Source of the DNA: a virus
Virus record (IMG/VR): IMGVR_UViG_3300028844_002785
Span: 23,129 to 87,128 of that record
Length of the DNA: 64,000 bases
Strand: one strand, 5' to 3'
In this document: positions 1 through 64,000 of the stretch, piece after piece
Layout: each line of letters starts with the position of its first letter
Numbering within the stretch: position 1 is the stretch's first letter
Made by a program: the position numbers and the translations under genes
Notes under the pieces: generated by a model
Seen by the model: only the letters and a program-made list of their open reading frames with translations
Database searches by the model: none
Told to the model about the DNA's origin: nothing

Positions 1-3000
1 ATTACTGATGAAACTGAAACTCCAGTAGCAGTAACATCTGTACAAAATGCAACTGCATATACAGGATCATCTGCAACAATTCAGTCTGGTGTTTATTTTA
101 TACGTGGATTTTTTGTAGAGGTAGCAACTCAAAAAATTATTTTAGACCAATATGCAAATAAACCTTCATATAAAATTGGTCTTCAGGTAAATGAAAGTTT
201 GGTGACTTCTGATGATGACTCTACTATATTTGATAATGCTTTAGGTTCAACTAATTTTGCTTCTCCTGGTGCAGACAGATTAAAGATTGAACCAAAATTT
301 GTAAAACAAAATTTAACTTTTTCAAATAGTGCTGATTTTATTGAATTACTTCGTTTAGAGAATGGGAAATCAACTCTAACTTCACTTTCCGAGAATTCTA
401 TATATAATGAACTTGAGAAAAATTTAGCGAGAAGAACTTTTGATGAATCTGGGGATTATACAGTAAAACCATATAGATTCACAGTTAGAGAAGCTTTAGA
501 TACTGGAAATAATAATGGTGTTTATAAATCCGGTGAGAGAGTAAAGGATGGCAGAACAATTGTAAGAGTTCCATCCTCAAGTGATCCAGCAGATTCAATT
601 CTTGGAGAAGATTTTTATGCTTTAGAACTTTCTCCTGGAAAAGCATATGTTAAAGGATTTGAAGTAACTAATGATAGAAAACAATATGCAATTGTACCCA
701 AACCAAGAGAAACAAATACTCTCAATAATAATGGTTCTGCTTTAAATATTGGTTCGTATTTTAAAACCAATCATTCTACAGTAAAGGGAGCGATTTCATT
801 TCCAAATGCTATTACTCTAAAGGATGTTGACGGGATTGAGATTGGTAGAGGTATTGCGGTTGGTTTGACAGAGGGTAAACTATATACAACTGAAATTTGT
901 ACATATCAAACAATCACAATAGCTTCTGGTCAATCTCACAATTTTGCATCAAATGATTTTATGACCGGAGTTTCCTCTGGTGCTACTGGTTTTGTGAAAT
1001 CTGTTTCTGGTCAGACTATTGTACTACAACAGAGTACTGGTACTTTTGTAACTGGAGAGGTTGTAACTAATAGTAGGTATACTACAGGTCAACCAACAAT
1101 ATCAACAATTTCCAAAGAAAAATTAGAAGATGTAAGAAAAATTGAAAAAATTTCTGGTGGATTTGAAGTACAATTACAGTTGGAACCAGTTAAGATAAGT
1201 GGTTCTTCTTTCAGTGTAACCAGTAATAGTTTAAGTGGAATCGGAACTTCGTTTTTAGAAGAACTTTCTGCAAAATCAAAAATTAGAGTTGGTGTAACTG
1301 ATGTGGAAGTTACTAGTCTTACTTCAAGTGCCGTTGTAATAGCATCAGGTGTTTCAAATGGCACTTATTATGATGTTAAAAAATTGATTGCTAAATTTTA
1401 TTCATCCAGCAATGGTTATACAACTAGAGTTTCCTCTAGACCAGTAAAAGATATTTCTGATAGTGTTGTAAACAAATTGGTCTATACCGGTGAGTATGTA
1501 ACCAGTTCTAATGGTGATTTTGTTATCCAAACATCTCCATCAGAAACTATTGATAAAAATTCAGTTGTAATTACTACATCTACAGGACTTGCTTCTGCTG
1601 TTAATTTAGTACAACCAGCTAATTCTGGTAATGTAATTAATGTAGATACTGGTGAATCTGCAGGTGTTCCTGTTAGTGTATACTACAATAGTAGAGTTTC
1701 TAATCCAAAGATAAGAAAGAAAGAACTGGAACCATATACTTTCTTAATTGTTGATAAGATAAAGGATGGTACTACTAATGACAATAATATCTATGGAACT
1801 AGAGTTCAGGATAAAGAAATTTCACTAAAATTTGCTGATGTATCAAAAATACATAAAATCCATGAAGCGGTTAGACCAGAAGATGATACTAGTGCATTAT
1901 TAGATTCTCTTATTCTTAATACAGTATCTGGATTAAACGTTGGTGATATTATTGAAACCGATAGTATTAAAGCATATATTGTTTCCATCAATACATCAAC
2001 GAATAAAGTTTATGTTACATATGAATCCACTAAATTTCAAATTGGTGACAATTTATCAATTGCTGTAACAATTCCATCTAATAGTGATGTTGAGGATATT
2101 TTTGTTAGACAGTCTTTACATGGTAGATATATTGATATCACTGATGATTTTGTTTTTTCCAGAAATGATACTTCAGATTTCTATAAACCATCGAAACTAA
2201 TCAGGAAGAAAAATTCTGCTGTTCCATCTAAAAAATTTATTGTTATTTTTGATTACTTTAAACATAGTAATTTAACTAATGATTTTTACTCTATAGAATC
2301 ATATGGTGAATTAACATATAAAGATATCCCAAGATCTTCTTTATCTACATCAATGGCTGATCTTATTGATTTTAGATTCTATACACCTCATTCTACAATT
2401 TCAAGTTCCACTCAGAATGGATCATTTGAGAAACCACATAGAGAAATCAATAGTGCTTTTAATACATATGCAGTTAATTATACAACACAAACTGTACCAT
2501 TCCCTGATACTGTGTTTTCTTCTGATGTAGAGTCATACTTGGGTAGGATTGATAGTATCTATCTAACACAAGATGGTAAACTAAAGGTTGTGAGTGGAGC
2601 TGATTCTATAAATCCAAAGTCAACTTTAGATTCATCAGTTGGACTATTAATTGGAACTGTACAACTACCTCCATATTTAAAGAGTGTTTTTGATGCAAAG
2701 GTAAGTTTTGAAGATAATAGACAATATACAATGAGGGATATTGGCAAGCTTGAACAAAGATTATCTAGTGTAGAAAATTACACAACATTAAGTTTACTAG
2801 AATCTAATACTGTTAATTTACAGGTTTTGGATGAGGATGGTAAAAATAGGTTCAAGAATGGTTTTATGGTAGATAATTTTAGATCTACTAGTGTTGCTGA
2901 CACCACAAATTATGATTATACAGCATCTATTGATTTAGATGAAGGTTGTGTAAGACCATATCCATATGTAAATAATGTTGGATTTACTTTCAATGACACT

Positions 3001-5979
3001 AGTAGTACTTCTACTAGAACTGGCGAGTATATAACTATCCCATATACTGAGGTTGCATATGCATCTCAACCATATGCAAGTAGAGTAGAGAATGCAACTC
3101 CATTCCTATCTTTCTCTTACATTGGAGACATGACTCTGGATCCTAAAAAAGATATTTGGTATGATACCAATAGAGAAATAATAGAAGGTCAAAGTATTGA
3201 TTTATCACAGAGTATTAGTACATTATTTGATTTGGTTGTTCCTGGTGGTATTGTTTGGGGTGACTGGGATCGTGGTGCTGGTGGAACTACTCGCGGTAAT
3301 GGTGGTAGAAATGTTACAGATATTAGAACTGGAACACAATACGATGTTGGAACTCTAGATGTAGAATTAGAATCTGGTGATACTATTAATGATATTACGG
3401 ATATAAGATATGCAAGATCCAGGATTGTTAATGTCTCTGTGAAAGCTTTAAAACAAAACACAGATCATGGAATGTTTGTTGGAAGTACTGATGCATCTAG
3501 ATTTACATATCCAAAAATACTAAGAAATCTAAAGAGTGATAATTCAAATAAATTTGTAGTTGGTGAACAAGTTAGATTAGTTCCAGCACTTGTATATACG
3601 CAGAGTGGAGTTAATAGGTGTATTCAAGTATTTCCAAATAGTGATAGGAGGTATATTGAAGCTACTGTTCAAGATCCAAGAACATTCCTTAGTTCTAAGG
3701 AAATTTCTACAAATGATTTTGATAGTAATGGATATACATCTAATACTACTATGTTGGTAATTGATAATATCAGAAACTGGGATAATACAGATAGTCAAGT
3801 AGTAGAACTTGGAGATGATTTTATTATTAGTGGTCAAACTTCATTGGCAAAAACTAGAGCTAATGGTGATAGAACTCAACAACTAACTTCTACTGCAAGC
3901 GGAACCCTGGAAGCATTTGTTATTATTCCACCAAGAACTTTTGAAACTGGAGACTTAGAATTTAAGTTATCTGATGATCCGAATAATTTCCAGGTTAAAA
4001 ACTTAACAGGTTCTTATTCAACTGGAGTTTATTATTCACAGGGAACAGAATTAGATGTATCATCTACAATAACTACTTTAGAAGTTCCAGAAGTTTCTAT
4101 GTTTACTGTAGAAGAAAGTACTATTAGATTTATACCAGATCCTCCTCCACCACCACCACCTGCTCCACCAGGCGGCGGTGGCGGTGGTGACCCACTTGCT
4201 CAATCTTTTATAATAGAAGAAACTGGTGGTGTGTTTATTACATCTCTGGAACTTTACTTCTTAACTAAAGATGATACTGATCCAGTAACAGTAGAATTAA
4301 GAACAGTTGAAAATGGTAGTCCAACCGCTAATATTGTTCCAGGATCTGTGGTAACGTTACCAGCTTCTAGTATAATAACTTCCACTGATTCAACTGTTTC
4401 TACTAAATTTAATTTTGCGAATCCTATATATCTCTCTGATTTAAATGAATATGCTTTTACTATTAAAAGTAATTCTACAAAATATAACTTGTGGGTATCT
4501 AGAGTTGGCGAGACAGATATTTCATCTGGAGTTACAATTGATAGACAACCTCATGTTGGAGTTGTATTTAAGTCTGCAAACGCTTCAACATGGATTTCAG
4601 ATCAATATGAAGATGTTAAGTTTATATTAAATAGGGCAAAATTTAACACTGGAACAACTTACTCAGCAATTTTAAATAACAAAATTATTCCTTCACAAAA
4701 ACTACAGTCAAATGCACTTTATATGGTGGATGGATCATCTGTAGTTAGAGTAACACAACCAAATCATGGTATGCATCAAAATGAGAATAAGGTTAGTATA
4801 ACTGGAGTTCAATCAGATACATCTTCTGGATTATTATCATCTGATATAACACCATCCGTAACTACAATTAGTATCAATGATATTACTAATTCTTCAATTT
4901 CAGGATTAGGTACAATTGAAGGTTGGGGTACTATTAATAATACTGCAATATCCGGATCAAATGCTGGATTTATTAAAATTGAAGACGAGATAATTTCTTA
5001 TACTGGATTATCTGGAAATAGTTTAACCGGGTGTGTTAGAGGTGCCTTAGGAACTACCGCAGCAATTCACCTGTCGCAAACACCAGTACAATGTTTCCAA
5101 TTGAATGGAATTCCATTGAATCAGATTAATACAGATGTACAGATAACAAACGTTATCAGTCTAGATGAATATGAATTTACTGTAGGTTATTCTGCTAACT
5201 CAACTAAGAGGGGCGGTGGAAATGATATTCGTGCATCTAGAAATATTTCTTATGAAGTAATTACCCCAAAAATTTCAACATTAGTTCCTCAGGATACTGT
5301 ATGTCAAGTTAAATTGGGTTCTGTGTCTGGAACTAGTATTGGAAACACTAGTCAAAAATCATTTGTTCAAAAAGGATATGAATCAGTTGAGAACAATGTA
5401 GAAAATTTATTAACAGATCCTAGAATTTCACTATCACCAATTAATAATACTACATACGCTGGTGGTTCTCCTGGTACATTAAATACACAAATTACATTAT
5501 CAACAACAAATGATTTTCTAAGTCCAGTAATTGATTTACAAGGTTCTTCTATTATTACTATTTCAAATAGAATAAACAAAGAAACTCTTGCTAGTGGTGA
5601 GTTAGATTTAACTTCAGAACTTCTACCAGCTGGAGGAAAACACTCTTCTTATATTACTAAAAAGGTATCATTAGAAAATGAATCAACATCAATAAAAGTC
5701 TTATTTGATGCTATTAGAACTGGAAACAATGATATTAAAGTCTTTGCAAAAGTCAAAGGCGATAGTCAACCTGGATCATTTGATAATATGAGTTATATTG
5801 AAATTCCAGCAATTTCTTATCCTGCTTCAGAAACAAGTACTCAATATAGGGCATTTGATTTTGAACTTAAAAATATTATTGAGTTCCAAGAGTTCAGTAT
5901 TAAGGTAGTGATGATAGGAAATGATCAAAGTAATGTTCCTAAAATTAAAAACTTTAGGTCAATGGCATTGGCAATTTAA
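1..5979 (+). CDS. Giant virion structural protein, DUF4815-like (5' truncated)
   Basis: The frame is open from the first base of the window, so the 5' end is missing; at least 1,992 residues remain. The visible N-terminal part (GVYFIRGFFVEV near residues 34-45) resembles the DUF4815 structural proteins of T4-like marine cyanophages. Residues 1381-1396 are a proline run followed by six glycines, a hinge that separates the long N-terminal part from a beta-rich C-terminal part beginning PLAQSFIIEE. Composition is rich in Ser, Thr, Asn and Gly with few cysteines, as in fibrous virion proteins. It heads a virion operon and shares TAATG with the next gene. A baseplate or fibre location is inferred from context only. 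Confidence 0.75.
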   Translation: MTDETETPVAVTSVQNATAYTGSSATIQSGVYFIRGFFVEVATQKIILDQYANKPSYKIGLQVNESLVTSDDDSTIFDNALGSTNFASPGADRLKIEPKFVKQNLTFSNSADFIELLRLENGKSTLTSLSENSIYNELEKNLARRTFDESGDYTVKPYRFTVREALDTGNNNGVYKSGERVKDGRTIVRVPSSSDPADSILGEDFYALELSPGKAYVKGFEVTNDRKQYAIVPKPRETNTLNNNGSALNIGSYFKTNHSTVKGAISFPNAITLKDVDGIEIGRGIAVGLTEGKLYTTEICTYQTITIASGQSHNFASNDFMTGVSSGATGFVKSVSGQTIVLQQSTGTFVTGEVVTNSRYTTGQPTISTISKEKLEDVRKIEKISGGFEVQLQLEPVKISGSSFSVTSNSLSGIGTSFLEELSAKSKIRVGVTDVEVTSLTSSAVVIASGVSNGTYYDVKKLIAKFYSSSNGYTTRVSSRPVKDISDSVVNKLVYTGEYVTSSNGDFVIQTSPSETIDKNSVVITTSTGLASAVNLVQPANSGNVINVDTGESAGVPVSVYYNSRVSNPKIRKKELEPYTFLIVDKIKDGTTNDNNIYGTRVQDKEISLKFADVSKIHKIHEAVRPEDDTSALLDSLILNTVSGLNVGDIIETDSIKAYIVSINTSTNKVYVTYESTKFQIGDNLSIAVTIPSNSDVEDIFVRQSLHGRYIDITDDFVFSRNDTSDFYKPSKLIRKKNSAVPSKKFIVIFDYFKHSNLTNDFYSIESYGELTYKDIPRSSLSTSMADLIDFRFYTPHSTISSSTQNGSFEKPHREINSAFNTYAVNYTTQTVPFPDTVFSSDVESYLGRIDSIYLTQDGKLKVVSGADSINPKSTLDSSVGLLIGTVQLPPYLKSVFDAKVSFEDNRQYTMRDIGKLEQRLSSVENYTTLSLLESNTVNLQVLDEDGKNRFKNGFMVDNFRSTSVADTTNYDYTASIDLDEGCVRPYPYVNNVGFTFNDTSSTSTRTGEYITIPYTEVAYASQPYASRVENATPFLSFSYIGDMTLDPKKDIWYDTNREIIEGQSIDLSQSISTLFDLVVPGGIVWGDWDRGAGGTTRGNGGRNVTDIRTGTQYDVGTLDVELESGDTINDITDIRYARSRIVNVSVKALKQNTDHGMFVGSTDASRFTYPKILRNLKSDNSNKFVVGEQVRLVPALVYTQSGVNRCIQVFPNSDRRYIEATVQDPRTFLSSKEISTNDFDSNGYTSNTTMLVIDNIRNWDNTDSQVVELGDDFIISGQTSLAKTRANGDRTQQLTSTASGTLEAFVIIPPRTFETGDLEFKLSDDPNNFQVKNLTGSYSTGVYYSQGTELDVSSTITTLEVPEVSMFTVEESTIRFIPDPPPPPPPAPPGGGGGGDPLAQSFIIEETGGVFITSLELYFLTKDDTDPVTVELRTVENGSPTANIVPGSVVTLPASSIITSTDSTVSTKFNFANPIYLSDLNEYAFTIKSNSTKYNLWVSRVGETDISSGVTIDRQPHVGVVFKSANASTWISDQYEDVKFILNRAKFNTGTTYSAILNNKIIPSQKLQSNALYMVDGSSVVRVTQPNHGMHQNENKVSITGVQSDTSSGLLSSDITPSVTTISINDITNSSISGLGTIEGWGTINNTAISGSNAGFIKIEDEIISYTGLSGNSLTGCVRGALGTTAAIHLSQTPVQCFQLNGIPLNQINTDVQITNVISLDEYEFTVGYSANSTKRGGGNDIRASRNISYEVITPKISTLVPQDTVCQVKLGSVSGTSIGNTSQKSFVQKGYESVENNVENLLTDPRISLSPINNTTYAGGSPGTLNTQITLSTTNDFLSPVIDLQGSSIITISNRINKETLASGELDLTSELLPAGGKHSSYITKKVSLENESTSIKVLFDAIRTGNNDIKVFAKVKGDSQPGSFDNMSYIEIPAISYPASETSTQYRAFDFELKNIIEFQEFSIKVVMIGNDQSNVPKIKNFRSMALAI

Positions 5980-6200
5980 TGGATAAATTAAAAGTTGAAG
6001 GTCATCCAGACCTGATAAGAGATCCAAAGTCTACTGCTGTAATAAACACCAGTAGACAGGATTACGAAGACTATATGAATAATTATAAAATTCGTAAGAT
6101 GAAAAATGATCGTGTGGATTCAATGGAATCTGACATGAAAAACATCAAAAATGAATTAGATGAAATAAAATCTCTCCTGTTAAGTTTGACTAATAGATAA
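5979..6200 (+). CDS. Small coiled-coil protein, unknown function
   Basis: This 73-residue protein starts at an ATG that overlaps the stop of the giant structural gene (TAATG), so it is translationally coupled. The N-terminal half is mixed and charged (GHPDLIRDPKS, SRQDYEDYMNNYK). Residues about 45-70 form a regular heptad pattern (MESDMKNIKNELDEIKSLL) typical of a short coiled coil. Similar short coiled-coil proteins sit in the structural region of cyanophages. A role in assembly or trimerisation of its large neighbour is possible but not shown. Confidence 0.7.
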   Translation: MDKLKVEGHPDLIRDPKSTAVINTSRQDYEDYMNNYKIRKMKNDRVDSMESDMKNIKNELDEIKSLLLSLTNR

Positions 6201-6215
6201 ATATTAAGGAGATCA

Positions 6216-6223
6216 TATAAATA
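6216..6223 (+). promoter_or_regulatory. T4-type late promoter TATAAATA
   Basis: An exact copy of the T4 late octamer lies 20 bp upstream of the ATG at 6244, in the short gap after the coiled-coil gene. It would be read by the gp55-type sigma factor encoded at 26666. Confidence 0.75.
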
Positions 6224-6243
6224 AAAACAAGTGGTAAACTCCT

Positions 6244-6570
6244 ATGGCGGCTGTTCACAATCTTTATATTGACCAAGGGGCAGATTTTTCTGCTGATATT
6301 GGAATCTTCGATGATTTCAATACTGCTTGGAATTTGTCTGGATATACAGGCGCGGCTAAAATTAAAAAGTCATACTATAGTTCTACGTCAACTCCATTTA
6401 CAGTTTCTGTAAATGCTGCGGGAACTGTGACATTAGCTCTAACAGCAGCTAATACATCAACTCTCGCTGAGGGAAGATATTTGTATGATGTTGTGATTAC
6501 ATCATCTGGTGGAAGTAAGACCAGAGTCATAGAAGGTTTAGTAACTATAAACCCAGGAGTAACAACGTAA
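6244..6570 (+). CDS. Small beta-rich virion protein, Ig-like
   Basis: This 108-residue protein begins MAAVHNLYIDQGADFSADIG and continues with alternating hydrophobic residues, polar turns and the segment AEGRYLYDVVIT. That pattern resembles the immunoglobulin-like fold of small phage upper-baseplate or adhesion proteins. It has no cysteines and no signal peptide. It follows a late promoter and precedes a fibre-like gene by 1 bp, so it is probably a virion component expressed late. The exact location in the virion cannot be read from the sequence. Confidence 0.6.
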   Translation: MAAVHNLYIDQGADFSADIGIFDDFNTAWNLSGYTGAAKIKKSYYSSTSTPFTVSVNAAGTVTLALTAANTSTLAEGRYLYDVVITSSGGSKTRVIEGLVTINPGVTT

Positions 6571-6571
6571 C

Positions 6572-6778
6572 ATGAACACGAAAGTTACAGTATCAAATCA
6601 ACCGCAAGTAATCAAGGTCACATCCGGAGGAGTTAATACATTAACAAATCTATCTGACGTAAATTTTAATAATGCAACCGATGGCGCTCTTTTACAATAT
6701 GATGCAGCAAGTAATACGTGGATTGCTGAAAATGTTATCGAAAAAAGCGGTCTTAAAATAAACGGCGGCAACTTCTAA
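6572..6778 (+). CDS. Short tail-fibre-like protein
   Basis: This 68-residue protein carries the module LSDVNFNNATDGALLQYD followed by SNTWIAEN. In marine phages this recurrent unit (LsDVd, then dGdvLvYd, then W) is found in tail-fibre and virion proteins, often in many copies; here there is one. It starts 1 bp after the preceding stop and lies 21 bp before the large fibre gene. It may be a fibre subunit, a chaperone-like partner, or a relic of a longer fibre. Confidence 0.55.
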   Translation: MNTKVTVSNQPQVIKVTSGGVNTLTNLSDVNFNNATDGALLQYDAASNTWIAENVIEKSGLKINGGNF

Positions 6779-6799
6779 TTCCCCAATAGGTATCAAAAA

Positions 6800-8875
6800 A
6801 TGGCAACTATTTTAAAGATCAAAAGATCTAGTACTAACCCAACAGCAACCCCATCAGCGCTTGGGCAAGGTGAACTTGCCTACGGTGAAGGTACTAGTAC
6901 GTATACTGACGCACAGAGTGCTTCAGTAACTTCTTTCGGTAAACTATTTGTTGGTAGAGGAACCGAAACAAATGGTGAAGCCGCTAATATTGATATTATT
7001 GGTGGTAGGTATTTTACCGACCTTTTAGATCACGGACATGGTACAATAACTGCAAACTCTGCAGCAATTGTTGACTCTGCTAACAAGGTCGATGAATGGA
7101 ACGTAGATAATATTACTTTAAATGGAAATACAATTTCCACAACAAACAGTAACGGTGACCTTACAGTAGATACCAATGGTACTGGTGATGTAATTATCTC
7201 TGGTGCGGCTACTCTAGGAACTAACACATTTAAGATTACCGATGGTTCAACTGACAGATTTGTAGTTGATTCATTCTCTGGTGCTATAGACATTACAACT
7301 CCATCACTAAGTACTGCAGATACAGCATTAAACATTGGAACTACATGGAACAATTCTGGTGCAGTATTTTATGGTATTGACGTTGATGTAACTAACAGTG
7401 CTTCTGCATCTGGATCAAGACTTATTAATTTATCTGTAGGTGGTGCTGATAAATTTAATGTTGATTTAAGTGGTAATGTCAGTATGACTGGCGATATCAA
7501 TTTTCAGAATGCTACTAATTTTTCTCTACAAGATGATACTGCAGATGCATTTACAATTAAAGAAGGTACTAATAAGTACGTTGATATTGATACCACAAAT
7601 GGTTCTGAGTTAATTACACTTGGAACTGGTAATGTTGATATTGATAACGATCTAAACATCGATGGTGGGGATTTAACCACCAATCAAACTACTTTTAACC
7701 TACTAGAAACAAACGCTACTACCGTCAATGCATTCGGTACTGCTACCGCAATTGACGTTGGTGCTACTTCTGGTACGTTTACTCTAAATAACCCAACTTT
7801 AGTTGGTACTCAGACAACACAGAACGTATTCAATGCAACTGCTACCACAGTTAATGCATTTGGTGCTGCTTCTGTACTAAACATTGGTGCAGCTGCTGGA
7901 ACAACTACACTACGTTCTTCGACTTTAGTTGGTACTGAGACAACACAGAACGTATTCAATGCAACTGCTACCACAGTTAATGCATTCGGCGCAGCAGCGA
8001 CAATCAATATTGGTGGTGCAGCGACAGATATAGTTAACATCGGTGATGATTCTACCGAAGTTGATTTTGGTGATCTAAGAATTCTTGGATCAACTATCTA
8101 TAGTGATAATAGTAATGCTCAAACAATTACTATTGACCCATATCCTGGCGGTGGTGATGCTGGTGGTAACGTTGTTGTTCGTGGTAACTTGCAAGTTGCT
8201 GGTACTACCACAACAGTCAACTCCACCCAGATGACCATTAATGATCCTGTCTTTACATTAGGAGACAGCATCAGCGAGAAGACTGTTACTGCTGCTGCAA
8301 ACAGTGGTCAAGCAGATGTTGTTCTTGATAGTGTAGATGGTTTAAATGCAGGTGATGTTGTTTCTGGAAATGCATCAGTTCCCAATGGAACTACTATTAG
8401 TTCCATCAACACTGGAACTAAAACTGTCACTCTCAGTGCAAACCTATCCAGTGGTATTGCAGCGAGTGTAAACGAAGCAGTTGTAACACTAACCTTCACA
8501 CAAGGTGCTGACGATAACCAAGACCGTGGTATTGAATTCAAGTACTATAACAGTGGACTCAAGACAGGTTTCTTTGGATACGACGAGTCTGGAACTTCTG
8601 AAGGTGGATCAACAACTTACTACTTCACATATATTCCAGATGCGACAAATGCTTCGCAAGTATTCTCCGGAACAGTTGGTAAAGCATACTTTGATACTGT
8701 AAAACTAGAAATTGGTAACCTCAATGGTGTTCCATTCTTTGATCAGTACAAGAGACTAACCACAACTGCTACTCCAGGTTCTGCTGATATTACTACATCA
8801 GATAAAATTCTGACTACTAATGGTGCAACTGGTGTTCCTGTATGGACAACTACTTTGGACGGTGGCACATACTGA
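6800..8875 (+). CDS. Tail fibre-like structural protein with internal repeats
   Basis: This 691-residue protein starts MATILKIKRSSTNPTATPSA followed by GQGELAYGEGT, a head region common in T4-like cyanophage fibre and structural proteins. The body is low in Cys, Lys and Arg and rich in Thr, Asn, Gly, Ala and Val. It contains repeats of the type TTQNVFNATATTVNAFGAA, then NIG (residues about 333-415). A 42-residue period is visible at the DNA level as two near-identical copies 126 bp apart. Function as a fibre or baseplate-attached spike is inferred from this composition and from its place between other virion genes. Confidence 0.75.
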   Translation: MATILKIKRSSTNPTATPSALGQGELAYGEGTSTYTDAQSASVTSFGKLFVGRGTETNGEAANIDIIGGRYFTDLLDHGHGTITANSAAIVDSANKVDEWNVDNITLNGNTISTTNSNGDLTVDTNGTGDVIISGAATLGTNTFKITDGSTDRFVVDSFSGAIDITTPSLSTADTALNIGTTWNNSGAVFYGIDVDVTNSASASGSRLINLSVGGADKFNVDLSGNVSMTGDINFQNATNFSLQDDTADAFTIKEGTNKYVDIDTTNGSELITLGTGNVDIDNDLNIDGGDLTTNQTTFNLLETNATTVNAFGTATAIDVGATSGTFTLNNPTLVGTQTTQNVFNATATTVNAFGAASVLNIGAAAGTTTLRSSTLVGTETTQNVFNATATTVNAFGAAATINIGGAATDIVNIGDDSTEVDFGDLRILGSTIYSDNSNAQTITIDPYPGGGDAGGNVVVRGNLQVAGTTTTVNSTQMTINDPVFTLGDSISEKTVTAAANSGQADVVLDSVDGLNAGDVVSGNASVPNGTTISSINTGTKTVTLSANLSSGIAASVNEAVVTLTFTQGADDNQDRGIEFKYYNSGLKTGFFGYDESGTSEGGSTTYYFTYIPDATNASQVFSGTVGKAYFDTVKLEIGNLNGVPFFDQYKRLTTTATPGSADITTSDKILTTNGATGVPVWTTTLDGGTY
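7796..7988 (+). repeat. Tandem repeat in the fibre gene, 126-bp period
   Basis: A segment of about 65 bp beginning ACTTTAGTTGGTACT occurs at 7796 and again at 7922 with one mismatch over that length, and similarity continues at lower identity. The period of 126 bp is 42 codons, so changes in copy number would keep the frame. Confidence 0.85.
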
Positions 8876-8881
8876 TAAATA
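8874..8881 (+). promoter_or_regulatory. T4-type late promoter variant GATAAATA
   Basis: The octamer overlaps the stop codon of the fibre gene (TGATAAATA) and lies 20 bp before the ATG at 8902. Confidence 0.6.
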
Positions 8882-8901
8882 ATTAAAATTATGAGGTAAT
8901 T

Positions 8902-9111
8902 ATGTCTCCTGAAGAAGCGAACAATTTAATGCAAGTAATGAGTAATAAGATTAATCAATTAACACAGCAGAACATAATTCTTGAATCCCGTGTGATGACA
9001 TTATCCGCCGCGATGGAAAGTATGAAACAAGATGAATCCGGTGATGGTGGAAATTATGATGAGAACCCACCAGTAAAGCAAAATAATGGCAAAACCAAGC
9101 AGCAGGACTGA
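8902..9111 (+). CDS. Small coiled-coil protein upstream of gp13
   Basis: This 69-residue protein has a helical N-terminal two-thirds (EEANNLMQVMSNKINQLTQQ, then LESRVMTL) with heptad spacing, and a polar, probably disordered tail. Its last 26 bp overlap the start of gp13 in another frame, so the two are probably co-translated. It is preceded by a late promoter and by GAGGTAATT. The family is not recognised; small coiled-coil proteins at this place are usual in cyanophage neck clusters. Confidence 0.65.
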   Translation: MSPEEANNLMQVMSNKINQLTQQNIILESRVMTLSAAMESMKQDESGDGGNYDENPPVKQNNGKTKQQD

Positions 9112-9913
9112 ACTAAAGGAGTATTCTCTCCGTAAATTAGGTAAACCAGTTATTGAAATAAATGTTGATGAGGATCAAGTAGAAGATCTAATTGATGATA
9201 CGATTCAACTTTTCAATGAAAGGGTTTATGATGGAGTCGAGCGAGTATATTTAAAATATAAAATTACTCAAGATGATATTGATAACGGTAAGGGTAGAAA
9301 TATAACTACTCAAGAAACTGACACCAATGCCGGTGCAACTCCTGCTTCTAGAACTTTAAATTTTGAGGAAGGTAGGGGATATCTAACAGTACCAGATCAT
9401 ATTATAGGTATTCAAGGTGTACTACCTATGGCGAGTACCTATGTTAATAATATGTTTGGTTTTAGGTATCAATTTTTCTTAAATGATTTTTATAATTTTT
9501 ATGCATATGACATTCTAAATTTAGAAATGACAATGCAATATTTGTCAACCATGGAGTTTTTATTAGAAGGTCAAAAACCAATTAGATATAATAAAACACA
9601 GAATAGATTATATTTGGATGTAGATTGGGGTAGAGTTGCTGCAAATGACTTTGTGTTAATTGACTGTTATAGAGCTCTTGATCCAACTACATTTACTAAG
9701 ATATATAATGAAAGGTTTGTAAAAGAATATTTGACTTCTTTGATTAAAAAACAGTGGGGACAAAATTTACTTAAATTTACTGGGATTAAAATGCCAGGTG
9801 GAGTTGAATTTAATGGAAGACAACTCTACGATGATGCTCTTGCTGAATTGGAAAAAATTGAAAGCAAGATGTTAAGTACATACGAAACTCCACCACTTGA
9901 TTTTGTAGGATGA
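9086..9913 (+). CDS. 13: Neck protein gp13
   Basis: This 275-residue protein matches the T4 gp13 neck or head-completion family. The N-terminal TELKEYSLRKLGKPVIEINV and the following VDEDQVEDLIDDTIQLFNE are characteristic, as is the C-terminal YEDALAELEKIE-like helix (here YDDALAELEKIE). gp13 and gp14 form the collar that closes the filled head and accepts the tail. T4 gp13 is about 309 residues, so this version is slightly shorter. gp14 follows after 1 bp, which supports the assignment. Confidence 0.9.
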   Translation: MAKPSSRTELKEYSLRKLGKPVIEINVDEDQVEDLIDDTIQLFNERVYDGVERVYLKYKITQDDIDNGKGRNITTQETDTNAGATPASRTLNFEEGRGYLTVPDHIIGIQGVLPMASTYVNNMFGFRYQFFLNDFYNFYAYDILNLEMTMQYLSTMEFLLEGQKPIRYNKTQNRLYLDVDWGRVAANDFVLIDCYRALDPTTFTKIYNERFVKEYLTSLIKKQWGQNLLKFTGIKMPGGVEFNGRQLYDDALAELEKIESKMLSTYETPPLDFVG

Positions 9914-9914
9914 T

Positions 9915-11240
9915 ATGGCAAAAAATGTTTATTTCTCTGGTGGAACCAGATCAGAACAAAGACTTTACGAAGATTTAATTATAGAATCTTTGAAGATTTA
10001 TGGTCATGACGTTTATTATCTACCAAGAGAAATTGTAAGTAAAGATGACTTATTTACAGAAGACGTTCTTTCCAAGTTTGATGAAAATTATATGATTGAG
10101 ATGTACATCTCTAATTACGAAGGATTTGAAGGAGATGGATCTCTATTATCAAAATTTGGTGTAAGGATTGCTGATGAAGCAACATTTATAATTGCTAAAC
10201 GAAGGTGGGAAGATCTAATTGCATCTTCAAATAATTTAGTATCAGCCTTCAGACCTAACGAAGGTGATGCAATTTATCTACCATTAACAGATCAATTGTT
10301 CCAAATTAAATTTGTTGAACATGAAAAACCATTCAGACAATTAGATGGAATTCAGACATACGGTCTAGTTGCTGAATTGATGGAATTCTCTAATGAGAGA
10401 TTGGAAACTGGTGTTTCAGAAATTGATAATCTTGCAAGAATTACTGGTTACACTACAACGTTCAAAATTACAGATGGCATCAAAGATTTTATTGTTACAT
10501 CCGGTGGTAGTGGATATGGATCGGGAACTACAGCAACAATAGGTGGAACTGGTACTGGGGCAACTGCTACAGTAAGTCTTACAAGTGGTGTAGTAACTTC
10601 TGTAAATGTCACAGAACCAGGATTAGGATATACAACAGCCCCACCAATTAGTATAGTTGGAAATGGAACTGGTGCTGCAGTGACTGCTTTGATTGCATCA
10701 AAGGGTAATTTTGAGACAGGTGAAATAGTTAAATCACAGGTAAATACTGCAAAAGCAGTTGCATCTAGAACATTAAATACAGTTTCATCAATAACTTTAT
10801 ATGATAATGGTAATAAATATACCTACGTTCCCACTGTAACTATAAGCGGTGGCGGTGGATCTGGAGCTACTGCAACAGCAACTTTAAATTCTACTGGACA
10901 AGTTTCTGGTATTATCTTAACAGATACAGGTTCTGGATATACTTCAGATCCAACTGTAATTATACAATCACCACTAAATGAATCAACTGCTAAAGTGGTA
11001 AGATTTGATACTACAAATAAAGAATTAGAAGTAACTGATATTGTCGGTAAATTTACTGATAATGATAGTTTAATAGGTTTAACTAGTGGAGCTGAATGGA
11101 CGATAAATACGTTTAGTTCTATTGAGAATGAAAACGATCCTGAAGCAGAGAATCTATTCTTTGAAACTGAAGGAGACAGTATTATAGACTGGACCGAGGG
11201 CAATCCTTTCGGAGAATATGGTAATCAAGGAGTCTTTTAA
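9915..11240 (+). CDS. 14: Neck protein gp14 with inserted Gly-rich modules
   Basis: The first 175 residues (MAKNVYFSGGTRSEQRLYED, LIIESLKIYGHDVYYLPRE) and the C-terminus (IIDWTEGNPFGEY) match T4 gp14, the second collar protein. T4 gp14 is about 256 residues; this protein has 441. The extra length is mostly two Gly/Thr-rich beta modules at residues about 192-265 and 292-352, each with the pattern GxGY, xxxP, then GxGTGA. Such modules occur in other cyanophage virion proteins and probably decorate the neck surface. The start is coupled to gp13 and the stop overlaps the gp15 ATG. Confidence 0.9.
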   Translation: MAKNVYFSGGTRSEQRLYEDLIIESLKIYGHDVYYLPREIVSKDDLFTEDVLSKFDENYMIEMYISNYEGFEGDGSLLSKFGVRIADEATFIIAKRRWEDLIASSNNLVSAFRPNEGDAIYLPLTDQLFQIKFVEHEKPFRQLDGIQTYGLVAELMEFSNERLETGVSEIDNLARITGYTTTFKITDGIKDFIVTSGGSGYGSGTTATIGGTGTGATATVSLTSGVVTSVNVTEPGLGYTTAPPISIVGNGTGAAVTALIASKGNFETGEIVKSQVNTAKAVASRTLNTVSSITLYDNGNKYTYVPTVTISGGGGSGATATATLNSTGQVSGIILTDTGSGYTSDPTVIIQSPLNESTAKVVRFDTTNKELEVTDIVGKFTDNDSLIGLTSGAEWTINTFSSIENENDPEAENLFFETEGDSIIDWTEGNPFGEYGNQGVF

Positions 11241-12295
11241 TGTTAGGAACACATTTTTATCACGAAATTATACGTAAAACAATTGTAGGATTTGGAACTC
11301 TATTCAATAATATTGAATTGAGGCGAACTGATAGTTCTGGCAATGTTATCCAAACTCAAAAAATTCCACTCTCATATGGTCCGAGAGAAAAGTTTTTAGC
11401 TCGAATTGAGGCTGAACCACAACTAGATGGTCGTTCAGAAACTCAAATTACTTTACCTAGAATTGCATTTGAGATGCAAGGTATTACATATGATCCATCT
11501 AGAAAGTTAAGTCCAATACAAATTTGCACTTCTCCTAAAACTGATACAACTGATGCAGTATATAAACAGTATTCTCCAGTTCCATATAATTTAGATTTTG
11601 AATTAAATATTATTAGTAAAAACAATAATGATTCTGTTCAAATTTTAGAACAAATTTTGCCATATTTTCAACCTATGTTTAATATAAGTATTAAACTGGT
11701 AGAGTTAACAAAAGAAACCAAAGACGTACCGATTATTTTAAATAGTGTGGGTATGCAAGATGATTATGAAGGTGATTTTAGAACAAGAAGATCACTAATT
11801 CATACACTTACGTTTACTGCTAAAACTTATCTATACGGTCCTGTTGCTACATCTGATGTTATTAGAACTGTTAACGTTGATATTGGTGCTGCGATCGATG
11901 CTGGTGCTAGATATGTAAGATACAGTGCTACACCAAAAGCAACTGAAGATTATAATAATGACGGTACTGCAGTTACTTCTATCAATATTAATAGTAATAC
12001 ATTTACATTAGCAAATCACGGATATGTAACTAATGATTTCGTTACATTGAGAGTTGCAACTAGTGGAACGCCACCTGGTGGACTAGTTGATGGAAATGAA
12101 TATTATATTATTAAAATTGATAATGATAACTTTAGAGTTGCTGGAACAAAATATAATGCTACTCGTGGATATGCTTTAGATATAACTTCTATTGGTACTG
12201 GATTACAATCATTCTCTGTTGTAAATACATTAGATGATGCGTTTGTAGAACCAGACGATAACTTCGGATTTAATGAAACTTGGACTGATTATTGA
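11240..12295 (+). CDS. 15: Tail completion protein gp15 (tail terminator)
   Basis: This 351-residue protein matches T4 gp15, the hexameric ring that stabilises the sheath end and joins the tail to the neck. Diagnostic features are the N-terminus LGTHFYHEIIRKTIVGFGTL, the middle segment NVGMQDD-like (here NSVGMQDDYEGDF) and TLTFTAKTYLYGPV at about 190-202. The C-terminal FGFNETWTDY is also typical. Residues about 242-330 are an added domain with NHGYVTNDFVTL, then GNEYYIIKIDNDNFRVA, a module seen in other marine phage proteins. The ATG overlaps the last base of gp14. Confidence 0.9.
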   Translation: MLGTHFYHEIIRKTIVGFGTLFNNIELRRTDSSGNVIQTQKIPLSYGPREKFLARIEAEPQLDGRSETQITLPRIAFEMQGITYDPSRKLSPIQICTSPKTDTTDAVYKQYSPVPYNLDFELNIISKNNNDSVQILEQILPYFQPMFNISIKLVELTKETKDVPIILNSVGMQDDYEGDFRTRRSLIHTLTFTAKTYLYGPVATSDVIRTVNVDIGAAIDAGARYVRYSATPKATEDYNNDGTAVTSININSNTFTLANHGYVTNDFVTLRVATSGTPPGGLVDGNEYYIIKIDNDNFRVAGTKYNATRGYALDITSIGTGLQSFSVVNTLDDAFVEPDDNFGFNETWTDY

Positions 12296-12296
12296 T

Positions 12297-12707
12297 ATGG
12301 CTGACACATTTGGAAATTTAGATAAAACATTTAACGTAGAATCTGCAATAGAAAAAGCAGAGGAAACAGTTGTTGATATTAAAAAAATAAAAACTGATAA
12401 AGATGTCACCAATGATTATGAGTATACTAGAGGACAACTCTATAACCTCATAGAGAAGGGTCAAGAAGCTATTAATGGTATTTTAGACGTAGCACAGAAT
12501 TCGGACCATCCTAGAGCGTATGAGGTCGCAGGCAACCTCATTAAAAACGTTGCTGATATATCAGATAAACTGGTAGATCTACAGAAGAAAATGAAAGACC
12601 TTGATGAAGACAAGAAAGGTCCAACAACAGTTACAAATAATGCGATGTTTGTTGGTAGTACTTCAGAACTACAAAAGATGTTAAAACAGATGGGAAATGA
12701 TAAATAA
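12297..12707 (+). CDS. 16: Terminase small subunit gp16
   Basis: The chosen ATG at 12297 lies 1 bp after the gp15 stop and gives 136 residues; an upstream alternative would only add residues overlapping gp15. The core NSDHPRAYEVAGNLI, then ISDKLVDLQKKMKDL, and the tail NNAMFVGSTSELQKML match T4 gp16, which forms a ring that recognises DNA and stimulates gp17. The large subunit lies about 1.1 kb downstream, separated by three small genes. It ends in GATAAATAA, which also forms a late-promoter-like octamer for the next gene. Confidence 0.88.
   Translation: MADTFGNLDKTFNVESAIEKAEETVVDIKKIKTDKDVTNDYEYTRGQLYNLIEKGQEAINGILDVAQNSDHPRAYEVAGNLIKNVADISDKLVDLQKKMKDLDEDKKGPTTVTNNAMFVGSTSELQKMLKQMGNDK
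12699..12706 (+). promoter_or_regulatory. T4-type late promoter variant GATAAATA
   Basis: The octamer overlaps the gp16 stop codon and lies 22 bp before the ATG at 12729. Confidence 0.55.
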
Positions 12708-12728
12708 TATGGTAAACCCTCGCCATTG

Positions 12729-13160
12729 ATGATGAAATATTTTAGAGAGTTTAAAGAATTAGCTGAAGCTAAGCGTGGTTTGTATGCGAACATTCACGCT
12801 AAGCGAAAGAGAGGAGAAGCACCAGCGAAGTCAGGTAGTAAGGACTACCCCGCTAAGGATGCTTTCCAGAAAGCGGCGAGGACTGCTAAACAAGAAAATG
12901 CCCAATACTCAGAAGGGGCAGCATGGACAAAAAAGTCAGGGAAAAACAAGTCCGGCGGTCTCAATGAAAAAGGAAGAAAATCATATGAAAAGGAAAATCC
13001 AGGATCTGACCTTAAAGCACCAAGCAAGAAGGTTGGAAATCCCCGTAGGTCATCCTTTTGTGCTAGAATGAAAGGTATGAAGAAGAAATTAACTTCAAAG
13101 AAAACTGCATCTGATCCAGATAGCAGAATCAACAAATCACTAAGAGCTTGGAATTGCTGA
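12729..13160 (+). CDS. Basic protein, DUF6321-like, with capsid-targeting-like N-terminus
   Basis: The ATG at 12729 gives 143 very basic residues. The middle part (KKSGKNKSGGLNEKGRKSYE, then ENPGSDLKAP) and the later RRSSFCARMKGMKKKL resemble the DUF6321 proteins of cyanophages. The N-terminus MMKYFREFKELAEA resembles the capsid-targeting sequence of T4 internal proteins (MKTYQEFIAEA), and LAE followed by A would suit the gp21 protease rule (L or I)-x-E. It may therefore be packaged with the DNA; this is inference. It overlaps nothing and is followed after 1 bp by the next gene. Confidence 0.72.
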   Translation: MMKYFREFKELAEAKRGLYANIHAKRKRGEAPAKSGSKDYPAKDAFQKAARTAKQENAQYSEGAAWTKKSGKNKSGGLNEKGRKSYEKENPGSDLKAPSKKVGNPRRSSFCARMKGMKKKLTSKKTASDPDSRINKSLRAWNC

Positions 13161-13161
13161 T

Positions 13162-13428
13162 ATGGCTAACACAAACTATGTAAGAAACGACAAAGATAAT
13201 ACTGCTGACGATCCACAACCAACATCAACAACTGTCACACACTTTGATGGGAATGAAGGTTGGACTCAAAGACAGTGGAAAGATTTTAACGGCAATTATC
13301 AAGCAAGAAAATCTAACAACACTACTAGAACACCTGGTACATACCAAGCAAGAAATTCTAACAACACCACTAGAACCCCCTCAGCATATCAAAGGCGAGA
13401 TAAAGACAATAACGTTGTGTCTGCATAA
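13162..13428 (+). CDS. Small repeat protein, unknown function
   Basis: This 88-residue polar protein has two tandem copies of a 15-residue unit (YQARKSNNTTRTPGT and YQARNSNNTTRTPSA, residues about 47-76) and a partial third beginning YQRRD. The DNA repeat has a 45-bp period. There are no hydrophobic segments or cysteines. It starts 1 bp after the preceding gene, so both belong to one late transcript between the two terminase genes. The family is not recognised. Confidence 0.6.
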   Translation: MANTNYVRNDKDNTADDPQPTSTTVTHFDGNEGWTQRQWKDFNGNYQARKSNNTTRTPGTYQARNSNNTTRTPSAYQRRDKDNNVVSA

Positions 13429-13471
13429 TCTAACGTAAGTATTAAAAAATACTGACTATGTTAAATAGTTT

Positions 13472-13489
13472 GGTATAATACATTATACC
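13472..13489. promoter_or_regulatory. Perfect 8-bp dyad over a TATAAT box
   Basis: GGTATAAT, then AC, then ATTATACC is a perfect inverted repeat with a 2-bp centre. The left arm contains a consensus -10 box (13474-13479), with CTGACT 16 bp upstream as a possible -35. The dyad could be an operator for the small zinc-motif gene at 13509 or simply a two-faced -10 element. Confidence 0.5.
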
Positions 13490-13508
13490 ATTTACCATAG
13501 GAACTTTA

Positions 13509-13808
13509 ATGGAAAACGATAAACAAGTATCCGACCTTAAATTACAAAGGAAGGAATGTGAAAAATGTGGCGCTACCTGGATTAATGGTCAGCATGTTTG
13601 GAGAGGAACTGGGAATATTGGCACTTCAAGTGAGATGGATCTAGCTGGTTTAGTTTGTAATAAACTTGGTAATGATCAATGTATCAATCCAATGAAAGGT
13701 AAAGACGGTGGACAAACATGGGAGTACCGTTCTGGTTTCATTGATGGGGTATTTTCAGAAAAGAAAAAAAATATGGAAGAATTAAGAGATAAATTTAGTG
13801 ATCTCTAA
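13509..13808 (+). CDS. Small Cys-pair protein upstream of gp17
   Basis: This 99-residue protein has a CEKCGATW pair at residues about 17-20 and a second pair CNKLGNDQC (about 56-64), a plausible zinc site. A charged helical tail follows (SEKKKNMEELRDKFSDL). It lies just downstream of a TATAAT-containing dyad and 24 bp upstream of the gp17 start. The start ATG is preceded by AGGAAC. The family is not recognised; the zinc site is inferred from cysteine spacing. Confidence 0.65.
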   Translation: MENDKQVSDLKLQRKECEKCGATWINGQHVWRGTGNIGTSSEMDLAGLVCNKLGNDQCINPMKGKDGGQTWEYRSGFIDGVFSEKKKNMEELRDKFSDL

Positions 13809-13832
13809 ATAATAATAGTTGTAGTATGATGT

Positions 13833-15479
13833 GTGACTGATAGCGTATATCTTGGTAATCCCAATTTAAAAAAAGCAAACACTCCAATAGAGTTTACTCC
13901 TGACCAGGTTCAGGAGTTTATTAAATGTAAAGGAGATCCGGTATATTTTGCTAGAAACTATATTAAAATTGTTTCACTAGACGAAGGTCTGGTGCCATTT
14001 AGTATGTACGATTTCCAAGAGGAAATGGTACGTTGTTTTCATAAGAATAGATTTAACATTGCAAAATTACCCAGGCAGACTGGTAAGTCTACTACTGTTG
14101 TTTCTTACTTGCTTCATTATATCATATTTAATGACAATGTAAATATTGGTATTCTTGCTAACAAAGCATCAACTTCAAGAGAACTATTATCTCGTTTGCA
14201 ATTAGCATACGAGAATCTACCGCGATGGATGCAACATGGTATCCTTGCGTGGAACAAGGGTAATGTAGAACTAGAGAACGGATCTAAGATTCTTGCAGCA
14301 TCAACCTCTAGTTCTGCTGTTCGAGGTATGTCATTTAATATTATTTTCCTGGACGAATTTGCGTTCGTTCCAAATCATATTGCAGAACAATTTTTTAGTT
14401 CTGTATATCCTACTATCTCTTCTGGTAAGTCTACCAAAGTTATTATCATCTCTACTCCAAATGGGATGAACATGTTCTATAAACTCTGGCATGACGCTGA
14501 GAGGGGTAAGAACGAATATACAACTACAGAAGTACATTGGTCTCAAGTACCCGGTAGAGACGCTGTGTGGAAGGAGCAGACGATTGCTAACACATCGCAA
14601 CGTCAGTTTACACAAGAATTTGAGTGTGAGTTCTTGGGATCTGTTGATACATTGATTGCCGCATCTAAATTAAGGATGATGGTGTATGAAGATCCATTAG
14701 AAAGAAAAAATGGTTTAGATGTATATGAGTTACCCATTCCAGAACATGAATATGTAATGACAGTTGATGTGTCTAGAGGTGTCAGTAATGACTATTCAGC
14801 ATTTGTAGTAGTAGATATTACAACTATTCCATATAAAGTAGTTGCAAAATATAAAAACAATAATATAAAACCACTGTTATTTCCCAATATCATACATCCA
14901 GTTGCGATGAGTTATAATCATGCATTTGTTTTATGTGAAGTAAATGACATTGGTGGACAGGTTGCAGACATCATGCAATTTGATCTTGAATATGATAATC
15001 TTCTTATGTGTGCAATGAGAGGAAGAGCTGGACAGATTGTTGGTCAAGGGTTCTCTCATAAATCACAGTTAGGTATTAAGATGACTTCCACAGTCAAAAA
15101 AACTGGATGTTCAAACTTAAAAGCACTTATTGAAGATGATAAATTATTGATTAGTGATTATGAAATTATTGCTGAGATGACAACTTTTATTCAAAAGAAA
15201 CAATCATTTGAAGCAGAAGAGGGATGTAATGATGACCTTGCTATGTGTCTTGTTATTTTCGCATGGTTGTCTGTGCAAGAGTATTTTAGAGAACTTACTT
15301 CTGATGATGTTAGAAAAAGAATTTTTGAAGATCAAAGAGAATCTATTGAAGAAGATATGGCACCATTTGGTTTTATATTAAACGGTAACGAAGAAGATAG
15401 TTTTGTAGATGAACAGGGTGATACTTGGAATAGAGCAAGTGAGTATGGAGACATGTCTTATATGTGGGAGTATAAGTGA
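13833..15479 (+). CDS. 17: Terminase large subunit gp17
   Basis: The 548-residue protein is the DNA-packaging motor ATPase and nuclease. Visible motifs are Walker A RQTGKST (81-87), Walker B IIFLDE (170-175), the coupling motif ISTPNG, and in the C-terminal nuclease domain TVDVSRG and the late acidic pair NDDLA. T4 gp17 is about 610 residues. Translation starts at GTG 13833, because an in-frame TAG lies at 13824-13826 and no ATG intervenes; this weak start may limit synthesis. The stop overlaps the ATG of the next gene. Confidence 0.95.
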   Translation: MTDSVYLGNPNLKKANTPIEFTPDQVQEFIKCKGDPVYFARNYIKIVSLDEGLVPFSMYDFQEEMVRCFHKNRFNIAKLPRQTGKSTTVVSYLLHYIIFNDNVNIGILANKASTSRELLSRLQLAYENLPRWMQHGILAWNKGNVELENGSKILAASTSSSAVRGMSFNIIFLDEFAFVPNHIAEQFFSSVYPTISSGKSTKVIIISTPNGMNMFYKLWHDAERGKNEYTTTEVHWSQVPGRDAVWKEQTIANTSQRQFTQEFECEFLGSVDTLIAASKLRMMVYEDPLERKNGLDVYELPIPEHEYVMTVDVSRGVSNDYSAFVVVDITTIPYKVVAKYKNNNIKPLLFPNIIHPVAMSYNHAFVLCEVNDIGGQVADIMQFDLEYDNLLMCAMRGRAGQIVGQGFSHKSQLGIKMTSTVKKTGCSNLKALIEDDKLLISDYEIIAEMTTFIQKKQSFEAEEGCNDDLAMCLVIFAWLSVQEYFRELTSDDVRKRIFEDQRESIEEDMAPFGFILNGNEEDSFVDEQGDTWNRASEYGDMSYMWEYK

Positions 15480-15730
15480 TGGATTTAGATGAAGAAATTT
15501 CCCTGGAACATTTATTATTTCAACAAAGAAGATGTAGAACTTGTAATAAAGTAAAGGACCTAATGGATGGTTTTTATCTTACACGAAAAGATAGAGGTGA
15601 TATACCATCATCGTATTCTTATGAGTGTAAGGAGTGTACAAAGAAAAGAGTAACTAAAACTAGAAAGGATAACCCAGACATACCATATTGGTCAGTTCCA
15701 AGAATAAAAGATGTATATCCAGACTGGTAG
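15479..15730 (+). CDS. Small zinc-ribbon-like protein
   Basis: The ATG overlaps the gp17 stop (TGATG) and gives 83 residues. Two CxxC pairs, CRTCNKVK and CKECTKKR, lie about 30 residues apart, which is the layout of a zinc ribbon or of the zinc part of an HNH-like fold. No catalytic HNH residues are visible. The C-terminal half is rich in Lys, Arg and Pro. Such proteins are usual directly downstream of gp17 in cyanophages; function is unknown. Confidence 0.7.
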   Translation: MDLDEEISLEHLLFQQRRCRTCNKVKDLMDGFYLTRKDRGDIPSSYSYECKECTKKRVTKTRKDNPDIPYWSVPRIKDVYPDW

Positions 15731-15778
15731 TCTAGACTAGTAGCATGTTCATGCATTGTTTCCCCACCAAAGAATCGA

Positions 15779-15786
15779 TATAAATA
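15779..15786 (+). promoter_or_regulatory. T4-type late promoter TATAAATA
   Basis: An exact late octamer lies 38 bp before the gp18 ATG and probably drives gp18 and gp19. Confidence 0.75.
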
Positions 15787-15824
15787 AATAGTTTTGAGAA
15801 AAAAATCTCATAGAGGTATAGAAA

Positions 15825-17849
15825 ATGACATTAGCTTCACCTGGAGTACTCATTAAGGAAATAGATTTTACAGCTACCGTTCAAGTAGCTGATCAAAATA
15901 TTGGTGTTGTTGCTATCGACGCAGAACGTGGTCCTACGGATCAAGTAACTTACGTTTCTAGTGAAAGAGAACTTGTAGAAATTTTTGGTAAACCAAATAA
16001 CTATAATTACGAGTCATGGTTTGCAGCTGCAACCCTAATTCAATATGGTGCAGTCGTTGCTGTAATTAGACCTACTGGCGCTACAGATCTTGGTCTTAAC
16101 AATGCTAATATCAAACTAGATGGAACTTCTTCCACTAGTCTGGTAATTAAGAACAAGGACGATTTCGATTCAACTACAACCAAGGATTATACTTGGGCAG
16201 CAAGAACTGCTGGATCATTTAACAATGCCGTTAAGGTTGTTGTCGTTGACCATGGCGCTGATCAACAAGTAACTGCAACCGGTCATGGTTTAACAGCAGG
16301 AACTTATTTCCAGTGGGTATCTGGTAGTAAAACTTATAAAGGTAACGTTTACAAAGTAGTAGACGTAGATACTATTCAAGTAACTCTATGGGATACCACT
16401 AAAAGACTAACTGGTAATGAATCATTAGTTGATGCAAGTAACGCTGCTCTTGCAACGGTATCTGCTCTTGTATCCGATGATGTATACGGTACACTAGAGT
16501 ATGGAACAAATAGAAAATGGTCTTCTATCGCACCACAACCAGGAACATCTGCTTCTGCAGTTACAAAAGGTGCTAAGTATGATGAATTTCATATTGCTGT
16601 TGTAGATGTTAATGGTACTGTTTCTGGTACTCCTGGTAGTGTACTAGAAACATTGACATTTGTTTCTAAAGCATCTGATGCAAAAAGTGCAGAAGGATCT
16701 ACTACATACTACAAAACAGTAGTTAAAGATCAGTCAGAATATATTTATCCTGGAGATAGTATATTTATTACTTCTGGCGAACAACTTGCATTAGCTGGTC
16801 AGGTTGGTACTGCGGCAGAAATTGGTGCAGCTCTTCAAAGTGCTACATTTAAGTTATTCGATTTTGATGGTACTGGTTCCGGTACTGGAACAACTGATGA
16901 TTCAGTTGGTACTCTTTCACTCGCAGATGGTGATGATTATAGTTATGTAGACTCTGCTGCTATTGCATCAGTTAGAGCCGGTCTAGTTTCTGGTTATGAT
17001 TTAGTAGAGGATCCAGAACTATTTGGTGATGTTGATTTCTTGGTTCCTGGTCATATCTCAACTACAGTAGTTGCTAGATTGATTGCAATCGCAGAAAAGA
17101 GAAGAGATTGTGTGGTTGTTGCTTCACCAGAAAAATCTGATGTTGTTAACTCCAACACCACATCTAAAAAGACTGATGACATCATCGCGTTCTTCAGAAC
17201 GTTACCAAGTACATCCTATGCTATGTTTGACTCTGGATATAAGTATATCTACGATAAGTACAATGATGTTTATCGTTACGTGCCTTGTGCTGCAGACGTT
17301 GCTGGTCTTTGTGTTTCTACAACCAACAATTCAGAAACTTGGTTCTCACCTGCTGGATATAATAGAGGACAGATCCGTAATGCAACTAAACTTGCTTACA
17401 GTCCAAAACAAGCAGAAAGAGATAGACTTTACACAGACAGAATCAATCCAATTGTTTCATTCCCTGGTCAAGGTATAGTTCTCTTTGGAGACAAAACTGG
17501 TCTTGCATCGCCCTCTGCATTTGATAGAATCAATGTTCGTCGTCTCTTTATTGAACTTGAGAAGAATATTGCAAACTTCTCTAAGTATCAACTATTTGAG
17601 ATCAATGATGAACTTACAAGATCTGGATTCAGATCTGCTATCGAACCTTATTTAAGAGGTGTACAAGGTAGAAGAGGTATCTATGATTTCCTAGTTGTTT
17701 GTGATAGTACAAACAACACTCCAGATGTTATTGACAGAAATGAGTTAGTTGCTGAAATCTTCATCAAACCAGCTCGTACAATTAACTATATTACTATCAC
17801 GTTTGTCGCCACTAGAACTGGTGTTTCGTTCAACGAACTTACAAACTAA
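15825..17849 (+). CDS. 18: Tail sheath protein gp18
   Basis: This 674-residue protein is the contractile sheath subunit. The N-terminus MTLASPGVLIKEIDFTATVQ and the following IGVVAIDAERGPTDQVTYVS match the T4-like gp18 family. The C-terminal part (FNRGQIRNATKLAYSP-like segment and AEIFIKPARTINYITITF) is the conserved polymerising domain. T4 gp18 is 659 residues. A variable central domain (residues about 110-380) carries the NHG- or GHGL-type module also seen in gp15 and probably faces outward. A late promoter precedes the gene and the tube gene follows after 41 bp. Confidence 0.95.
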   Translation: MTLASPGVLIKEIDFTATVQVADQNIGVVAIDAERGPTDQVTYVSSERELVEIFGKPNNYNYESWFAAATLIQYGAVVAVIRPTGATDLGLNNANIKLDGTSSTSLVIKNKDDFDSTTTKDYTWAARTAGSFNNAVKVVVVDHGADQQVTATGHGLTAGTYFQWVSGSKTYKGNVYKVVDVDTIQVTLWDTTKRLTGNESLVDASNAALATVSALVSDDVYGTLEYGTNRKWSSIAPQPGTSASAVTKGAKYDEFHIAVVDVNGTVSGTPGSVLETLTFVSKASDAKSAEGSTTYYKTVVKDQSEYIYPGDSIFITSGEQLALAGQVGTAAEIGAALQSATFKLFDFDGTGSGTGTTDDSVGTLSLADGDDYSYVDSAAIASVRAGLVSGYDLVEDPELFGDVDFLVPGHISTTVVARLIAIAEKRRDCVVVASPEKSDVVNSNTTSKKTDDIIAFFRTLPSTSYAMFDSGYKYIYDKYNDVYRYVPCAADVAGLCVSTTNNSETWFSPAGYNRGQIRNATKLAYSPKQAERDRLYTDRINPIVSFPGQGIVLFGDKTGLASPSAFDRINVRRLFIELEKNIANFSKYQLFEINDELTRSGFRSAIEPYLRGVQGRRGIYDFLVVCDSTNNTPDVIDRNELVAEIFIKPARTINYITITFVATRTGVSFNELTN

Positions 17850-17890
17850 TTCGTTCTCTTTCGCTAAATTACACTAGGAGATAAAGAAAA

Positions 17891-18532
17891 ATGGCAAGAG
17901 GTATTTCGGAGTTTAAGACTAAACTCATCAATGGCGGCGCAAGACCCAATCTGTTCTTGGTTCGTCTAAACTTCCCAACAACGCTAAATACGATCACTGA
18001 TATTGAATCAGTAGATTCATCAAACGTTATTACCGAAAGAGCAGAATTCCTTGTGAAGACTGCTCAATTACCTGCATCAACGATCGGAACAATCGATGTT
18101 CCTTTCAGAGGTAGAATGCTTAAGGTTGCTGGAGACAGAACATTTGAACCATGGTCTGTTACCGTTGTAAATGACGGTCAATTCGGTATCCGCAAAGCAT
18201 TTGAAACCTGGTCTAGAGGTATTAATGCACTAACTGAAAACGTATCACAACTTGGTTACGGTGATGATAATCCTGGTTATTGTGTTGACCTTGAAGTCTT
18301 CCAACTAGGTAGAGACCAACAGAAACCAAATAAAACCCCTCAGTCAATGAATTCTCAGGGTCGTGATGGAATGGAAGTTATTCGCGGATATAAATTCTAC
18401 GATGCTTGGCCTTCTTCACTTTCTGCAATCGATCTCTCTTATGAGTCGAATGATCAGATTGAAGAATTCACAGTAGAATTCCAGTATAACTACTATGAAG
18501 TCTCTAAGGCAAGCCTCGATACTGGGGTTTGA
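17891..18532 (+). CDS. 19: Tail tube protein gp19
   Basis: This 213-residue protein begins MARGISEFKTKLINGGARPN followed by LFLVRLNFP, the standard start of T4-like tail tube proteins. It polymerises as hexameric rings inside the sheath. The FEPWSVTVVNDGQFGIRKAF segment (about 93-112) and the C-terminal IEEFTVEFQYNYYEV are conserved family features. T4 gp19 is about 163 residues, so there are inserted loops. A ribosome site AGGAG lies upstream. The stop TGA is embedded in the late promoter of the next gene. Confidence 0.93.
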   Translation: MARGISEFKTKLINGGARPNLFLVRLNFPTTLNTITDIESVDSSNVITERAEFLVKTAQLPASTIGTIDVPFRGRMLKVAGDRTFEPWSVTVVNDGQFGIRKAFETWSRGINALTENVSQLGYGDDNPGYCVDLEVFQLGRDQQKPNKTPQSMNSQGRDGMEVIRGYKFYDAWPSSLSAIDLSYESNDQIEEFTVEFQYNYYEVSKASLDTGV

Positions 18533-18538
18533 TAAATA
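18531..18538 (+). promoter_or_regulatory. T4-type late promoter variant GATAAATA
   Basis: The octamer overlaps the gp19 stop (TGATAAATA) and lies 25 bp before the gp20 ATG. Confidence 0.65.
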
Positions 18539-18563
18539 ATAGAGAAAGATTAGACTTTATACT

Positions 18564-20204
18564 ATGACTCAGTTATTTGGGTTCTCAATTGAGGAGCGCA
18601 AGAAGAAAGAAAAACTTTATTCACCCGCTCCTCCAAATAATGATGAAGGCACCTCCACAGTTGCGGCTGGTGCCTACTTTGGTCAGTATGTAGACCTTGA
18701 TGGTATCCCCAAAAATAATAATGATTTTGAGTTAATTAAAAAGTACAGAGAAATTGCTCTTCACCCAGAGTGCGATAGTGCTATTGATGACATCATCAAT
18801 GAATCTATTAGTAGTGACCTAGATTTTGCTCCTGTAAATATTGAGCTGTCTAACCTAGAAGTTGGTGATAAAATCAAGAAACAGATTAGAGAAGAATTTA
18901 AACTTATTCTTAAGTTATTGGATTTTGATAAGAAGTGTCATAACATTTTCCGTCGATGGTATATTGATGGTAGAATGCACTATCATAAAATGATTGACTT
19001 TGAAAATCCTAAAGAAGGAATCAAAGAATTAAGATATATTGATGCACTAAAAATTAAAAAAGTAAGAGAAGTTGTAAAGAAAAAAGAAACTCTTGCAGAT
19101 GTAGAAAGAGGACCTGCAGGAGAAAAATTTGATTATGGTGAAGTACTTGAATATTATATGTACTTTCCCCATGGATATAAAGCAACTCAAGCAAAAGGAC
19201 TAAAGATTGCTGATGATGCGATATGTGCTGTAAGTTCTGGTTTGATGGATCATAACAGGAACACTGTTTTATCATTCCTACACAAAGCAATTAAATCTGT
19301 CAATCAACTCCGTATGATTGAGGATAGTCTCGTTATCTATAGATTGTCGCGTGCTCCAGAACGTCGTATTTTCTATATTGATGTTGGAAATCTACCTAAG
19401 ATGAAAGCGGAACAATACCTAAAAGAGGTTATGAACCGTTATCGTAATAAGTTGGTATACGATTCAAATACTGGTGAAGTTCGTGATGATCGTAAGCACA
19501 TGAGTATGCTTGAGGATTTTTGGTTGCCTCGTCGCGAAGGTGGTCGTGGTACTGAGATTACTACACTACCTGGTGGACAGAATTTAGGTGAACTAGAAGA
19601 CGTTAAGTATTTTCAGAAAAAACTTTATAAGTCTTTGAATATTCCTCTTTCAAGACTCGAACAAGAATCGTCTTTCACTATTGGAAGATCAAATGAGATT
19701 ACAAGAGACGAACTTAAGTTTGCTAAATTTGTTGGTCGTCTCCGCAAAAAGTTCTCAGAACTCTTTCATGATCTTCTAAAAACTCAACTAGTTCTTAAGG
19801 GTATTATGACCCTAGAGGATTGGGAAGATTTGAAAGAAAATATTCAATATGATTTTATTTTTGATAATCATTTTACAGAACTAAAAGATAATGAACTTTT
19901 AACAGAAAGATTAAATACTGTTGGTTTGATGGAACCTTATCTTGGAAAATATTTTTCTGCTGATTATGTTCGTAAGCAAGTTCTTCACTTTACTGATGAA
20001 GAAATTGAAGAGATGGATATTCAAATAGAGAAAGAAAAATCACTCGGAATTATTCAGGATCCTATGGCAATGATGGGTGATGAGATGGGTGGTCAACTTC
20101 CTCCATCAGAAGGTGGTGCGGAAAATGGTGCCGGCGGAAGTGACTTAGACAGTGCTTTTGCTGCAGCAATATCATCTTCTGATTATAATAAAGGAAACAT
20201 TTGA
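18564..20204 (+). CDS. 20: Portal vertex protein gp20
   Basis: This 546-residue protein is the dodecameric portal through which DNA enters and leaves. Recognisable segments are HPECDSAIDDIINESI (about 68-83), KSVNQLRMIEDSLVIYRLSR with APERRIFYIDVGNLP (about 245-280), LEDFWLPRREGGRGTEI (about 316-332) and LNIPLSRLEQE (about 360-370). These are the blocks used for g20 diversity surveys of cyanophages. T4 gp20 is 524 residues. The C-terminal tail is Gly/Ser-rich. The stop is fused to the next late promoter. Confidence 0.95.
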   Translation: MTQLFGFSIEERKKKEKLYSPAPPNNDEGTSTVAAGAYFGQYVDLDGIPKNNNDFELIKKYREIALHPECDSAIDDIINESISSDLDFAPVNIELSNLEVGDKIKKQIREEFKLILKLLDFDKKCHNIFRRWYIDGRMHYHKMIDFENPKEGIKELRYIDALKIKKVREVVKKKETLADVERGPAGEKFDYGEVLEYYMYFPHGYKATQAKGLKIADDAICAVSSGLMDHNRNTVLSFLHKAIKSVNQLRMIEDSLVIYRLSRAPERRIFYIDVGNLPKMKAEQYLKEVMNRYRNKLVYDSNTGEVRDDRKHMSMLEDFWLPRREGGRGTEITTLPGGQNLGELEDVKYFQKKLYKSLNIPLSRLEQESSFTIGRSNEITRDELKFAKFVGRLRKKFSELFHDLLKTQLVLKGIMTLEDWEDLKENIQYDFIFDNHFTELKDNELLTERLNTVGLMEPYLGKYFSADYVRKQVLHFTDEEIEEMDIQIEKEKSLGIIQDPMAMMGDEMGGQLPPSEGGAENGAGGSDLDSAFAAAISSSDYNKGNI

Positions 20205-20210
20205 TAAATA
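20203..20210 (+). promoter_or_regulatory. T4-type late promoter variant GATAAATA
   Basis: The octamer overlaps the gp20 stop (TGATAAATA) and lies 22 bp before the ATG at 20233. Confidence 0.65.
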
Positions 20211-20232
20211 AAAGAGTAGGTTAAGTATTATT

Positions 20233-20496
20233 ATGACTACTGTATCAAAAGAAATTGTTGATGCTATTCTAAGCAAAGATAATTTTAATGCCAATGAAAA
20301 AATTTATGATGCTCTTTACGGAAAAAGTTCTGAACAATTGCAGACTCGCAAAGTAGAAATTGCGAAACAGTTTTTTGATCCTGATGCTACAAATACGCAG
20401 GACACAGAAACTAACATTGCAGATGAAACTCCTGAGGCTTCTGCTAATAGTGAAGAACCTGAAAAACAAGAAACCGAGGAAACACCAGAACAATGA
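20233..20496 (+). CDS. Prohead core protein, gp67-like by position
   Basis: This 87-residue protein lies between the portal and the prohead protease, where T4 has core genes 67 and 68. The N-terminal half is helical (SKEIVDAILSKDNFNANEKI). The C-terminal third is strongly acidic and probably disordered (DETPEASANSEEPEKQETEE), as in T4 gp67. Sequence similarity alone is too weak to be sure; the assignment rests on position, size and acidity. Its stop overlaps the gp21 start by 4 bp. Confidence 0.6.
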   Translation: MTTVSKEIVDAILSKDNFNANEKIYDALYGKSSEQLQTRKVEIAKQFFDPDATNTQDTETNIADETPEASANSEEPEKQETEETPEQ

Positions 20497-21146
20497 AACT
20501 TATCTCCGAAGAAATTGTAGACGTTCAGTTTGTTACTGAAGATGCTAACGGTAAAAAAAGTCATTTTATTGAGGGAGTATTTCTCCAATCTGACATTAGA
20601 AATCGTAATGGTAGAATGTATCCTTTCGATACTCTAGACCGTGAGGTGTCAAAGTATAATGAAAACTACATTCAACGAGGTAGGGCCTTGGGTGAACTCG
20701 GTCATCCTGATGGTCCAACCATCAATTTAGATCGAGTATCACATAAAATCGTATCATTACGTGCCGAAGGAAAAAACTTTATCGGTAAAGCAAAACTTCT
20801 AGAAACCCCAATGGGTAAAATCGCGAAGAATTTGTTAGACGAAGGAGTAAAACTAGGTGTATCTTCTAGAGGACTTGGGTCCATTGAGAAGAGAGGTGAT
20901 ACTAATATCGTTAAAGATGATTTTATGCTCTCTACTGCTGCAGATATTGTAGCAGATCCTTCCGCGCCTGATGCTTTTGTTGAGGGTATTATGGAAGGAG
21001 CAGAGTGGGTTTGGGACAATGGAATCTGGCAACAGTCAGCACTCGAAAAGGCCAAACACCATATCGAGTCTTCTTCAAGGAATGACTTGACAGAAAGAAA
21101 GTTAAAAATGTTTGAAAGCTTTCTCTGTAACTTAAAAATTTCATAA
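20493..21146 (+). CDS. 21: Prohead protease gp21
   Basis: This 217-residue protein matches the T4 gp21 serine protease, which cleaves head proteins after (L/I)-x-E and then digests itself. The catalytic His is expected at H71 in GELGHPDGP and the Ser at S124 or S125 in KLGVSSRGLG. The N-terminal FLQSDIRNRNGRMYP is also conserved. T4 gp21 is 212 residues. It is coupled to the upstream core gene by an ATGA overlap and is followed by scaffold and capsid genes. Confidence 0.93.
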   Translation: MKLISEEIVDVQFVTEDANGKKSHFIEGVFLQSDIRNRNGRMYPFDTLDREVSKYNENYIQRGRALGELGHPDGPTINLDRVSHKIVSLRAEGKNFIGKAKLLETPMGKIAKNLLDEGVKLGVSSRGLGSIEKRGDTNIVKDDFMLSTAADIVADPSAPDAFVEGIMEGAEWVWDNGIWQQSALEKAKHHIESSSRNDLTERKLKMFESFLCNLKIS

Positions 21147-21149
21147 ATA
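21142..21149 (+). promoter_or_regulatory. T4-type late promoter variant CATAAATA
   Basis: The octamer overlaps the gp21 stop codon and lies 35 bp before the gp22 ATG. Confidence 0.5.
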
Positions 21150-21184
21150 TTATTAGAAAATACCATTTTCTTCGAGGAGAAACC

Positions 21185-22204
21185 ATGTCCGACAAAAATA
21201 TTGAATTAGAAGAATCTTCGGTGACTGCTAACGCAAAAGCCGGCGATCCTATGCCAAAGATTGACAACACTGTACCAGGTCAGACTGGTTCTGCTGAAGA
21301 TCTTGGTGGTCCATTAACTAAGCCTTCACCAGGTACTGAAGAAACACCAGGTAAGAAAGTTTCTGCGAAAGCATCGAAAGTTTCTAACGTGGTTAACAAG
21401 ACTGGTGGTACACCAGATCCAATGCCAACCATTGATGGTTCCGCACCTGGACAATCAGGCGTCAAGGAAGAGACCGAAGAAGTAGAAGAAATTTCAATCG
21501 ATGTCACACAAGATGTCGAAGCACTTCTACAAGGAGAAGAATTCTCCGACGAGTTTAAATTTAAAGCAGCAACCATTTTTGAAGCCGCTGTTAAAGCGAA
21601 GGTTGTTGAAGAAGTAGAAAAAATTCAAAAGACTTTTGAAGAAAAACTTCAGCAAGAAGTTGCTGAAGTCAAAGAGTCAGTAGAAACTAGAGTTGAATCA
21701 CATCTTGACTACGTTGCAGAACAATGGGTCAAGGAAAATCAACTTGCGGTTGACACTGGTCTCCGCAGTGAATTGAGTGAAGAGTTTATCCTTGGTCTCA
21801 AGGGACTCTTTGAACAACATTATGTCGATATCCCTGAAGATAAGTATGACGTTCTCGGAGAAATGTCCGAGAAATTAGATGAAATGGAAGAGAAACTCAA
21901 CGAGCAAATCGAAACAAACGTTGGTCTTAATGCGACCCTCGGAACTTATATTAGAAATGGAGCAATTGCAGAAATTTCCGAAGGTCTTGCTCAGACACAA
22001 AGAGAAAAGCTTGCCTCTCTCGCAGAAGGTGTTGAGTTCGTTAGTGAAGAATCTTATCGTGAAAAGATCGTGACGATCAAGGAAAACTATTTTCCTAGAA
22101 CACAAGCTTCATCTTCTGAAGATCTTGTAACAGAAGCTCAGGTTATCTCAGCTGAAGGTCCTATGGCTGCATATGCCGCCGCCCTTTCTAAATGGTCTAA
22201 CTGA
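21185..22204 (+). CDS. 22: Prohead scaffold (core) protein gp22
   Basis: This 339-residue protein is very acidic and helical, as expected for the major scaffold that shapes the prohead and is degraded by gp21. Residues 1-100 are low-complexity, with two similar Pro/Gly units (GDPMPKIDNTVPGQTG and PDPMPTIDGSAPGQSG). Residues 105-300 are mostly coiled coil, with EEVEKIQKTFEEKLQQEVAE and MSEKLDEMEEKLNEQIE. T4 gp22 is 269 residues. Position between gp21 and gp23 is diagnostic. GAGGAGAAACC upstream is a strong ribosome site. Confidence 0.9.
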   Translation: MSDKNIELEESSVTANAKAGDPMPKIDNTVPGQTGSAEDLGGPLTKPSPGTEETPGKKVSAKASKVSNVVNKTGGTPDPMPTIDGSAPGQSGVKEETEEVEEISIDVTQDVEALLQGEEFSDEFKFKAATIFEAAVKAKVVEEVEKIQKTFEEKLQQEVAEVKESVETRVESHLDYVAEQWVKENQLAVDTGLRSELSEEFILGLKGLFEQHYVDIPEDKYDVLGEMSEKLDEMEEKLNEQIETNVGLNATLGTYIRNGAIAEISEGLAQTQREKLASLAEGVEFVSEESYREKIVTIKENYFPRTQASSSEDLVTEAQVISAEGPMAAYAAALSKWSN

Positions 22205-22210
22205 GTTTTC

Positions 22211-22218
22211 TATAAATA
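22211..22218 (+). promoter_or_regulatory. T4-type late promoter TATAAATA for gp23
   Basis: An exact late octamer lies 43 bp before the major capsid gene, just after the gp22 stop. Confidence 0.75.
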
Positions 22219-22261
22219 ATTCAGATTCCTAACATAACAAACAACTAGGAGAAATTCCCAA

Positions 22262-23632
22262 ATGTATAATTCAGAAAACCTTCAAGAGAAGTGGGCTCCC
22301 GTACTCGAGCACACCGGTCTTGATAACATCAAAGACAATCATAGACGCGCAGTTACCGCTGTTCTTCTAGAAAACCAAGAACGTTTCATGCAAGAAGAGC
22401 GTGGAATGCTTACTGAGACTCCAACCAACTCTGCTGGTACTGGTGGTTTTTCAGGTTCAGGTGCTAACCCACCTGTTGCTGGTTTCGATCCTGTTCTAAT
22501 CAGCTTGATCCGCCGTTCAATGCCTAAGTTGATGGCATATGACATCTGCGGTGTCCAACCAATGTCTGGTCCTACTGGACTTATCTTCGCAATGCGTTCA
22601 CAACGTGGTACTGACCGCGATGGTAACGGTGCGACCCCTAACGTATTCACTAACGAAGCATTCTACAACGAGACTCCAACTGGATTCTCTGCTGATGACG
22701 GTGCATATTCTGCCGCAACTGGCGAAGCTGAAACCAACCCTTCAGTTCTTAACGCTTCTTCACCTGGTAACTATGCCGCTGTCGGTGGTATGAACACCGC
22801 GACTCAGGAAGCACTTGGATCTTCTTCAGGAACCGCTTTCCGCGAGATGTCATTCTCGATTGAGAAAGTTGCTGTTGAAGCAAAAGGTCGCGCTCTGAAA
22901 GCTGAGTATTCACTAGAACTCGCTCAAGACCTTAAGGCGATCCATGGTCTTGACGCTGAAGCAGAACTTGCTAACATTCTTTCTGCTGAAGTTCTTGCTG
23001 AAATCAACCGTGAAGTTGTACGTACAATCTACGTAACTGCAAAACCAGGTGCTCAGAACAACGTTGCTAACGCAGGTTCATTCGACCTAGACGTTGACTC
23101 CAACGGTCGTTGGATGGCAGAGAAGTTCAAAGGACTTATCTACCAGATTGAAAGAGATGCTAACGCGATCGGTCAAGAGACTCGTCGCGGGAAGGGTAAC
23201 TTCATCGTCTGTTCTGCAGACGTTGCAAGTGCTCTAGGTATGGCAGGCGTTCTTGATTACGCACCTGCTCTAGGTGGTAACAACGGTTTGGCAGGTGTTG
23301 ATGACACCGAGTCAACTCTAGTTGGTACACTTAACGGTCGTATTAAGGTCTATGTTGATCCTTACTCTGCTAACATTGCAGACGATCACTTCTACGTCAT
23401 GGGTTATAAGGGTACTTCTGCATATGATGCAGGTCTCTTCTACTGCCCATACGTTCCTCTCCAGATGGTCCGTTCCATCGGTCAGGACACATTCCAACCA
23501 AAGATTGGTTTCAAGACTCGCTACGGCATGGTCGCGAACCCATTCTCCCGTGGAACCACTCAGTCAAGCGCTGCATTGACTGCAAACGCAAACGTCTACT
23601 ACAGACGTACTCGCGTTCTCAACCTTATGTGA
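22262..23632 (+). CDS. 23: Major capsid protein gp23
   Basis: This 456-residue protein is the T4-like major capsid protein. The N-terminus YNSENLQEKWAPVLEHTGL followed by NHRRAVTAVLLENQE, and the block RRSMPKLMAYDICGVQPMSG with PTGLIFAMRS, are hallmarks of the family. L50-T51-E52 is a good gp21 site, which would release a 52-residue propeptide and leave about 404 residues. Codons are richer in G and C than in the neighbours (many GGT, CGT, AAC, TTC), as expected for the most abundant phage protein. A strong terminator follows directly. Confidence 0.97.
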   Translation: MYNSENLQEKWAPVLEHTGLDNIKDNHRRAVTAVLLENQERFMQEERGMLTETPTNSAGTGGFSGSGANPPVAGFDPVLISLIRRSMPKLMAYDICGVQPMSGPTGLIFAMRSQRGTDRDGNGATPNVFTNEAFYNETPTGFSADDGAYSAATGEAETNPSVLNASSPGNYAAVGGMNTATQEALGSSSGTAFREMSFSIEKVAVEAKGRALKAEYSLELAQDLKAIHGLDAEAELANILSAEVLAEINREVVRTIYVTAKPGAQNNVANAGSFDLDVDSNGRWMAEKFKGLIYQIERDANAIGQETRRGKGNFIVCSADVASALGMAGVLDYAPALGGNNGLAGVDDTESTLVGTLNGRIKVYVDPYSANIADDHFYVMGYKGTSAYDAGLFYCPYVPLQMVRSIGQDTFQPKIGFKTRYGMVANPFSRGTTQSSAALTANANVYYRRTRVLNLM

Positions 23633-23653
23633 TTCGTTTTTCACATTCTTTCG

Positions 23654-23681
23654 GAGGGTCCCAAAGGGGCCCTCTTTTTTT
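23654..23681 (+). terminator. Intrinsic terminator after gp23
   Basis: A 9-bp stem (GAGGGTCCC with GGGGCCCTC, one G-T pair) and an AAA loop are followed by seven T residues. A late promoter starts in the same T-rich tract. Confidence 0.9.
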
Positions 23682-23688
23682 ATAAATA
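23681..23688 (+). promoter_or_regulatory. T4-type late promoter TATAAATA
   Basis: An exact late octamer directly follows the gp23 terminator and lies only 13 bp before the ATG at 23702, predicting a very short leader. Confidence 0.7.
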
Positions 23689-23701
23689 ATTCTAAAACAT
23701 T

Positions 23702-24226
23702 ATGGCATATTTTGCTGACAATCCAAACTGTCCTTCCAACTTTCTTTCTGGAATAGGATTTCAGTTTAATTTAAAAAAATTGCCTGGAGTATCTTTCTAC
23801 TGTCAATCTGCTAATATACCTTCAGTAAATTTATCCGTTGCTATGCAAGCAACTAGGTTTAATGCGATTCCAGAACCAGGAGATGAAGTTAACTATGATG
23901 ATCTTTCTATAAGATTTTTAGTAGATGAAAAACTAGTAAACTATAAATCTATTCATAATTGGATTAGATATCTAGGACATCCAGAAGGAGAAAAAGACTG
24001 GACCGATTATTCTGATGGAGATTCTTATCAAGAAAAACAATATAGTGATGGTCAAATATTTGTATTAGATAGTAATTTTAATAGAAAATTTGAAATTTAT
24101 TTCAAAGATTTATTTCCAGTATCTTTGGGAGGATTAAATTTTGATGCTACATATACAGACACTGAGTATTTTGCTGTAGATGCTACATTTAAATATACTA
24201 TCTATGATATAAAGGATGTAAGTTAG
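23702..24226 (+). CDS. 3: Tail completion and sheath-stabiliser protein, gp3-like
   Basis: This 174-residue protein (MAYFADNPNCPSNFLSGIGF, then FNLKKLPGVSFYCQSANIPS) matches the protein called gp3 in cyanophages. Size agrees with T4 gp3 (176 residues), the tail tube terminator. The fold looks related to tail-tube proteins, with FEIYFKDLFPVSLGGLNFD and a C-terminal beta strand YFAVDATFKYTIYDI. In cyanophages gp3 lies directly downstream of gp23 and upstream of uvsY, as here. An alternative is a second tube-like protein. Confidence 0.65.
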   Translation: MAYFADNPNCPSNFLSGIGFQFNLKKLPGVSFYCQSANIPSVNLSVAMQATRFNAIPEPGDEVNYDDLSIRFLVDEKLVNYKSIHNWIRYLGHPEGEKDWTDYSDGDSYQEKQYSDGQIFVLDSNFNRKFEIYFKDLFPVSLGGLNFDATYTDTEYFAVDATFKYTIYDIKDVS

Positions 24227-24253
24227 CCTAGATAAGATACTGATTGATTTTAT

Positions 24254-24685
24254 ATGATAACACTTGACGACATTAAATCCCAATGGGCTGAAGACTCAAA
24301 AATTGAACAAGATCTACTAGACGAAGAATCAATTAAAATTCCCCAACTACACAGCAAGTATTTAAATTACTTGTCTGATGTTAGGTTGTTAAAAATAAAA
24401 AAGGACCATGAATATAAATCTCTACTCAGAGATAAGTTTGAGTATTACACAGGTAAATCAGAACCAAGTGTGTACCAAGAAAAACCGTTTGACTTAAAAG
24501 TACTGAAGTCAGACCTAGGATTGTATATGGATTCTGATCCTGAATTACAGCTTCTACAAACTCGCATAAATTATTATGAAGAGATTATGTTTTTTCTTGA
24601 AAAAGTTCTCCAATGTTTAAACAACAGAGGATTTCAAATCAAGAATAGTATTGACTGGCAAAAATTTATGCAAGGTAGTATTTAA
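24254..24685 (+). CDS. uvsY: Recombination mediator UvsY
   Basis: This 143-residue helical protein matches UvsY (T4: 137 residues), which helps UvsX load on gp32-coated single-stranded DNA. Shared features are the N-terminal LDDIKSQWAEDSKIEQDLLD, the LLRDKFEYYTGK motif (T4: LKARLDYYSGR) and the C-terminal CLNNRGFQIKNSIDWQKFM (T4: IKSRGFAIKHIQDMRAFE). The stop overlaps the uvsW start, as in T4-like phages where these genes act together. Confidence 0.85.
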   Translation: MITLDDIKSQWAEDSKIEQDLLDEESIKIPQLHSKYLNYLSDVRLLKIKKDHEYKSLLRDKFEYYTGKSEPSVYQEKPFDLKVLKSDLGLYMDSDPELQLLQTRINYYEEIMFFLEKVLQCLNNRGFQIKNSIDWQKFMQGSI

Positions 24686-26160
24686 TGACTGATGTAGTTA
24701 TTCAAAAGAAAAATGAAGTATATTTAACTGTTGAGTGTGAACCGCATATTAAATATGAACTGTCGGAGTATTTTACATTTGAAGTTCCAAATGCAAAGTT
24801 CATGCCTCAATATAAAAAAAGATTGTGGGATGGTACAATTAAATTGTTCAGTCCAGCTGATGGAAAAATATACTGTGGTTTGTATGACTACCTAGTTGAA
24901 TGGTTAGATTCCAGAGAGTATAGTTACGAAAACAAAGATAATGAATATTATGGTTTACCACAAGAAACCAATGATTTAATATCAGTTAATGGTATAGTAG
25001 ATTTTGTTAAGAGTTTAAATATACCTTTCAAGGTAAGAGACTATCAATACTATGCTATTTTTCAGGCATTAAAATATAATCGTAGGTTATTATTATCTCC
25101 AACTGCATCGGGTAAGTCATTAATGATTTATTCTATTACTAGATTTTTTGCAAATAGAGGAGATAGAATATTAATTGTTGTACCTACTACATCATTAGTT
25201 GAACAGATGTGTGGTGACTTTGATACGTATGGTTGGTCTTCTGAAGATAACTGTCATAAAATTTATGCCGGTAAAGATAAACAAACTAATAAACAAGTAG
25301 TAGTAACAACTTGGCAATCAATATATAAATTACCTAAAAGTTATTTTGAACAATTTGATTGTATTATTGGAGATGAAGCACATTTATTTAAAGCAAAATC
25401 TCTAATCAATATTATGACCAAGTTACATAATTGTAAACATCGTATTGGATTTACTGGAACTCTAGATGGATCAAGTACAAACCAACTTGTATTGGAGGGA
25501 TTGTTTGGACCAGTCAATAAAGTTATTAAGACAAAACAACTAATTGATAAAGGTCATCTATCAGCATTAAAAATTAATATTTTATTATTACAACATCCAG
25601 AATTATTATTTGATTCATATCAAGATGAGATGGATCATATCTGTACTATGGATAAGAGAAATAAATTTATTAAAAAACTTACATTAAATCAAACTGGTAA
25701 TACTCTTATCTTATTTGCATATGTAGAGAAGCATGGTCAAGTACTTTACGATATGATAAATAGCAGTGTATCAGAGAATAGAAAGGTATTCTTTGTCCAT
25801 GGTGGTGTAGATACTGAGGATAGAGAAGAGGTTAGACAAATTACAGAGACCCAAGATGATGCTATAATTATTGCTTCATATGGAACATTCTCTACTGGCA
25901 TTAATATTAAAAAATTACATAACATTGTATTTGCCAGTCCTAGTAAATCAAGAATAAGAAATTTACAATCAATAGGAAGAGCTCTTCGTAAAAGCAATCA
26001 AAAAGAAATAGCAACATTATTTGATATTGCAGACGATTTCACAAAAGGAGATAGAAGAAACTATACATTAAATCATATGGTAGAAAGAGTAAAAACTTAC
26101 TCTCAAGAAAATTTTAATTATGAGATTATTCCAATCAATTTTAGGAGAAAGGAAGAATGA
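24685..26160 (+). CDS. uvsW: DNA helicase UvsW
   Basis: This 491-residue superfamily 2 helicase unwinds branched DNA and R-loops and helps move T4-like phages from origin-dependent to recombination-dependent replication. Walker A SPTASGKS is at 138-145, the DEAH box is in IGDEAHLF, motif III is in GFTGTLDGS, and QSIGRALRKS is motif VI. The N-terminal 110 residues carry the UvsW-specific DNA-binding domain (YKKRLWDGTIKLF). T4 UvsW is somewhat longer. The stop overlaps the next ATG by 4 bp. Confidence 0.93.
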   Translation: MTDVVIQKKNEVYLTVECEPHIKYELSEYFTFEVPNAKFMPQYKKRLWDGTIKLFSPADGKIYCGLYDYLVEWLDSREYSYENKDNEYYGLPQETNDLISVNGIVDFVKSLNIPFKVRDYQYYAIFQALKYNRRLLLSPTASGKSLMIYSITRFFANRGDRILIVVPTTSLVEQMCGDFDTYGWSSEDNCHKIYAGKDKQTNKQVVVTTWQSIYKLPKSYFEQFDCIIGDEAHLFKAKSLINIMTKLHNCKHRIGFTGTLDGSSTNQLVLEGLFGPVNKVIKTKQLIDKGHLSALKINILLLQHPELLFDSYQDEMDHICTMDKRNKFIKKLTLNQTGNTLILFAYVEKHGQVLYDMINSSVSENRKVFFVHGGVDTEDREEVRQITETQDDAIIIASYGTFSTGINIKKLHNIVFASPSKSRIRNLQSIGRALRKSNQKEIATLFDIADDFTKGDRRNYTLNHMVERVKTYSQENFNYEIIPINFRRKEE

Positions 26161-26552
26161 TGATTCAAGAATTTATCGGAATGCTAAAGTTAGTTAGTGG
26201 TGAAGAAATTATTGGTAGAGTATTAGTATGTGAAGAAGAGAATGGATTTGTTATTGAGAATCCATTTAGTGTAGAAGAAACTATTATTGAAACACCAGCT
26301 GGTGAAATGGTAAAGATAGATTTGAGACCATGGGTTAAATTCTCTAGAGAAGAAATTCTATTTGTAGAGAAAGAAAAAACAATAACTATCTATGAAGCAG
26401 ATGATAGAATAGAAAAGATATACAATAGAACATTACGTAAATATTTCTTTCAAGAAGATACAAGTAAATTAGATCTTAATGAAGAGATGGGATTTAAAAA
26501 TAAAGTAAATGATGCAAGAGATAGCTTAGAGAAGATCTTTAAAGATAGCTAA
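26157..26552 (+). CDS. Sm-like small protein, paralogue 1
   Basis: This 131-residue protein has the sequence order LKLVSGEEIIGRVL, then a PF block (NPFSVEE), then RPWVKF, then an acidic IEKIYNRTLRKYF helix. The short beta-rich core SGEEIIGxV followed by a Pro and a Trp resembles Sm/LSm domains. Two further proteins in this window (35933 and 41200) share the pattern. The gene is coupled to uvsW (ATGATGA). An RNA-binding role is inferred only from the fold-like pattern. An antisense promoter points into its 3' end. Confidence 0.6.
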   Translation: MMIQEFIGMLKLVSGEEIIGRVLVCEEENGFVIENPFSVEETIIETPAGEMVKIDLRPWVKFSREEILFVEKEKTITIYEADDRIEKIYNRTLRKYFFQEDTSKLDLNEEMGFKNKVNDARDSLEKIFKDS

Positions 26553-26558
26553 GTTGTT

Positions 26559-26576
26559 CTCTGAACCTTAGCAGAG
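26559..26576 (-). other. Hairpin at the predicted 5' end of an antisense RNA
   Basis: On the minus strand CTCTG, an 8-base loop and CAGAG form a stem directly downstream of the predicted start site of the minus-strand promoter. Any transcript would run antisense to the Sm-like gene ending at 26552. Confidence 0.4.
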
Positions 26577-26585
26577 TTATTATAC
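26562..26585 (-). repeat. 24-bp promoter-proximal element, copy 1 (inverted)
   Basis: The minus strand here matches 60306-60329 on the plus strand at 23 of 24 positions, with 20 identical in a row. Both copies run from just before the -10 box into the initially transcribed region. Confidence 0.8.
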
Positions 26586-26607
26586 AGACATTTTAACCAC
26601 TTGTCAA
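26579..26607 (-). promoter_or_regulatory. Sigma-70 promoter, minus strand (TTGACA-17-TATAAT)
   Basis: Minus-strand -35 TTGACA (26602-26607) and -10 TATAAT (26579-26584) are both perfect, with 17 bp between. It overlaps head to head with the plus-strand promoter of gp55 and points into the Sm-like gene and uvsW. Confidence 0.7.
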
Positions 26608-26629
26608 GTCTTTGATAATGTGGTATACT
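26601..26629 (+). promoter_or_regulatory. Sigma-70 promoter for gp55 operon
   Basis: TTGTCA (26601-26606), 17 bp and TATACT (26624-26629) lie 36 bp before the gp55 ATG. The -35 box shares bases with the opposing minus-strand promoter. Confidence 0.75.
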
Positions 26630-26665
26630 ACTAACAATTACGAAAGCTAATAGCTGACATGTACC

Positions 26666-27136
26666 ATGAAGAAAAAAGAACATTATGTAAACAATAAAGA
26701 ATTTTTAGAAGCTATTACAGTTTATAGAAACAAAGTCATTAAGGCAAAAGAATCAGGTGAAACAAGACCAAGAGTACCAGAATACATTGGAGAATGTTTT
26801 TTAAAGATTGCAACACACCTATCATACAGACCAAACTTTGTTAACTATATGTTCAAAGATGATATGATTTGTGACGGTATTGAAAACTGTTTACAATACA
26901 TTGATAATTTTGATCCAGAAAAATCTTCTAATCCATTTGCTTATTTTACTCAAATTATTTACTTTGCATTCTTACGTAGAATACAGAGAGAGAAAAAACA
27001 ATTAGATATTAAAACACGAATCCTAGAGAAGTCTGGATTTGATGAAGTGTTTAGCGCAGATAGTTCGGTGTTAGGATATGATTCTTCTACGATGAATAGT
27101 ATTAAAGAGTCCCTTGAAATTAAAGTTAATCGATGA
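26666..27136 (+). CDS. 55: RNA polymerase sigma factor for late genes gp55
   Basis: This 156-residue protein matches T4 gp55 (185 residues), the small sigma factor that lets host RNA polymerase read TATAAATA late promoters. Shared features are YVNNKEFLEAI near the N-terminus (T4: YVNNKELLQAI), the region 2 segment CDGIENCLQYIDNFDPEKSS and NPFAYFTQIIYFAFLRRIQR (T4: NPHAYITQACFNAFVQRIK). It heads an operon with gp47, DUF3110, gp46 and cpeT from a sigma-70 promoter, so late-gene expression is tied to an early transcript. The stop overlaps gp47 by 4 bp. Confidence 0.92.
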   Translation: MKKKEHYVNNKEFLEAITVYRNKVIKAKESGETRPRVPEYIGECFLKIATHLSYRPNFVNYMFKDDMICDGIENCLQYIDNFDPEKSSNPFAYFTQIIYFAFLRRIQREKKQLDIKTRILEKSGFDEVFSADSSVLGYDSSTMNSIKESLEIKVNR

Positions 27137-28182
27137 CCATTGCCCTTATTACTGATCAACATCTTGATGGGAGAAAAAACTCTCAAGTGTTCTGGGATTA
27201 TTTCTTAAAATTTTATGATAATGTATTCTTTCCTTCTTTAGATAAGTATAAAATAAAAAATATTATTGATCTCGGTGATACGTTCGATAATAGAAAAAAT
27301 ATTGATCTTGCTGCATGGCATCGTATTAAGAAACACTATTATGATAAGTTAGCAGAACGTGGTATACGTGTTCATATGATTGTTGGTAATCATACTGCAT
27401 ATTATAAAAATACAAATAAAATTAATACACCAGAATTACTTTTAAATAGTTACGGTAACATTCATATCTATAGTGAGGTTGAAGATATTACTATAGAAGG
27501 ATTAAAAATAACGATGCTTCCGTGGATTAATTCTGAAAATTATGATAAAGTTTTTAATCACTTAAACAACACTGACTCTAAAATTATTATGGGTCATCTT
27601 GAGATCGATGGATTTCAAGCTATACCTGGTCATGTGTTTGAGGGTGGATTAAAATCAGAATCATTTAATAAATTTGATAAAGTTTTTTCAGGACATTTTC
27701 ACCATAAATCAGAAAGGGGGAATATAAAATACCTTGGAAATCCATATGAACTTTTTTGGAATGATTATAAAGCAGAAAGAGGATTTCATTTACTAGATGC
27801 TAAGACTCAGAAACTAGGATTTATTAAAAACCCATATCGTATTTTTAATAAAATATTTTATAATGATGTAAAAAATAATTATAAAAATTTTAATGCTTCT
27901 GAATATAAAGATATGTACATTAAAATTTTTATAGAAGAAAGAAATGATAATAACTTATTTGAACAAGTTTTAGAAAAATTATATGACACAGGTGTACATG
28001 ATATTAAAGTTATTGAAACTGATAATTTAAACTTAGATAACTCTGAAGAAACTTTTGAGGGTGAGGATACCCTTACTACTCTCAATAGATATATAGATGA
28101 AACAGAGAATATAAATCTTAATAAAAATAGTATTAAAAATATTATTAAATCGATTTATGTTGAGGCTTGCGAGGTGCAATAA
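27133..28182 (+). CDS. 47: Recombination endonuclease subunit gp47 (Mre11 family)
   Basis: This 349-residue protein is the nuclease subunit of the gp46/gp47 complex, which resects double-strand ends for recombination-dependent replication. Metal-binding motifs of the calcineurin-like phosphoesterase fold are visible: D8 and H10 in DQHLDG, D49 in LGDTFDNR, N86-H87 in GNHTAYY, GHLEIDG, and SGHFHHKS. T4 gp47 is 339 residues. Start and stop both overlap neighbours (ATGA, TAATG), indicating tight coupling. Confidence 0.93.
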   Translation: MTIALITDQHLDGRKNSQVFWDYFLKFYDNVFFPSLDKYKIKNIIDLGDTFDNRKNIDLAAWHRIKKHYYDKLAERGIRVHMIVGNHTAYYKNTNKINTPELLLNSYGNIHIYSEVEDITIEGLKITMLPWINSENYDKVFNHLNNTDSKIIMGHLEIDGFQAIPGHVFEGGLKSESFNKFDKVFSGHFHHKSERGNIKYLGNPYELFWNDYKAERGFHLLDAKTQKLGFIKNPYRIFNKIFYNDVKNNYKNFNASEYKDMYIKIFIEERNDNNLFEQVLEKLYDTGVHDIKVIETDNLNLDNSEETFEGEDTLTTLNRYIDETENINLNKNSIKNIIKSIYVEACEVQ

Positions 28183-28454
28183 TGTTTATTCTCACGATGT
28201 CAGATGAAACTGAAGGAGCATATGCCGTTATAACACAGGAAGGTGAAAAAGTCCTTCAGTTGTTTGAAACTAGTGATGATGCTGAACGGTATGTTGGACT
28301 TTTAGAAGCAGATGGATTTCCATCTGTTGAAGCAACTGAGATTGAGAGTGAACAAGTAGTTGCGGCTTGTGAGAGATTCGGATATAATTATGTTATAATA
28401 ACACCAAACGACTTTGTAATCCCACCAAAATTTGATTCGCATGATTTTATTTAA
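28182..28454 (+). CDS. DUF3110-like cyanobacterial protein
   Basis: The ATG at 28182 overlaps the gp47 stop and gives 90 residues. The sequence MFILTMSDETEGAYAVI, then VLQLFETSDDAERYVGLLEA and FGYNYVIITP matches DUF3110, a small family known from cyanobacteria and plastids with unknown function. It is inserted between the two subunits of the recombination nuclease and overlaps gp46 by 14 bp. Acquisition from a cyanobacterial host is likely. No catalytic residues are evident. Confidence 0.75.
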   Translation: MFILTMSDETEGAYAVITQEGEKVLQLFETSDDAERYVGLLEADGFPSVEATEIESEQVVAACERFGYNYVIITPNDFVIPPKFDSHDFI

Positions 28455-30159
28455 GAGTGTAACTTATAAAAATTTTCTCGCTACAGGAAACAATCCTATA
28501 ACAATCTTTTTAGATTCTACTAACACAACTCTGATTGTTGGTCAGAATGGTGCTGGTAAGAGTACTATCATTGAAGCAATTGTATTTGCACTGTTCAATA
28601 AATCTTTTCGTAAAGTAAATAAAAATCAACTTATCAATAGTATCAATGAAAAAGATTGTGTAGTAGAAGTTATATTTTCAGTTGGTGCTACTGAGTGGTT
28701 AGTTCGACGTGGAATGAAACCTGGTATATTTGAAATTCATAAGAATGGAGTTTTACTTGATCAACATTCCTCTGCAGTAGATCAACAGAAATGGTTTGAA
28801 CAATACGTATTGAAACTAAACTACAAATCATTCACTCAAATTGTTGTACTTGGTTCTTCTACATTTGTTCCTTTCATGCAGTTACCTGCTGGATCACGTA
28901 GAGAAATTATTGAGGATCTTCTAGATATTCGTATCTTCTCTACAATGAATGTTATTCTAAAAGATAAAATTAAAACATCAGGTGAAGAACTTAGAAATTT
29001 TGAAACCGATATTGCTTTCTTGAAAGAGAAAGCAGAAATGCAAACTAATCATATTAAGTCTTTAGAGAAAACGGCAAAGAAAACTATATCTCAGAAGCAA
29101 GATAAAATTGTAGAACTAGAAGAGGGTGTTGAAGTATTAAATAAAACCATAGAAAAATCTAATACTCATGCAACTCAATTATTAGAAGAACTAACTAAAT
29201 TTAATGGTATTGATATAAAAATTAAAAAATTAGAAAAGGAAATTACAACTAATACTAACTTAATTACAAGAACTGAAAAAGAAGAAAACTTTTTTGTAGA
29301 TAACGATGTATGTCCAAAGTGTACACAACCTATAACTGAAGATGTTAAGAAAAAGCATATTCTTCAATCTTCTAAAATTATTCATGATACAACTGAAATA
29401 GTTAAAAAATATAAGAGTCAACTTCAGACAGCAAATAAGATTATTGAAAAACAATCTGATATGAATATGGAGGTATCTGATATTAATTGGGATATCAAAT
29501 CAAAATTGCAAACTATTAAAACAACTCAAAAAATTATTTCGGATATCAAAAGTGAGATTGAAGATTTAAAAAATGATAGTTTAGATATTGATAGTGAAAA
29601 AGAAAAGTTATCTGCCATCGGCACCGAAGGATTATCTGTACAAAAATCTATTACAGATATAAAAGATACTAAAAGAAACTATGATGTTATTTCTTCACTA
29701 CTCAAAGATGGTGGTATTAAGTCAATGATCATTAGGAAGTATCTTCCTGTTATGAATCAACTTATCAATAAGTATCTACAAGAACTTGACTTCTATGTAA
29801 ACTTTACTTTGGATGAAGAGTTTAACGAAAGTATTAAATCTAGACATAGAGATGATTTTACATACAGCTCCTTTAGTGAAGGAGAGAAGATGAGAATTGA
29901 CCTTGCTCTGATGTTTACTTGGAGATCTATTGCTAAACTTAAAAATTCTGCAAACACAAATCTTCTTATCTTAGATGAGGTTTTTGATTCTTCTCTTGAC
30001 GTTGGTGGTACTGATGAATTCCTTAGAATTATCAGAGGAGTTCAGGACGATACTAACATCTTTATTATCTCTCATAAAGGAGATGTTCTTCTTGATAAGT
30101 TTGATAGAGTTATGAAATTTGATAAGGTTAAAAACTTTAGTAAGGTCACAGTTTCATGA
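28441..30159 (+). CDS. 46: Recombination endonuclease subunit gp46 (Rad50/SbcC family)
   Basis: The ATG at 28441 gives 572 residues and the usual start MILFKSVTYKNFLATGN; an upstream TTG is less likely. Walker A VGQNGAGKS is at about 33-41. A long coiled coil follows, interrupted by the zinc hook CPKC at about residue 290. The signature YSSFSEGEKMRIDLAL and Walker B LLILDEVFDSSLD are near the C-terminus. It drives the gp47 nuclease by ATP hydrolysis. T4 gp46 is 560 residues. The stop overlaps cpeT by 4 bp. Confidence 0.94.
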   Translation: MILFKSVTYKNFLATGNNPITIFLDSTNTTLIVGQNGAGKSTIIEAIVFALFNKSFRKVNKNQLINSINEKDCVVEVIFSVGATEWLVRRGMKPGIFEIHKNGVLLDQHSSAVDQQKWFEQYVLKLNYKSFTQIVVLGSSTFVPFMQLPAGSRREIIEDLLDIRIFSTMNVILKDKIKTSGEELRNFETDIAFLKEKAEMQTNHIKSLEKTAKKTISQKQDKIVELEEGVEVLNKTIEKSNTHATQLLEELTKFNGIDIKIKKLEKEITTNTNLITRTEKEENFFVDNDVCPKCTQPITEDVKKKHILQSSKIIHDTTEIVKKYKSQLQTANKIIEKQSDMNMEVSDINWDIKSKLQTIKTTQKIISDIKSEIEDLKNDSLDIDSEKEKLSAIGTEGLSVQKSITDIKDTKRNYDVISSLLKDGGIKSMIIRKYLPVMNQLINKYLQELDFYVNFTLDEEFNESIKSRHRDDFTYSSFSEGEKMRIDLALMFTWRSIAKLKNSANTNLLILDEVFDSSLDVGGTDEFLRIIRGVQDDTNIFIISHKGDVLLDKFDRVMKFDKVKNFSKVTVS

Positions 30160-30644
30160 TAGATAAATTTATAGACTGGTATGTGGGTTCATTTACCAAC
30201 AGGAAACAAGCATTGTCTCACCCATTCATGTTCAAGGAAGTTAACTTGAGTCATAAGTATATGGGTGACAATACTTTTTATGGAGAACAAAAAACAGTAT
30301 ATACTGATAATACATATCGAAAATTTAAAAATGTAATATCAGAATCTGATGGATTGATCATTGCAAAAAATTATACATTGGAGGATGAATATATGCCCAA
30401 CTGTGATATGGTTTTTAAATTTGATGGCAAACAATTTGTAGGTGAAGTTGAAGGTTGTGATTGTTTAGTGGAGAGAGAAGGAAAACAAACATATGTAAAA
30501 AATTCTACCTATCTTAGTGAAGACAGTTATAAGGTTTATGATAGAGGTTATGAGGTAGATACGGACGAATATATCTGGGGCTCTAGATGGGGACACTTTA
30601 AGTTCATTCGCATTGATAAGGAACCCATATGGATTGATGGTTGA
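30156..30644 (+). CDS. cpeT: Phycobiliprotein lyase CpeT-like
   Basis: This 162-residue protein matches the CpeT/CpcT family, which attaches bilin chromophores to phycobiliproteins in cyanobacteria. Family features are IDWYVGSFTNRKQALSHPF at the N-terminus, FYGEQKTVYTDNTYRKF, and the C-terminal block SYKVYDRGYEVDTDEYIWGS. Phage copies are shorter than the cyanobacterial enzyme. It closes the gp55-gp47-gp46 operon by a 4-bp overlap. Its presence implies a phycobilisome- or phycoerythrin-containing host; whether the phage form is a lyase or a bilin-binding helper cannot be read here. Confidence 0.87.
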   Translation: MIDKFIDWYVGSFTNRKQALSHPFMFKEVNLSHKYMGDNTFYGEQKTVYTDNTYRKFKNVISESDGLIIAKNYTLEDEYMPNCDMVFKFDGKQFVGEVEGCDCLVEREGKQTYVKNSTYLSEDSYKVYDRGYEVDTDEYIWGSRWGHFKFIRIDKEPIWIDG

Positions 30645-30669
30645 CACCACTCCCCTTTCATGGTATCTT
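30641..30669 (+). promoter_or_regulatory. Sigma-70 promoter for the HExxH-VWA gene
   Basis: TTGACA (30641-30646), 17 bp and TATCTT (30664-30669) lie 20 bp before the ATG at 30690; the -35 overlaps the cpeT stop codon. Confidence 0.75.
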
Positions 30670-30689
30670 AGCTGTATCGATAAAAAACT

Positions 30690-32840
30690 ATGTCAGTTTC
30701 TCAAGTCAAAAGCAATCTTGCAAAACTTCTTGCAACTGAAAACCTGACAGTTGAACATAGTAATGTCTCTACAGCATCTTTCAATGTTGAGACCAGAGTT
30801 CTTCAACTTCCTGTATGGGAAAACATTACAGAAGACATCTATGATCTTCTTGTAGGTCATGAAGTTGGACATGCTTTATATACACCATCAGATTATTATA
30901 CTGAGGATGTTCCTCAATCATTCCTTAATGTTATTGAAGACGCCCGTATTGAACGAATGATTAAGGCAAGGTATCCAGGACTTTCAAAGTCTTTTTACAA
31001 AGGATATGCAGAACTTAATAATCAAGATTTTTTTGAGTTACGTGGACTAAAACTGTCTACGATGAAATTGATTGATAGAATTAATATTTATTTTAAGATT
31101 GGTATTCATGATATCAATACAATTATTCCATTCTCACATCAAGAAAATAAATTTATTGAGATGACTAGGAATGCTGAAACTTTTGATGATGTTGTAGATA
31201 TTTGCAAAAAACTTATTAAATATATTAATGAGAGTAAAGATAAAGAAGATATTAATTTAGATGATGTAAAAAATATTTCAGAAACTGATCAACCTGATAA
31301 TGGTGAACAGATCCCAATTGAAATAAAAGATTCTGAGTCTGATAGTAATGATGCCAATTCTCAGACTGATGGTAATGAAGGTGGTGAGGGAACTGAGCCT
31401 GATAATGATTTAAACACTGATTATGATGAAGAAGAATATTCTTCTGATACGGATAGAGCATGGAATCGCAATACAAAAACTCTTGTAGATACTACGGCAA
31501 TGAAACATGTGTATGTAACTCCACCATCTATTGATTGGTCCGAATGCATTGAACCAATCAGTATGTTTACAGAAAACATGAATAAGAATATAGAATTTTT
31601 TGAGAAAGCATCGTTAGGTTATAATAATATTAATATTATTGATCTTTGGAAAAAATCTTTTACTTCCTTTAAAACTGAAAGTAGTAAATCAGTTTCTTAT
31701 ATGGTGAAAGAGTTTGAAATGAAAAAACAAGCTGATCAATATAATCGTTCTGGTATATCTAAAACAGGAGTTCTAAATACAAACAAATTATTTTCTTATA
31801 AGTGGTCTGAAGACGTTTTTAAAAAGAACACTATTCTTCCCAATGGAAAGAATCATGGGTTAATTATGTACATTGACTGGTCTGGATCTATGTGTGATAA
31901 TATGACTGGTACTGTTAAACAATTAATTAACTTAATTAGTTTTTGTAAAAAAGTAAACATTCCTTTCCAAGTATTTGCTTTTTCAGATCATGGTGTATAT
32001 GAACCTCGTAAACCATATCGTGAAACAATTAGAGATTATGAAATTGCAATAAGTCAACGTTTTCGTTTAATCGAATTGTTTAATAGCAAAGTTAAAAATT
32101 CTGAATTTGATAATCAATTATTTAAACTTTGGGCGTTGATGAAATGTATTGAAGCTAGGTCTGGTAATATGCCGCATGGAAATTATTCTTTGAGTGGAAC
32201 TCCATTGAATGATACTATTCTTGCCGCAATATATGTTTTTAATAAATTTAAACGGGAAACTAAAGTTGATAAAGTAAATACAGTATTTCTTACTGATGGA
32301 GAATCAAACGGGTTGGCGTATTGCACAACTAAAAAACATGTAGATGGTGAAAAATACATTTCTAGAACACCTATAAATTATGATTCTCAATATAATGTAA
32401 TTTGTATCAAAGATCCTAGTAGTGGATATGTAGATTTAAATATCAACGATAGTCATGATTACAGAACTTGTGGAATGAATGTAACAACTGCTTTGATTAA
32501 ATATTATAAGTGGATGACAGGATCAAATATTATTGGGTTTAGACTTTCTGAGTCATATAATATTAAATATATTATTAGGGCATCAGTTGATGGTGGAACA
32601 GACAATTATGATCACTACAAAAAAATGTGGAGATCTGATAAATGTTTTGTTATTAATAACTTAGGATATGATGAACTATATGTTCTTCCAGGATCAGGAG
32701 ATTTTAATGGTGCTGAAGCTGTAATCAATGCTTCAAATACTGATAGTAAAAGTAAAATTAGAACACAGTTTAAGAAATATGTAAAAACTAAAATGTTTAA
32801 TAAGATAATCTTATCAAAATTCGTCAATCAAATTGCTTGA
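30690..32840 (+). CDS. CobT-like protein: HExxH zincin plus VWA domain
   Basis: This 716-residue protein has an N-terminal metallopeptidase-type motif H57-E58-V-G-H61 followed by NVIEDARIERMIK, where the second Glu may be the third zinc ligand. Residues about 175-260 are acidic and disordered. A von Willebrand A domain follows, with MIDAS residues D396-W-S398-G-S400, SGTPLND and FLTDGESNG. This order is that of CobT, the partner of CobS in the cobaltochelatase. CobS is next, so the pair probably acts as an AAA+/VWA machine. Cyanophage annotations often call it a peptidase; substrate unknown. Confidence 0.8.
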   Translation: MSVSQVKSNLAKLLATENLTVEHSNVSTASFNVETRVLQLPVWENITEDIYDLLVGHEVGHALYTPSDYYTEDVPQSFLNVIEDARIERMIKARYPGLSKSFYKGYAELNNQDFFELRGLKLSTMKLIDRINIYFKIGIHDINTIIPFSHQENKFIEMTRNAETFDDVVDICKKLIKYINESKDKEDINLDDVKNISETDQPDNGEQIPIEIKDSESDSNDANSQTDGNEGGEGTEPDNDLNTDYDEEEYSSDTDRAWNRNTKTLVDTTAMKHVYVTPPSIDWSECIEPISMFTENMNKNIEFFEKASLGYNNINIIDLWKKSFTSFKTESSKSVSYMVKEFEMKKQADQYNRSGISKTGVLNTNKLFSYKWSEDVFKKNTILPNGKNHGLIMYIDWSGSMCDNMTGTVKQLINLISFCKKVNIPFQVFAFSDHGVYEPRKPYRETIRDYEIAISQRFRLIELFNSKVKNSEFDNQLFKLWALMKCIEARSGNMPHGNYSLSGTPLNDTILAAIYVFNKFKRETKVDKVNTVFLTDGESNGLAYCTTKKHVDGEKYISRTPINYDSQYNVICIKDPSSGYVDLNINDSHDYRTCGMNVTTALIKYYKWMTGSNIIGFRLSESYNIKYIIRASVDGGTDNYDHYKKMWRSDKCFVINNLGYDELYVLPGSGDFNGAEAVINASNTDSKSKIRTQFKKYVKTKMFNKIILSKFVNQIA

Positions 32841-32865
32841 CGGACCAACCGTTGTGCAGTATAAT
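32837..32865 (+). promoter_or_regulatory. Sigma-70 promoter for cobS
   Basis: TTGACG (32837-32842), 17 bp and a perfect TATAAT (32860-32865) start inside the stop codon of the upstream gene and lie 24 bp before the ATG at 32890. Confidence 0.8.
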
Positions 32866-32889
32866 AGCCAAGTAACCAAAGGACATCCA

Positions 32890-33984
32890 ATGAACTCTAC
32901 TGACGTAATTGTTTCAGATCTAATCTCTCGATTTGGGTCAAGCGTTACTCGTAAAAATATTTCCGAATACAGTGAGACTAGTGATGCTTCCTTTGTAACC
33001 TTGTGTAATCGACTAAAGCCATACAAGGTTGGTCGTGGTTTGTATAATCTTACAGTTAAAGAAAAACTAGAACAGAATTATTCAACTGATACTGGAGTTC
33101 CTTTTATTGAAATCCAAAATCTTGTTCCGGATAAAGATCCTACATATGTTCCTTTTGGAAATTTTTCTGATGTAAAGAAAATTATCAAGTCTGGTATTTT
33201 CTATCCAACGTTTATTACTGGTCTGTCTGGAAATGGTAAAACATTTAGTGTAGAACAAGCATGTGCTCAACTTGGACGAGAACTTGTTCGTGTAAACATT
33301 ACTATTGAAACTGATGAAGATGATCTTATTGGTGGTTTCCGTCTTGTCGATGGGGCAACTGTTTGGCATAACGGACCTGTCGTTGAAGCACTTGAACGAG
33401 GAGCAATCTTGTTACTCGATGAAGTTGACCTTGCTAGCAATAAAATCCTCTGTCTACAGTCCATCCTTGAAGGTAAAGGTGTGTTCCTGAAAAAAATTAA
33501 CAAATATGTTAATGTAACAGATGGGTTTAATGTATTCGCAACAGCTAATACTAAAGGTAAGGGTTCTGATGATGGAAGATTTATTGGTACTAATGTGCTA
33601 AATGAAGCATTCCTTGAAAGATTTGCGGTAACGTTTGAACAGTGTTATCCTAATCCTACAACAGAACAAAAAATTCTTGATGGTGTTTCATCAACTCTAG
33701 ATATGCAAGAGTCGTTAGATACGACATTCTGTAAAAATCTGGTGGACTGGGCAGAAATTATTCGTAAAACATTTGCCGAAGGTGGTATCGACGAAGTTAT
33801 TTCAACTCGTCGTTTAGTTCACATTATTCGTGCATACAGTATCTTTGGTAATGAATCTAAAGCCCTTAGTGTTTGTTTGAATAGATTTGACAATGACACC
33901 AAACAATCTTTCCTAGATTTGTTTGATAAACTAGTTGCACCTAAGGAAGAAACTTTTGATGATCAAGACTTGACAACACTGTAA
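32890..33984 (+). CDS. cobS: CobS-like AAA+ ATPase
   Basis: The ATG at 32890, preceded by AAAGGA, gives 364 residues. Walker A GLSGNGKT is at about 111-118, Walker B ILLLDEVD at about 173-180, and an arginine finger candidate in EAFLERFAV. The order matches MoxR-type CobS, the ATPase of aerobic cobaltochelatase and a common cyanophage auxiliary gene. In phage it may aid cobalamin synthesis, for example for B12-dependent enzymes of the host. It may instead work only with its VWA neighbour. The end of the gene contains the next promoter's -35. Confidence 0.85.
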   Translation: MNSTDVIVSDLISRFGSSVTRKNISEYSETSDASFVTLCNRLKPYKVGRGLYNLTVKEKLEQNYSTDTGVPFIEIQNLVPDKDPTYVPFGNFSDVKKIIKSGIFYPTFITGLSGNGKTFSVEQACAQLGRELVRVNITIETDEDDLIGGFRLVDGATVWHNGPVVEALERGAILLLDEVDLASNKILCLQSILEGKGVFLKKINKYVNVTDGFNVFATANTKGKGSDDGRFIGTNVLNEAFLERFAVTFEQCYPNPTTEQKILDGVSSTLDMQESLDTTFCKNLVDWAEIIRKTFAEGGIDEVISTRRLVHIIRAYSIFGNESKALSVCLNRFDNDTKQSFLDLFDKLVAPKEETFDDQDLTTL

Positions 33985-33998
33985 ATAATTTGTATAAT
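33970..33998 (+). promoter_or_regulatory. Sigma-70 promoter for the clamp operon
   Basis: Perfect TTGACA (33970-33975), 17 bp and perfect TATAAT (33993-33998) lie across the cobS stop codon and 38 bp before the ATG at 34037. Confidence 0.85.
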
Positions 33999-33999
33999 C

Positions 34000-34020
34000 A
34001 ATAGGGTGAAATTCCCTATT
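34000..34020 (+). promoter_or_regulatory. Leader hairpin of the clamp operon
   Basis: AATAGGG pairs perfectly with CCCTATT around a 7-base loop, directly after the -10 box, so it would form the very 5' end of the mRNA. It has no T run and is not a terminator; it may stabilise the transcript. Confidence 0.5.
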
Positions 34021-34036
34021 ATAATTTTGAATAACT

Positions 34037-34324
34037 ATGACAAAAAAATACAATGAAGATGCTCTGTTGAAAGAGCTGAGTGATTACATTGCTGGAACTT
34101 ATGGACAACACTATTCTGCTGGCAACGACAGCATTCAAACGTTAGATTTAATTGAAGCATGTGGAGACGCTGAGTCATTTTGTCGCAGTAACATCCTGAA
34201 GTATGCTTCACGTTATGATCGCAAGGGCACTGCCCGTCGTGATATAATTAAGATCCTTCACTACGGTCTTCTCCTTCTACATTTTTCTGACAAAGCTGCA
34301 GTTACTGAACCCTACCCACAATAA
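34037..34324 (+). CDS. DUF3310-like small protein
   Basis: This 95-residue protein contains LLKELSDYIAGTYGQHYSAG, then QTLDLIEACGDAESFCRSN and ILKYASRYDRKGTARRDIIK, then ILHYGLLLL. This matches the DUF3310 family found in many phages, sometimes called nucleotide-kinase-like, with no proven function. It is the first gene of the clamp-clamp loader operon and lies 2 bp before gp45, so a role near DNA replication is possible. Confidence 0.72.
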   Translation: MTKKYNEDALLKELSDYIAGTYGQHYSAGNDSIQTLDLIEACGDAESFCRSNILKYASRYDRKGTARRDIIKILHYGLLLLHFSDKAAVTEPYPQ

Positions 34325-34326
34325 TT

Positions 34327-34992
34327 ATGAAAATTTCCATCGAAACTCTGAATATTCTCAAAAACTTTTCTAACATCAACTCTTCGTTGGTTGTTAAAAA
34401 GGGAAATATTCTGCGAACTATTTCTCCTGCAAAAAATATTCTTGCAAAGTTTGAATGTCCAGAATCTTTCGACAATGATTTTGCTGTATATGATCTAAAT
34501 GAATTTCTGGGTGGTCTCTCTCTGTTTAAGGATCCTGACTTTGATTTTGGTAATACTTCTTATCTTTCTATTCGCAGTAATAAATCTAGAGTTAAATACT
34601 TTTTCTCCGATCCCAGTGTGATTACTGCTCCTCCAGAAAAAGATATTGAACTACCAACTATTGATGTTGAGTTTACTTTGACTGAAGAAGTTCTTTCGTC
34701 ATTGATTCGTGCAGCAAGTGTGTATCAACTTCCCGATCTTTCCTTGGTTGGTGAGAATGGAAACATGAATCTTGTGGTTCGTACAAAGAACAATGATACA
34801 TCTAACAATTTCTCCGTCAAGGTTGGTGAAACTGAGAATGAATTTTGTTTCAATTTCAAAGTAGAGAACCTAAAACTTATGCCTGGAGTGTATAATGTTC
34901 AGGTATCTACTGCTAATATTTCAAAGTTTACACATGATAAGTGGAACTTGTCCTATCTTATTGCTCTAGAACCTGACTCTACTTTTAATTGA
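34327..34992 (+). CDS. 45: Sliding clamp gp45
   Basis: This 221-residue protein matches the T4 processivity clamp gp45 (228 residues), a trimeric ring that tethers gp43 to DNA and also activates late transcription with gp55. The N-terminal MKISIETLNILKNFSNINSS followed by LVVKKGN and the middle AVYDLNEFLGGLSLF are characteristic. The C-terminal strand LSYLIALEPDSTF is typical. The neighbours gp44 and gp62 are its loader. The stop is 2 bp before the gp44 ATG. Confidence 0.92.
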   Translation: MKISIETLNILKNFSNINSSLVVKKGNILRTISPAKNILAKFECPESFDNDFAVYDLNEFLGGLSLFKDPDFDFGNTSYLSIRSNKSRVKYFFSDPSVITAPPEKDIELPTIDVEFTLTEEVLSSLIRAASVYQLPDLSLVGENGNMNLVVRTKNNDTSNNFSVKVGETENEFCFNFKVENLKLMPGVYNVQVSTANISKFTHDKWNLSYLIALEPDSTFN

Positions 34993-34994
34993 TA

Positions 34995-35936
34995 ATGAGT
35001 GATTTTATCTGGGTTGAAAAATACCGTCCTACTAAAATTGAAGACTGTATTCTCCCCGAAGGTATCAAAACTACCTTACAAAGTTTTGTTAAAAAGGGGG
35101 AAGTTCCAAACCTTCTCCTTGCTGGTCCCCCTGGTATCGGCAAAACTACAGTTGCAAAAGCTCTTTGCAACGAACTTGGTGTTGACTTTTACGTAATTAA
35201 TGGATCTGACGAAGGACGATTTCTGGACACGGTACGGAACCAAGCAAAGAATTTTGCGACGACCGTATCACTTCAAGCAAATGGAAAACCAAAAGTTATC
35301 ATCATTGACGAAGCAGATAACACAACCAATGATGTACAACTCCTCTTACGGGCAAACATTGAGGCGTATCATAACAACTGCAGATTCATCTTCACCTGCA
35401 ACTACAAAAACAAAATCATCGAACCCCTCCACAGTCGATGTGCCGTCGTTGACTTCTCAGTCAACGGAAAGGAAAAGACAGCTATTGCGGGGCAATTTTT
35501 CAACCGTATCAGGTCTATACTTGAGAAAGAAACTGTTGATTATGATCCTAAAGTTGTCGCAGAAGTAATCAAAAAATATTTTCCTGATTGGAGACGTGTC
35601 TTAAATGAATTGCAAAGATATGCTTCTATTGGTAGTATTGACACAGGAATTCTAACTGCAGTTTCTGAAGTCAATCTGAAAGATCTTGTTGGTAATATGA
35701 AAAATAAAGACTTTAGTAAAGTTAGGAAGTGGGTTGTGGAAAACCTTGATAATGATCAAAGTGCAGTTCATCGTAAAGTATATGATACCATGTATACATC
35801 TTTGGAACCTGCATCTATTCCACAAGCTGTTTTAATTTTTGCTAAATATCAATATCAGTCTGCATTTGCTGTTGATCCAGAGATCAATACGCTTGCATGT
35901 ATGACTGAACTAATGTGTGACTGTAAATTCAAATGA
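34995..35936 (+). CDS. 44: Clamp loader large subunit gp44
   Basis: The ATG at 34995 gives 313 residues starting MSDFIWVEKYRPTKIEDC, which matches AAA+ clamp loaders; the upstream TTG at 34989 would overlap gp45. Walker A AGPPGIGKTT is at about 44-53 and Walker B IIIDEADN at about 103-110. The SRC motif appears in PLHSRCAVVDF. It opens gp45 by ATP hydrolysis together with gp62. T4 gp44 is 319 residues. The stop overlaps the next ATG by 4 bp. Confidence 0.95.
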   Translation: MSDFIWVEKYRPTKIEDCILPEGIKTTLQSFVKKGEVPNLLLAGPPGIGKTTVAKALCNELGVDFYVINGSDEGRFLDTVRNQAKNFATTVSLQANGKPKVIIIDEADNTTNDVQLLLRANIEAYHNNCRFIFTCNYKNKIIEPLHSRCAVVDFSVNGKEKTAIAGQFFNRIRSILEKETVDYDPKVVAEVIKKYFPDWRRVLNELQRYASIGSIDTGILTAVSEVNLKDLVGNMKNKDFSKVRKWVVENLDNDQSAVHRKVYDTMYTSLEPASIPQAVLIFAKYQYQSAFAVDPEINTLACMTELMCDCKFK

Positions 35937-36223
35937 ATGTAAAACTTATTCGTATGTCTTCTGGTGAAGACGTTGTTGCTACTATCGTCAGTGAAACTGA
36001 TAGTATACTTGAAGTAGAAGATGCTATTGTAGCAATTCCTACTGGTGAGAGCCAAATTGGATTTGCTCCATGGTCTCCTCTTGTATCAAAATCGGACAAA
36101 ACTTTGCCCGTAAATAAAAAATTTGTGGTTTACATTGCAGAGGTTGCAGAAGACATCGTAAACCAGTATAATCAGATGTTCAGTAAAATTGTAACTCCAA
36201 CTAATAAACTGATATATAAATGA
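35933..36223 (+). CDS. Sm-like small protein, paralogue 2
   Basis: This 96-residue protein reads MNVKLIRMSSGEDVVATIVS, then EVEDAIVAIPT, then FAPWSPLV, and a C-terminal helix VNQYNQMFSKI. The SGEDVVATIV core, the central Pro and the Trp match the paralogue at 26157 (SGEEIIGRVL, NPF, RPWVKF). It is coupled on both sides by 4-bp overlaps (gp44 and the DruA-like gene), so it is made in step with the clamp loader. RNA or clamp binding is speculative. Confidence 0.65.
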   Translation: MNVKLIRMSSGEDVVATIVSETDSILEVEDAIVAIPTGESQIGFAPWSPLVSKSDKTLPVNKKFVVYIAEVAEDIVNQYNQMFSKIVTPTNKLIYK

Positions 36224-37332
36224 TTCTTTCTCCAGAAGATACTCTATACGCATACGGTAAGATCAATGAAGCATACGGTTCTATCAACCGTATTGATGAC
36301 TTCTTTCGTATGAAAAAAATTGAACGTATCAAAGAGATTCCACCAACTCTCTTTGGTTTGTCCCATGAAGATGATCTGTTTCAGGATTTCTCTATGCATC
36401 CTGAGGACATGAACTTTCGTATTGTTCAACCAGACCACAGCACGTTCAATACTCTTCTGGAAATGACTGCATCATTTACCTACGAGGAAGCACCAGGTAA
36501 AGAGATGAAACTGATGATCCAGGAGACCACCACAGGCACCGCTGTAGGGTTCATCAAACTGGGTTCTCCCATCATCAACTCCAAACCTCGTAACGAGTGG
36601 TTGGGAGGGGTTCCTGACCTGACCATCTTCAACAAACGTGCGATCATGGGATTTATCATCGTTCCTACTCAACCGTTTGGATTCAACTATCTTGGTGGTA
36701 AACTTCTGTCATTGATCTGTTGTAGTCATGAAGTTCGTGAGATGTTGAATAAGAAGTACAATACAGAAATGTGTTTGTTTGAGACAACATCGTTGTATGG
36801 TAATATCAAAGGTACCAGTCAGTATGATGGTCTAAAGCCATACCTTCGTTATCGTGGAGATACAGAATCTAAGTTTCTGTTGACTCTCCCAGACTTCATC
36901 TATCATGATCTGAGTAAGTGGTTTATTGAAAGGAATGGTGGTCCTTTAATTCATAAAGGTGCTTCTAGTCGCAAACTCAAAATTCAAACCAAGATGATTT
37001 CTATCATCAAAAATTCTCTGAAGGAATACTATCCAGATCTGTATACAGAGTTTGTTGCATTCATTAAATCTAAACAGGATGTGACAACTCAGAAACGTTT
37101 TTATATGTCTGACTATGGATATGAAAACGCTAAAGATGTTATACTTGGTAAAACTGAAACACTAATTCCAAACAAACAAAACTTCGATAAATTTTATCTA
37201 GAAAATATGGTACAATGGTGGAAACGAAAAGCTTCTAATCGTTACCAAAAACTTGTTAGTGAAAATTATCTGAGAACAGATATTGAAGTTTGGAATTCTA
37301 ATACTATGAACACTATTGACATTATCAGATGA
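36220..37332 (+). CDS. DruA-like protein (DUF4338 type)
   Basis: This 370-residue protein resembles the DUF4338/DruA family. Matching features are AVGFIKLGSPIINSKPRNEW at about 107-126, FNKRAIMGFIIVPTQPFGFN with YLGGKLLSLICCSHEVREML (about 136-180), YNTEMCLFETTSLYG, and GTSQYDGLKPYLRYRG. DruA is the component of the Druantia anti-phage system; its activity is unknown. Here it is embedded in the clamp-loader operon with 4-bp overlaps at both ends, so a replication-linked role is likelier than defence. Assignment is by eye. Confidence 0.55.
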   Translation: MILSPEDTLYAYGKINEAYGSINRIDDFFRMKKIERIKEIPPTLFGLSHEDDLFQDFSMHPEDMNFRIVQPDHSTFNTLLEMTASFTYEEAPGKEMKLMIQETTTGTAVGFIKLGSPIINSKPRNEWLGGVPDLTIFNKRAIMGFIIVPTQPFGFNYLGGKLLSLICCSHEVREMLNKKYNTEMCLFETTSLYGNIKGTSQYDGLKPYLRYRGDTESKFLLTLPDFIYHDLSKWFIERNGGPLIHKGASSRKLKIQTKMISIIKNSLKEYYPDLYTEFVAFIKSKQDVTTQKRFYMSDYGYENAKDVILGKTETLIPNKQNFDKFYLENMVQWWKRKASNRYQKLVSENYLRTDIEVWNSNTMNTIDIIR

Positions 37333-38672
37333 CGCTTACCAAATTCTTAACTGACCAAAAATTTGAAAAGACTATACGAATTTTAGTCTATCCAAACATT
37401 ACGTTCTCTAAGGATTTGACAAAGGATAGTTATATTCAAGTGATTACAAATATGATCACTGAGCTTAATAAGATTCGTACTGATTTATTTTTCTATTTAA
37501 TTCTCCCATCTTTCTTGGAGATGTTGGACTTTCCTAATACCAGTCAACTTATTATGAAAGTTCCTACGTATCCTCCTACGATGCGTTCTCATTTTGATGT
37601 AGATTTTTTCAGAAGACTTATCAATCATGATCTTGATATTGATTTAGTATTCTCTCATCTTCCAGAACATACACATGCTATTAAAAATACTATCAGTAAT
37701 GTAACTCATCATAGCCCTTCTTACTTTGGATATTGTCACTGGTTTGATCTCAAAGAAGTTGTTGCATGGAGTCAACCAAGTTTCAATCAAAATATTCTTG
37801 GACTACTTGAGATGGAACGTTGCTATCTCAATACACAGAGTCAAAAAAATCTTGTATTAAAGCAATCGACCGAAACCTTTAATAAGGGAACCCTTATTAA
37901 ACTTAAGGACATTCTTACACCACATCATCTAGGAGTTAAAGAATCTGATATTGTAGAACCAAATACAAATACCGATAAATTAATTGTTTTTAATCACAGA
38001 CCTGATACATATAAAGACTTCAATAACTTTATGAAGGTTCTAGAGTCTCTCAGAGAGGTTAGAGAAGACTTTACTGTGTGGATACCATTGTTAGAAAAAT
38101 CAGATAAGGATTGGATTACTACTGAGAAGTTTAATAAGCAACGTTATTACAAAAAACTTCAACAATGTAGAGTTGGATTTTCTCCAAAACAAGTTTATGG
38201 TGGATGGAGTGTTTCAACTACAGATGGTATTATGAATGGTTGTCCATATATTATGTACGACGCTGATTACTATCAAGAACTAAATCCAACTGCAGATTTC
38301 TTTACTGAAAATTCTACCGCTGTAAATCTTTTGAATAAGTATCTAGATGATCCTGGATATCGAAATGAGATGTCTGTCAAATCTCAATCTTATTTACGTG
38401 AAAATCTTATCTATACTGCTGAAATTAAAAACATAAGTGATTACATAGATGATCTTATTGATAGACAAAAATGTATTCAGTCTGATGTGACAACCAGATT
38501 AATTGATATAATTAAATCGAAGGGACAAGTTACTAAAAAAGAATTATTTAATTCCTACCTTGGTTGGGGTAGAGGAATTAAGTTTGGTCCTTACCGGAGA
38601 GCTTTGCTCAATCATGAAAATATCTATGATACAATAGATTCCACTCCTTATTATTGCTGGATTGACACTTAA
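37329..38672 (+). CDS. Glycosyltransferase-like protein (GT-B type) with C-terminal helical domain
   Basis: This 447-residue protein has the late-half pattern of GT-B glycosyltransferases: LIVFNHRPDTYKDF (about 218-231), then KLQQCRVGFSPKQVYGGWSV and TTDGIMNGCPYIMYDADYYQ (about 275-320). The latter resembles the E-x7-E nucleotide-sugar region of GT4 enzymes with Asp in place of the first Glu. The last 70 residues (KSKGQVTKKELFNSYLGWGR) look like a winged-helix or HTH. It sits between gp44 and gp62. T4 modifies its DNA with glucosyltransferases, so DNA modification is a possible role, not shown. Confidence 0.55.
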   Translation: MTLTKFLTDQKFEKTIRILVYPNITFSKDLTKDSYIQVITNMITELNKIRTDLFFYLILPSFLEMLDFPNTSQLIMKVPTYPPTMRSHFDVDFFRRLINHDLDIDLVFSHLPEHTHAIKNTISNVTHHSPSYFGYCHWFDLKEVVAWSQPSFNQNILGLLEMERCYLNTQSQKNLVLKQSTETFNKGTLIKLKDILTPHHLGVKESDIVEPNTNTDKLIVFNHRPDTYKDFNNFMKVLESLREVREDFTVWIPLLEKSDKDWITTEKFNKQRYYKKLQQCRVGFSPKQVYGGWSVSTTDGIMNGCPYIMYDADYYQELNPTADFFTENSTAVNLLNKYLDDPGYRNEMSVKSQSYLRENLIYTAEIKNISDYIDDLIDRQKCIQSDVTTRLIDIIKSKGQVTKKELFNSYLGWGRGIKFGPYRRALLNHENIYDTIDSTPYYCWIDT

Positions 38673-38675
38673 ATT

Positions 38676-39059
38676 ATGGAACTTAAAGACTGGTTGAACT
38701 CTATTAATCAATCAAAAATTAACTTGATTGATGAAGACTATGGTACAGAAAAAGATTATCCCCCATTCATTATCAATAAGTGTATGTCTGGTTTTATAGA
38801 CACAGTTCTTATCGCTAATGAAATGAATATTCATTCTGATCTTTCAAAGAAGATGCAATATGATTTTTTTATAAATATTGTGAGACCGAAAAAAAGATTT
38901 TCTCCATGGTTGAGAAAAGAAAAACTTGACACCCTAGAACTCATCAAAAATTATTATCATTATAATGATGAGAAAGCCAGAAGTGCTCTGAGACTTTTAT
39001 CGGAAGAACAAATTGAATTTATCAAACAAAGGATGAAAACTGGAGGAAAAAATGAGTGA
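38676..39059 (+). CDS. 62: Clamp loader small subunit gp62
   Basis: This 127-residue helical protein matches gp62, the non-ATPase subunit of the T4 clamp loader. The segments DYPPFIINKCMSGFIDTVL and KKMQYDFFINIVRPKKRFS with PWLRKE are typical. T4 gp62 is 187 residues, so this is a short form as in other cyanophages. It lies between a glycosyltransferase-like gene (3 bp gap) and regA (8 bp overlap), keeping the T4 order 44-62-regA apart from the insertions. Confidence 0.88.
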   Translation: MELKDWLNSINQSKINLIDEDYGTEKDYPPFIINKCMSGFIDTVLIANEMNIHSDLSKKMQYDFFINIVRPKKRFSPWLRKEKLDTLELIKNYYHYNDEKARSALRLLSEEQIEFIKQRMKTGGKNE

Positions 39060-39486
39060 AGTTCTGGAGTACAATTGGTCGCCTGATAAAATGGTTGAGG
39101 TGACACTCAAGGAGCCTGATGATTTTCTGAAGGTTCGCGAGACTCTTACTCGTATCGGTGTTGCATCACGTAAAGAAAAAAAGATTTATCAGTCTTGTCA
39201 TATTTTGCATAAACAAGGTAAGTATTATATCGTTCACTTCAAAGAGTTGTTTGCTCTTGATGGTAAAAAAGCAAATCTTTTTGTAAATGATATTCAACGT
39301 AGAAATCGTATTGCTCAGTTGTTATCTGACTGGGGGTTGGTTGATGTAGTAGAATCTTCTATGGTTGAAGATTGTGCTCCTCTAAGTCAAATTAAAGTTC
39401 TTTCTTATAGAGATAAAGGTGAGTGGACTTTAGAAAGTAAGTATAATATTGGTAAAAAGAAAACAACTACTACTCAGTCAGTATAA
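39052..39486 (+). CDS. regA: Translational repressor RegA
   Basis: This 144-residue protein matches T4 RegA (122 residues), which binds early mRNAs at their ribosome sites and lowers translation of replication genes. The match is close: VTLKEPDDFLKVRETLTRIG, then YQSCHILHKQGKYYIVHFKE and QLLSDWGLVDVV. The start at 39052 follows GGAGG closely and adds a 13-residue extension to the T4 N-terminus (T4 would start at M14). The last bases overlap a small convergent gene on the minus strand. Confidence 0.93.
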   Translation: MSEVLEYNWSPDKMVEVTLKEPDDFLKVRETLTRIGVASRKEKKIYQSCHILHKQGKYYIVHFKELFALDGKKANLFVNDIQRRNRIAQLLSDWGLVDVVESSMVEDCAPLSQIKVLSYRDKGEWTLESKYNIGKKKTTTTQSV

Positions 39487-39623
39487 CCATCATCATCCTC
39501 TACGATAGTAACTCTACTATCATTAGTTAAATAAAAATCCTTATCGGAATAGATCTCAGATTCTAATTCGTTAAGGATTTCTTTTAGCTTTTTATGTAAT
39601 ATTTTTAGTTTAGATTTTTTCAT
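39474..39623 (-). CDS. Micro-protein, minus strand, convergent with regA
   Basis: A 49-residue frame begins MKKSKLKILHKKLKEILNEL and ends VTIVEDDDGYTD. The first half is a basic amphipathic helix and the second half is acidic. The stop lies inside the last codons of regA on the other strand. No strong ribosome site precedes the ATG, and a minus-strand terminator lies upstream, so expression is less certain than for its neighbours. Confidence 0.45.
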   Translation of the reverse strand: MKKSKLKILHKKLKEILNELESEIYSDKDFYLTNDSRVTIVEDDDGYTD

Positions 39624-39648
39624 AGTTCTATATTTAAATGTATGTATA

Positions 39649-39676
39649 CAAAAAAAGGTCCCTCTACAGGGACCTT
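39649..39676 (-). terminator. Intrinsic terminator, minus strand
   Basis: AAGGTCCCT pairs with AGGGACCTT around CTAC (39655-39676). On the minus strand it is followed by a run of T residues, so it ends transcription of the gene at 39681-39851. Confidence 0.8.
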
Positions 39677-39680
39677 AATA

Positions 39681-39851
39681 CTATTCTAATAAACTTTTAC
39701 ATATACGTTTGCACACAGTCTGACTTTCATCGCATTCAATTAAGCAGTCAAAGTAATCATTGACCAGATCTAATTCTTCATTACATCTGTCTAGAGTATT
39801 TTTAAAATGATTCCATTCTACTAATTGGTTACGGGAAACTATGTTATGCAT
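39681..39851 (-). CDS. Cys-containing micro-protein, minus strand
   Basis: A 56-residue frame starts MHNIVSRNQLVEWNHFKNTL and contains five cysteines in its second half (RCNEELD, FDCLIEC, TVCKRIC). The minus-strand ribosome site GGAGGAAAT directly precedes the ATG, and a terminator starts a few bases after the stop. These signals make it a real gene despite its size. The cysteine spacing could bind a metal. The family is not recognised. Confidence 0.72.
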   Translation of the reverse strand: MHNIVSRNQLVEWNHFKNTLDRCNEELDLVNDYFDCLIECDESQTVCKRICKSLLE

Positions 39852-39983
39852 ATTTCCTCCATGTCATATTTAATTTTTAAAAAATAATATAGTTAATTTC
39901 ATATCATAAGCACCTCTATTCTACTACTATATAGGTTACTTTGTGTTTATTCACTAACATTTGTGTAATTTAAATATAAGTAT
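39852..39983. other. AT-rich spacer between minus-strand micro-genes
   Basis: This stretch contains no frame longer than about ten codons with a start, and no consensus promoter was found for the gene at 39851. That gene may be read from the upstream minus-strand promoter past the terminator at 39984-40012. Confidence 0.5.
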
Positions 39984-40012
39984 AAAAAAAGAGAGGGTTC
40001 TTAACCCTCTCT
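39984..40012 (-). terminator. Intrinsic terminator, minus strand
   Basis: GAGAGGGTT pairs with AACCCTCTC around CTT, with seven A residues on the plus strand giving a T run on the minus strand. It lies just after the stop of the DUF4278-like gene. Confidence 0.85.
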
Positions 40013-40025
40013 GTGAAGTAAGTTA

Positions 40026-40193
40026 TCACTTTGTATACAGATGACCGCGATAGCAAAATGTACCATGGGTCTCTTTTGATTCTACACAACGAGTAGAGTA
40101 CTCAACACCACGATATGAGGTGTGTGTAATCTGTGCGTCGTGAAGTGCAGATGCTTTGTTGATCTGCTTCTTGATCATGTTTAGTGTGTTCAT
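40026..40193 (-). CDS. DUF4278-like micro-protein, minus strand
   Basis: The ATG at 40193 is preceded on the minus strand by AGGAGTAACACA, a clear ribosome site, and gives 55 residues. A duplicated YRG motif is visible: SYRGVEYSTRCVE and CYRGHLYTK. This is the pattern of DUF4278, a small family found almost only in cyanobacteria and their phages. Function is unknown. It is the second gene of a minus-strand transcript and is followed by a terminator. Confidence 0.75.
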   Translation of the reverse strand: MNTLNMIKKQINKASALHDAQITHTSYRGVEYSTRCVESKETHGTFCYRGHLYTK

Positions 40194-40236
40194 TGTGTTA
40201 CTCCTAAAGTAATGAGGGTTTTTAATCCCCGTTCCT

Positions 40237-40404
40237 TCAGTCGTGTGCGTCCCAATACCATTGACATTCTGGTGCTGAGTCCTTAAGGGTCTCAACTAAC
40301 TCAATCTTAAGCTGATTGTTAAGATCATTATTGTTCTCAATCTTCAGCATGATAGCATCAGTTTGAGTACAGGTGAGTGTTGTATAGAATAATAGTTCTA
40401 GCAT
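40237..40404 (-). CDS. Conserved cyanophage micro-protein, minus strand
   Basis: A 55-residue frame starts MLELLFYTTLTCTQTDAIML and ends in an acidic, aromatic tail ECQWYWDAHD. The N-terminal MLELLFYTTLTCTQ recalls small proteins seen in other cyanophages. It is the first gene after a strong minus-strand sigma-70 promoter and a structured leader of about 55 bases. The N-terminus is hydrophobic but too short for a certain membrane helix. Function unknown. Confidence 0.7.
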   Translation of the reverse strand: MLELLFYTTLTCTQTDAIMLKIENNNDLNNQLKIELVETLKDSAPECQWYWDAHD

Positions 40405-40466
40405 GGGATGAACGGCTCCGTTCCGCGACTTACTTGCGTCCGATTTCTCGGATGAACGACAGGTCT
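40405..40466 (-). promoter_or_regulatory. Structured 5' leader of the minus-strand operon
   Basis: On the minus strand the leader contains TCCGA-GAAA-TCGGA (5-bp stem with a GNRA tetraloop) and GAACGG-AG-CCGTTC (6-bp arms). The second dyad lies where the ribosome site should be, 5-6 bases before the ATG. The GC content is higher than in the surroundings. A translational control element is inferred. Confidence 0.55.
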
Positions 40467-40495
40467 ATTATAGACCTTATATAGTATTTAGTCAA
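40467..40495 (-). promoter_or_regulatory. Sigma-70 promoter, minus strand (TTGACT-17-TATAAT)
   Basis: On the minus strand -35 TTGACT (40490-40495), 17 bp and perfect -10 TATAAT (40467-40472) head the micro-gene operon running toward regA. Confidence 0.85.
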
Positions 40496-40544
40496 GTATA
40501 AATAATTATGTGTCTTTCGTGCGGCACACTCTACATTCGGAAAA

Positions 40545-40585
40545 TACCATTTAATGGTACGGGTTTCGCACCGTACCATTTTTTA
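40545..40585 (+). terminator. Terminator-like hairpin upstream of hsp20
   Basis: AATGGTACGG (40553-40562) pairs perfectly with CCGTACCATT (40571-40580) and five T residues follow. An additional TACCATT at 40545 can pair with the same AATGGTA arm, giving two mutually exclusive folds. Confidence 0.7.
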
Positions 40586-40593
40586 TGTTTTGC

Positions 40594-40601
40594 TATAAAT
40601 A
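40594..40601 (+). promoter_or_regulatory. T4-type late promoter TATAAATA for hsp20
   Basis: An exact late octamer lies 55 bp before the ATG at 40657. The leader includes CCTTCGG, a short UUCG hairpin, and the ribosome site AAGGAG. Confidence 0.7.
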
Positions 40602-40656
40602 AATTCGATTGCCTTCGGGGATCACACAAAAAAACTCGCTTACTAAGGAGCATAAA

Positions 40657-41103
40657 ATGACGGGACTCACACGTTATACGTCCAGTGACATGGGCAAAAT
40701 TCTTGATGCTGTAGGAAAATATAGTGTCGGACTTGATGATGTTTTCCACAGGTTACATTCATATGGTATGGATAATCCTGGTGGTTCATATCCTCCATAT
40801 AATATTGTAAAAGAATCGAACGTTAAATGGCGTATCGAACTAGCACTGGCTGGATGGTCAAGGGATGACATTGAAGTCACTACAGAAACCAATGTTTTGA
40901 TCATCAAGTCCAAGTCTGCGAAGGATGATAATGATGTAGAATATATGCATCGTGGTGTAGCAACTCGCACCTTCGCTAGAGGTTTCAACTTATCTGACGA
41001 TGTTGAAGTTGGAGAAGTTAAATTTGAAAATGGTATGTTGATTGTTGATCTTAAAAGAATTATTCCAGATCATCAAAAATTGAAAACATATGAGATTGAA
41101 TAA
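40657..41103 (+). CDS. hsp20: Small heat-shock protein Hsp20
   Basis: The ATG at 40657, 7 bp after AAGGAG, gives 148 residues. The alpha-crystallin domain is clear: KWRIELALAGWSRDDIEVTT, then VLIIKSKS, RTFARGFNLSDDVEVGEVKF and ENGMLIVDLKRI with the G-x-L type motif. Cyanophages carry Hsp20 as a core auxiliary gene, thought to hold phage or photosystem proteins under stress. It has both its own late promoter and a strong downstream terminator, so it is a single-gene unit. Confidence 0.9.
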   Translation: MTGLTRYTSSDMGKILDAVGKYSVGLDDVFHRLHSYGMDNPGGSYPPYNIVKESNVKWRIELALAGWSRDDIEVTTETNVLIIKSKSAKDDNDVEYMHRGVATRTFARGFNLSDDVEVGEVKFENGMLIVDLKRIIPDHQKLKTYEIE

Positions 41104-41126
41104 ATAGTATTGAATATCGTCGCCGC

Positions 41127-41170
41127 AGAGGGGCAACTGGCAAAAACCAGTTGACGCCCCTCTTTTTTTA
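41127..41170 (+). terminator. Intrinsic terminator after hsp20
   Basis: The 5' arm GAGGGGCAACTGG (41128-41140) pairs with CCAGTT and GCCCCTC with a 3-base bulge (GAC), followed by seven T residues. The 3' arm carries the -35 box of the next promoter. Confidence 0.9.
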
Positions 41171-41179
41171 TGGTAAGAT
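41151..41179 (+). promoter_or_regulatory. Sigma-70 promoter for the gp43 operon, inside a terminator
   Basis: TTGACG (41151-41156) lies in the terminator stem and bulge; 17 bp later TAAGAT (41174-41179) is the -10. The start at 41200 follows CGGGAG. Confidence 0.65.
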
Positions 41180-41199
41180 AATTAAAACCGGGAGTCCCT

Positions 41200-41451
41200 A
41201 TGAACCTGCATGTAATAGAGTTAATCAATGAGAAAATTGTAGTTGCTGATATTGAAGAACTTGATGAAGAACCATCTTGTTTTCTTAAAAATTGTAGAGA
41301 GATAATCGATACTGATGGTACAATAACATTTAGAAAATGGCCTATGTACACAGATGAAACCGATACATTAATCTATTCAAATCGTATTATAACTATTTCA
41401 ACTCCATCTGATGAAGTAGAATCTCTTTATAAGCAATCAATTAATTCATGA
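41200..41451 (+). CDS. Sm-like small protein, paralogue 3
   Basis: This 83-residue protein reads MNLHVIELINEKIVVADIEE, then a central KWPMYTD and a C-terminal SDEVESLYKQSI. The spacing of the strands, the Trp and the final helix match the paralogues at 26157 and 35933, although SGE is replaced by NEK. It is coupled to gp43 by a 4-bp overlap. All three copies therefore sit directly beside replication or recombination genes. Function unknown; an RNA-binding role is possible. Confidence 0.55.
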   Translation: MNLHVIELINEKIVVADIEELDEEPSCFLKNCREIIDTDGTITFRKWPMYTDETDTLIYSNRIITISTPSDEVESLYKQSINS

Positions 41452-43937
41452 ATTTTTATACAAACATTCAACTAGTAGGGAATCAAATTCTTTATCGTGG
41501 ATACCGACATGGTGAACGTGTCATGTATCGTGATAAAATTAATCCCGTGCTTTTTGTTTCTTCGCAAAAGGAAACAAAGTTTAAAACCCTAGATGAAAAG
41601 TATGTGAAACCAATCAAGTTCCTTTCTCCTAGAGAAGCCAGGGACTTCATGAAAAAGTATTCTGAAGTTGATAACTTTGATGTATATGGATATGAGAGAT
41701 TTTTGTATCAGTATATTGCTGACGAATATCCTCAAGACGAAATTAAATTTGATATGTCGGTGATGAATATCATCAGTCTTGACATTGAGGTTGAGTGTGA
41801 AAATGGATTCCCTGACGTAGAAAGTGCTTCAGAATCTATTCTTTGTATTACTATCAAAGATATGAATACAAAGAAACTAATTGTATGGGGTACTAGAGAA
41901 TATGAGAACAGTCGTGATGATGTTGAGTTCATATATTGCCATGGTGAGAGAGACCTTCTAGATAAATTTTTGAATCATTGGGTCCAAAATACACCAGATG
42001 TTATCACTGGGTGGAATGTATATTTGTATGATATTCCATATATCTGTCGTCGATTGGAAAGAGTATTTACTGAGAAACATATGCGTTCTCTTTCTCCCTG
42101 GAACTTAATTAACTATAGAGAGTTTGAGATCCATGGAAGAAAAAATATTGCTTATGATCTTGGTGGAGTTTCCTGTTTAGATTATCTTGATCTATATAAG
42201 AAGTTTACATATTCTAATCAGGAATCATATCGTCTAGATCATATTGCTTTTGTTGAACTGGGACAACGTAAGTTGGATCACTCTGAGTTCGAGAACTTCA
42301 AAGCTTTCTATACAAACAACTGGCAAAAGTTTATTGATTACAACATCATTGACGTAGAACTTGTTGACCGTTTGGAAGACAAGATGAAATTGATTGAGTT
42401 GTGTCTAACGATGGCGTATGACGCAAAAGAAAACTATGAAGATGTATATTCACAGGTAAAAACTTGGGATAATATTATCTTCAATTATCTAAAGAAGGAT
42501 AATATTGTTGTCCCACCAAAGATTACACATAGGAAGGATTCTGCATATGCTGGTGCATATGTCAAAGAACCAAAAGTAGGACGTTATGATTGGGTTGTAA
42601 GTTTTGACTTGAACTCTCTATATCCTCACTTGATTATGCAGTACAACATTTCACCTGAGACATTAGTTGAAGATAAACATCCTACAGTCACTGTGGATAA
42701 AATCTTGAATGAACCTATTCTCTATGATGAGAAGTATGCTCTATGTGCAAATGGTGCTCAGTATAGGAAAGACTTCCAAGGATTTCTTCCTAAGTTGATG
42801 CAGAAAATGTATGATGATCGTGTCATCTTCAAGAAGAAAATGCTTATTGCAAAACAAGCATATGAGAATACACCTTCTACAGATCTGTCTAAGGAAATTT
42901 CTCGTTGTAATAACATCCAGATGGCAAAGAAGATCTCTTTGAACTCTGCTTATGGTGCTATTGGTAATGAATACTTCAGGTATTTCCGAATTGCAAATGC
43001 AGAAGCAATTACTTTATCTGGTCAAGTTTCTATCCGTTGGATTGAAATGAAGATGAATAGTTATCTAAATAAATTACTAAAAACAGATGGGGAAGACTAT
43101 GTTATTGCTTCTGATACCGATAGTATCTATCTTAATATGGGTCCTGTTGTTGATCACATATACAAAGGGAGAAAGGCTTCTAATGATAAGATTGTTACGT
43201 TCCTTGACAAGATCTGCAAAATGGAACTTGAGAAGTATATTGAAAGTTCTTATGAAACGTTGGCCGACAAGGTAAACGCATACGATCAAAAGATGCAGAT
43301 GAAACGGGAGAACATTGCTGACCGTGGAATCTGGACTGCTAAGAAGAGATATATTCTTAATGTGTGGGATAGTGAAGGTGTTAGATATGAAAAACCAAAA
43401 CTTAAGATCATGGGATTGGAGACTGCAAGATCTTCAACTCCTGCATTCTTCAGAGATAAATTGAAGAAAGCATTCACGATCATTATTAACAACACCAATG
43501 ATGATCTCATTTCATTTATTGATGCTGTTCGTAAAGAATCTAGAGAACAAGGTGTTGAAAACATTTCATTCCCAAGAGGATGTAATGGACTTGATAAGTA
43601 CAAAAGTTCTTCGGACTTATACAGGAAAGGTACACCAATTCAAGTTCGTGGTGCTATTCTGTACAATCATTTTATTTCTAAAATGAAACTGCATAATAAG
43701 TATCCATTGATTCAGGAAGGTGAGAAAATCAAGTTTGTATACTTGAAGACTCCAAATCCAATTGGTGAGAATATCATTGCTTATTTGCAAACTCTACCTA
43801 AAGAGTTGAACCTAGATAAGTATATTGATTATGATCGACAATTTGAAAAGAGTTTTGTCGAACCATTGAAGAACGTAGTAGAAACCATCGGGTGGCAAGT
43901 TGAGAGACGTGGGAGTCTTGAATCTTTCTTCGTTTGA
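41448..43937 (+). CDS. 43: DNA polymerase gp43 (family B)
   Basis: This 829-residue protein is the replicative polymerase with 3'-5' exonuclease. Exo I lies in SLDIEVE (about 108-114). Polymerase motif A is DLNSLYP (about 385), motif B is KKISLNSAYGAIGN and motif C is ASDTDSIYLN (about 553). T4 gp43 is 898 residues, so it is slightly compact, without an intein or split. It starts inside the Sm-like gene (ATGA) and is followed by the uvsX promoter, whose -35 lies in its last codons. Confidence 0.97.
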   Translation: MNFYTNIQLVGNQILYRGYRHGERVMYRDKINPVLFVSSQKETKFKTLDEKYVKPIKFLSPREARDFMKKYSEVDNFDVYGYERFLYQYIADEYPQDEIKFDMSVMNIISLDIEVECENGFPDVESASESILCITIKDMNTKKLIVWGTREYENSRDDVEFIYCHGERDLLDKFLNHWVQNTPDVITGWNVYLYDIPYICRRLERVFTEKHMRSLSPWNLINYREFEIHGRKNIAYDLGGVSCLDYLDLYKKFTYSNQESYRLDHIAFVELGQRKLDHSEFENFKAFYTNNWQKFIDYNIIDVELVDRLEDKMKLIELCLTMAYDAKENYEDVYSQVKTWDNIIFNYLKKDNIVVPPKITHRKDSAYAGAYVKEPKVGRYDWVVSFDLNSLYPHLIMQYNISPETLVEDKHPTVTVDKILNEPILYDEKYALCANGAQYRKDFQGFLPKLMQKMYDDRVIFKKKMLIAKQAYENTPSTDLSKEISRCNNIQMAKKISLNSAYGAIGNEYFRYFRIANAEAITLSGQVSIRWIEMKMNSYLNKLLKTDGEDYVIASDTDSIYLNMGPVVDHIYKGRKASNDKIVTFLDKICKMELEKYIESSYETLADKVNAYDQKMQMKRENIADRGIWTAKKRYILNVWDSEGVRYEKPKLKIMGLETARSSTPAFFRDKLKKAFTIIINNTNDDLISFIDAVRKESREQGVENISFPRGCNGLDKYKSSSDLYRKGTPIQVRGAILYNHFISKMKLHNKYPLIQEGEKIKFVYLKTPNPIGENIIAYLQTLPKELNLDKYIDYDRQFEKSFVEPLKNVVETIGWQVERRGSLESFFV

Positions 43938-43946
43938 TGGTAGAAT
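43918..43946 (+). promoter_or_regulatory. Sigma-70 promoter for uvsX-41-mazG
   Basis: TTGAAT (43918-43923), 17 bp and TAGAAT (43941-43946) start within the end of gene 43 and lie 20 bp before the ATG at 43967. Confidence 0.65.
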
Positions 43947-43966
43947 AATTTTAAAAGGAGTATTTT

Positions 43967-45001
43967 ATGAGTTTTCTTAAATCTGTAATTTCAGAACTGG
44001 ATAATGAATATGCATCAGTCATTGAAGATGGAGTTGCGTCTGGTGACTGTGATTCATTTATTGATACCGGTTCATATATTTTCAATGCACTATTGAGTGG
44101 TAGTATCCATGGAGGACTGCCATCAAATAAAATTACTGCACTAGCAGGAGAATCTAGTACAGGTAAAACATTTTTTGCCTTGTCTATTGTTAGAAACTTC
44201 CTGGAACAAAATCCCACTGGTGAAGTAATCTATTTTGAATCTGAGTCTGCTATTACTAAAAGTATGATGAAGGAAAGGAACATTGATACTGCTCGTATCG
44301 GTTTAGTTCCTGTGACAACTGTACAAGAGTTTCGTACTCAATCAATTAAAGTTGTCGATGAATATATGAAGGTCAAAAAGACTGATAGACCTCCCCTGTT
44401 GTTTGTTCTTGATTCTCTTGGTATGCTCTCAACAACCAAGGAAGTGCAGGACGCTACAGACGGTAAGGAGACCAGGGACATGACAAGGGCGCAAGTCATA
44501 AAATCTATTTTCAGAATCCTGTCACTCAAGCTAGGTACTGCAGGCATCCCTCTAATCGTCACTAACCACACATATGATGTCGTGGGGTCCTATGTCCCTA
44601 TGAAAGAGATGGGAGGGGGTTCTGGACTCAAGTACGCTGCTTCTACAATCATCTTTCTATCCAAGTCAAAGGAGAAGGACGGTACAGAGGTTGTGGGTAA
44701 TATTGTGAAGTGTAAAACTTTCAAGTCTAGGTTTACTAAAGAAAATTCTCTTGTAGAAACCCGTTTGTTCTATGATCAGCGTGGTCTAGACAAGTACTAT
44801 GGACTTCTAGAACTTGGTGAAAAGTATGATGTCTTCACTAAGTCTGGTGGACGATACGAAATCAGCGGTACTAAGACATATGCAAAGACCATTTTGTCAG
44901 ATCCAGAAAAATATTTTACACCAGAGATCATGCAAGCGCTTGACGAATGCGCTAAGAAAGAGTATAGTTATGGTTCCTTTGATGGTGAAGTGAATGAGTG
45001 A
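43967..45001 (+). CDS. uvsX: RecA-like recombinase UvsX
   Basis: This 344-residue protein is the strand-exchange recombinase of T4-like phages. Walker A GESSTGKT is at 61-68, and [19 protein letters not shown] contains Walker B. The segment [18 protein letters not shown] resembles loop L1/L2 neighbours of UvsX. T4 UvsX is 391 residues. The ribosome site AAAAGGAG precedes the ATG. It works with UvsY and UvsW, both encoded in the window. The stop overlaps the gp41 start by 8 bp. Confidence 0.95.
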
Positions 45002-46370
45002 TAGGATCGAGCACAAGATACTTTCAAATCTAATCCACACTGAAGATTACATGAGAAAGGTTATTCCTTTTATCAAAGATAGTTATTTTGATGTCTATTC
45101 AGAAAAAATTATTTTCAGTGAGATTAATAATTATATTGTAAAGTATGGTACTCCTCCTACGCAATCAATTGTAAGTATTGAAATTGAGAATCGTAAAGAT
45201 ATATCAGAAGAAATATTTAACGACTGTATTGCTACACTCAAAGACTTTCGTGAAGAAAAGATAGAACAACAGTGGTTAATTGATACTACAGAGAAGTGGT
45301 GTAAAGAGAGGGCAGTTTATCTTGCCCTTATGGAATCTGTGAAGATTGCTGATGGTAATGATAAGACTAGAAGTCGTGATGCAATTCCATCTATTCTATC
45401 CGAGGCACTAAGTGTTTCATTTGATGATCATGTTGGACATGATTACTTCCTTGATGCAGCTGCTCGATACGAGTTCTATCATCGTAAGGAAGATAAAATA
45501 CCATTTGATCTTGAGTTATTCAATAAGGTTACTAAAGGTGGACTTCCACGTAAGACTCTAAACATTGCTCTTGCAGGAACTGGTGTTGGTAAATCCTTGT
45601 TTATGTGTCATCAGGCAGCTTCTTGTTTGTTGGAAGGTAGAAATGTTTTATACATTACACTTGAGATGGCAGAAGAAAGAATTGCAGAACGTATTGATGC
45701 AAATCTTTTCAATCAAGATATCAGATCTTTGGTTGATCTTCCTAGACCAATGTATGATGGTAAGGTTGAAAAGATTATGAAGAAAACACAAGGAACTCTT
45801 ATTATCAAGGAGTATCCTACTGCTTCAGCACACTCAGGACATTTTGCAAGTTTACTAAGTGAACTTGCTCTTAAGAAAGGTTTTGCTCCTGATATTATCT
45901 TCATTGATTATCTCAATATTTGTTCTTCCAGTAGATTCAAAAGTTCTATTGTTAACTCATATACTTTTGTGAAAGCAATTGCAGAAGAACTTAGAGGACT
46001 TGCTGTAGAACATAACGTCCCAATTGTATCTGCTACGCAGACTACTCGTTCTGGGTATGGAAGTTCTGATGTTGATCTTACTGATACTTCAGAATCTTTT
46101 GGTCTTCCTGCTACTGCCGATCTTATGTTTGCTCTTATCTCTACAGAAGAATTGGAAGAGATGAATCAAATCATGGTTAAACAATTGAAGAATAGATATA
46201 ATGATGCAAATTTATTCAAAAGATTTGTCATAGGTATTGACAGATCCAAGATGAAGTTGTATGATGTAGAGAACAGTGCTCAACAGAACATTGTTGATTC
46301 TGGTCAGGAAGAAGATTACACTGACCGGTTAGATAAAAAATTCCGTAGTTTTGAAGGTTTTAAAGTATGA
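44994..46370 (+). CDS. 41: Replicative helicase gp41 (DnaB family)
   Basis: This 458-residue protein is the hexameric helicase of the primosome. Walker [10 protein letters not shown] is at about 191-199, Walker B FIDYLNI appears in [16 protein letters not shown], and [13 protein letters not shown] is the H3-type sensor motif of DnaB-like helicases. The N-terminal domain ([20 protein letters not shown]) is also family-typical. T4 gp41 is 475 residues. Its primase partner gp61 lies 8.4 kb away. The stop overlaps mazG by 4 bp. Confidence 0.95.
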
Positions 46371-46846
46371 CACAAACAATTAATCTTTTTGATCCAGACA
46401 CTGGCGCCACACTAGAAAACGTTCCCGTGAATCAACCCAGTAAGAAAGTAAACACTGATGCATATCTTGAGTTTGTGAATGCTGTCACATCTCAACCAAG
46501 TAAAGATGCTGATGCATTTGAGTATCGTATCCAAGAACTACGTGGAGAAGGATTTGAAACACATCGACTTCTTACTGCTGCTGTAGGAATGTCTGCTGAG
46601 GCAGGTGAGTTTACTGAAGTTGTAAAGAAGATTATCTTTCAAGGTAAACCAGTAAACGAAGAGAACATGTTTCATTTGAAACGAGAACTTGGAGACATCA
46701 TGTGGTATGTTGCACAAGCATGTATGGGTCTCAATGTTTCACTAGATGAAGTGATTGAGATGAACGTAGATAAACTTAGATCACGATATCCTGGTGGTGA
46801 GTTTGATATTCATCATTCTGAAAACCGAGTTGATGGGGATGTGTAA
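46367..46846 (+). CDS. mazG: MazG-type nucleotide pyrophosphohydrolase
   Basis: This 159-residue protein carries the MazG metal-binding pattern: E78 and E81 in SAEAGEFTEVVKK and E107 and D110 in KRELGDIMWYVAQ. MazG enzymes hydrolyse NTPs or dNTPs to the monophosphate. In cyanophages the gene was proposed to act on ppGpp, while biochemical work favours dGTP/dCTP recycling of the host genome. It ends the uvsX-41 operon and is followed by a hairpin with a T run. Confidence 0.9.
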   Translation: MTQTINLFDPDTGATLENVPVNQPSKKVNTDAYLEFVNAVTSQPSKDADAFEYRIQELRGEGFETHRLLTAAVGMSAEAGEFTEVVKKIIFQGKPVNEENMFHLKRELGDIMWYVAQACMGLNVSLDEVIEMNVDKLRSRYPGGEFDIHHSENRVDGDV

Positions 46847-46854
46847 TAAATAGC

Positions 46855-46876
46855 GGGGAAGAACTACCCCTTTTTT
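46855..46876 (+). terminator. Short terminator-like hairpin after mazG
   Basis: GGGG and CCCC enclose an 8-base loop and are followed by six T residues. The 4-bp stem is short, so termination may be partial; the next ATG follows at once. Confidence 0.55.
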
Positions 46877-46877
46877 A

Positions 46878-48068
46878 ATGGCTTCTGATGCTATAGTAAC
46901 AGCTCAACAAGAATCTGCCTCTGCATTTACTTTTAAAAGATATATTGAAAATAATAGAATGCCAACATTGGCTGAAATTAAAAAAATATATCCCAAAGTA
47001 AATGCAAAATGGATGCAAACTTTTGAGGAGCAAGCAAAAGTTTTAAAAAAATATCTTGGAACTAATCGAGGTTATAATTATTCCAGGAATAAAGGTATAA
47101 TGAGTTTTATAGAAAATATTGCAAAATCTCAGTGTGGTGTTGAGGGCGGTAGTAGAATATTTGCAACCAAGGATACATGGAATCCTATGGATATTGTTAT
47201 GGTAAAACGTTCAGATGAAGCTTCAATTAGAAAGGTTATAACTGAAATTATGTCTATAGAAGGTCTTAGTGAAAAAGGAAAACTAGGACTATTAAATTCT
47301 GTAATGTATGAGTCTTTAAGAACAAAACAATTGATTCCAATATCATTAAAAAAAATATCTTTAAAACACGGTGTAGATCTAGAGGAAGAATTAAATACTG
47401 GAAATCCAGAAAAAAAAGATTGGCAAATTTTAAATCCCAAATGTTTAATTGAAATTAAAGATAGGAATTTTGTTAACTCAGAATTTTCAACTCATTTTCA
47501 ATTATCAAGTCCCCCAAACTATAAAATAAAATTACAAATAAGAAATAGACAACTTAGTAATCCAAACGGAACAGTTCAATTAGAATGTATTAATGAATCT
47601 AAACCGGCTGCAAAGTTAGGCACAGTACCAGCTGATTCTATTGATGAATTTTTAAAATCTCATGGATTAGAAAAACCAAATTCAATATCAAAACATCCTC
47701 AAATTCCAAAAGAATTTCCTGGTAAATGGACTGATGCTCAAATTAAATATTGGGTTGGTGTTTATACCAGTATAAACAATAAACAGATTGGTGGAAAGTC
47801 TGTTGACTTTGGTTCTTTATCTATAACTGGTGATGGATCGGATAATTCTGGGATAGAGTCGATTATAAAAAATGGTGCCTTGAATGAACAGATTATTGAT
47901 AGAAGTAATAACGGAAGATTTAGAAACATTTTAGTTGCTATGGAATATGTAAAAGTTATGCAAGAATTAAGCAAGAAAAACGCACTAAATGATTTCTTAA
48001 ATGTTTTGTATTTTGGTGCCAAAAAAGCATTTGATCCTTTGAATGGATCTTTTATAAAAATATTTTAA
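46878..48068 (+). CDS. Conserved phage protein of unknown function
   Basis: This 396-residue protein is not recognised. Features are an N-terminal TAQQESASAFTFKRYIENNR, a LAEIKKIYPKVNAKWMQTFE helix, a middle part with KKDWQILNPKCLIEIKDRNF, and a C-terminal helical domain ending KKAFDPLNGSFIKIF. There is no signal peptide or membrane segment. It is Lys/Asn/Ile rich, more AT-biased than the adjacent replication genes. It starts 1 bp after a terminator T run with no visible ribosome site, and a sigma-70 promoter for the next gene follows its stop. Confidence 0.65.
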   Translation: MASDAIVTAQQESASAFTFKRYIENNRMPTLAEIKKIYPKVNAKWMQTFEEQAKVLKKYLGTNRGYNYSRNKGIMSFIENIAKSQCGVEGGSRIFATKDTWNPMDIVMVKRSDEASIRKVITEIMSIEGLSEKGKLGLLNSVMYESLRTKQLIPISLKKISLKHGVDLEEELNTGNPEKKDWQILNPKCLIEIKDRNFVNSEFSTHFQLSSPPNYKIKLQIRNRQLSNPNGTVQLECINESKPAAKLGTVPADSIDEFLKSHGLEKPNSISKHPQIPKEFPGKWTDAQIKYWVGVYTSINNKQIGGKSVDFGSLSITGDGSDNSGIESIIKNGALNEQIIDRSNNGRFRNILVAMEYVKVMQELSKKNALNDFLNVLYFGAKKAFDPLNGSFIKIF

Positions 48069-48075
48069 AAAATGC

Positions 48076-48104
48076 TTGACAACCCAAACGTTTTGTAGTA
48101 TAAT
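48076..48104 (+). promoter_or_regulatory. Sigma-70 promoter, near-leaderless
   Basis: Perfect TTGACA (48076-48081), 17 bp and perfect TATAAT (48099-48104) end only 6 bp before the ATG at 48111, so transcription should start at or next to the start codon. Confidence 0.85.
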
Positions 48105-48110
48105 ATAGCT

Positions 48111-49307
48111 ATGGCAAAAAACACACATCTAGAGCACCTTGAAGATGACATCCTTAACTTTGGATCTGAGGGGGGTAAGTCTGCTGTTGCTTTTCTAAAA
48201 TCACTGGGTCTTATGTTGACCCAAGGAGATAAAAATAAATCAGTTAATATTACCACGAAGTGGGATGGAGCTCCTGCAATTATTTGTGGCATTCATCCTA
48301 CATGGAAATCTTTTTTTGTTGGTAATAAATCTGTATTCGCAAAAACACAACCTAAAATATGTATAGATAATTCTGATGTTGATGAATTCTATCCTACTAG
48401 TGGACTAAATCAAATCCTTAAAGATTGTTTAAAATATCTTTCACAGTTAAATATAGAAGGTGTTATTCAAGGTGATCTTTTATTCACTGAGAATACAAAA
48501 ACAATCACTAACGTTGGTGGAAAGCGTTGTGTAACATTTACTCCTAATACTATTACATATGCAATACCGTTGGATACAGACCTTGGTCAACGTGTTAATT
48601 CTTCTAAGATTGGCATTGTGTTCCATACCACTTATTCTGGCTCTACTATGGAAGGGATGTCGGCCGGTTTTGGTGTTGATGCATCTCCTTATCAGGGGAA
48701 CAAACATATTGCTGTTTTCTCTTCCGACTTCAACGACGCAAGTGGTAGTGCAAACTTTAACGGACAGGAACTAATCAAGTTTAATTCTGCAGTGAATCGT
48801 GCAGAAGGTTCTTTGAAACAAGCATCTAAGTTCCTTGATGTGATGAAAGGATCTGATCGTTATGCTTTCAATGCAATCTTTAAACAGTTCTTCAATACTT
48901 ATATCCGTAGTGGTAATACAATTCCTTCTGCTAATAAAGTAGTTACTGATTTTGCAAGATATTATTCTTCCTTGATTGACAAGGAGATTGACAAAAAGAA
49001 AACCGATAAAGCAAAAGAGAAGTGGGTTAAGTTAAAAGATGATGGTATGAAGTTCATTGCTGCAAACCAACGTTCTATCTACATGACTGCTGCAGCATAT
49101 AAGAATCTCTCTACTGCAAAACTAATGATCATTCGCCAGTTGGAGAAAGTAAAAGATATTGGTACGTTTATTAAAGATGGAAATGGATATCGTGTTACTG
49201 CACCAGAAGGATTCGTTGCAATTAAATCTGGACGTGCAACAAAACTAGTCGATAGACTTGAGTTTTCCGTTGCTAATTTCACTGTCGATAAGAATTGGGA
49301 TAAATAG
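48111..49307 (+). CDS. KxDG-motif protein, possible ligase-like nucleotidyltransferase (DUF6267-like)
   Basis: This 398-residue protein resembles the DUF6267 proteins of cyanophages. It has K50-W-D52-G53 followed by APAIICG, then IEGVIQGDLLF (115-125) and KIGIVFHTTY (166-175). This order resembles motif I (KxDG), a GDLL/GEL-type motif and a later strand of covalent nucleotidyltransferases such as RNA ligases. The C-terminal half is helical and basic. If correct, K50 would be adenylated. The ligase idea is inference; clear motif V was not found. No ribosome site precedes the ATG. Confidence 0.65.
   Translation: MAKNTHLEHLEDDILNFGSEGGKSAVAFLKSLGLMLTQGDKNKSVNITTKWDGAPAIICGIHPTWKSFFVGNKSVFAKTQPKICIDNSDVDEFYPTSGLNQILKDCLKYLSQLNIEGVIQGDLLFTENTKTITNVGGKRCVTFTPNTITYAIPLDTDLGQRVNSSKIGIVFHTTYSGSTMEGMSAGFGVDASPYQGNKHIAVFSSDFNDASGSANFNGQELIKFNSAVNRAEGSLKQASKFLDVMKGSDRYAFNAIFKQFFNTYIRSGNTIPSANKVVTDFARYYSSLIDKEIDKKKTDKAKEKWVKLKDDGMKFIAANQRSIYMTAAAYKNLSTAKLMIIRQLEKVKDIGTFIKDGNGYRVTAPEGFVAIKSGRATKLVDRLEFSVANFTVDKNWDK
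49298..49305 (+). promoter_or_regulatory. T4-type late promoter variant GATAAATA
   Basis: The octamer overlaps the upstream stop codon and lies 29 bp before the ATG at 49335. Confidence 0.5.
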
Positions 49308-49334
49308 TTTATAGCTTATCTTGCATTCAATTTA

Positions 49335-50612
49335 ATGAAATCTTTCGATAACTTTTTTGGGGAAGCGCGAACTAAGGCAGGATTGGAAGCGGAAAAGAAA
49401 GGATTAACGCATACTGGTAAAGGTTATTACGCAGATAAGTCTGGTACCATTGTCGCAAAAGCAGAAGGTGGTGAACGTTTAACTAATGTATCAAAAGCAG
49501 ATCAAGCAAAGTTAAAGAGTGGAGAACCATTGAATGGTCCACAGTCTGTTGCTGATGTTCAAACGTTGCAACAGTTTGCTAAGAAAGCAAAACAAGCGCA
49601 ACAAGCTCCTTCTCAAGAATCATCCCCAGAACAAACTAAACAAACAGAAAAGTCTGATAAAGATACATCTCAAGTTCCACGTAATGAAGGTGGTAAGTCT
49701 ATTGTAATTACATTTGGTAGATTCAATCCTCCTCATACCGGTCACCTAAAATTAATGGATCGAGTTGCTGACGAAGCATATAAGAGTGGTGCCGACTATA
49801 TGATTTACCCAAGTCATAGTCAGGATTCAAAAAAGAATCCATTTGATTTATCAACTAAACATAATGTAATGAGTCAGATGTTTCCACATCACTCACAAAA
49901 TATTGCTAATGATCCTAATTCAGGAAAAAATATCTTTGATGTATTAAAAGATTTACATGCTAATGGATATGATGATGTTAAGGTTGTAGTAGGTGATGAT
50001 AGAGTAAAAGAGTTTTCAAATATTACTAGTAAGTATAATGGTAAGACATATAACTTTGGTAAGTTAGATGTTATTAGTGCAGGTGCTAGAGATGATAAGT
50101 CTGATGATGTTGAGGGTATGTCTGCATCTAAGATGAGACAAGCTGCTTCTGATAATGATTATGATGCATTTAAGAAAGGACTTCCTAAAGATTTAAAATC
50201 AAAAGAAGCGAAGAGTATCTATATGCAACTTCGTAAGTCTATGAATTTAGAAGAACAACTATGGCAGATTGCTCCAAAACTAGATTACAATTCTCTACGT
50301 GAAGAATATTATCAGGAAAATATTTTTAATGTTGGTGATATTGTGGAGAGTTTAACTACTGGTATTGAAGGTGAAATTATTGTTAGGGGAGCAAATTATA
50401 TTATTATGATGGATGAAGAAGGTAGAACATTCAGACAATGGTTGGATAGTATTACCGAGAAAGCACATTATGAAGTTGGTACAGATGTATATAGAATTGC
50501 ACTGCAACAACTAACTCCTGGTGAGAAAGTACAGTCATTTACAGGTAAGCCTGTACCCGAACCTGGAACTCCACCAGTCACTCAATCTGTAAAGAAAAAG
50601 ACCACTAAATAG
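49335..50612 (+). CDS. HxGH nucleotidyltransferase with capsid-targeting-like N-terminus
   Basis: This 425-residue protein contains FGRFNPPHTGHLKLMDRV with HxGH at 134-137 and, later, VEGMSASKMRQAA in place of the ISxTxxR motif. These define adenylyl/cytidylyl transferases such as NMN or pantetheine-phosphate adenylyltransferase. Residues 1-14 (MKSFDNFFGEARTK) resemble the capsid-targeting sequence of T4 internal protein III (MKTYQEFIAEARVG). Residues 24-54 form a beta module and 85-120 a Gln/Ser linker. A packaged, injected enzyme acting on NAD or similar substrates is inferred. Confidence 0.75.
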   Translation: MKSFDNFFGEARTKAGLEAEKKGLTHTGKGYYADKSGTIVAKAEGGERLTNVSKADQAKLKSGEPLNGPQSVADVQTLQQFAKKAKQAQQAPSQESSPEQTKQTEKSDKDTSQVPRNEGGKSIVITFGRFNPPHTGHLKLMDRVADEAYKSGADYMIYPSHSQDSKKNPFDLSTKHNVMSQMFPHHSQNIANDPNSGKNIFDVLKDLHANGYDDVKVVVGDDRVKEFSNITSKYNGKTYNFGKLDVISAGARDDKSDDVEGMSASKMRQAASDNDYDAFKKGLPKDLKSKEAKSIYMQLRKSMNLEEQLWQIAPKLDYNSLREEYYQENIFNVGDIVESLTTGIEGEIIVRGANYIIMMDEEGRTFRQWLDSITEKAHYEVGTDVYRIALQQLTPGEKVQSFTGKPVPEPGTPPVTQSVKKKTTK

Positions 50613-50632
50613 TATTAAAACAAGTATATCTA

Positions 50633-52399
50633 ATGGACATATCTAAAATTGCCTCCTTTATTACCTTAGAGCCTTCTCAACTCTTTCGTGCAGAAAGATG
50701 TGTTGAACAAGGACTTAAGATGTATAATTCTGATGAAGAATTAACAGAAGCTTATTTGAAGGAACATCTTCATGGTGTGACTCTAAATTATGCTATGCAT
50801 GTTTTAGGTGAATCTTCTACTTCATACATGGACGTTGCGATTCATAATCAGGGAGGTAAATTTAGTGCTCCTACCGCTGGTGTATATGGAGTCTCTTCAC
50901 GTCCTGAAATCAAGCAGAAGATCAAGGACAAAGTTCTCAAGAAAAATGAACTTGAGAAGAAACAGAAGTCGATGAAAAAGGAAGAGGTTGAGCTCGACGA
51001 ACTGTACAAGGGTAAGCACGGACAATCTGAGAAGCAGTATCAGGACAGTAGATCTGATGCAGGCAAGATGATCTCTGGTGACTCCAAGTCCAGTGGATCT
51101 AAGTATGCTCAGGGTAGAAGAACTGGTAGCGATGCTGGTCCTCAACCTGCTGGTGGTTCTGCAAGACCACAGAGTCAGGGTAAGATGGACTCTGGTTCAA
51201 GAACTGACCTCACATTCCGTAAAGCAGCACTCAAGAAGAAAGCAGCTGACATGAAGAAGGAAGAGGTTGTAAATGAAGAAGGTGCAGATTCACTAAAGGA
51301 TCGCCGCATGGAACGTGGTGGTGTTGACGGTAACAATCGTTATAACAAAGCACCAGGTAAATCTAATACCGCTGGTAAAAAACCATCGAGTGGAATGTCT
51401 GCATTCGATAAAGTATCTGCTAGTCTTAAGAAGAAGTATGGTGATAAAGCTATCATCTCTAAAAAGAGTACTAATGAAGAAGTAGTTCTAGAGAAGAAGG
51501 ATTATGATGGTGATGGTAAGATTGAGTCTGGTTCCAAAGAACATGCTGGTGTAGTCCATAACGCTATCCAACGTGCAAAGGGTAAAAAAGCAGATGGTAA
51601 GGACACTCGTAAAGAAGAAGTAGTAAGTCTTTCTGATTCTCTTACTGAAGGTAAAGCTACTTGTAAGAAATGTTCTGGTAAAGGTTGTGACGATTGTAAA
51701 GGAAAGGGTTATAAGATAACTCATAATTGTTCATCTAAGGTTGAACATGCTGAGTGGGGTTCTGGTGAGTGTATTAAAGAAATGCATACTCTAGATGAAA
51801 ATGGTCGTATCTCTCACTATGATGTTATTTTTGCACATGGTATTGAAGAGAATGTATCTGTACAAGATCTAACCACGTTAGTTTCTGAGATGCATGAACA
51901 TGCTATCAACGATGAAAAGAATGAAGTTGTTGAAAGTATGAAGCAAGCACGTAAGAACGTTGGTGCTTCTACTTGCTGGAAAGGATATAAAGCAAAGGGT
52001 ACTAAAACCAAGGATGGAAAAGTAGTTCCTAATTGTGTCAAAGAGGATGAAGAGATTGATGAATCGACGGTAGAGATTAAGGGTAAGAAGAAAGGTAATG
52101 TAATTATCAATCCTGAAGTTAAAAAAGTTAACGAGGATGCAGATGTTGCTAAAAATCAACAGGTTCAGAGAAGACAACTAATGCTCAATAAGCAAAAACT
52201 TGCTCTCCAACAAAAAGCAACCACTAAGAAAAAACCAACTGACATGCATATGGAAGAGACGGAAGACATTCAAGAAGTTGATATGTCAACACGTTCTGTT
52301 GACTATGGTCAGGAGATTGAGAACACTACTCTCAAGAGAAAGAAAGAAAAAAAATCACTTTCAAACTTCAAGAAACTTTCAAAACCTACTGAATCTTGA
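50633..52399 (+). CDS. Mosaic low-complexity structural protein with zinc and EF-loop motifs
   Basis: This 588-residue protein has a helical N-terminal domain (1-100) and a long Lys/Glu-rich, repetitive part. MKKEEVELDE, MKKEEVVNEE and RKEEVV recur as spacers. Residues about 285-320 hold DYDGDGKIES, an EF-hand-like loop lacking the final Glu, then KEHAGVVHNAIQRAKGKK. A DnaJ-like CKKCSGKGCDDCKGKGY lies at about 343-359, and WKGYKAKGTKTKDGKVVPNC follows later. Such mosaic proteins are frequent in cyanophage virion regions. An internal head or core location is possible. Confidence 0.6.
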   Translation: MDISKIASFITLEPSQLFRAERCVEQGLKMYNSDEELTEAYLKEHLHGVTLNYAMHVLGESSTSYMDVAIHNQGGKFSAPTAGVYGVSSRPEIKQKIKDKVLKKNELEKKQKSMKKEEVELDELYKGKHGQSEKQYQDSRSDAGKMISGDSKSSGSKYAQGRRTGSDAGPQPAGGSARPQSQGKMDSGSRTDLTFRKAALKKKAADMKKEEVVNEEGADSLKDRRMERGGVDGNNRYNKAPGKSNTAGKKPSSGMSAFDKVSASLKKKYGDKAIISKKSTNEEVVLEKKDYDGDGKIESGSKEHAGVVHNAIQRAKGKKADGKDTRKEEVVSLSDSLTEGKATCKKCSGKGCDDCKGKGYKITHNCSSKVEHAEWGSGECIKEMHTLDENGRISHYDVIFAHGIEENVSVQDLTTLVSEMHEHAINDEKNEVVESMKQARKNVGASTCWKGYKAKGTKTKDGKVVPNCVKEDEEIDESTVEIKGKKKGNVIINPEVKKVNEDADVAKNQQVQRRQLMLNKQKLALQQKATTKKKPTDMHMEETEDIQEVDMSTRSVDYGQEIENTTLKRKKEKKSLSNFKKLSKPTES

Positions 52400-52415
52400 T
52401 ATAGAATGAATGGGG

Positions 52416-52423
52416 GATAAATA
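52416..52423 (+). promoter_or_regulatory. T4-type late promoter variant GATAAATA
   Basis: The octamer lies 23 bp before the ATG at 52447. Confidence 0.55.
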
Positions 52424-52446
52424 ATTTATGCCTATGTTATAAGATC

Positions 52447-52647
52447 ATGCTTTCAATTTTACTCCCCCTAGCATCGAAAATTATTAAAGATGCTGTTGCT
52501 AAAATTCCAGAGAACGAAGAACTTGGTGAGAAGATGGTTGAGATCTGTCTTGTTATTCTTGCTAAAGCAGTTAAGTTAACCAAGACTGATATGGATGATC
52601 AACTACTAGCTGTAGTTGAAAAGGCAATTCTCACTAGAGAAGAATAG
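52447..52647 (+). CDS. Small amphipathic helical protein
   Basis: This 66-residue protein begins MLSILLPLASKIIKDAVAKI and continues with LGEKMVEICLVILAKAVKL. It is mostly helical, with hydrophobic faces but no clear membrane span. A late promoter precedes it and a weak terminator follows, so it is a single-gene late unit. The family is not recognised. A role in the virion or in lysis is possible. Confidence 0.6.
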   Translation: MLSILLPLASKIIKDAVAKIPENEELGEKMVEICLVILAKAVKLTKTDMDDQLLAVVEKAILTREE

Positions 52648-52653
52648 TAACTC

Positions 52654-52676
52654 AGGGGGCTATACGTCCCCTTTGT
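52654..52676 (+). terminator. Weak terminator-like hairpin
   Basis: AGGGG pairs with CCCCT around a 9-base loop and is followed by TTGTT. It separates two late units. Confidence 0.5.
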
Positions 52677-52684
52677 TATAAATA
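52677..52684 (+). promoter_or_regulatory. T4-type late promoter TATAAATA
   Basis: An exact late octamer lies 31 bp before the ATG at 52716. Confidence 0.75.
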
Positions 52685-52715
52685 AGTTTAGGAATTAAAT
52701 TTATACAGGAGACCA

Positions 52716-53501
52716 ATGGCAATTTTTGGAACCATAGATGCCGCAACTTTTGCAAATAATGTAGGTGTCACACAAAACGATCCTACTGTCACTAAGAACG
52801 CTGCTGATGTAGTAGCAGAAGGTGATGTTTTAGAACTTGGTGGAGTTGCATACATCGTAAGAACAGTAACAAGTACTACCGCAATTGAATTACATAAAGG
52901 ATATGTAGCATCAACTGATGCTGCACTTGCTGGTGCAGTTCGCCGTACTCCACCAAAGAAGGTTGCTGAGTATGTAGTTAAAGGTGGAGATTCAATCACA
53001 GATTATCAACTTATCTTTGTTGATAGCACTGAGAAAGATGTTGCATCAAACAAAGCACGTGGTATCACTGGTCCTGGTTGGTGGTTATATAGAACGTACA
53101 CTGACGTTTCTGGTAGAACTCGTCATAAGGCAGAATGTCTTGCATTCGTTCATGCAACCGCTGCAGCAGCTGGTGATGATGCTGATGATACAGTAGCAGC
53201 AGATGTAATTGAGACCATCACGATTGGTACTCAACCTGCTGACCAGAATACATCTTCTGGTGGTGCAACATTCACCGTTGCTGCAACCGCATCTGCATCC
53301 GGTACACTTGCATATCAGTGGCAGAAGAGAACTGCTTCCTCTGGTCGCTTTGCTAATGTCTCCGGTGCAACCAGTGCTTCTCTTGCACTAACTGGACAAC
53401 TTGCTGCTAACACCGGTAACCAGTATAGAGTTAAGATCACCACATCCAAGGGTGCTGCAGAAGTTACATCTAGTGCTGCAACTCTAACATTCGTCTCCTG
53501 A
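52716..53501 (+). CDS. Virion protein with C-terminal Ig-like domain (Hoc-like)
   Basis: This 261-residue protein has an N-terminal domain (MAIFGTIDAATFANNVGVTQ, residues 1-155) and an Ala/Asp linker. A C-terminal immunoglobulin-like domain (about 168-261) carries YQWQKRTASSGRF and GNQYRVKITTSKGAAEV. Ig-like domains of this type decorate capsids and tails, as in T4 Hoc. Codons are GC-richer than the neighbours, which suits an abundant virion protein. It has its own exact late promoter and GGAGACC upstream of the ATG. Confidence 0.78.
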   Translation: MAIFGTIDAATFANNVGVTQNDPTVTKNAADVVAEGDVLELGGVAYIVRTVTSTTAIELHKGYVASTDAALAGAVRRTPPKKVAEYVVKGGDSITDYQLIFVDSTEKDVASNKARGITGPGWWLYRTYTDVSGRTRHKAECLAFVHATAAAAGDDADDTVAADVIETITIGTQPADQNTSSGGATFTVAATASASGTLAYQWQKRTASSGRFANVSGATSASLALTGQLAANTGNQYRVKITTSKGAAEVTSSAATLTFVS

Positions 53502-53514
53502 TAATTAATATTAT

Positions 53515-53877
53515 ATGAAATTTACTGAGTTGAATGAAAATAATTTTTTATTATTTGCTATAAAACATTATGATAATCCACATTGTTCTACAAGGGATGA
53601 TTTTTACGAGGATCTGAAAAGATTTAAATATATTAAACGGTTATTAAAAAAATATATTAAAACCGGTGATCTTAAAACTCATCTCTTATTGAATCATATT
53701 ATCATCATCTATAATATATTTGGTGATGCTGGAACACCTTTACTGTTTTTTAAATTAGAAACAGAGTATTGGTCTTCGTTAAAATCTATCTTAGTATTTT
53801 TGTCTAGGGTAGATGAAAGTAGTATGTCTAATGTCAAACTTGATGAGTTCTGTTTACAAGAGTTAAATAAATTATAA
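53515..53877 (+). CDS. Conserved small phage protein, unknown
   Basis: This 120-residue protein begins MKFTELNENNFLLFAIKHYD and has a helical, aromatic-rich body (KTHLLLNHIIIIYNIFGDAG). The sequence FGDAGTPLLFFKL and the charged N-terminal third are typical of a small helical protein found in cyanophages near the primase gene. There is no signal peptide. Its stop overlaps the next ATG (TAATG). Function unknown. Confidence 0.65.
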   Translation: MKFTELNENNFLLFAIKHYDNPHCSTRDDFYEDLKRFKYIKRLLKKYIKTGDLKTHLLLNHIIIIYNIFGDAGTPLLFFKLETEYWSSLKSILVFLSRVDESSMSNVKLDEFCLQELNKL

Positions 53878-54362
53878 TGGATAAAAAAGATATCTATGGT
53901 ATGTGGGAAGACTCTATTGGTGGTGTACCTACCAATAATGCTTCAGGTGGTGCCGTTGCTGGACTTCCTCCAGATGAACCACCCATCAGAAAAAAGAAAA
54001 AGTATGATGGCCGCCGTAAGGATGTCAGAGAGTTTGTTGCAAAGTTATTGAAGAGAAGACAACAGAGAATAGAACAAAAATTTAAGAATCAAAGTAAATC
54101 ACTTGAGGAAGAGTTAGAAGCACTTCAGGAAAGTGGTGGTAAAGTTATTGATCAACTAAAGAAAATTGCTTTAGCAGGTGGAACTGGAACAGTTCAATTT
54201 GATGATGGATCAAAACAACCAGTCGAACCATCTGAGGCTGGTAAGATTGTTAATCTATATCAAAATTTAAATTCTAGTAATAGAGTTAAAATGATAAAAT
54301 CTATAAATTCTTCTACGAATGCGTATGAGAAAGTAAAAGCTTTTGCTCAATCTAGAACTTAA
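53877..54362 (+). CDS. Coiled-coil protein, unknown
   Basis: This 161-residue protein has a Gly/Pro-rich N-terminus (residues 1-40), a basic segment IRKKKKYDGRRKDVREFVAK and a coiled coil at about 60-100 (KNQSKSLEEELEALQESGGK). The C-terminal part contains VQFDDGSKQPVEPSEAGKI. It is coupled to both neighbours. No family is recognised; a structural or packaging role is possible. Confidence 0.6.
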   Translation: MDKKDIYGMWEDSIGGVPTNNASGGAVAGLPPDEPPIRKKKKYDGRRKDVREFVAKLLKRRQQRIEQKFKNQSKSLEEELEALQESGGKVIDQLKKIALAGGTGTVQFDDGSKQPVEPSEAGKIVNLYQNLNSSNRVKMIKSINSSTNAYEKVKAFAQSRT

Positions 54363-54366
54363 AAAA

Positions 54367-54774
54367 ATGTTTACTCCATCTAAGATAGCTGTACTTGAAT
54401 CTAAACTTGGTATGTATGAAGAACTTTCTAGGGAAATGCTTTCTAAGTTGGAGAATGCTGTAGATAAAATTTCCGAAGGTAATCAACGAATTGCTATAGT
54501 ATTAGAAAGACACGAGAACAGATTAGATGAGTCGGATAAAGCTGACCAAGCAATTCTGCAGTTAGTCACTAGAGTAGAACATAACTTAGAAGATCTAGAA
54601 AAGAAAGTAGATCAACTATCAAGGTTCCGATGGGTTACTGTTGGTGTTGCTACTGCTGCAGTAGTCATCCTGAAATCTGCTGAGCTATTCGGATCCATTC
54701 TTTCTCTCCCCCAACAATCATTGACATCTTCTACCGTCTATGGTAGTATAGTGGAACGAGTGGACCCCATGTAA
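54367..54774 (+). CDS. Coiled-coil plus membrane-anchor protein (XhlA-like layout)
   Basis: The ATG at 54367 gives 135 residues. Heptad repeats fill residues about 10-85 (LERHENRLDESDKADQAILQ, then HNLEDLEKKVDQLSRF). A hydrophobic segment follows (VTVGVATAAVVILKSAELFG). This layout of soluble coiled coil then one C-terminal membrane helix is that of XhlA-type proteins and some lysis accessory proteins. The last 50 bp also contain the promoter for gp61-nrdA-nrdB, and the stop overlaps gp61. Confidence 0.6.
   Translation: MFTPSKIAVLESKLGMYEELSREMLSKLENAVDKISEGNQRIAIVLERHENRLDESDKADQAILQLVTRVEHNLEDLEKKVDQLSRFRWVTVGVATAAVVILKSAELFGSILSLPQQSLTSSTVYGSIVERVDPM
54721..54749 (+). promoter_or_regulatory. 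Sigma-70 promoter for gp61-nrdA-nrdB
   Basis: Perfect TTGACA (54721-54726), 17 bp and TAGTAT (54744-54749) lie inside the coding sequence of the preceding gene, 24 bp before the gp61 ATG. Confidence 0.7.
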
Positions 54775-55754
54775 TGTCCTTTATTGATCTGAAGTATATT
54801 AATATTATTTCCCCTCGTCTAGAAAAATTTTCAAAAAAGAAAGACTACCTCTATAATTTCCGTTGTCCCTATTGTGGCGATTCTAAGAAGAACAAGAATC
54901 GTGCAAGAGGGTTTTTCTTTCTGAAGAAATCAGATATGGTTTACAAATGTCACAACTGTGGTGTTGGTAGAACTCTTGCGAATTTTTTAAAAGATATGGA
55001 TGTGAGTCTCCATGATCAGTATGTCATGGAAAGATATAAGAGTGGATTTACTGGTAAGGGTACTAATACTGCTAGTCCTAAATTTGAGTTTGAAAAACCA
55101 GTTTTTTCTAGAAAGGAAAAACTGTTGAGTTTGAAGAAAATATCAGAACTAAATATATTACACCCCGCGAGAGATTATCTTGCAAACAGGAAAACACCAG
55201 AAAAATATTACTCTTCCCTGTACTATGCTGAAGATTTTAACAAGTGGGCGGGAACAACAAATAAATTTAAGGAGGGTAGGATTGTAATACCTTTAATGAA
55301 TCAATCAGGAAAAATGATTGGTTATCAAGGTAGGACATTAAATAAAAATTCTACGCTTCGTTATATAACAATTATGTTAGACGAAGATCATCCAAAAATA
55401 TATGGTTTAGATAAAGTAAACAAAACGAAAACCGTTTATGTCACAGAAGGACCCTTCGACAGTCATTTCATTACCAATGCTATTGCTATGTGTGGTAGCG
55501 ATGTTGACCTTAGCTGTTACGATTATCGATTCATATTCGTATTCGACAATGAACCGAGAAACAGAGAGATCGTTACTAGAATTGAGACTACGATTAAAAG
55601 AGGCAACGAGGTAGTTATTTTTCCTAAAGGAATTAAAGAAAAGGACCTAAACGATATGGTTCTTGCTGGACATGACGTACAAAATCTGGTAGACTCTAAT
55701 GTATACCAAGGATTGCAAGCAACAATTAAACTAAACGAGTGGAAAAAAGTATGA
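54774..55754 (+). CDS. 61: DNA primase gp61
   Basis: This 326-residue protein is a DnaG-type primase. The N-terminal zinc site uses C31 and C34 (CPYCGDSKK) and C59 and C62 (CHNCGVG). The Toprim region contains VYVTEGPFDSHFI and FIFVFDNEP. It makes RNA primers with the gp41 helicase. T4 gp61 is 342 residues. It begins an operon with the ribonucleotide reductase genes; its stop overlaps the nrdA ATG by 4 bp. Confidence 0.93.
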   Translation: MSFIDLKYINIISPRLEKFSKKKDYLYNFRCPYCGDSKKNKNRARGFFFLKKSDMVYKCHNCGVGRTLANFLKDMDVSLHDQYVMERYKSGFTGKGTNTASPKFEFEKPVFSRKEKLLSLKKISELNILHPARDYLANRKTPEKYYSSLYYAEDFNKWAGTTNKFKEGRIVIPLMNQSGKMIGYQGRTLNKNSTLRYITIMLDEDHPKIYGLDKVNKTKTVYVTEGPFDSHFITNAIAMCGSDVDLSCYDYRFIFVFDNEPRNREIVTRIETTIKRGNEVVIFPKGIKEKDLNDMVLAGHDVQNLVDSNVYQGLQATIKLNEWKKV

Positions 55755-58054
55755 CGAACGGAACAAAAGTAAAGAAGCGTAATGGAACTCTTGAGTCTCT
55801 TAACTTAGATAAAATCCATTCGATGGTTGAGTGTGCATGTGATGGTTTAGCTGGTGTATCACCATCACAAGTTGAAATTCAATCTGGTATTCAATTTTAT
55901 GACGGAATTACTACAAATGAGATTCAGGAAATTTTAGTTAAATCGGCTAGTGATTTGATTAGTTTGGACAATCCAAACTATCAATTTGTTGCTGCTCGGT
56001 TGCTTTTGTTTGGATTATATAAAAAAGTTTTTGGTGGTGATTGGAAAAATTCATTCACACCATTATCAGAACATCTAAAAAATAATAGTATCTACGATAG
56101 TAAAATCTATGGTAAATATAATGAAGGAGAGTGGTATGTAATTGATAAGTTTATTGATCACGATCGAGATTATTTGTTCACCTATGCTGGATTGAGGCAA
56201 GTTGTAGATAAATACCTAGTACAAGATAGAAGTTCCAGTACTGTTTTTGAGACGCCTCAGTACATGTATCTTTTAATCGCTGTAACTTTGTTCCAGGATT
56301 ATCCTCAAGATACAAGACTGGATTATATACGTAGATACTACAATGCAATCTCAAAACACAAAATCAACATCCCAACGCCCATCATGGCAGGCGTCAGGAC
56401 ACCCTTGCGTCAATTTGCATCTTGTGTTCTCGTTGATGTTGATGACACCCTCGATAGTATCTTTAGCAGTGATATGGCTATTGGTAAATACGTCGCACAA
56501 AGGGCTGGTATCGGTATTAACGCAGGCAGAATTCGTGGGATCAATTCTAAAATTAGAGGCGGCGAGGTACAACACACAGGTGTTATCCCCTTCCTTAAAA
56601 AGTTTGAATCAACTGTACGATGCTGTACACAAAACGGCATCAGAGGTGGTTCTGCTACAGTTCACTTTCCTATCTGGCACAAAGAAATAGAAGACATTAT
56701 TGTTCTTAAGAACAATAAGGGTACAGAAGACAACCGAGTGAGGAAACTTGACTACTCAATCCAAATTTCAAAACTTTTCTACGAACGTTTCATTGCGAAT
56801 GGAGAGATTAGCCTCTTCTCACCGCATGACGTACCAGGTCTCTATGATGCTTTTGGTACTGATGCATTTGACGCTCGCTATGTGGACTATGAATCAGATC
56901 AGTCTATTCCAAGAAAGACTGTCGGGGCACAAGAACTTATCCTAGATATTCTGAAGGAGAGAGCAGAGACTGGTCGTTTATATATTATGAACATTGATCA
57001 CTGTAATGATCATTCATCCTTCAAGGATAAGATCAACATGAGTAATCTATGTCAGGAGATCACTTTACCTACAGATCCTATTAATCACATCGATGATACC
57101 GCTGGTGAGATCGCTTTGTGTATTTTGTCTGCTATCAATATAGGTAAACTAAAAAAACTAGATGAACTAGAAGAACTTTGTGATCTTGCTGTTCGTGGTC
57201 TTGAAGAACTTATTGATTATCAAGGATATCCAGTTGCTGCAGCAGAAAGAAGTACAAAAGAACGTCGTTCACTTGGGGTAGGTTTTATTGGTCTTGCCCA
57301 TTATCTTGCTAAACAAGGATTTAAGTATGGTGATCCAGACGCTTTAAAAGAAGTTCATAACATTACCGAAGCGTTTCAATACTACTTGTTAAGATCCTCC
57401 AATAGTATTGCAAAAGAAAAAGGTGCATGTACAGGATTTAATCGAACTAAGTATGCTGATGGAATTCTTCCAATAGATACATATAAGAAGGACGTTGACG
57501 AATTAGTAACACCCGAGTATAATTATGATTGGGAAAGTCTTAGGACATCTATCACCACCCACGGTCTTAGGCACTCAACATTGTCCGCACAAATGCCATC
57601 GGAATCTAGTTCCGTTGTGTCAAATGCAACCAATGGAATCGAACCACCTAGAGACTACCTGTCCGTTAAAAAATCAAAGAAAGGACCTCTTAAGCAAATT
57701 GTTCCTCAGTACACTACCCTGAAGAATAATTACACTTTGTTATGGGATATGGAATCTAATCGTGGTTATATTAACATTGTTGCTGTAATGCAAAAATTCT
57801 TTGATCAAGCGATTAGTGGTAATTGGTCTTACAATCCGGAACACTATCCGGATAATGAAGTACCAGTATCTTCTATGGCTCAAGATTTGTTAACTACGTA
57901 CAAATATGGTTGGAAAACTTCCTATTATCAAAATACCTATGATGCTAAAAAAGATGAGGATGATTTAGATATCAAAGAGAGTAATTCTGGTTTGGATCAA
58001 TTGATGAAACAATTGGAAGAGTCAGAAGAAGATTGCGAAAGTTGTAAAATTTAA
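55751..58054 (+). CDS. nrdA: Ribonucleotide reductase class Ia large subunit NrdA
   Basis: The ATG at 55751, overlapping the gp61 stop, gives 767 residues. Key features are FASCVLVDVDDTLDSI (redox Cys), RAGIGINAGRIRG, NLCQEITLPT with the active-site Asn-x-Cys-x-Glu, and IALCILSAINIGK with the second redox Cys. The C-terminal CESCKI is the thiol relay. It reduces ribonucleoside diphosphates for phage DNA synthesis. No intein or intron is seen. NrdB follows after 9 bp. Confidence 0.95.
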   Translation: MTNGTKVKKRNGTLESLNLDKIHSMVECACDGLAGVSPSQVEIQSGIQFYDGITTNEIQEILVKSASDLISLDNPNYQFVAARLLLFGLYKKVFGGDWKNSFTPLSEHLKNNSIYDSKIYGKYNEGEWYVIDKFIDHDRDYLFTYAGLRQVVDKYLVQDRSSSTVFETPQYMYLLIAVTLFQDYPQDTRLDYIRRYYNAISKHKINIPTPIMAGVRTPLRQFASCVLVDVDDTLDSIFSSDMAIGKYVAQRAGIGINAGRIRGINSKIRGGEVQHTGVIPFLKKFESTVRCCTQNGIRGGSATVHFPIWHKEIEDIIVLKNNKGTEDNRVRKLDYSIQISKLFYERFIANGEISLFSPHDVPGLYDAFGTDAFDARYVDYESDQSIPRKTVGAQELILDILKERAETGRLYIMNIDHCNDHSSFKDKINMSNLCQEITLPTDPINHIDDTAGEIALCILSAINIGKLKKLDELEELCDLAVRGLEELIDYQGYPVAAAERSTKERRSLGVGFIGLAHYLAKQGFKYGDPDALKEVHNITEAFQYYLLRSSNSIAKEKGACTGFNRTKYADGILPIDTYKKDVDELVTPEYNYDWESLRTSITTHGLRHSTLSAQMPSESSSVVSNATNGIEPPRDYLSVKKSKKGPLKQIVPQYTTLKNNYTLLWDMESNRGYINIVAVMQKFFDQAISGNWSYNPEHYPDNEVPVSSMAQDLLTTYKYGWKTSYYQNTYDAKKDEDDLDIKESNSGLDQLMKQLEESEEDCESCKI

Positions 58055-58063
58055 GGAGAACTA

Positions 58064-59233
58064 ATGGAGTTTATTAAAGAGACTAGTAAGACTGTTAAAG
58101 GTATGACAGTTTTTAATTCTAATAAAACTAATTTAAAGAAACAACCAATGTTCTTTGGTGCCCCTCTTGGGGTCCAAAGATATGATACGTATAAGTATCC
58201 CATTTTTGATAAACTAACACAGCAACAACTGGGTTATTTTTGGAGACCAGAAGAAGTATCATTGCAAAAAGATCGTGCGGACTATCAGACACTACGCCCT
58301 GAACAAAAGCACATTTTTACCAGCAATCTTAAATATCAGATCATGCTGGATTCTGTACAAGGGCGCGGTCCTGGGATGGCTTTTATCCCTTATTGTTCAC
58401 TACCTGAACTTGAAGCTTGCATGACTATTTGGGAGACTATGGAGATGATTCATAGTCGGTCGTACACATATATAATTAAAAATGTATACTCTGATCCAAC
58501 AGAAGTATTTGATACTATTCTAGATGACGAACGAATCCTCAGTCGTGCTGCAACTGTAACTGCATCTTATGATGAGTTAATTAAAGCTGCACAACAATAT
58601 GGCAATAGTAATGACTGGGAATATGCAATGGAAGATGTGGATTATGCTAAAGATTCTCTAAAAGAACTTAAGCGTAAACTATATCGTGCAGTTATGAATG
58701 TAAATATCCTTGAGGGTATCCGTTTCTATGTGTCCTTTGCTTGCACATTTGCATTTGGTGAACTTAAACTTATGGAAGGTTCAGCAAAAATTATCTCATT
58801 GATTGCTCGTGATGAAAGTCAACATCTAGTCATCACACAAAACATTCTTAAGAATTGGGCGAATGGTGATGATCCAGATATGTTGGAGATTATGGAAGAA
58901 GAGAAAGATAATGTATATCAAATGTTTAATACATGTGTAGAAGAAGAGAAGAATTGGGCAGAGTATTTGTTCAGAGACGGTTCTATGATTGGTTTGAATG
59001 CAAAACTACTTGACTCTTATGTTGAGTATATTGCTAATCGTCGCATGAAATCAATTGGTTTAAAACCAATGTTTGATACTCCTATGTCAAACAATCCTCT
59101 ACCATGGACTCAACACTGGTTAAATTCTAAGATGATGCAGAATGCTCCTCAAGAAACTGAGATTGAATCTTACGTAATTGGAGGAATTAAACAAGATGTT
59201 AAAAAAGATACGTTCGCTGGTTTCCAGTTGTGA
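58064..59233 (+). CDS. nrdB: Ribonucleotide reductase class Ia small subunit NrdB
   Basis: This 389-residue protein is the di-iron, tyrosyl-radical subunit. Ligand motifs are LDSVQGRGPG (Asp region), LPELEACMTIWETMEMIHSR with Glu and His ligands, and SYTYIIKN carrying the expected radical Tyr. The second half contributes IARDESQHL (Glu and His ligands). The length equals T4 NrdB (388). GGAGAACTA precedes the ATG. The stop overlaps the GTG of the next small frame. Confidence 0.95.
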   Translation: MEFIKETSKTVKGMTVFNSNKTNLKKQPMFFGAPLGVQRYDTYKYPIFDKLTQQQLGYFWRPEEVSLQKDRADYQTLRPEQKHIFTSNLKYQIMLDSVQGRGPGMAFIPYCSLPELEACMTIWETMEMIHSRSYTYIIKNVYSDPTEVFDTILDDERILSRAATVTASYDELIKAAQQYGNSNDWEYAMEDVDYAKDSLKELKRKLYRAVMNVNILEGIRFYVSFACTFAFGELKLMEGSAKIISLIARDESQHLVITQNILKNWANGDDPDMLEIMEEEKDNVYQMFNTCVEEEKNWAEYLFRDGSMIGLNAKLLDSYVEYIANRRMKSIGLKPMFDTPMSNNPLPWTQHWLNSKMMQNAPQETEIESYVIGGIKQDVKKDTFAGFQL

Positions 59234-59397
59234 TAAAAAAATCTTTGCCTGGTTGGAAGGTGAGAGCTCTAGCAGATGTTCACCTTCCAGACAAACACTG
59301 GACAATTCTGCAACTGGGTCCAACCAGTCTGTCAGAAGCTTTTATTCTCCAGGCAATAAAATGGAAATACCAGACCCGTGGGATTAGGGAGTCGTAA
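59230..59397 (+). CDS. Possible 55-residue protein after nrdB (GTG start)
   Basis: A frame starting at GTG 59230, overlapping the nrdB stop, encodes IKKSLPGWKVRALADVHL, then DKHWTILQLGPTSLSEAFIL and KWKYQTRGIRES. Its stop TAA lies in the loop of the terminator. Protein-like composition and the coupled start favour it over the alternative frame 59178-59387, which is Ser-rich. There is no independent ribosome site. Confidence 0.45.
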   Translation: MIKKSLPGWKVRALADVHLPDKHWTILQLGPTSLSEAFILQAIKWKYQTRGIRES

Positions 59398-59412
59398 GAC
59401 TCCCTTTTTTTA
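59386..59412 (+). terminator. Intrinsic terminator after the nrdB unit
   Basis: GGGAGTC pairs with GACTCCC around GTAA and a run of T residues follows. Confidence 0.9.
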
Positions 59413-59420
59413 TCTAAATA
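59413..59420 (+). promoter_or_regulatory. Possible late promoter variant TCTAAATA
   Basis: A near match to the late octamer directly after the terminator and 21 bp before the ATG at 59442. Confidence 0.35.
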
Positions 59421-59441
59421 CAAGTGATACTGGATTTTTGT

Positions 59442-59759
59442 ATGCTATCTACACAATATCGTTTACGGATGGAGTATATCTGTAAACGTATATCACAAAA
59501 TTATGAAGTTCAGATTAGTGATATGATTTGGGCTCAGAAACTAGCTAAATCAAACAAATCTGCTGAAGCCATGTTAAGGATGGCACGTCGTAAATCATCC
59601 AACCCAGACGCGCCTGAAGGTGGCTTAGACGATTTTATGAACAGGATGGACTTGGGGGATCCTGATCCATCCAATCACAAAACAGGATTCCAAAATGTTG
59701 ATGAAATAGTTGATTGGTTTCATCAAGAAAAATCTGATGATTGGAGGCAACGTGACTAA
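59442..59759 (+). CDS. Conserved cyanophage protein, unknown
   Basis: The ATG at 59442 gives 105 residues, MLSTQYRLRMEYICKRISQN then ISDMIWAQKLAKSNKSAEAM. The C-terminal half contains LDDFMNRMDLGDPDPSNHKT and EIVDWFHQEKSDDWRQRD. This acidic, conserved arrangement recurs in cyanophages without known function. No cofactor or catalytic motif is evident. The end of the gene carries GGAGG, the ribosome site of the overlapping next micro-gene. Confidence 0.7.
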   Translation: MLSTQYRLRMEYICKRISQNYEVQISDMIWAQKLAKSNKSAEAMLRMARRKSSNPDAPEGGLDDFMNRMDLGDPDPSNHKTGFQNVDEIVDWFHQEKSDDWRQRD

Positions 59760-59856
59760 GAAACAATACAAACAACTGCTACTGGATCACTTCACAGAGC
59801 GATTGAATAAACTCACAGCTAAAGAACTGAAGGAACTTGCTGCGAAACATACATGA
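59752..59856 (+). CDS. Micro-protein of 34 residues (GTG start)
   Basis: A GTG at 59752 follows GGAGG by 4 bases and opens a frame of 34 residues, TKKQYKQLLLDHFTERLNKL then TAKELKELAAKHT. It is a single amphipathic helix. It overlaps the upstream gene by 8 bp and the next by 4 bp. The strong ribosome site and tight overlaps support it. Confidence 0.6.
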   Translation: MTKKQYKQLLLDHFTERLNKLTAKELKELAAKHT

Positions 59857-59984
59857 AAGATTATGTCTGTGTCACCACATGGGATCCCATCTTTGAATGT
59901 ATACGATATCATTGGGTTCACAAGTCCGAAAAAAATCCCATGCAATTTGTCAAAAATCTCAACCCAGAGCAGAAAGTGTTATGA
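59853..59984 (+). CDS. Micro-protein of 43 residues
   Basis: The ATG at 59853 overlaps the previous stop (ATGA) and encodes MKDYVCVTTWDPIFECIRYH then WVHKSEKNPMQFVKNL. It is aromatic-rich with two cysteines. The stop again overlaps the next start by 4 bp. Support comes from the unbroken chain of overlaps. Confidence 0.55.
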   Translation: MKDYVCVTTWDPIFECIRYHWVHKSEKNPMQFVKNLNPEQKVL

Positions 59985-60280
59985 GCAGTAAAATGATGTT
60001 CCTGGTCGCTAATGGCGACAATAAATGCATCAGTCATGACGGGTATATTCAATTAGGTAGTTTCTCTCATAGTGTAGAGAAGCATCTAGAGTTGAATCCT
60101 GAACAAGAATGGCAGGTGACCTATTGGATGCCTGATCCATTTAGTATCAGATACCCAAGACCTAACTATCAGCATACTATGAAGGCGAATGAAGGATCCC
60201 CCAAGACTGATAATGCGTTAGATAGTCGTCCTAGGGACTTTCCAGATCAAGCAACCAATCGTTTAGAGAGAACATTATAA
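59981..60280 (+). CDS. Conserved small protein, unknown
   Basis: The ATG at 59981 overlaps the previous stop and gives 99 residues. The N-terminal MSSKMMFLVANGDNKCISHD and VTYWMPDPFSIRYPRPNYQH suggest a small beta-rich domain; the tail is polar and probably disordered. It ends four bases before the -35 of the following promoter. No family is recognised. Confidence 0.6.
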   Translation: MSSKMMFLVANGDNKCISHDGYIQLGSFSHSVEKHLELNPEQEWQVTYWMPDPFSIRYPRPNYQHTMKANEGSPKTDNALDSRPRDFPDQATNRLERTL

Positions 60281-60283
60281 CTA

Positions 60284-60312
60284 TTGACAAACAAGTCAAT
60301 CTTCAGTAAAAT
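60284..60312 (+). promoter_or_regulatory. Sigma-70 promoter for the nuclease-like gene
   Basis: Perfect TTGACA (60284-60289), 17 bp and TAAAAT (60307-60312) lie 52 bp before the ATG at 60365. Confidence 0.75.
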
Positions 60313-60329
60313 AACTCTGCTAAGGTTCA
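60306..60329 (+). repeat. 24-bp promoter-proximal element, copy 2
   Basis: This segment matches the minus strand of 26562-26585 at 23 of 24 positions. It covers the -10 box and about the first 17 transcribed bases. Confidence 0.8.
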
Positions 60330-60364
60330 AAGGGAAATATATAGCTTACAGTTAAAATTATAAT

Positions 60365-60697
60365 ATGAAACCTCAGAGTGCGAAAGCTAAAGGTAGAAAC
60401 TTACAGAAATGGGTTAGAGAAAGATTAATTGAATCATTAGATATACATCCAGAAGATATTGAATCTAGATCTATGGGTGCTGGTGGAGAAGATCTTATTA
60501 TGGCTAGAGCTGCTAGACAGAAATTTCCACATAGTATTGAATGTAAGAATGTAGAAAAATTAAATGTATGGGAAGCTTATGATCAAGCTAAAGCTAATGG
60601 TGGTAAGTATGAACCAATTGTAGTCATGAAGAAAAACCACAAGAAACCATTAGTGGTAGTTGATGCAGATTATTTTATAAGTCTTTTTAATAAATAA
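60365..60697 (+). CDS. PD-(D/E)XK nuclease-like protein
   Basis: This 110-residue protein has the minimal nuclease fold pattern: SAKAKGRNLQKWVRERL helix, then D43 in GAGGEDLIM, and E59-C-K61 in HSIECKN. A QAKANGGKYEPIVVMKK segment and the strand LVVVDADYF complete it. This D-x15-E-x-K arrangement is that of Holliday-junction resolvases and restriction-like nucleases of phages. It has its own sigma-70 promoter sharing an element with the gp55 region, so early expression is expected. Confidence 0.7.
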   Translation: MKPQSAKAKGRNLQKWVRERLIESLDIHPEDIESRSMGAGGEDLIMARAARQKFPHSIECKNVEKLNVWEAYDQAKANGGKYEPIVVMKKNHKKPLVVVDADYFISLFNK

Positions 60698-60717
60698 TAA
60701 GGCCTTGTTTTTCATCA

Positions 60718-61134
60718 ATGTCAGAAGAAGTTAAAAAAGAAGAACCTAAGAAGAAAGGTATCTTAGGTAAAATTAAAGAGGCGGCAGATGACAAAGAAGA
60801 ACAACTTGCTATTCTGTCTACTTTTGTTAGGCTTGGTATCCTTGTTTGGAGCGGCGGAATACTCACGCTGGCATACATCAAGTTACCTCCAGCCCTTGGT
60901 ATTCCTGAACAAAAACTAGATCCAACTTTTATCGCAAGTGTCTTTACGGGGGTGCTTGCGACTTTTGGTGTTCAAGCAGCAAAGAAAGCAGGAGAAGGTG
61001 GTAATGGTGGTGGAATTACCAAAGAACAGATGGAAAGATTGATTGAAAATGCAGCACAAACTGCACCTTCACAGACTATTCGTCTTGAGCAGGGACCAAT
61101 TAAAATTTCTACAGACGATTCATACAAAATGTAA
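60718..61134 (+). CDS. Small membrane protein, holin-like layout
   Basis: This 138-residue protein has a charged N-terminus (KKEEPKKKGILGKIKEAADD), a first hydrophobic segment FVRLGILVWSGGILTLAYI (about 36-54) and a second one FIASVFTGVLATFGVQAA (about 71-88). A Gly-rich and polar C-terminus follows. Two membrane spans with charged ends fit a holin, but no enzyme of lysis is nearby. It leads a run of small membrane proteins. Confidence 0.6.
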   Translation: MSEEVKKEEPKKKGILGKIKEAADDKEEQLAILSTFVRLGILVWSGGILTLAYIKLPPALGIPEQKLDPTFIASVFTGVLATFGVQAAKKAGEGGNGGGITKEQMERLIENAAQTAPSQTIRLEQGPIKISTDDSYKM

Positions 61135-61145
61135 CGGAGAATAAA

Positions 61146-61406
61146 ATGCAAAAAGTAATTAATGTTTTAGCACTATTATCATTTGCAGGAACTGCTGGTA
61201 TTGTCGGAGGCGGTACTGCAGTATATCTCAATAAAGATTCTATTATTGAGAACGTAAAAGGACAAGTCGCTGCTGCAGCAGCAAAGGCAATTACTGGTGC
61301 TCTTCCTGGAATGATGGATTCTGCGATGCCAGAACTTCCTAGTACTACTGGAGGTGCTATTCCTTCATTACCATCTACAACTGGTCCTGCACTTAAATTC
61401 CCATGA
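61146..61406 (+). CDS. Small membrane or secreted protein
   Basis: This 86-residue protein begins MQKVINVLALLSFAGTAGIV followed by GGGTAVYL, a signal-anchor-like hydrophobic segment. A helical Ala-rich part and a Pro/Ser/Thr tail with two copies of LPSTTG follow. The ribosome site CGGAG precedes the ATG. The stop overlaps the next gene by 4 bp. No family is recognised. Confidence 0.6.
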   Translation: MQKVINVLALLSFAGTAGIVGGGTAVYLNKDSIIENVKGQVAAAAAKAITGALPGMMDSAMPELPSTTGGAIPSLPSTTGPALKFP

Positions 61407-62008
61407 CAAATTCAAATGCACCAAACAAGTTTCCTGTCAAAGGTATTGCTTTAACATTAGGTGGACTATTTGCATTTGCTCATATAGGTCTTCTAGGGTA
61501 TGTTATCTATAGACCAGAAGAACCAGAACTTCCTAATGTACCTACAATCAATATCCCTCGTGGAGATTATTCATCTTATACTATCAAAGCAGGTAAGGAT
61601 GGATATGAAATTGAGTATCGTGCAAACGATCCTAAAGTTCTAGAGTCTAATAAATCATTAGAGCTTCAACAAAGTCAAAGTGGTTTCTTTGGTGGTAAGA
61701 AATATGAGAACCGTCGTGAATTTCGTAGCGATCAGTTCACTATGGAAGGTACTAGAAATATGGGAGGAGGTGCAACAGATGAAGAGGGAAAGTTAACTGC
61801 GAAAAACGTAGAGTGTATCGTGGCGGACGCTGGAGCACGGAGTCAAGGTGCGATGGCCGGTAGTGCTATTGCTGCTGGAGTTGCTGTTCCTGCCCTTGCT
61901 AGTATTCCTTATGTGGGTTGGTTAGCAGGTGGATGGGCACTTCTACTAGGACAGAAAGCAGGATCATCACTAGGTTCTACAGTTGGATCAGTGTTTAATG
62001 ACTGCTAA
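61403..62008 (+). CDS. Membrane protein with C-terminal Gly/Ala zipper
   Basis: This 201-residue protein has one N-terminal membrane span (GIALTLGGLFAFAHIGLLGY, about 14-33), a soluble middle part with SSYTIKAGKDGYEIEYRAND, and a C-terminal hydrophobic Gly/Ala region (AGSAIAAGVAVPALASIPYV, then GWLAGGWALLLGQKAG). Glycine-zipper segments of this kind occur in membrane-inserting phage proteins. It is coupled to the preceding membrane gene. Function unknown. Confidence 0.6.
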   Translation: MTNSNAPNKFPVKGIALTLGGLFAFAHIGLLGYVIYRPEEPELPNVPTINIPRGDYSSYTIKAGKDGYEIEYRANDPKVLESNKSLELQQSQSGFFGGKKYENRREFRSDQFTMEGTRNMGGGATDEEGKLTAKNVECIVADAGARSQGAMAGSAIAAGVAVPALASIPYVGWLAGGWALLLGQKAGSSLGSTVGSVFNDC

Positions 62009-62058
62009 TCTGAGAATTTGGTGAAACTTGTTAAATAAGTATAGTTATTATACACATT

Positions 62059-62172
62059 ATGGCTACATCACCTTATAAGAAGCAACAAAAGAAGGAAGCA
62101 ACTGAAACATTTTTCCTGTATGTATTCTTTCATTCGATTTGGACAGGAATTTTTAAATTATTTGAAGACTAA
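62059..62172 (+). CDS. 37-residue membrane micro-protein
   Basis: The ATG at 62059 opens MATSPYKKQQKKEATETFFL followed by YVFFHSIWTGIFKLFED. A basic N-terminus precedes one aromatic-rich hydrophobic segment, which is the layout of a tiny inner-membrane protein. Its stop overlaps the next ATG (TAATG), supporting translation. Confidence 0.6.
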   Translation: MATSPYKKQQKKEATETFFLYVFFHSIWTGIFKLFED

Positions 62173-62984
62173 TGCCCGAGATACCCATCATTACAGGTGG
62201 TGATATTAGTATTAATGATATTCAAATCAATACTATACCCACCTATGACTTTAATAACACTTCAACCTCCTTACCATTAGCAGCTCCAGTAGTTGTAAAC
62301 ATTGGTGTGCCTGTGGTTAATATACCAGGATGTGTTGAGGCAACTGAAACTAATACTGCTAAAAATAATCAATTAAGAGAGGACGATCCTAATGGTGTGG
62401 TTACGTTTTGTGATTCTGGTGTTCCCAATTTTAATCCTCTTTCTTTTGAACCAAACCAGATGATTATGACTGGTCCACCAAAAGTGGATACTAGATCACC
62501 AGATACACCAACACCACCTGAAGTTAAACCACCACAAACAAAACAACCTGTTGTTAGTGCTGTCGTAGAATGTCCTACACCAGTACAAGAAGCACAAGAA
62601 CCTGTAGGAACATTAGTAGAAGGTTTTAGAAAGAGAGTTATTGATTATGAACTCATCGATAATACATGTGTTCAGATAACAGAACCAGTTTCTCTACCTA
62701 CACAAATACTTGCTGGTCTACCTAGTGGTGGACAGGTAATGCAGGTGGGTGGTATTGCTGTCATCGCTACATCATCAGCACTACTAGCAAAACCGCTGGC
62801 AGATCTACTATTGAAAGCAGTCAAACCAGCGGTTAAGAAAGTTATGAAAAAGATTGCTACCTTACGTGGTAAGAAACCTCCTATCTTGTCTGTAGGGGAG
62901 CGCCTAGCAGAGCAGCGTCAGATGAACCACGCTGTGAAGGAGCTTCGTTCTGTCTTCCCGAGGAGGAAGAAGAAGAAACGCTAG
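62172..62984 (+). CDS. Conserved cyanophage protein with Pro-rich centre and basic tail
   Basis: This 270-residue protein begins MPEIPIITGGDISINDIQIN. Residues about 105-130 are Pro/Lys-rich (TPTPPEVKPPQTKQP). A hydrophobic segment (VMQVGGIAVIATSSALLAKP) lies at about 197-216, and the C-terminus is strongly basic (FPRRKKKKR). It follows a membrane micro-gene by TAATG. The last 104 bp overlap the 3' end of a minus-strand gene. Function is not known; a membrane-associated or virion role is possible. Confidence 0.65.
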   Translation: MPEIPIITGGDISINDIQINTIPTYDFNNTSTSLPLAAPVVVNIGVPVVNIPGCVEATETNTAKNNQLREDDPNGVVTFCDSGVPNFNPLSFEPNQMIMTGPPKVDTRSPDTPTPPEVKPPQTKQPVVSAVVECPTPVQEAQEPVGTLVEGFRKRVIDYELIDNTCVQITEPVSLPTQILAGLPSGGQVMQVGGIAVIATSSALLAKPLADLLLKAVKPAVKKVMKKIATLRGKKPPILSVGERLAEQRQMNHAVKELRSVFPRRKKKKR

Positions 62985-63795
62985 GAATCTCATGGTAGTG
63001 TGGATGCTTATGTCCTGGTGGATTGTTTACCACAACATCAGCACACACTTTATAGTAAGGACTCTTGGGGTGGAATTGAATTCCTTTTAATTTTAACTCA
63101 CCACAATTTTTAAGACGAGCTATCTCAAAGTCTAATCTTTTATTGGCAACAATTTGACTAGTCAATTCAATCTGTGTTGTTGCTGCTCTCTTACAAAGAT
63201 CTTGTAATTTCTTATCTGTAGGTGTGCTCCAGGTCATAGAGAAACCTACACCTAGACTATAGTTATCTTTCTGTCCAGTCCTGGTTCGTTTAAAGAAACT
63301 TATATCACCAGGATTATCTAAGATACCATCTCCAGTTGGATTCCCATCACCATCAAAGGCACCAAAGTTATCGGTGACATCATATACTGGGTCATCATAG
63401 TAAGGTTCATATGGTTTAGAAGCAGAGACACTACCTGTTACATAGGGTGTGAAATTGCGAGTGGGACCTTGACATTGTATACCTCCACCGTATGTGTTTG
63501 TAATGTAAGGTCCCTGAAGGACCTGAATAGCTTGGTTTGTAACACTACCTGAGGAATTAGCAACAGGATTAGCAGTAGCAGACACACCACCAACGGTTTC
63601 AGCATAAGAAGGATTGGCAAATAATAATGTTATTGAGAGAAGATACTTGTGGTATCGGTGAAACTTTCGACCTCGGTTACTCTTTGGATAATCGTTTGAT
63701 TGCTTAAACCAGGGCCTCGATAAGTTTCTGTGAACTGAAACGCTGCTCCTGGTATTGTTTGTGTGAACTGTGGTTTGTTTGTTGCTCCAGTCCAT
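62881..63795 (-). CDS. Exported cyanophage protein, start uncertain
   Basis: The frame is open from an ATG at 63795 to a stop at 62881 (304 residues), but the first 166 bp overlap the gene at 63630-64000. The conserved protein seems to begin near 63650, with a signal peptide HKYLLSITLLFANPSYA cut before ETVGGVSATANP. No ATG, GTG or TTG lies there; an ATA at 63633 overlaps the upstream stop (ATAA). The body contains QGPYITNTYGGGIQCQGPT and ANKRLDFEIARLKNCGELKL, typical of a cyanophage structural family. The last 35 residues are Ser-rich and overlap the convergent gene. Confidence 0.65.
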   Translation of the reverse strand: MDWSNKQTTVHTNNTRSSVSVHRNLSRPWFKQSNDYPKSNRGRKFHRYHKYLLSITLLFANPSYAETVGGVSATANPVANSSGSVTNQAIQVLQGPYITNTYGGGIQCQGPTRNFTPYVTGSVSASKPYEPYYDDPVYDVTDNFGAFDGDGNPTGDGILDNPGDISFFKRTRTGQKDNYSLGVGFSMTWSTPTDKKLQDLCKRAATTQIELTSQIVANKRLDFEIARLKNCGELKLKGIQFHPKSPYYKVCADVVVNNPPGHKHPHYHEIPSVSSSSSSGRQNEAPSQRGSSDAALLGAPLQTR

Positions 63796-64000
63796 GATGA
63801 AGTCACTCCATTTATAGTTACATTAGTAGCACCTGTTCCTGGTGAAAGGTTTCCAGATGCTGTTACACCAGAACCAGTAGCAGAATACTGATATCCAGTG
63901 TTATAATCCATCGAGTTGATGGTCTCAGTTATCTTTTGTGTGGTCTCTGTTCGGCTTGTCATTGAGCCTTGGGTGAAGTTTGGGACCACAGGGACCGCCA
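63630..64000 (-). CDS. Cyanophage structural protein (5' truncated)
   Basis: The frame is open to the right edge of the window, so its start lies outside; a GTG at 63989 is probably internal. The visible 123 residues include PNFTQGSMTSRTETTQKITE, NSMDYNTGYQYSATGSGV and the C-terminal TETYRGPGLSNQTIIQRVTE. This Gly/Thr/Ser-rich beta pattern is known from cyanophage virion regions, where the same partner gene follows with overlap. It reads toward the window interior on the minus strand. Confidence 0.7.
   Translation of the reverse strand, partial: AVPVVPNFTQGSMTSRTETTQKITETINSMDYNTGYQYSATGSGVTASGNLSPGTGATNVTINGVTSSWTGATNKPQFTQTIPGAAFQFTETYRGPGLSNQTIIQRVTEVESFTDTTSIFSQ

Follow-up and report, generated by a model that had tools for sequence, protein, structure and literature searches.

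Why should one short sequence stand at two promoters on opposite strands of a phage genome, and why should it run on past the -10 box? The question arose from a first-pass annotation of the window, the whole 64,000-nucleotide stretch of DNA analysed here, which comes from a T4-like cyanophage with gp55, uvsW, uvsY and a RusA-like gene recognised by profile. On re-reading, positions 60306-60329 (+; GTAAAATAACTCTGCTAAGGTTCA) and 26585-26562 (-; GTATAATAACTCTGCTAAGGTTCA) agree at 23/24 bases, the single difference that the annotation had reported, and the 17-bp spacers of the two sigma-70 promoters differ, as it had also said, to the point of being unrelated. In the 87,128-bp contig the exact 20-mer occurs in two places only, 60310-60329 (+) and 26562-26581 (-). 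No third copy of AATAACTCTGCTAAGGTTCA was found at up to three mismatches in the window or the contig, and at the same threshold 100 dinucleotide shuffles gave 0 matches. Neither Rfam models nor a tRNA scan gave a hit in the window. The two loci contain the following features.

60284-60312, +: sigma-70 promoter, TTGACA (60284-60289), 17-bp spacer, TAAAAT (60307-60312); 11/12 hexamer matches
60313-60327, +: palindromic element AACTC-TGCTA-AGGTT, sense copy; from sequence, family and covariation
60319, +: G at the expected start site of the sense copy; from its distance to the -10
60365-60697, +: gene for a RusA-like Holliday junction resolvase, the nearest one downstream of the sense copy; phrog_244, E 2.9e-20
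26579-26607, -: antisense sigma-70 promoter, TTGACA (26607-26602), 17-bp spacer, TATAAT (26584-26579); 12/12, conserved at relatives' gp55
26564-26578, -: palindromic element AACTC-TGCTA-AGGTT, antisense copy, expected start G26572; from sequence and orthologous-site covariation
26601-26629, +: gp55 promoter, TTGTCA, 17 bp, TATACT, its -35 superimposed on the antisense -35; 10/12, divergent pair conserved
26666-27136, +: gp55, late sigma factor; phrog_234, E 8.9e-69
26157-26552, +: T4-GC139, Sm-like domain protein, overlapped by the predicted antisense transcript; PF16243, E 4.3e-7 (above the curated cut-off), PHROG 471
24685-26160, +: uvsW helicase, which the possible antisense transcript would reach after T4-GC139; PF21241 and helicase domains

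By these hexamer counts both element-bearing promoters are of the sigma-70 pattern (TTGACA, 16-18 bp, TATAAT). A T4 middle (MotA) promoter is ruled out at both copies by the consensus -35, and a T4 late promoter, with TATAAATA as its sole element, by the sigma-70 hexamers. The shared identity does span the -10 box, as annotated, but takes in about 11 transcribed bases rather than about 17, because initiation is expected about 7 nt past the -10 and the first six bases, AACTCT, would be untranscribed.

The element recurs across T4-like cyanophages

The repeat is genuine, and as a control site it is widespread among T4-like cyanobacterial viruses. With few exceptions the Kyanoviridae examined have between one and three sigma-70 promoters that bear it, mostly two or three, and at each it is an imperfect palindrome of the type AACTC-TGTCA-GGGTT placed directly after the promoter and centred on the expected start site. 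The motif search of related cyanophages that the first-pass annotation had proposed returned the exact 20-mer in 17 IMG/VR contigs, in every case behind TTGAC and a TANAAT-type box. Further copies thus exist and the element is conserved at related phages' promoters, so that the outcome which would have undone the original observation, neither copies nor conservation, clearly did not arise. A motif-free promoter scan of nine genomes found the element after the -10 at 2-3 promoters per marine Synechococcus phage and missing from the majority of these genomes' remaining sigma-70 promoters. A weight matrix made from the sites of that scan scores them at 28-42 bits against at most about 18 elsewhere in Syn33, S-CAM9, Syn9, DSL-LC02, S-8S53, S-SSM5 and the window contig. 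Both S-PM2 sites score only 14-18 bits because each has an additional central base. By the matrix P-HM1 has no site, and P-SSM2 and DSL-LC03 have a single clear copy each, the antisense one. Relaxed patterns gave many more sites among the matches listed, some with N9 and others with N10 spacing; the gap that separates these two classes was not resolved by a MAFFT alignment. In unrelated phages the 14-mer core by itself matched largely by chance. Literature searches turned up no account of the element.

Several sense copies have their -35 box inside the hairpin of a preceding intrinsic terminator and a TATAAATA-like box of the T4 late type 20-35 bp downstream (S-CAM9 141749, S-PRM1 63381, S-8S53 82000, DSL-LC02 108657 and L007 3244), an arrangement that would pack terminator, early promoter and late promoter together. 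A weaker relative, TATGATAGCTCTGCCAGAGATGATAAAGAAAGC, stands behind TTGCCA and a 17-bp spacer in S-CAM9 (45486) and S-8S53 (2241 and 176714); its presence at both ends of the S-8S53 record suggests that this assembly may hold a terminal repeat.

The arms of the palindrome covary

Downstream of the antisense -10 the sequence varies widely among relatives while an inverted repeat around a fixed TG is kept, as in AACTC-TGTCA-GGGTT, AACAG-TGTCG-CTGTT, AACTT-TGTCG-AAGTT, ACTC-TGTG-GAGT and AGCG-ATGTCG-CGCT. Across 51 distinct orthologous sites, arms taken from the same site form 3.71 Watson-Crick pairs of 5 compared with 3.24 for swapped arms (z 5.6; 0/20,000 permutations), the loci being related and so representing fewer independent events than sequences. 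The effect holds when the AACTC majority is left out (z 6.4) and when one site is taken per left arm (z 4.4), and this covariation is the mark of dyad symmetry under selection that an operator should carry. Some members pair poorly, for example AGGTT-TGTCTCCATT. A G is fixed 7 or 8 nt past the -10, at the expected point of initiation, and the palindrome would accordingly span about -6 to +9; the central TG is asymmetric and is read as the start site.

Copies change together within a genome

Sites within one genome resemble each other more than they resemble those of other genomes. In the 13 genomes or contigs with at least two sites, copies differ by 1.52 edits within a genome and 3.92 between genomes, a contrast reached in 0/10,000 shuffles. 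Several matching copies per genome, as an operator would require, are seen in these edit distances and in individual pairs. The extra base of S-PM2 is present at both its sites, and the two sites of contig G021 share the rare variant AGCAATGTGGCGCTTT. The cleanest case of change in concert is that of the window and its relative G007. In both, one site lies at gp55 and one at RusA; CTGCTAAGG is the variant at each of the window's sites and CTGTCAGGG that at each of G007's.

The change is also confined to the element. At the RusA site, L319 and the window agree at 28/29 promoter bases and 224/240 bases of the downstream flanks compared with 12/16 in the element, and the antisense-site element of L545 and L552 likewise diverges more than its flanks. 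Element-specific change of this kind is what a changing DNA-binding specificity would be expected to produce. Syn33 and S-PM2 both grow on WH7803 and have different variants; phages of one host strain thus differ, which makes a viral factor likelier than a host factor.

Overlapping promoters upstream of gp55

The antisense site was surveyed from gp55 as anchor, with the element not assumed in finding sites, and a promoter directed away from gp55 is clear at 78/80 gp55 loci in IMG/VR. In annotated phages it sits between gp55 and T4-GC139. The gap also holds a sense promoter matching at least 10/12 in 89% of 79 relatives compared with 3% of shuffles, so that the overlapping divergent pair is itself a conserved feature. 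In the window the two -35 boxes are superimposed, that of the gp55 promoter at 26601-26606 and that of the antisense promoter at 26602-26607; the offset between the promoters is -1 in 37 relatives and about 8-15 in most others. Promoters that overlap in this way leave no room for two polymerases together, and an operator here could therefore switch the late sigma factor. The predicted antisense transcript would head into the gene of the Sm-like domain protein (PF16243); a search of the antisense strand gave no intrinsic terminator.

In relatives T4-GC139 is annotated as methylamine utilization, a name that is probably wrong given its Sm-like domain; it is among the least conserved core genes, the relatives' copies being 22-34% identical to that of the window. 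In P-HM1 an antisense promoter stands at the corresponding place upstream of gp55 (116866), there with a different palindrome, ACACT-ATG-AGTGT, that overlaps the -10.

A probable operator for a putative viral regulator

The sequence comparisons favour an operator over a pause, an sRNA target or an RNA hairpin. We put a probability of about 0.58 on the element being an operator at the start site for a putative phage-encoded dimeric regulator, and it probably marks the place where such a viral regulator acts. The first-pass annotation had offered an operator alongside a site in the initial transcript. The former gains from the palindrome at the expected start, the arm covariation and the co-changing copies, whereas a site in the initial transcript alone is unsupported, because the expected start leaves the left arm upstream and leaders from that start fold no better than shuffles.

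In the model that we propose, host RNA polymerase would use consensus sigma-70 promoters during infection, and at two or three of these a phage-encoded dimeric protein would bind the start-site palindrome (about -6 to +9) and, once accumulated, block initiation. Its targets in the window would be the unit behind the RusA-like gene and the antisense promoter that shares its -35 position with the gp55 promoter. Once the antisense promoter is closed, the gp55 promoter would be released and antisense transcripts would no longer run into the Sm-like gene and uvsW. The exact start site, a phage-encoded protein as binder, repression over activation and the effect on gp55 are what we infer here. Arm spacing differs by one base inside the S-CREM1 and ACG-2014a genomes, which is unusual for a rigid dimer site and speaks against an operator. 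Relatedness also inflates the statistics, and matching within genomes could partly reflect recent copying of short segments.

Alternative explanations

Covarying arms could also reflect base pairing, in the nascent RNA or in the non-template strand of an open or scrunched complex. Such a hairpin fits a loop whose length runs from 3 to 6 with pairing kept, the N9 and N10 spacings side by side in S-CREM1 and the many T-G pairs. We nevertheless judge it unlikely, as the left arm would lie outside the RNA, leaders behave as shuffles do on folding, wobble makes up 33% of non-Watson-Crick pairs compared with 24% in swapped arms, which is no clear enrichment, and a hairpin alone leaves unexplained why one genome's copies have the same arm sequence. 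That last property, together with arm covariation, is also not expected if RNA polymerase itself reads the element as a discriminator or initial transcribed sequence adjusted to favour strong initiation, escape or pausing. The direct junction with consensus promoters and the G at the start position would suit this reading. It is made improbable by the element's absence from most other sigma-70 promoters in the same genomes, and by phages that bear different variants where the host polymerase is the same.

Homogenisation needs no trans-acting factor: recombination would copy short segments between promoters, and the element would have no function beyond the promoter. The near identity of one genome's copies, and the conserved flanks beside a changed element in close relatives, are as it predicts. 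Its probability is nonetheless small, since the identity ends at the element and the spacers are unlike, the arms covary, and the gp55 site is conserved across very divergent relatives. T4 origins use promoters, and the element could by analogy belong to a T4-type replication-origin promoter that supplies an R-loop primer, the antisense promoter being near recombination genes (uvsW and uvsY adjoin this copy) and having no obvious coding role. With GC skew unchanged at every site and ordinary gene clusters behind the sense copies, this is the least probable of the readings weighed here.

T4-GC390 as a candidate regulator

A screen for genes held by element-bearing genomes and missing from P-HM1 gave one clear DNA-binding family, T4-GC390, which has an AbrB/MazE fold (PF04014 above cut-off in two members). 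It is present in 13/15 reference genomes, in some as a weak match, and immediately follows a site in Syn9, Syn33 and S-SSM5; in others it is 4-12 kb off or elsewhere. It was not found in contigs G021, G025 and G014. T4-GC390 was dropped as the favoured regulator once S-PRM1 proved to have cleanly lost the gene while keeping three sites, and its role as regulator of the element is now doubtful. Set against S-CAM9 (152986-153135), S-PRM1 (about 74106) is missing a single small gene, GC390, and the deletion falls between a pair of ATGAAA repeats.

The element in host genomes

The connection with host islands came as a surprise. When bacterial and archaeal contigs were scanned, 21 matches came back; two were in Synechococcus, and the others were spread over unrelated groups in the way expected of chance matches. 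The promoter-element at no more than one mismatch is present in 8/400 picocyanobacterial genomes, where about 0.1 would be expected by a uniform-base estimate, and the reversed control gave 0/400. The eight host copies are as follows.

L637, 3020, +: host copy
L475, 3408, +: host copy
L631, 6016, +: host copy
L632, 6088, +: host copy
L633, 6270, +: host copy
L634, 6390, +: host copy
L635, 6511, -: host copy
L636, 6212, +: host copy

As a raw count, each of the eight has a site-specific recombinase (tyrosine integrase or serine resolvase) no further than about 6.5 kb away. AlpA is near two of them, and several have a small zinc-finger ORF and a short downstream ORF near the site. The variant of G080, AACTA-TGCAC-TAGTT, is a perfect palindrome. 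With an integrase or excisionase near the element, as in satellite islands, the host copies look like parts of integrative islands or candidate phage satellites that use the phage control box. It is possible, and we raise it tentatively, that the element is the operator of a so far unrecognised, phage-encoded regulator in lytic T4-like cyanophages, one of ever-changing DNA specificity, as in temperate-phage immunity, and that host-integrated satellites carry the promoter-operator as an infection sensor. This strong promoter would be on in healthy cells and closed by the phage regulator, releasing the island, or opened by it if the sign is opposite.

Relation to known systems

Cyanomyoviruses lack motA and asiA, and how they time transcription without MotA, AsiA or Alt has been described as an open question (PMC2984593). 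The element offers a concrete control box and, in almost all Synechococcus cyanomyoviruses tested, a regulon that is small and defined; the overlapping divergent promoters tie it physically to the late sigma gene. Host islands that bear recombinases and the element point to a control signal common to abundant marine phages and possible satellites.

Like the T4 MotA box, the element is a short conserved box on a subset of sigma-70 promoters. The MotA box stands in place of the -35, whereas the cyanophage box follows a promoter whose -35 and -10 are both consensus. The presence of a phage control site in host-integrated islands as well recalls P2 and P4, where helper and satellite share regulatory sites (Ogr); the cyanophage box is of a different kind and position, and the islands are known here from sequence. 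MazE-type operators such as that of MazE6 are about 18 bp and lie at the -10 region, the E. coli mazEF operator is palindromic, and contact residues vary while the fold is kept (PMC9477884). Cyanophage GC390 shares this fold, although the cyanophage palindrome is downstream of the -10 and S-PRM1 keeps three sites without GC390. Antisense transcription in a cyanomyovirus has a precedent in the CfrI antisense RNA of S-PM2, observed experimentally at the psbA and homing endonuclease locus (PMC2984593, PMC5931967). The locus here is another, and its gp55 antisense promoter is a prediction.

Lambdoid CI and Cro are phage repressors with start-site operators. The cyanophage element differs in occurring in lytic T4-like phages, for which we know of no repressor, and in having arms of only 4-6 bp, a putative regulator and one site that reads antisense to the late-sigma locus. 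In both systems a palindrome covers the promoter or start of a few promoters, variants are phage-specific, and one site falls within an overlapping divergent promoter pair.
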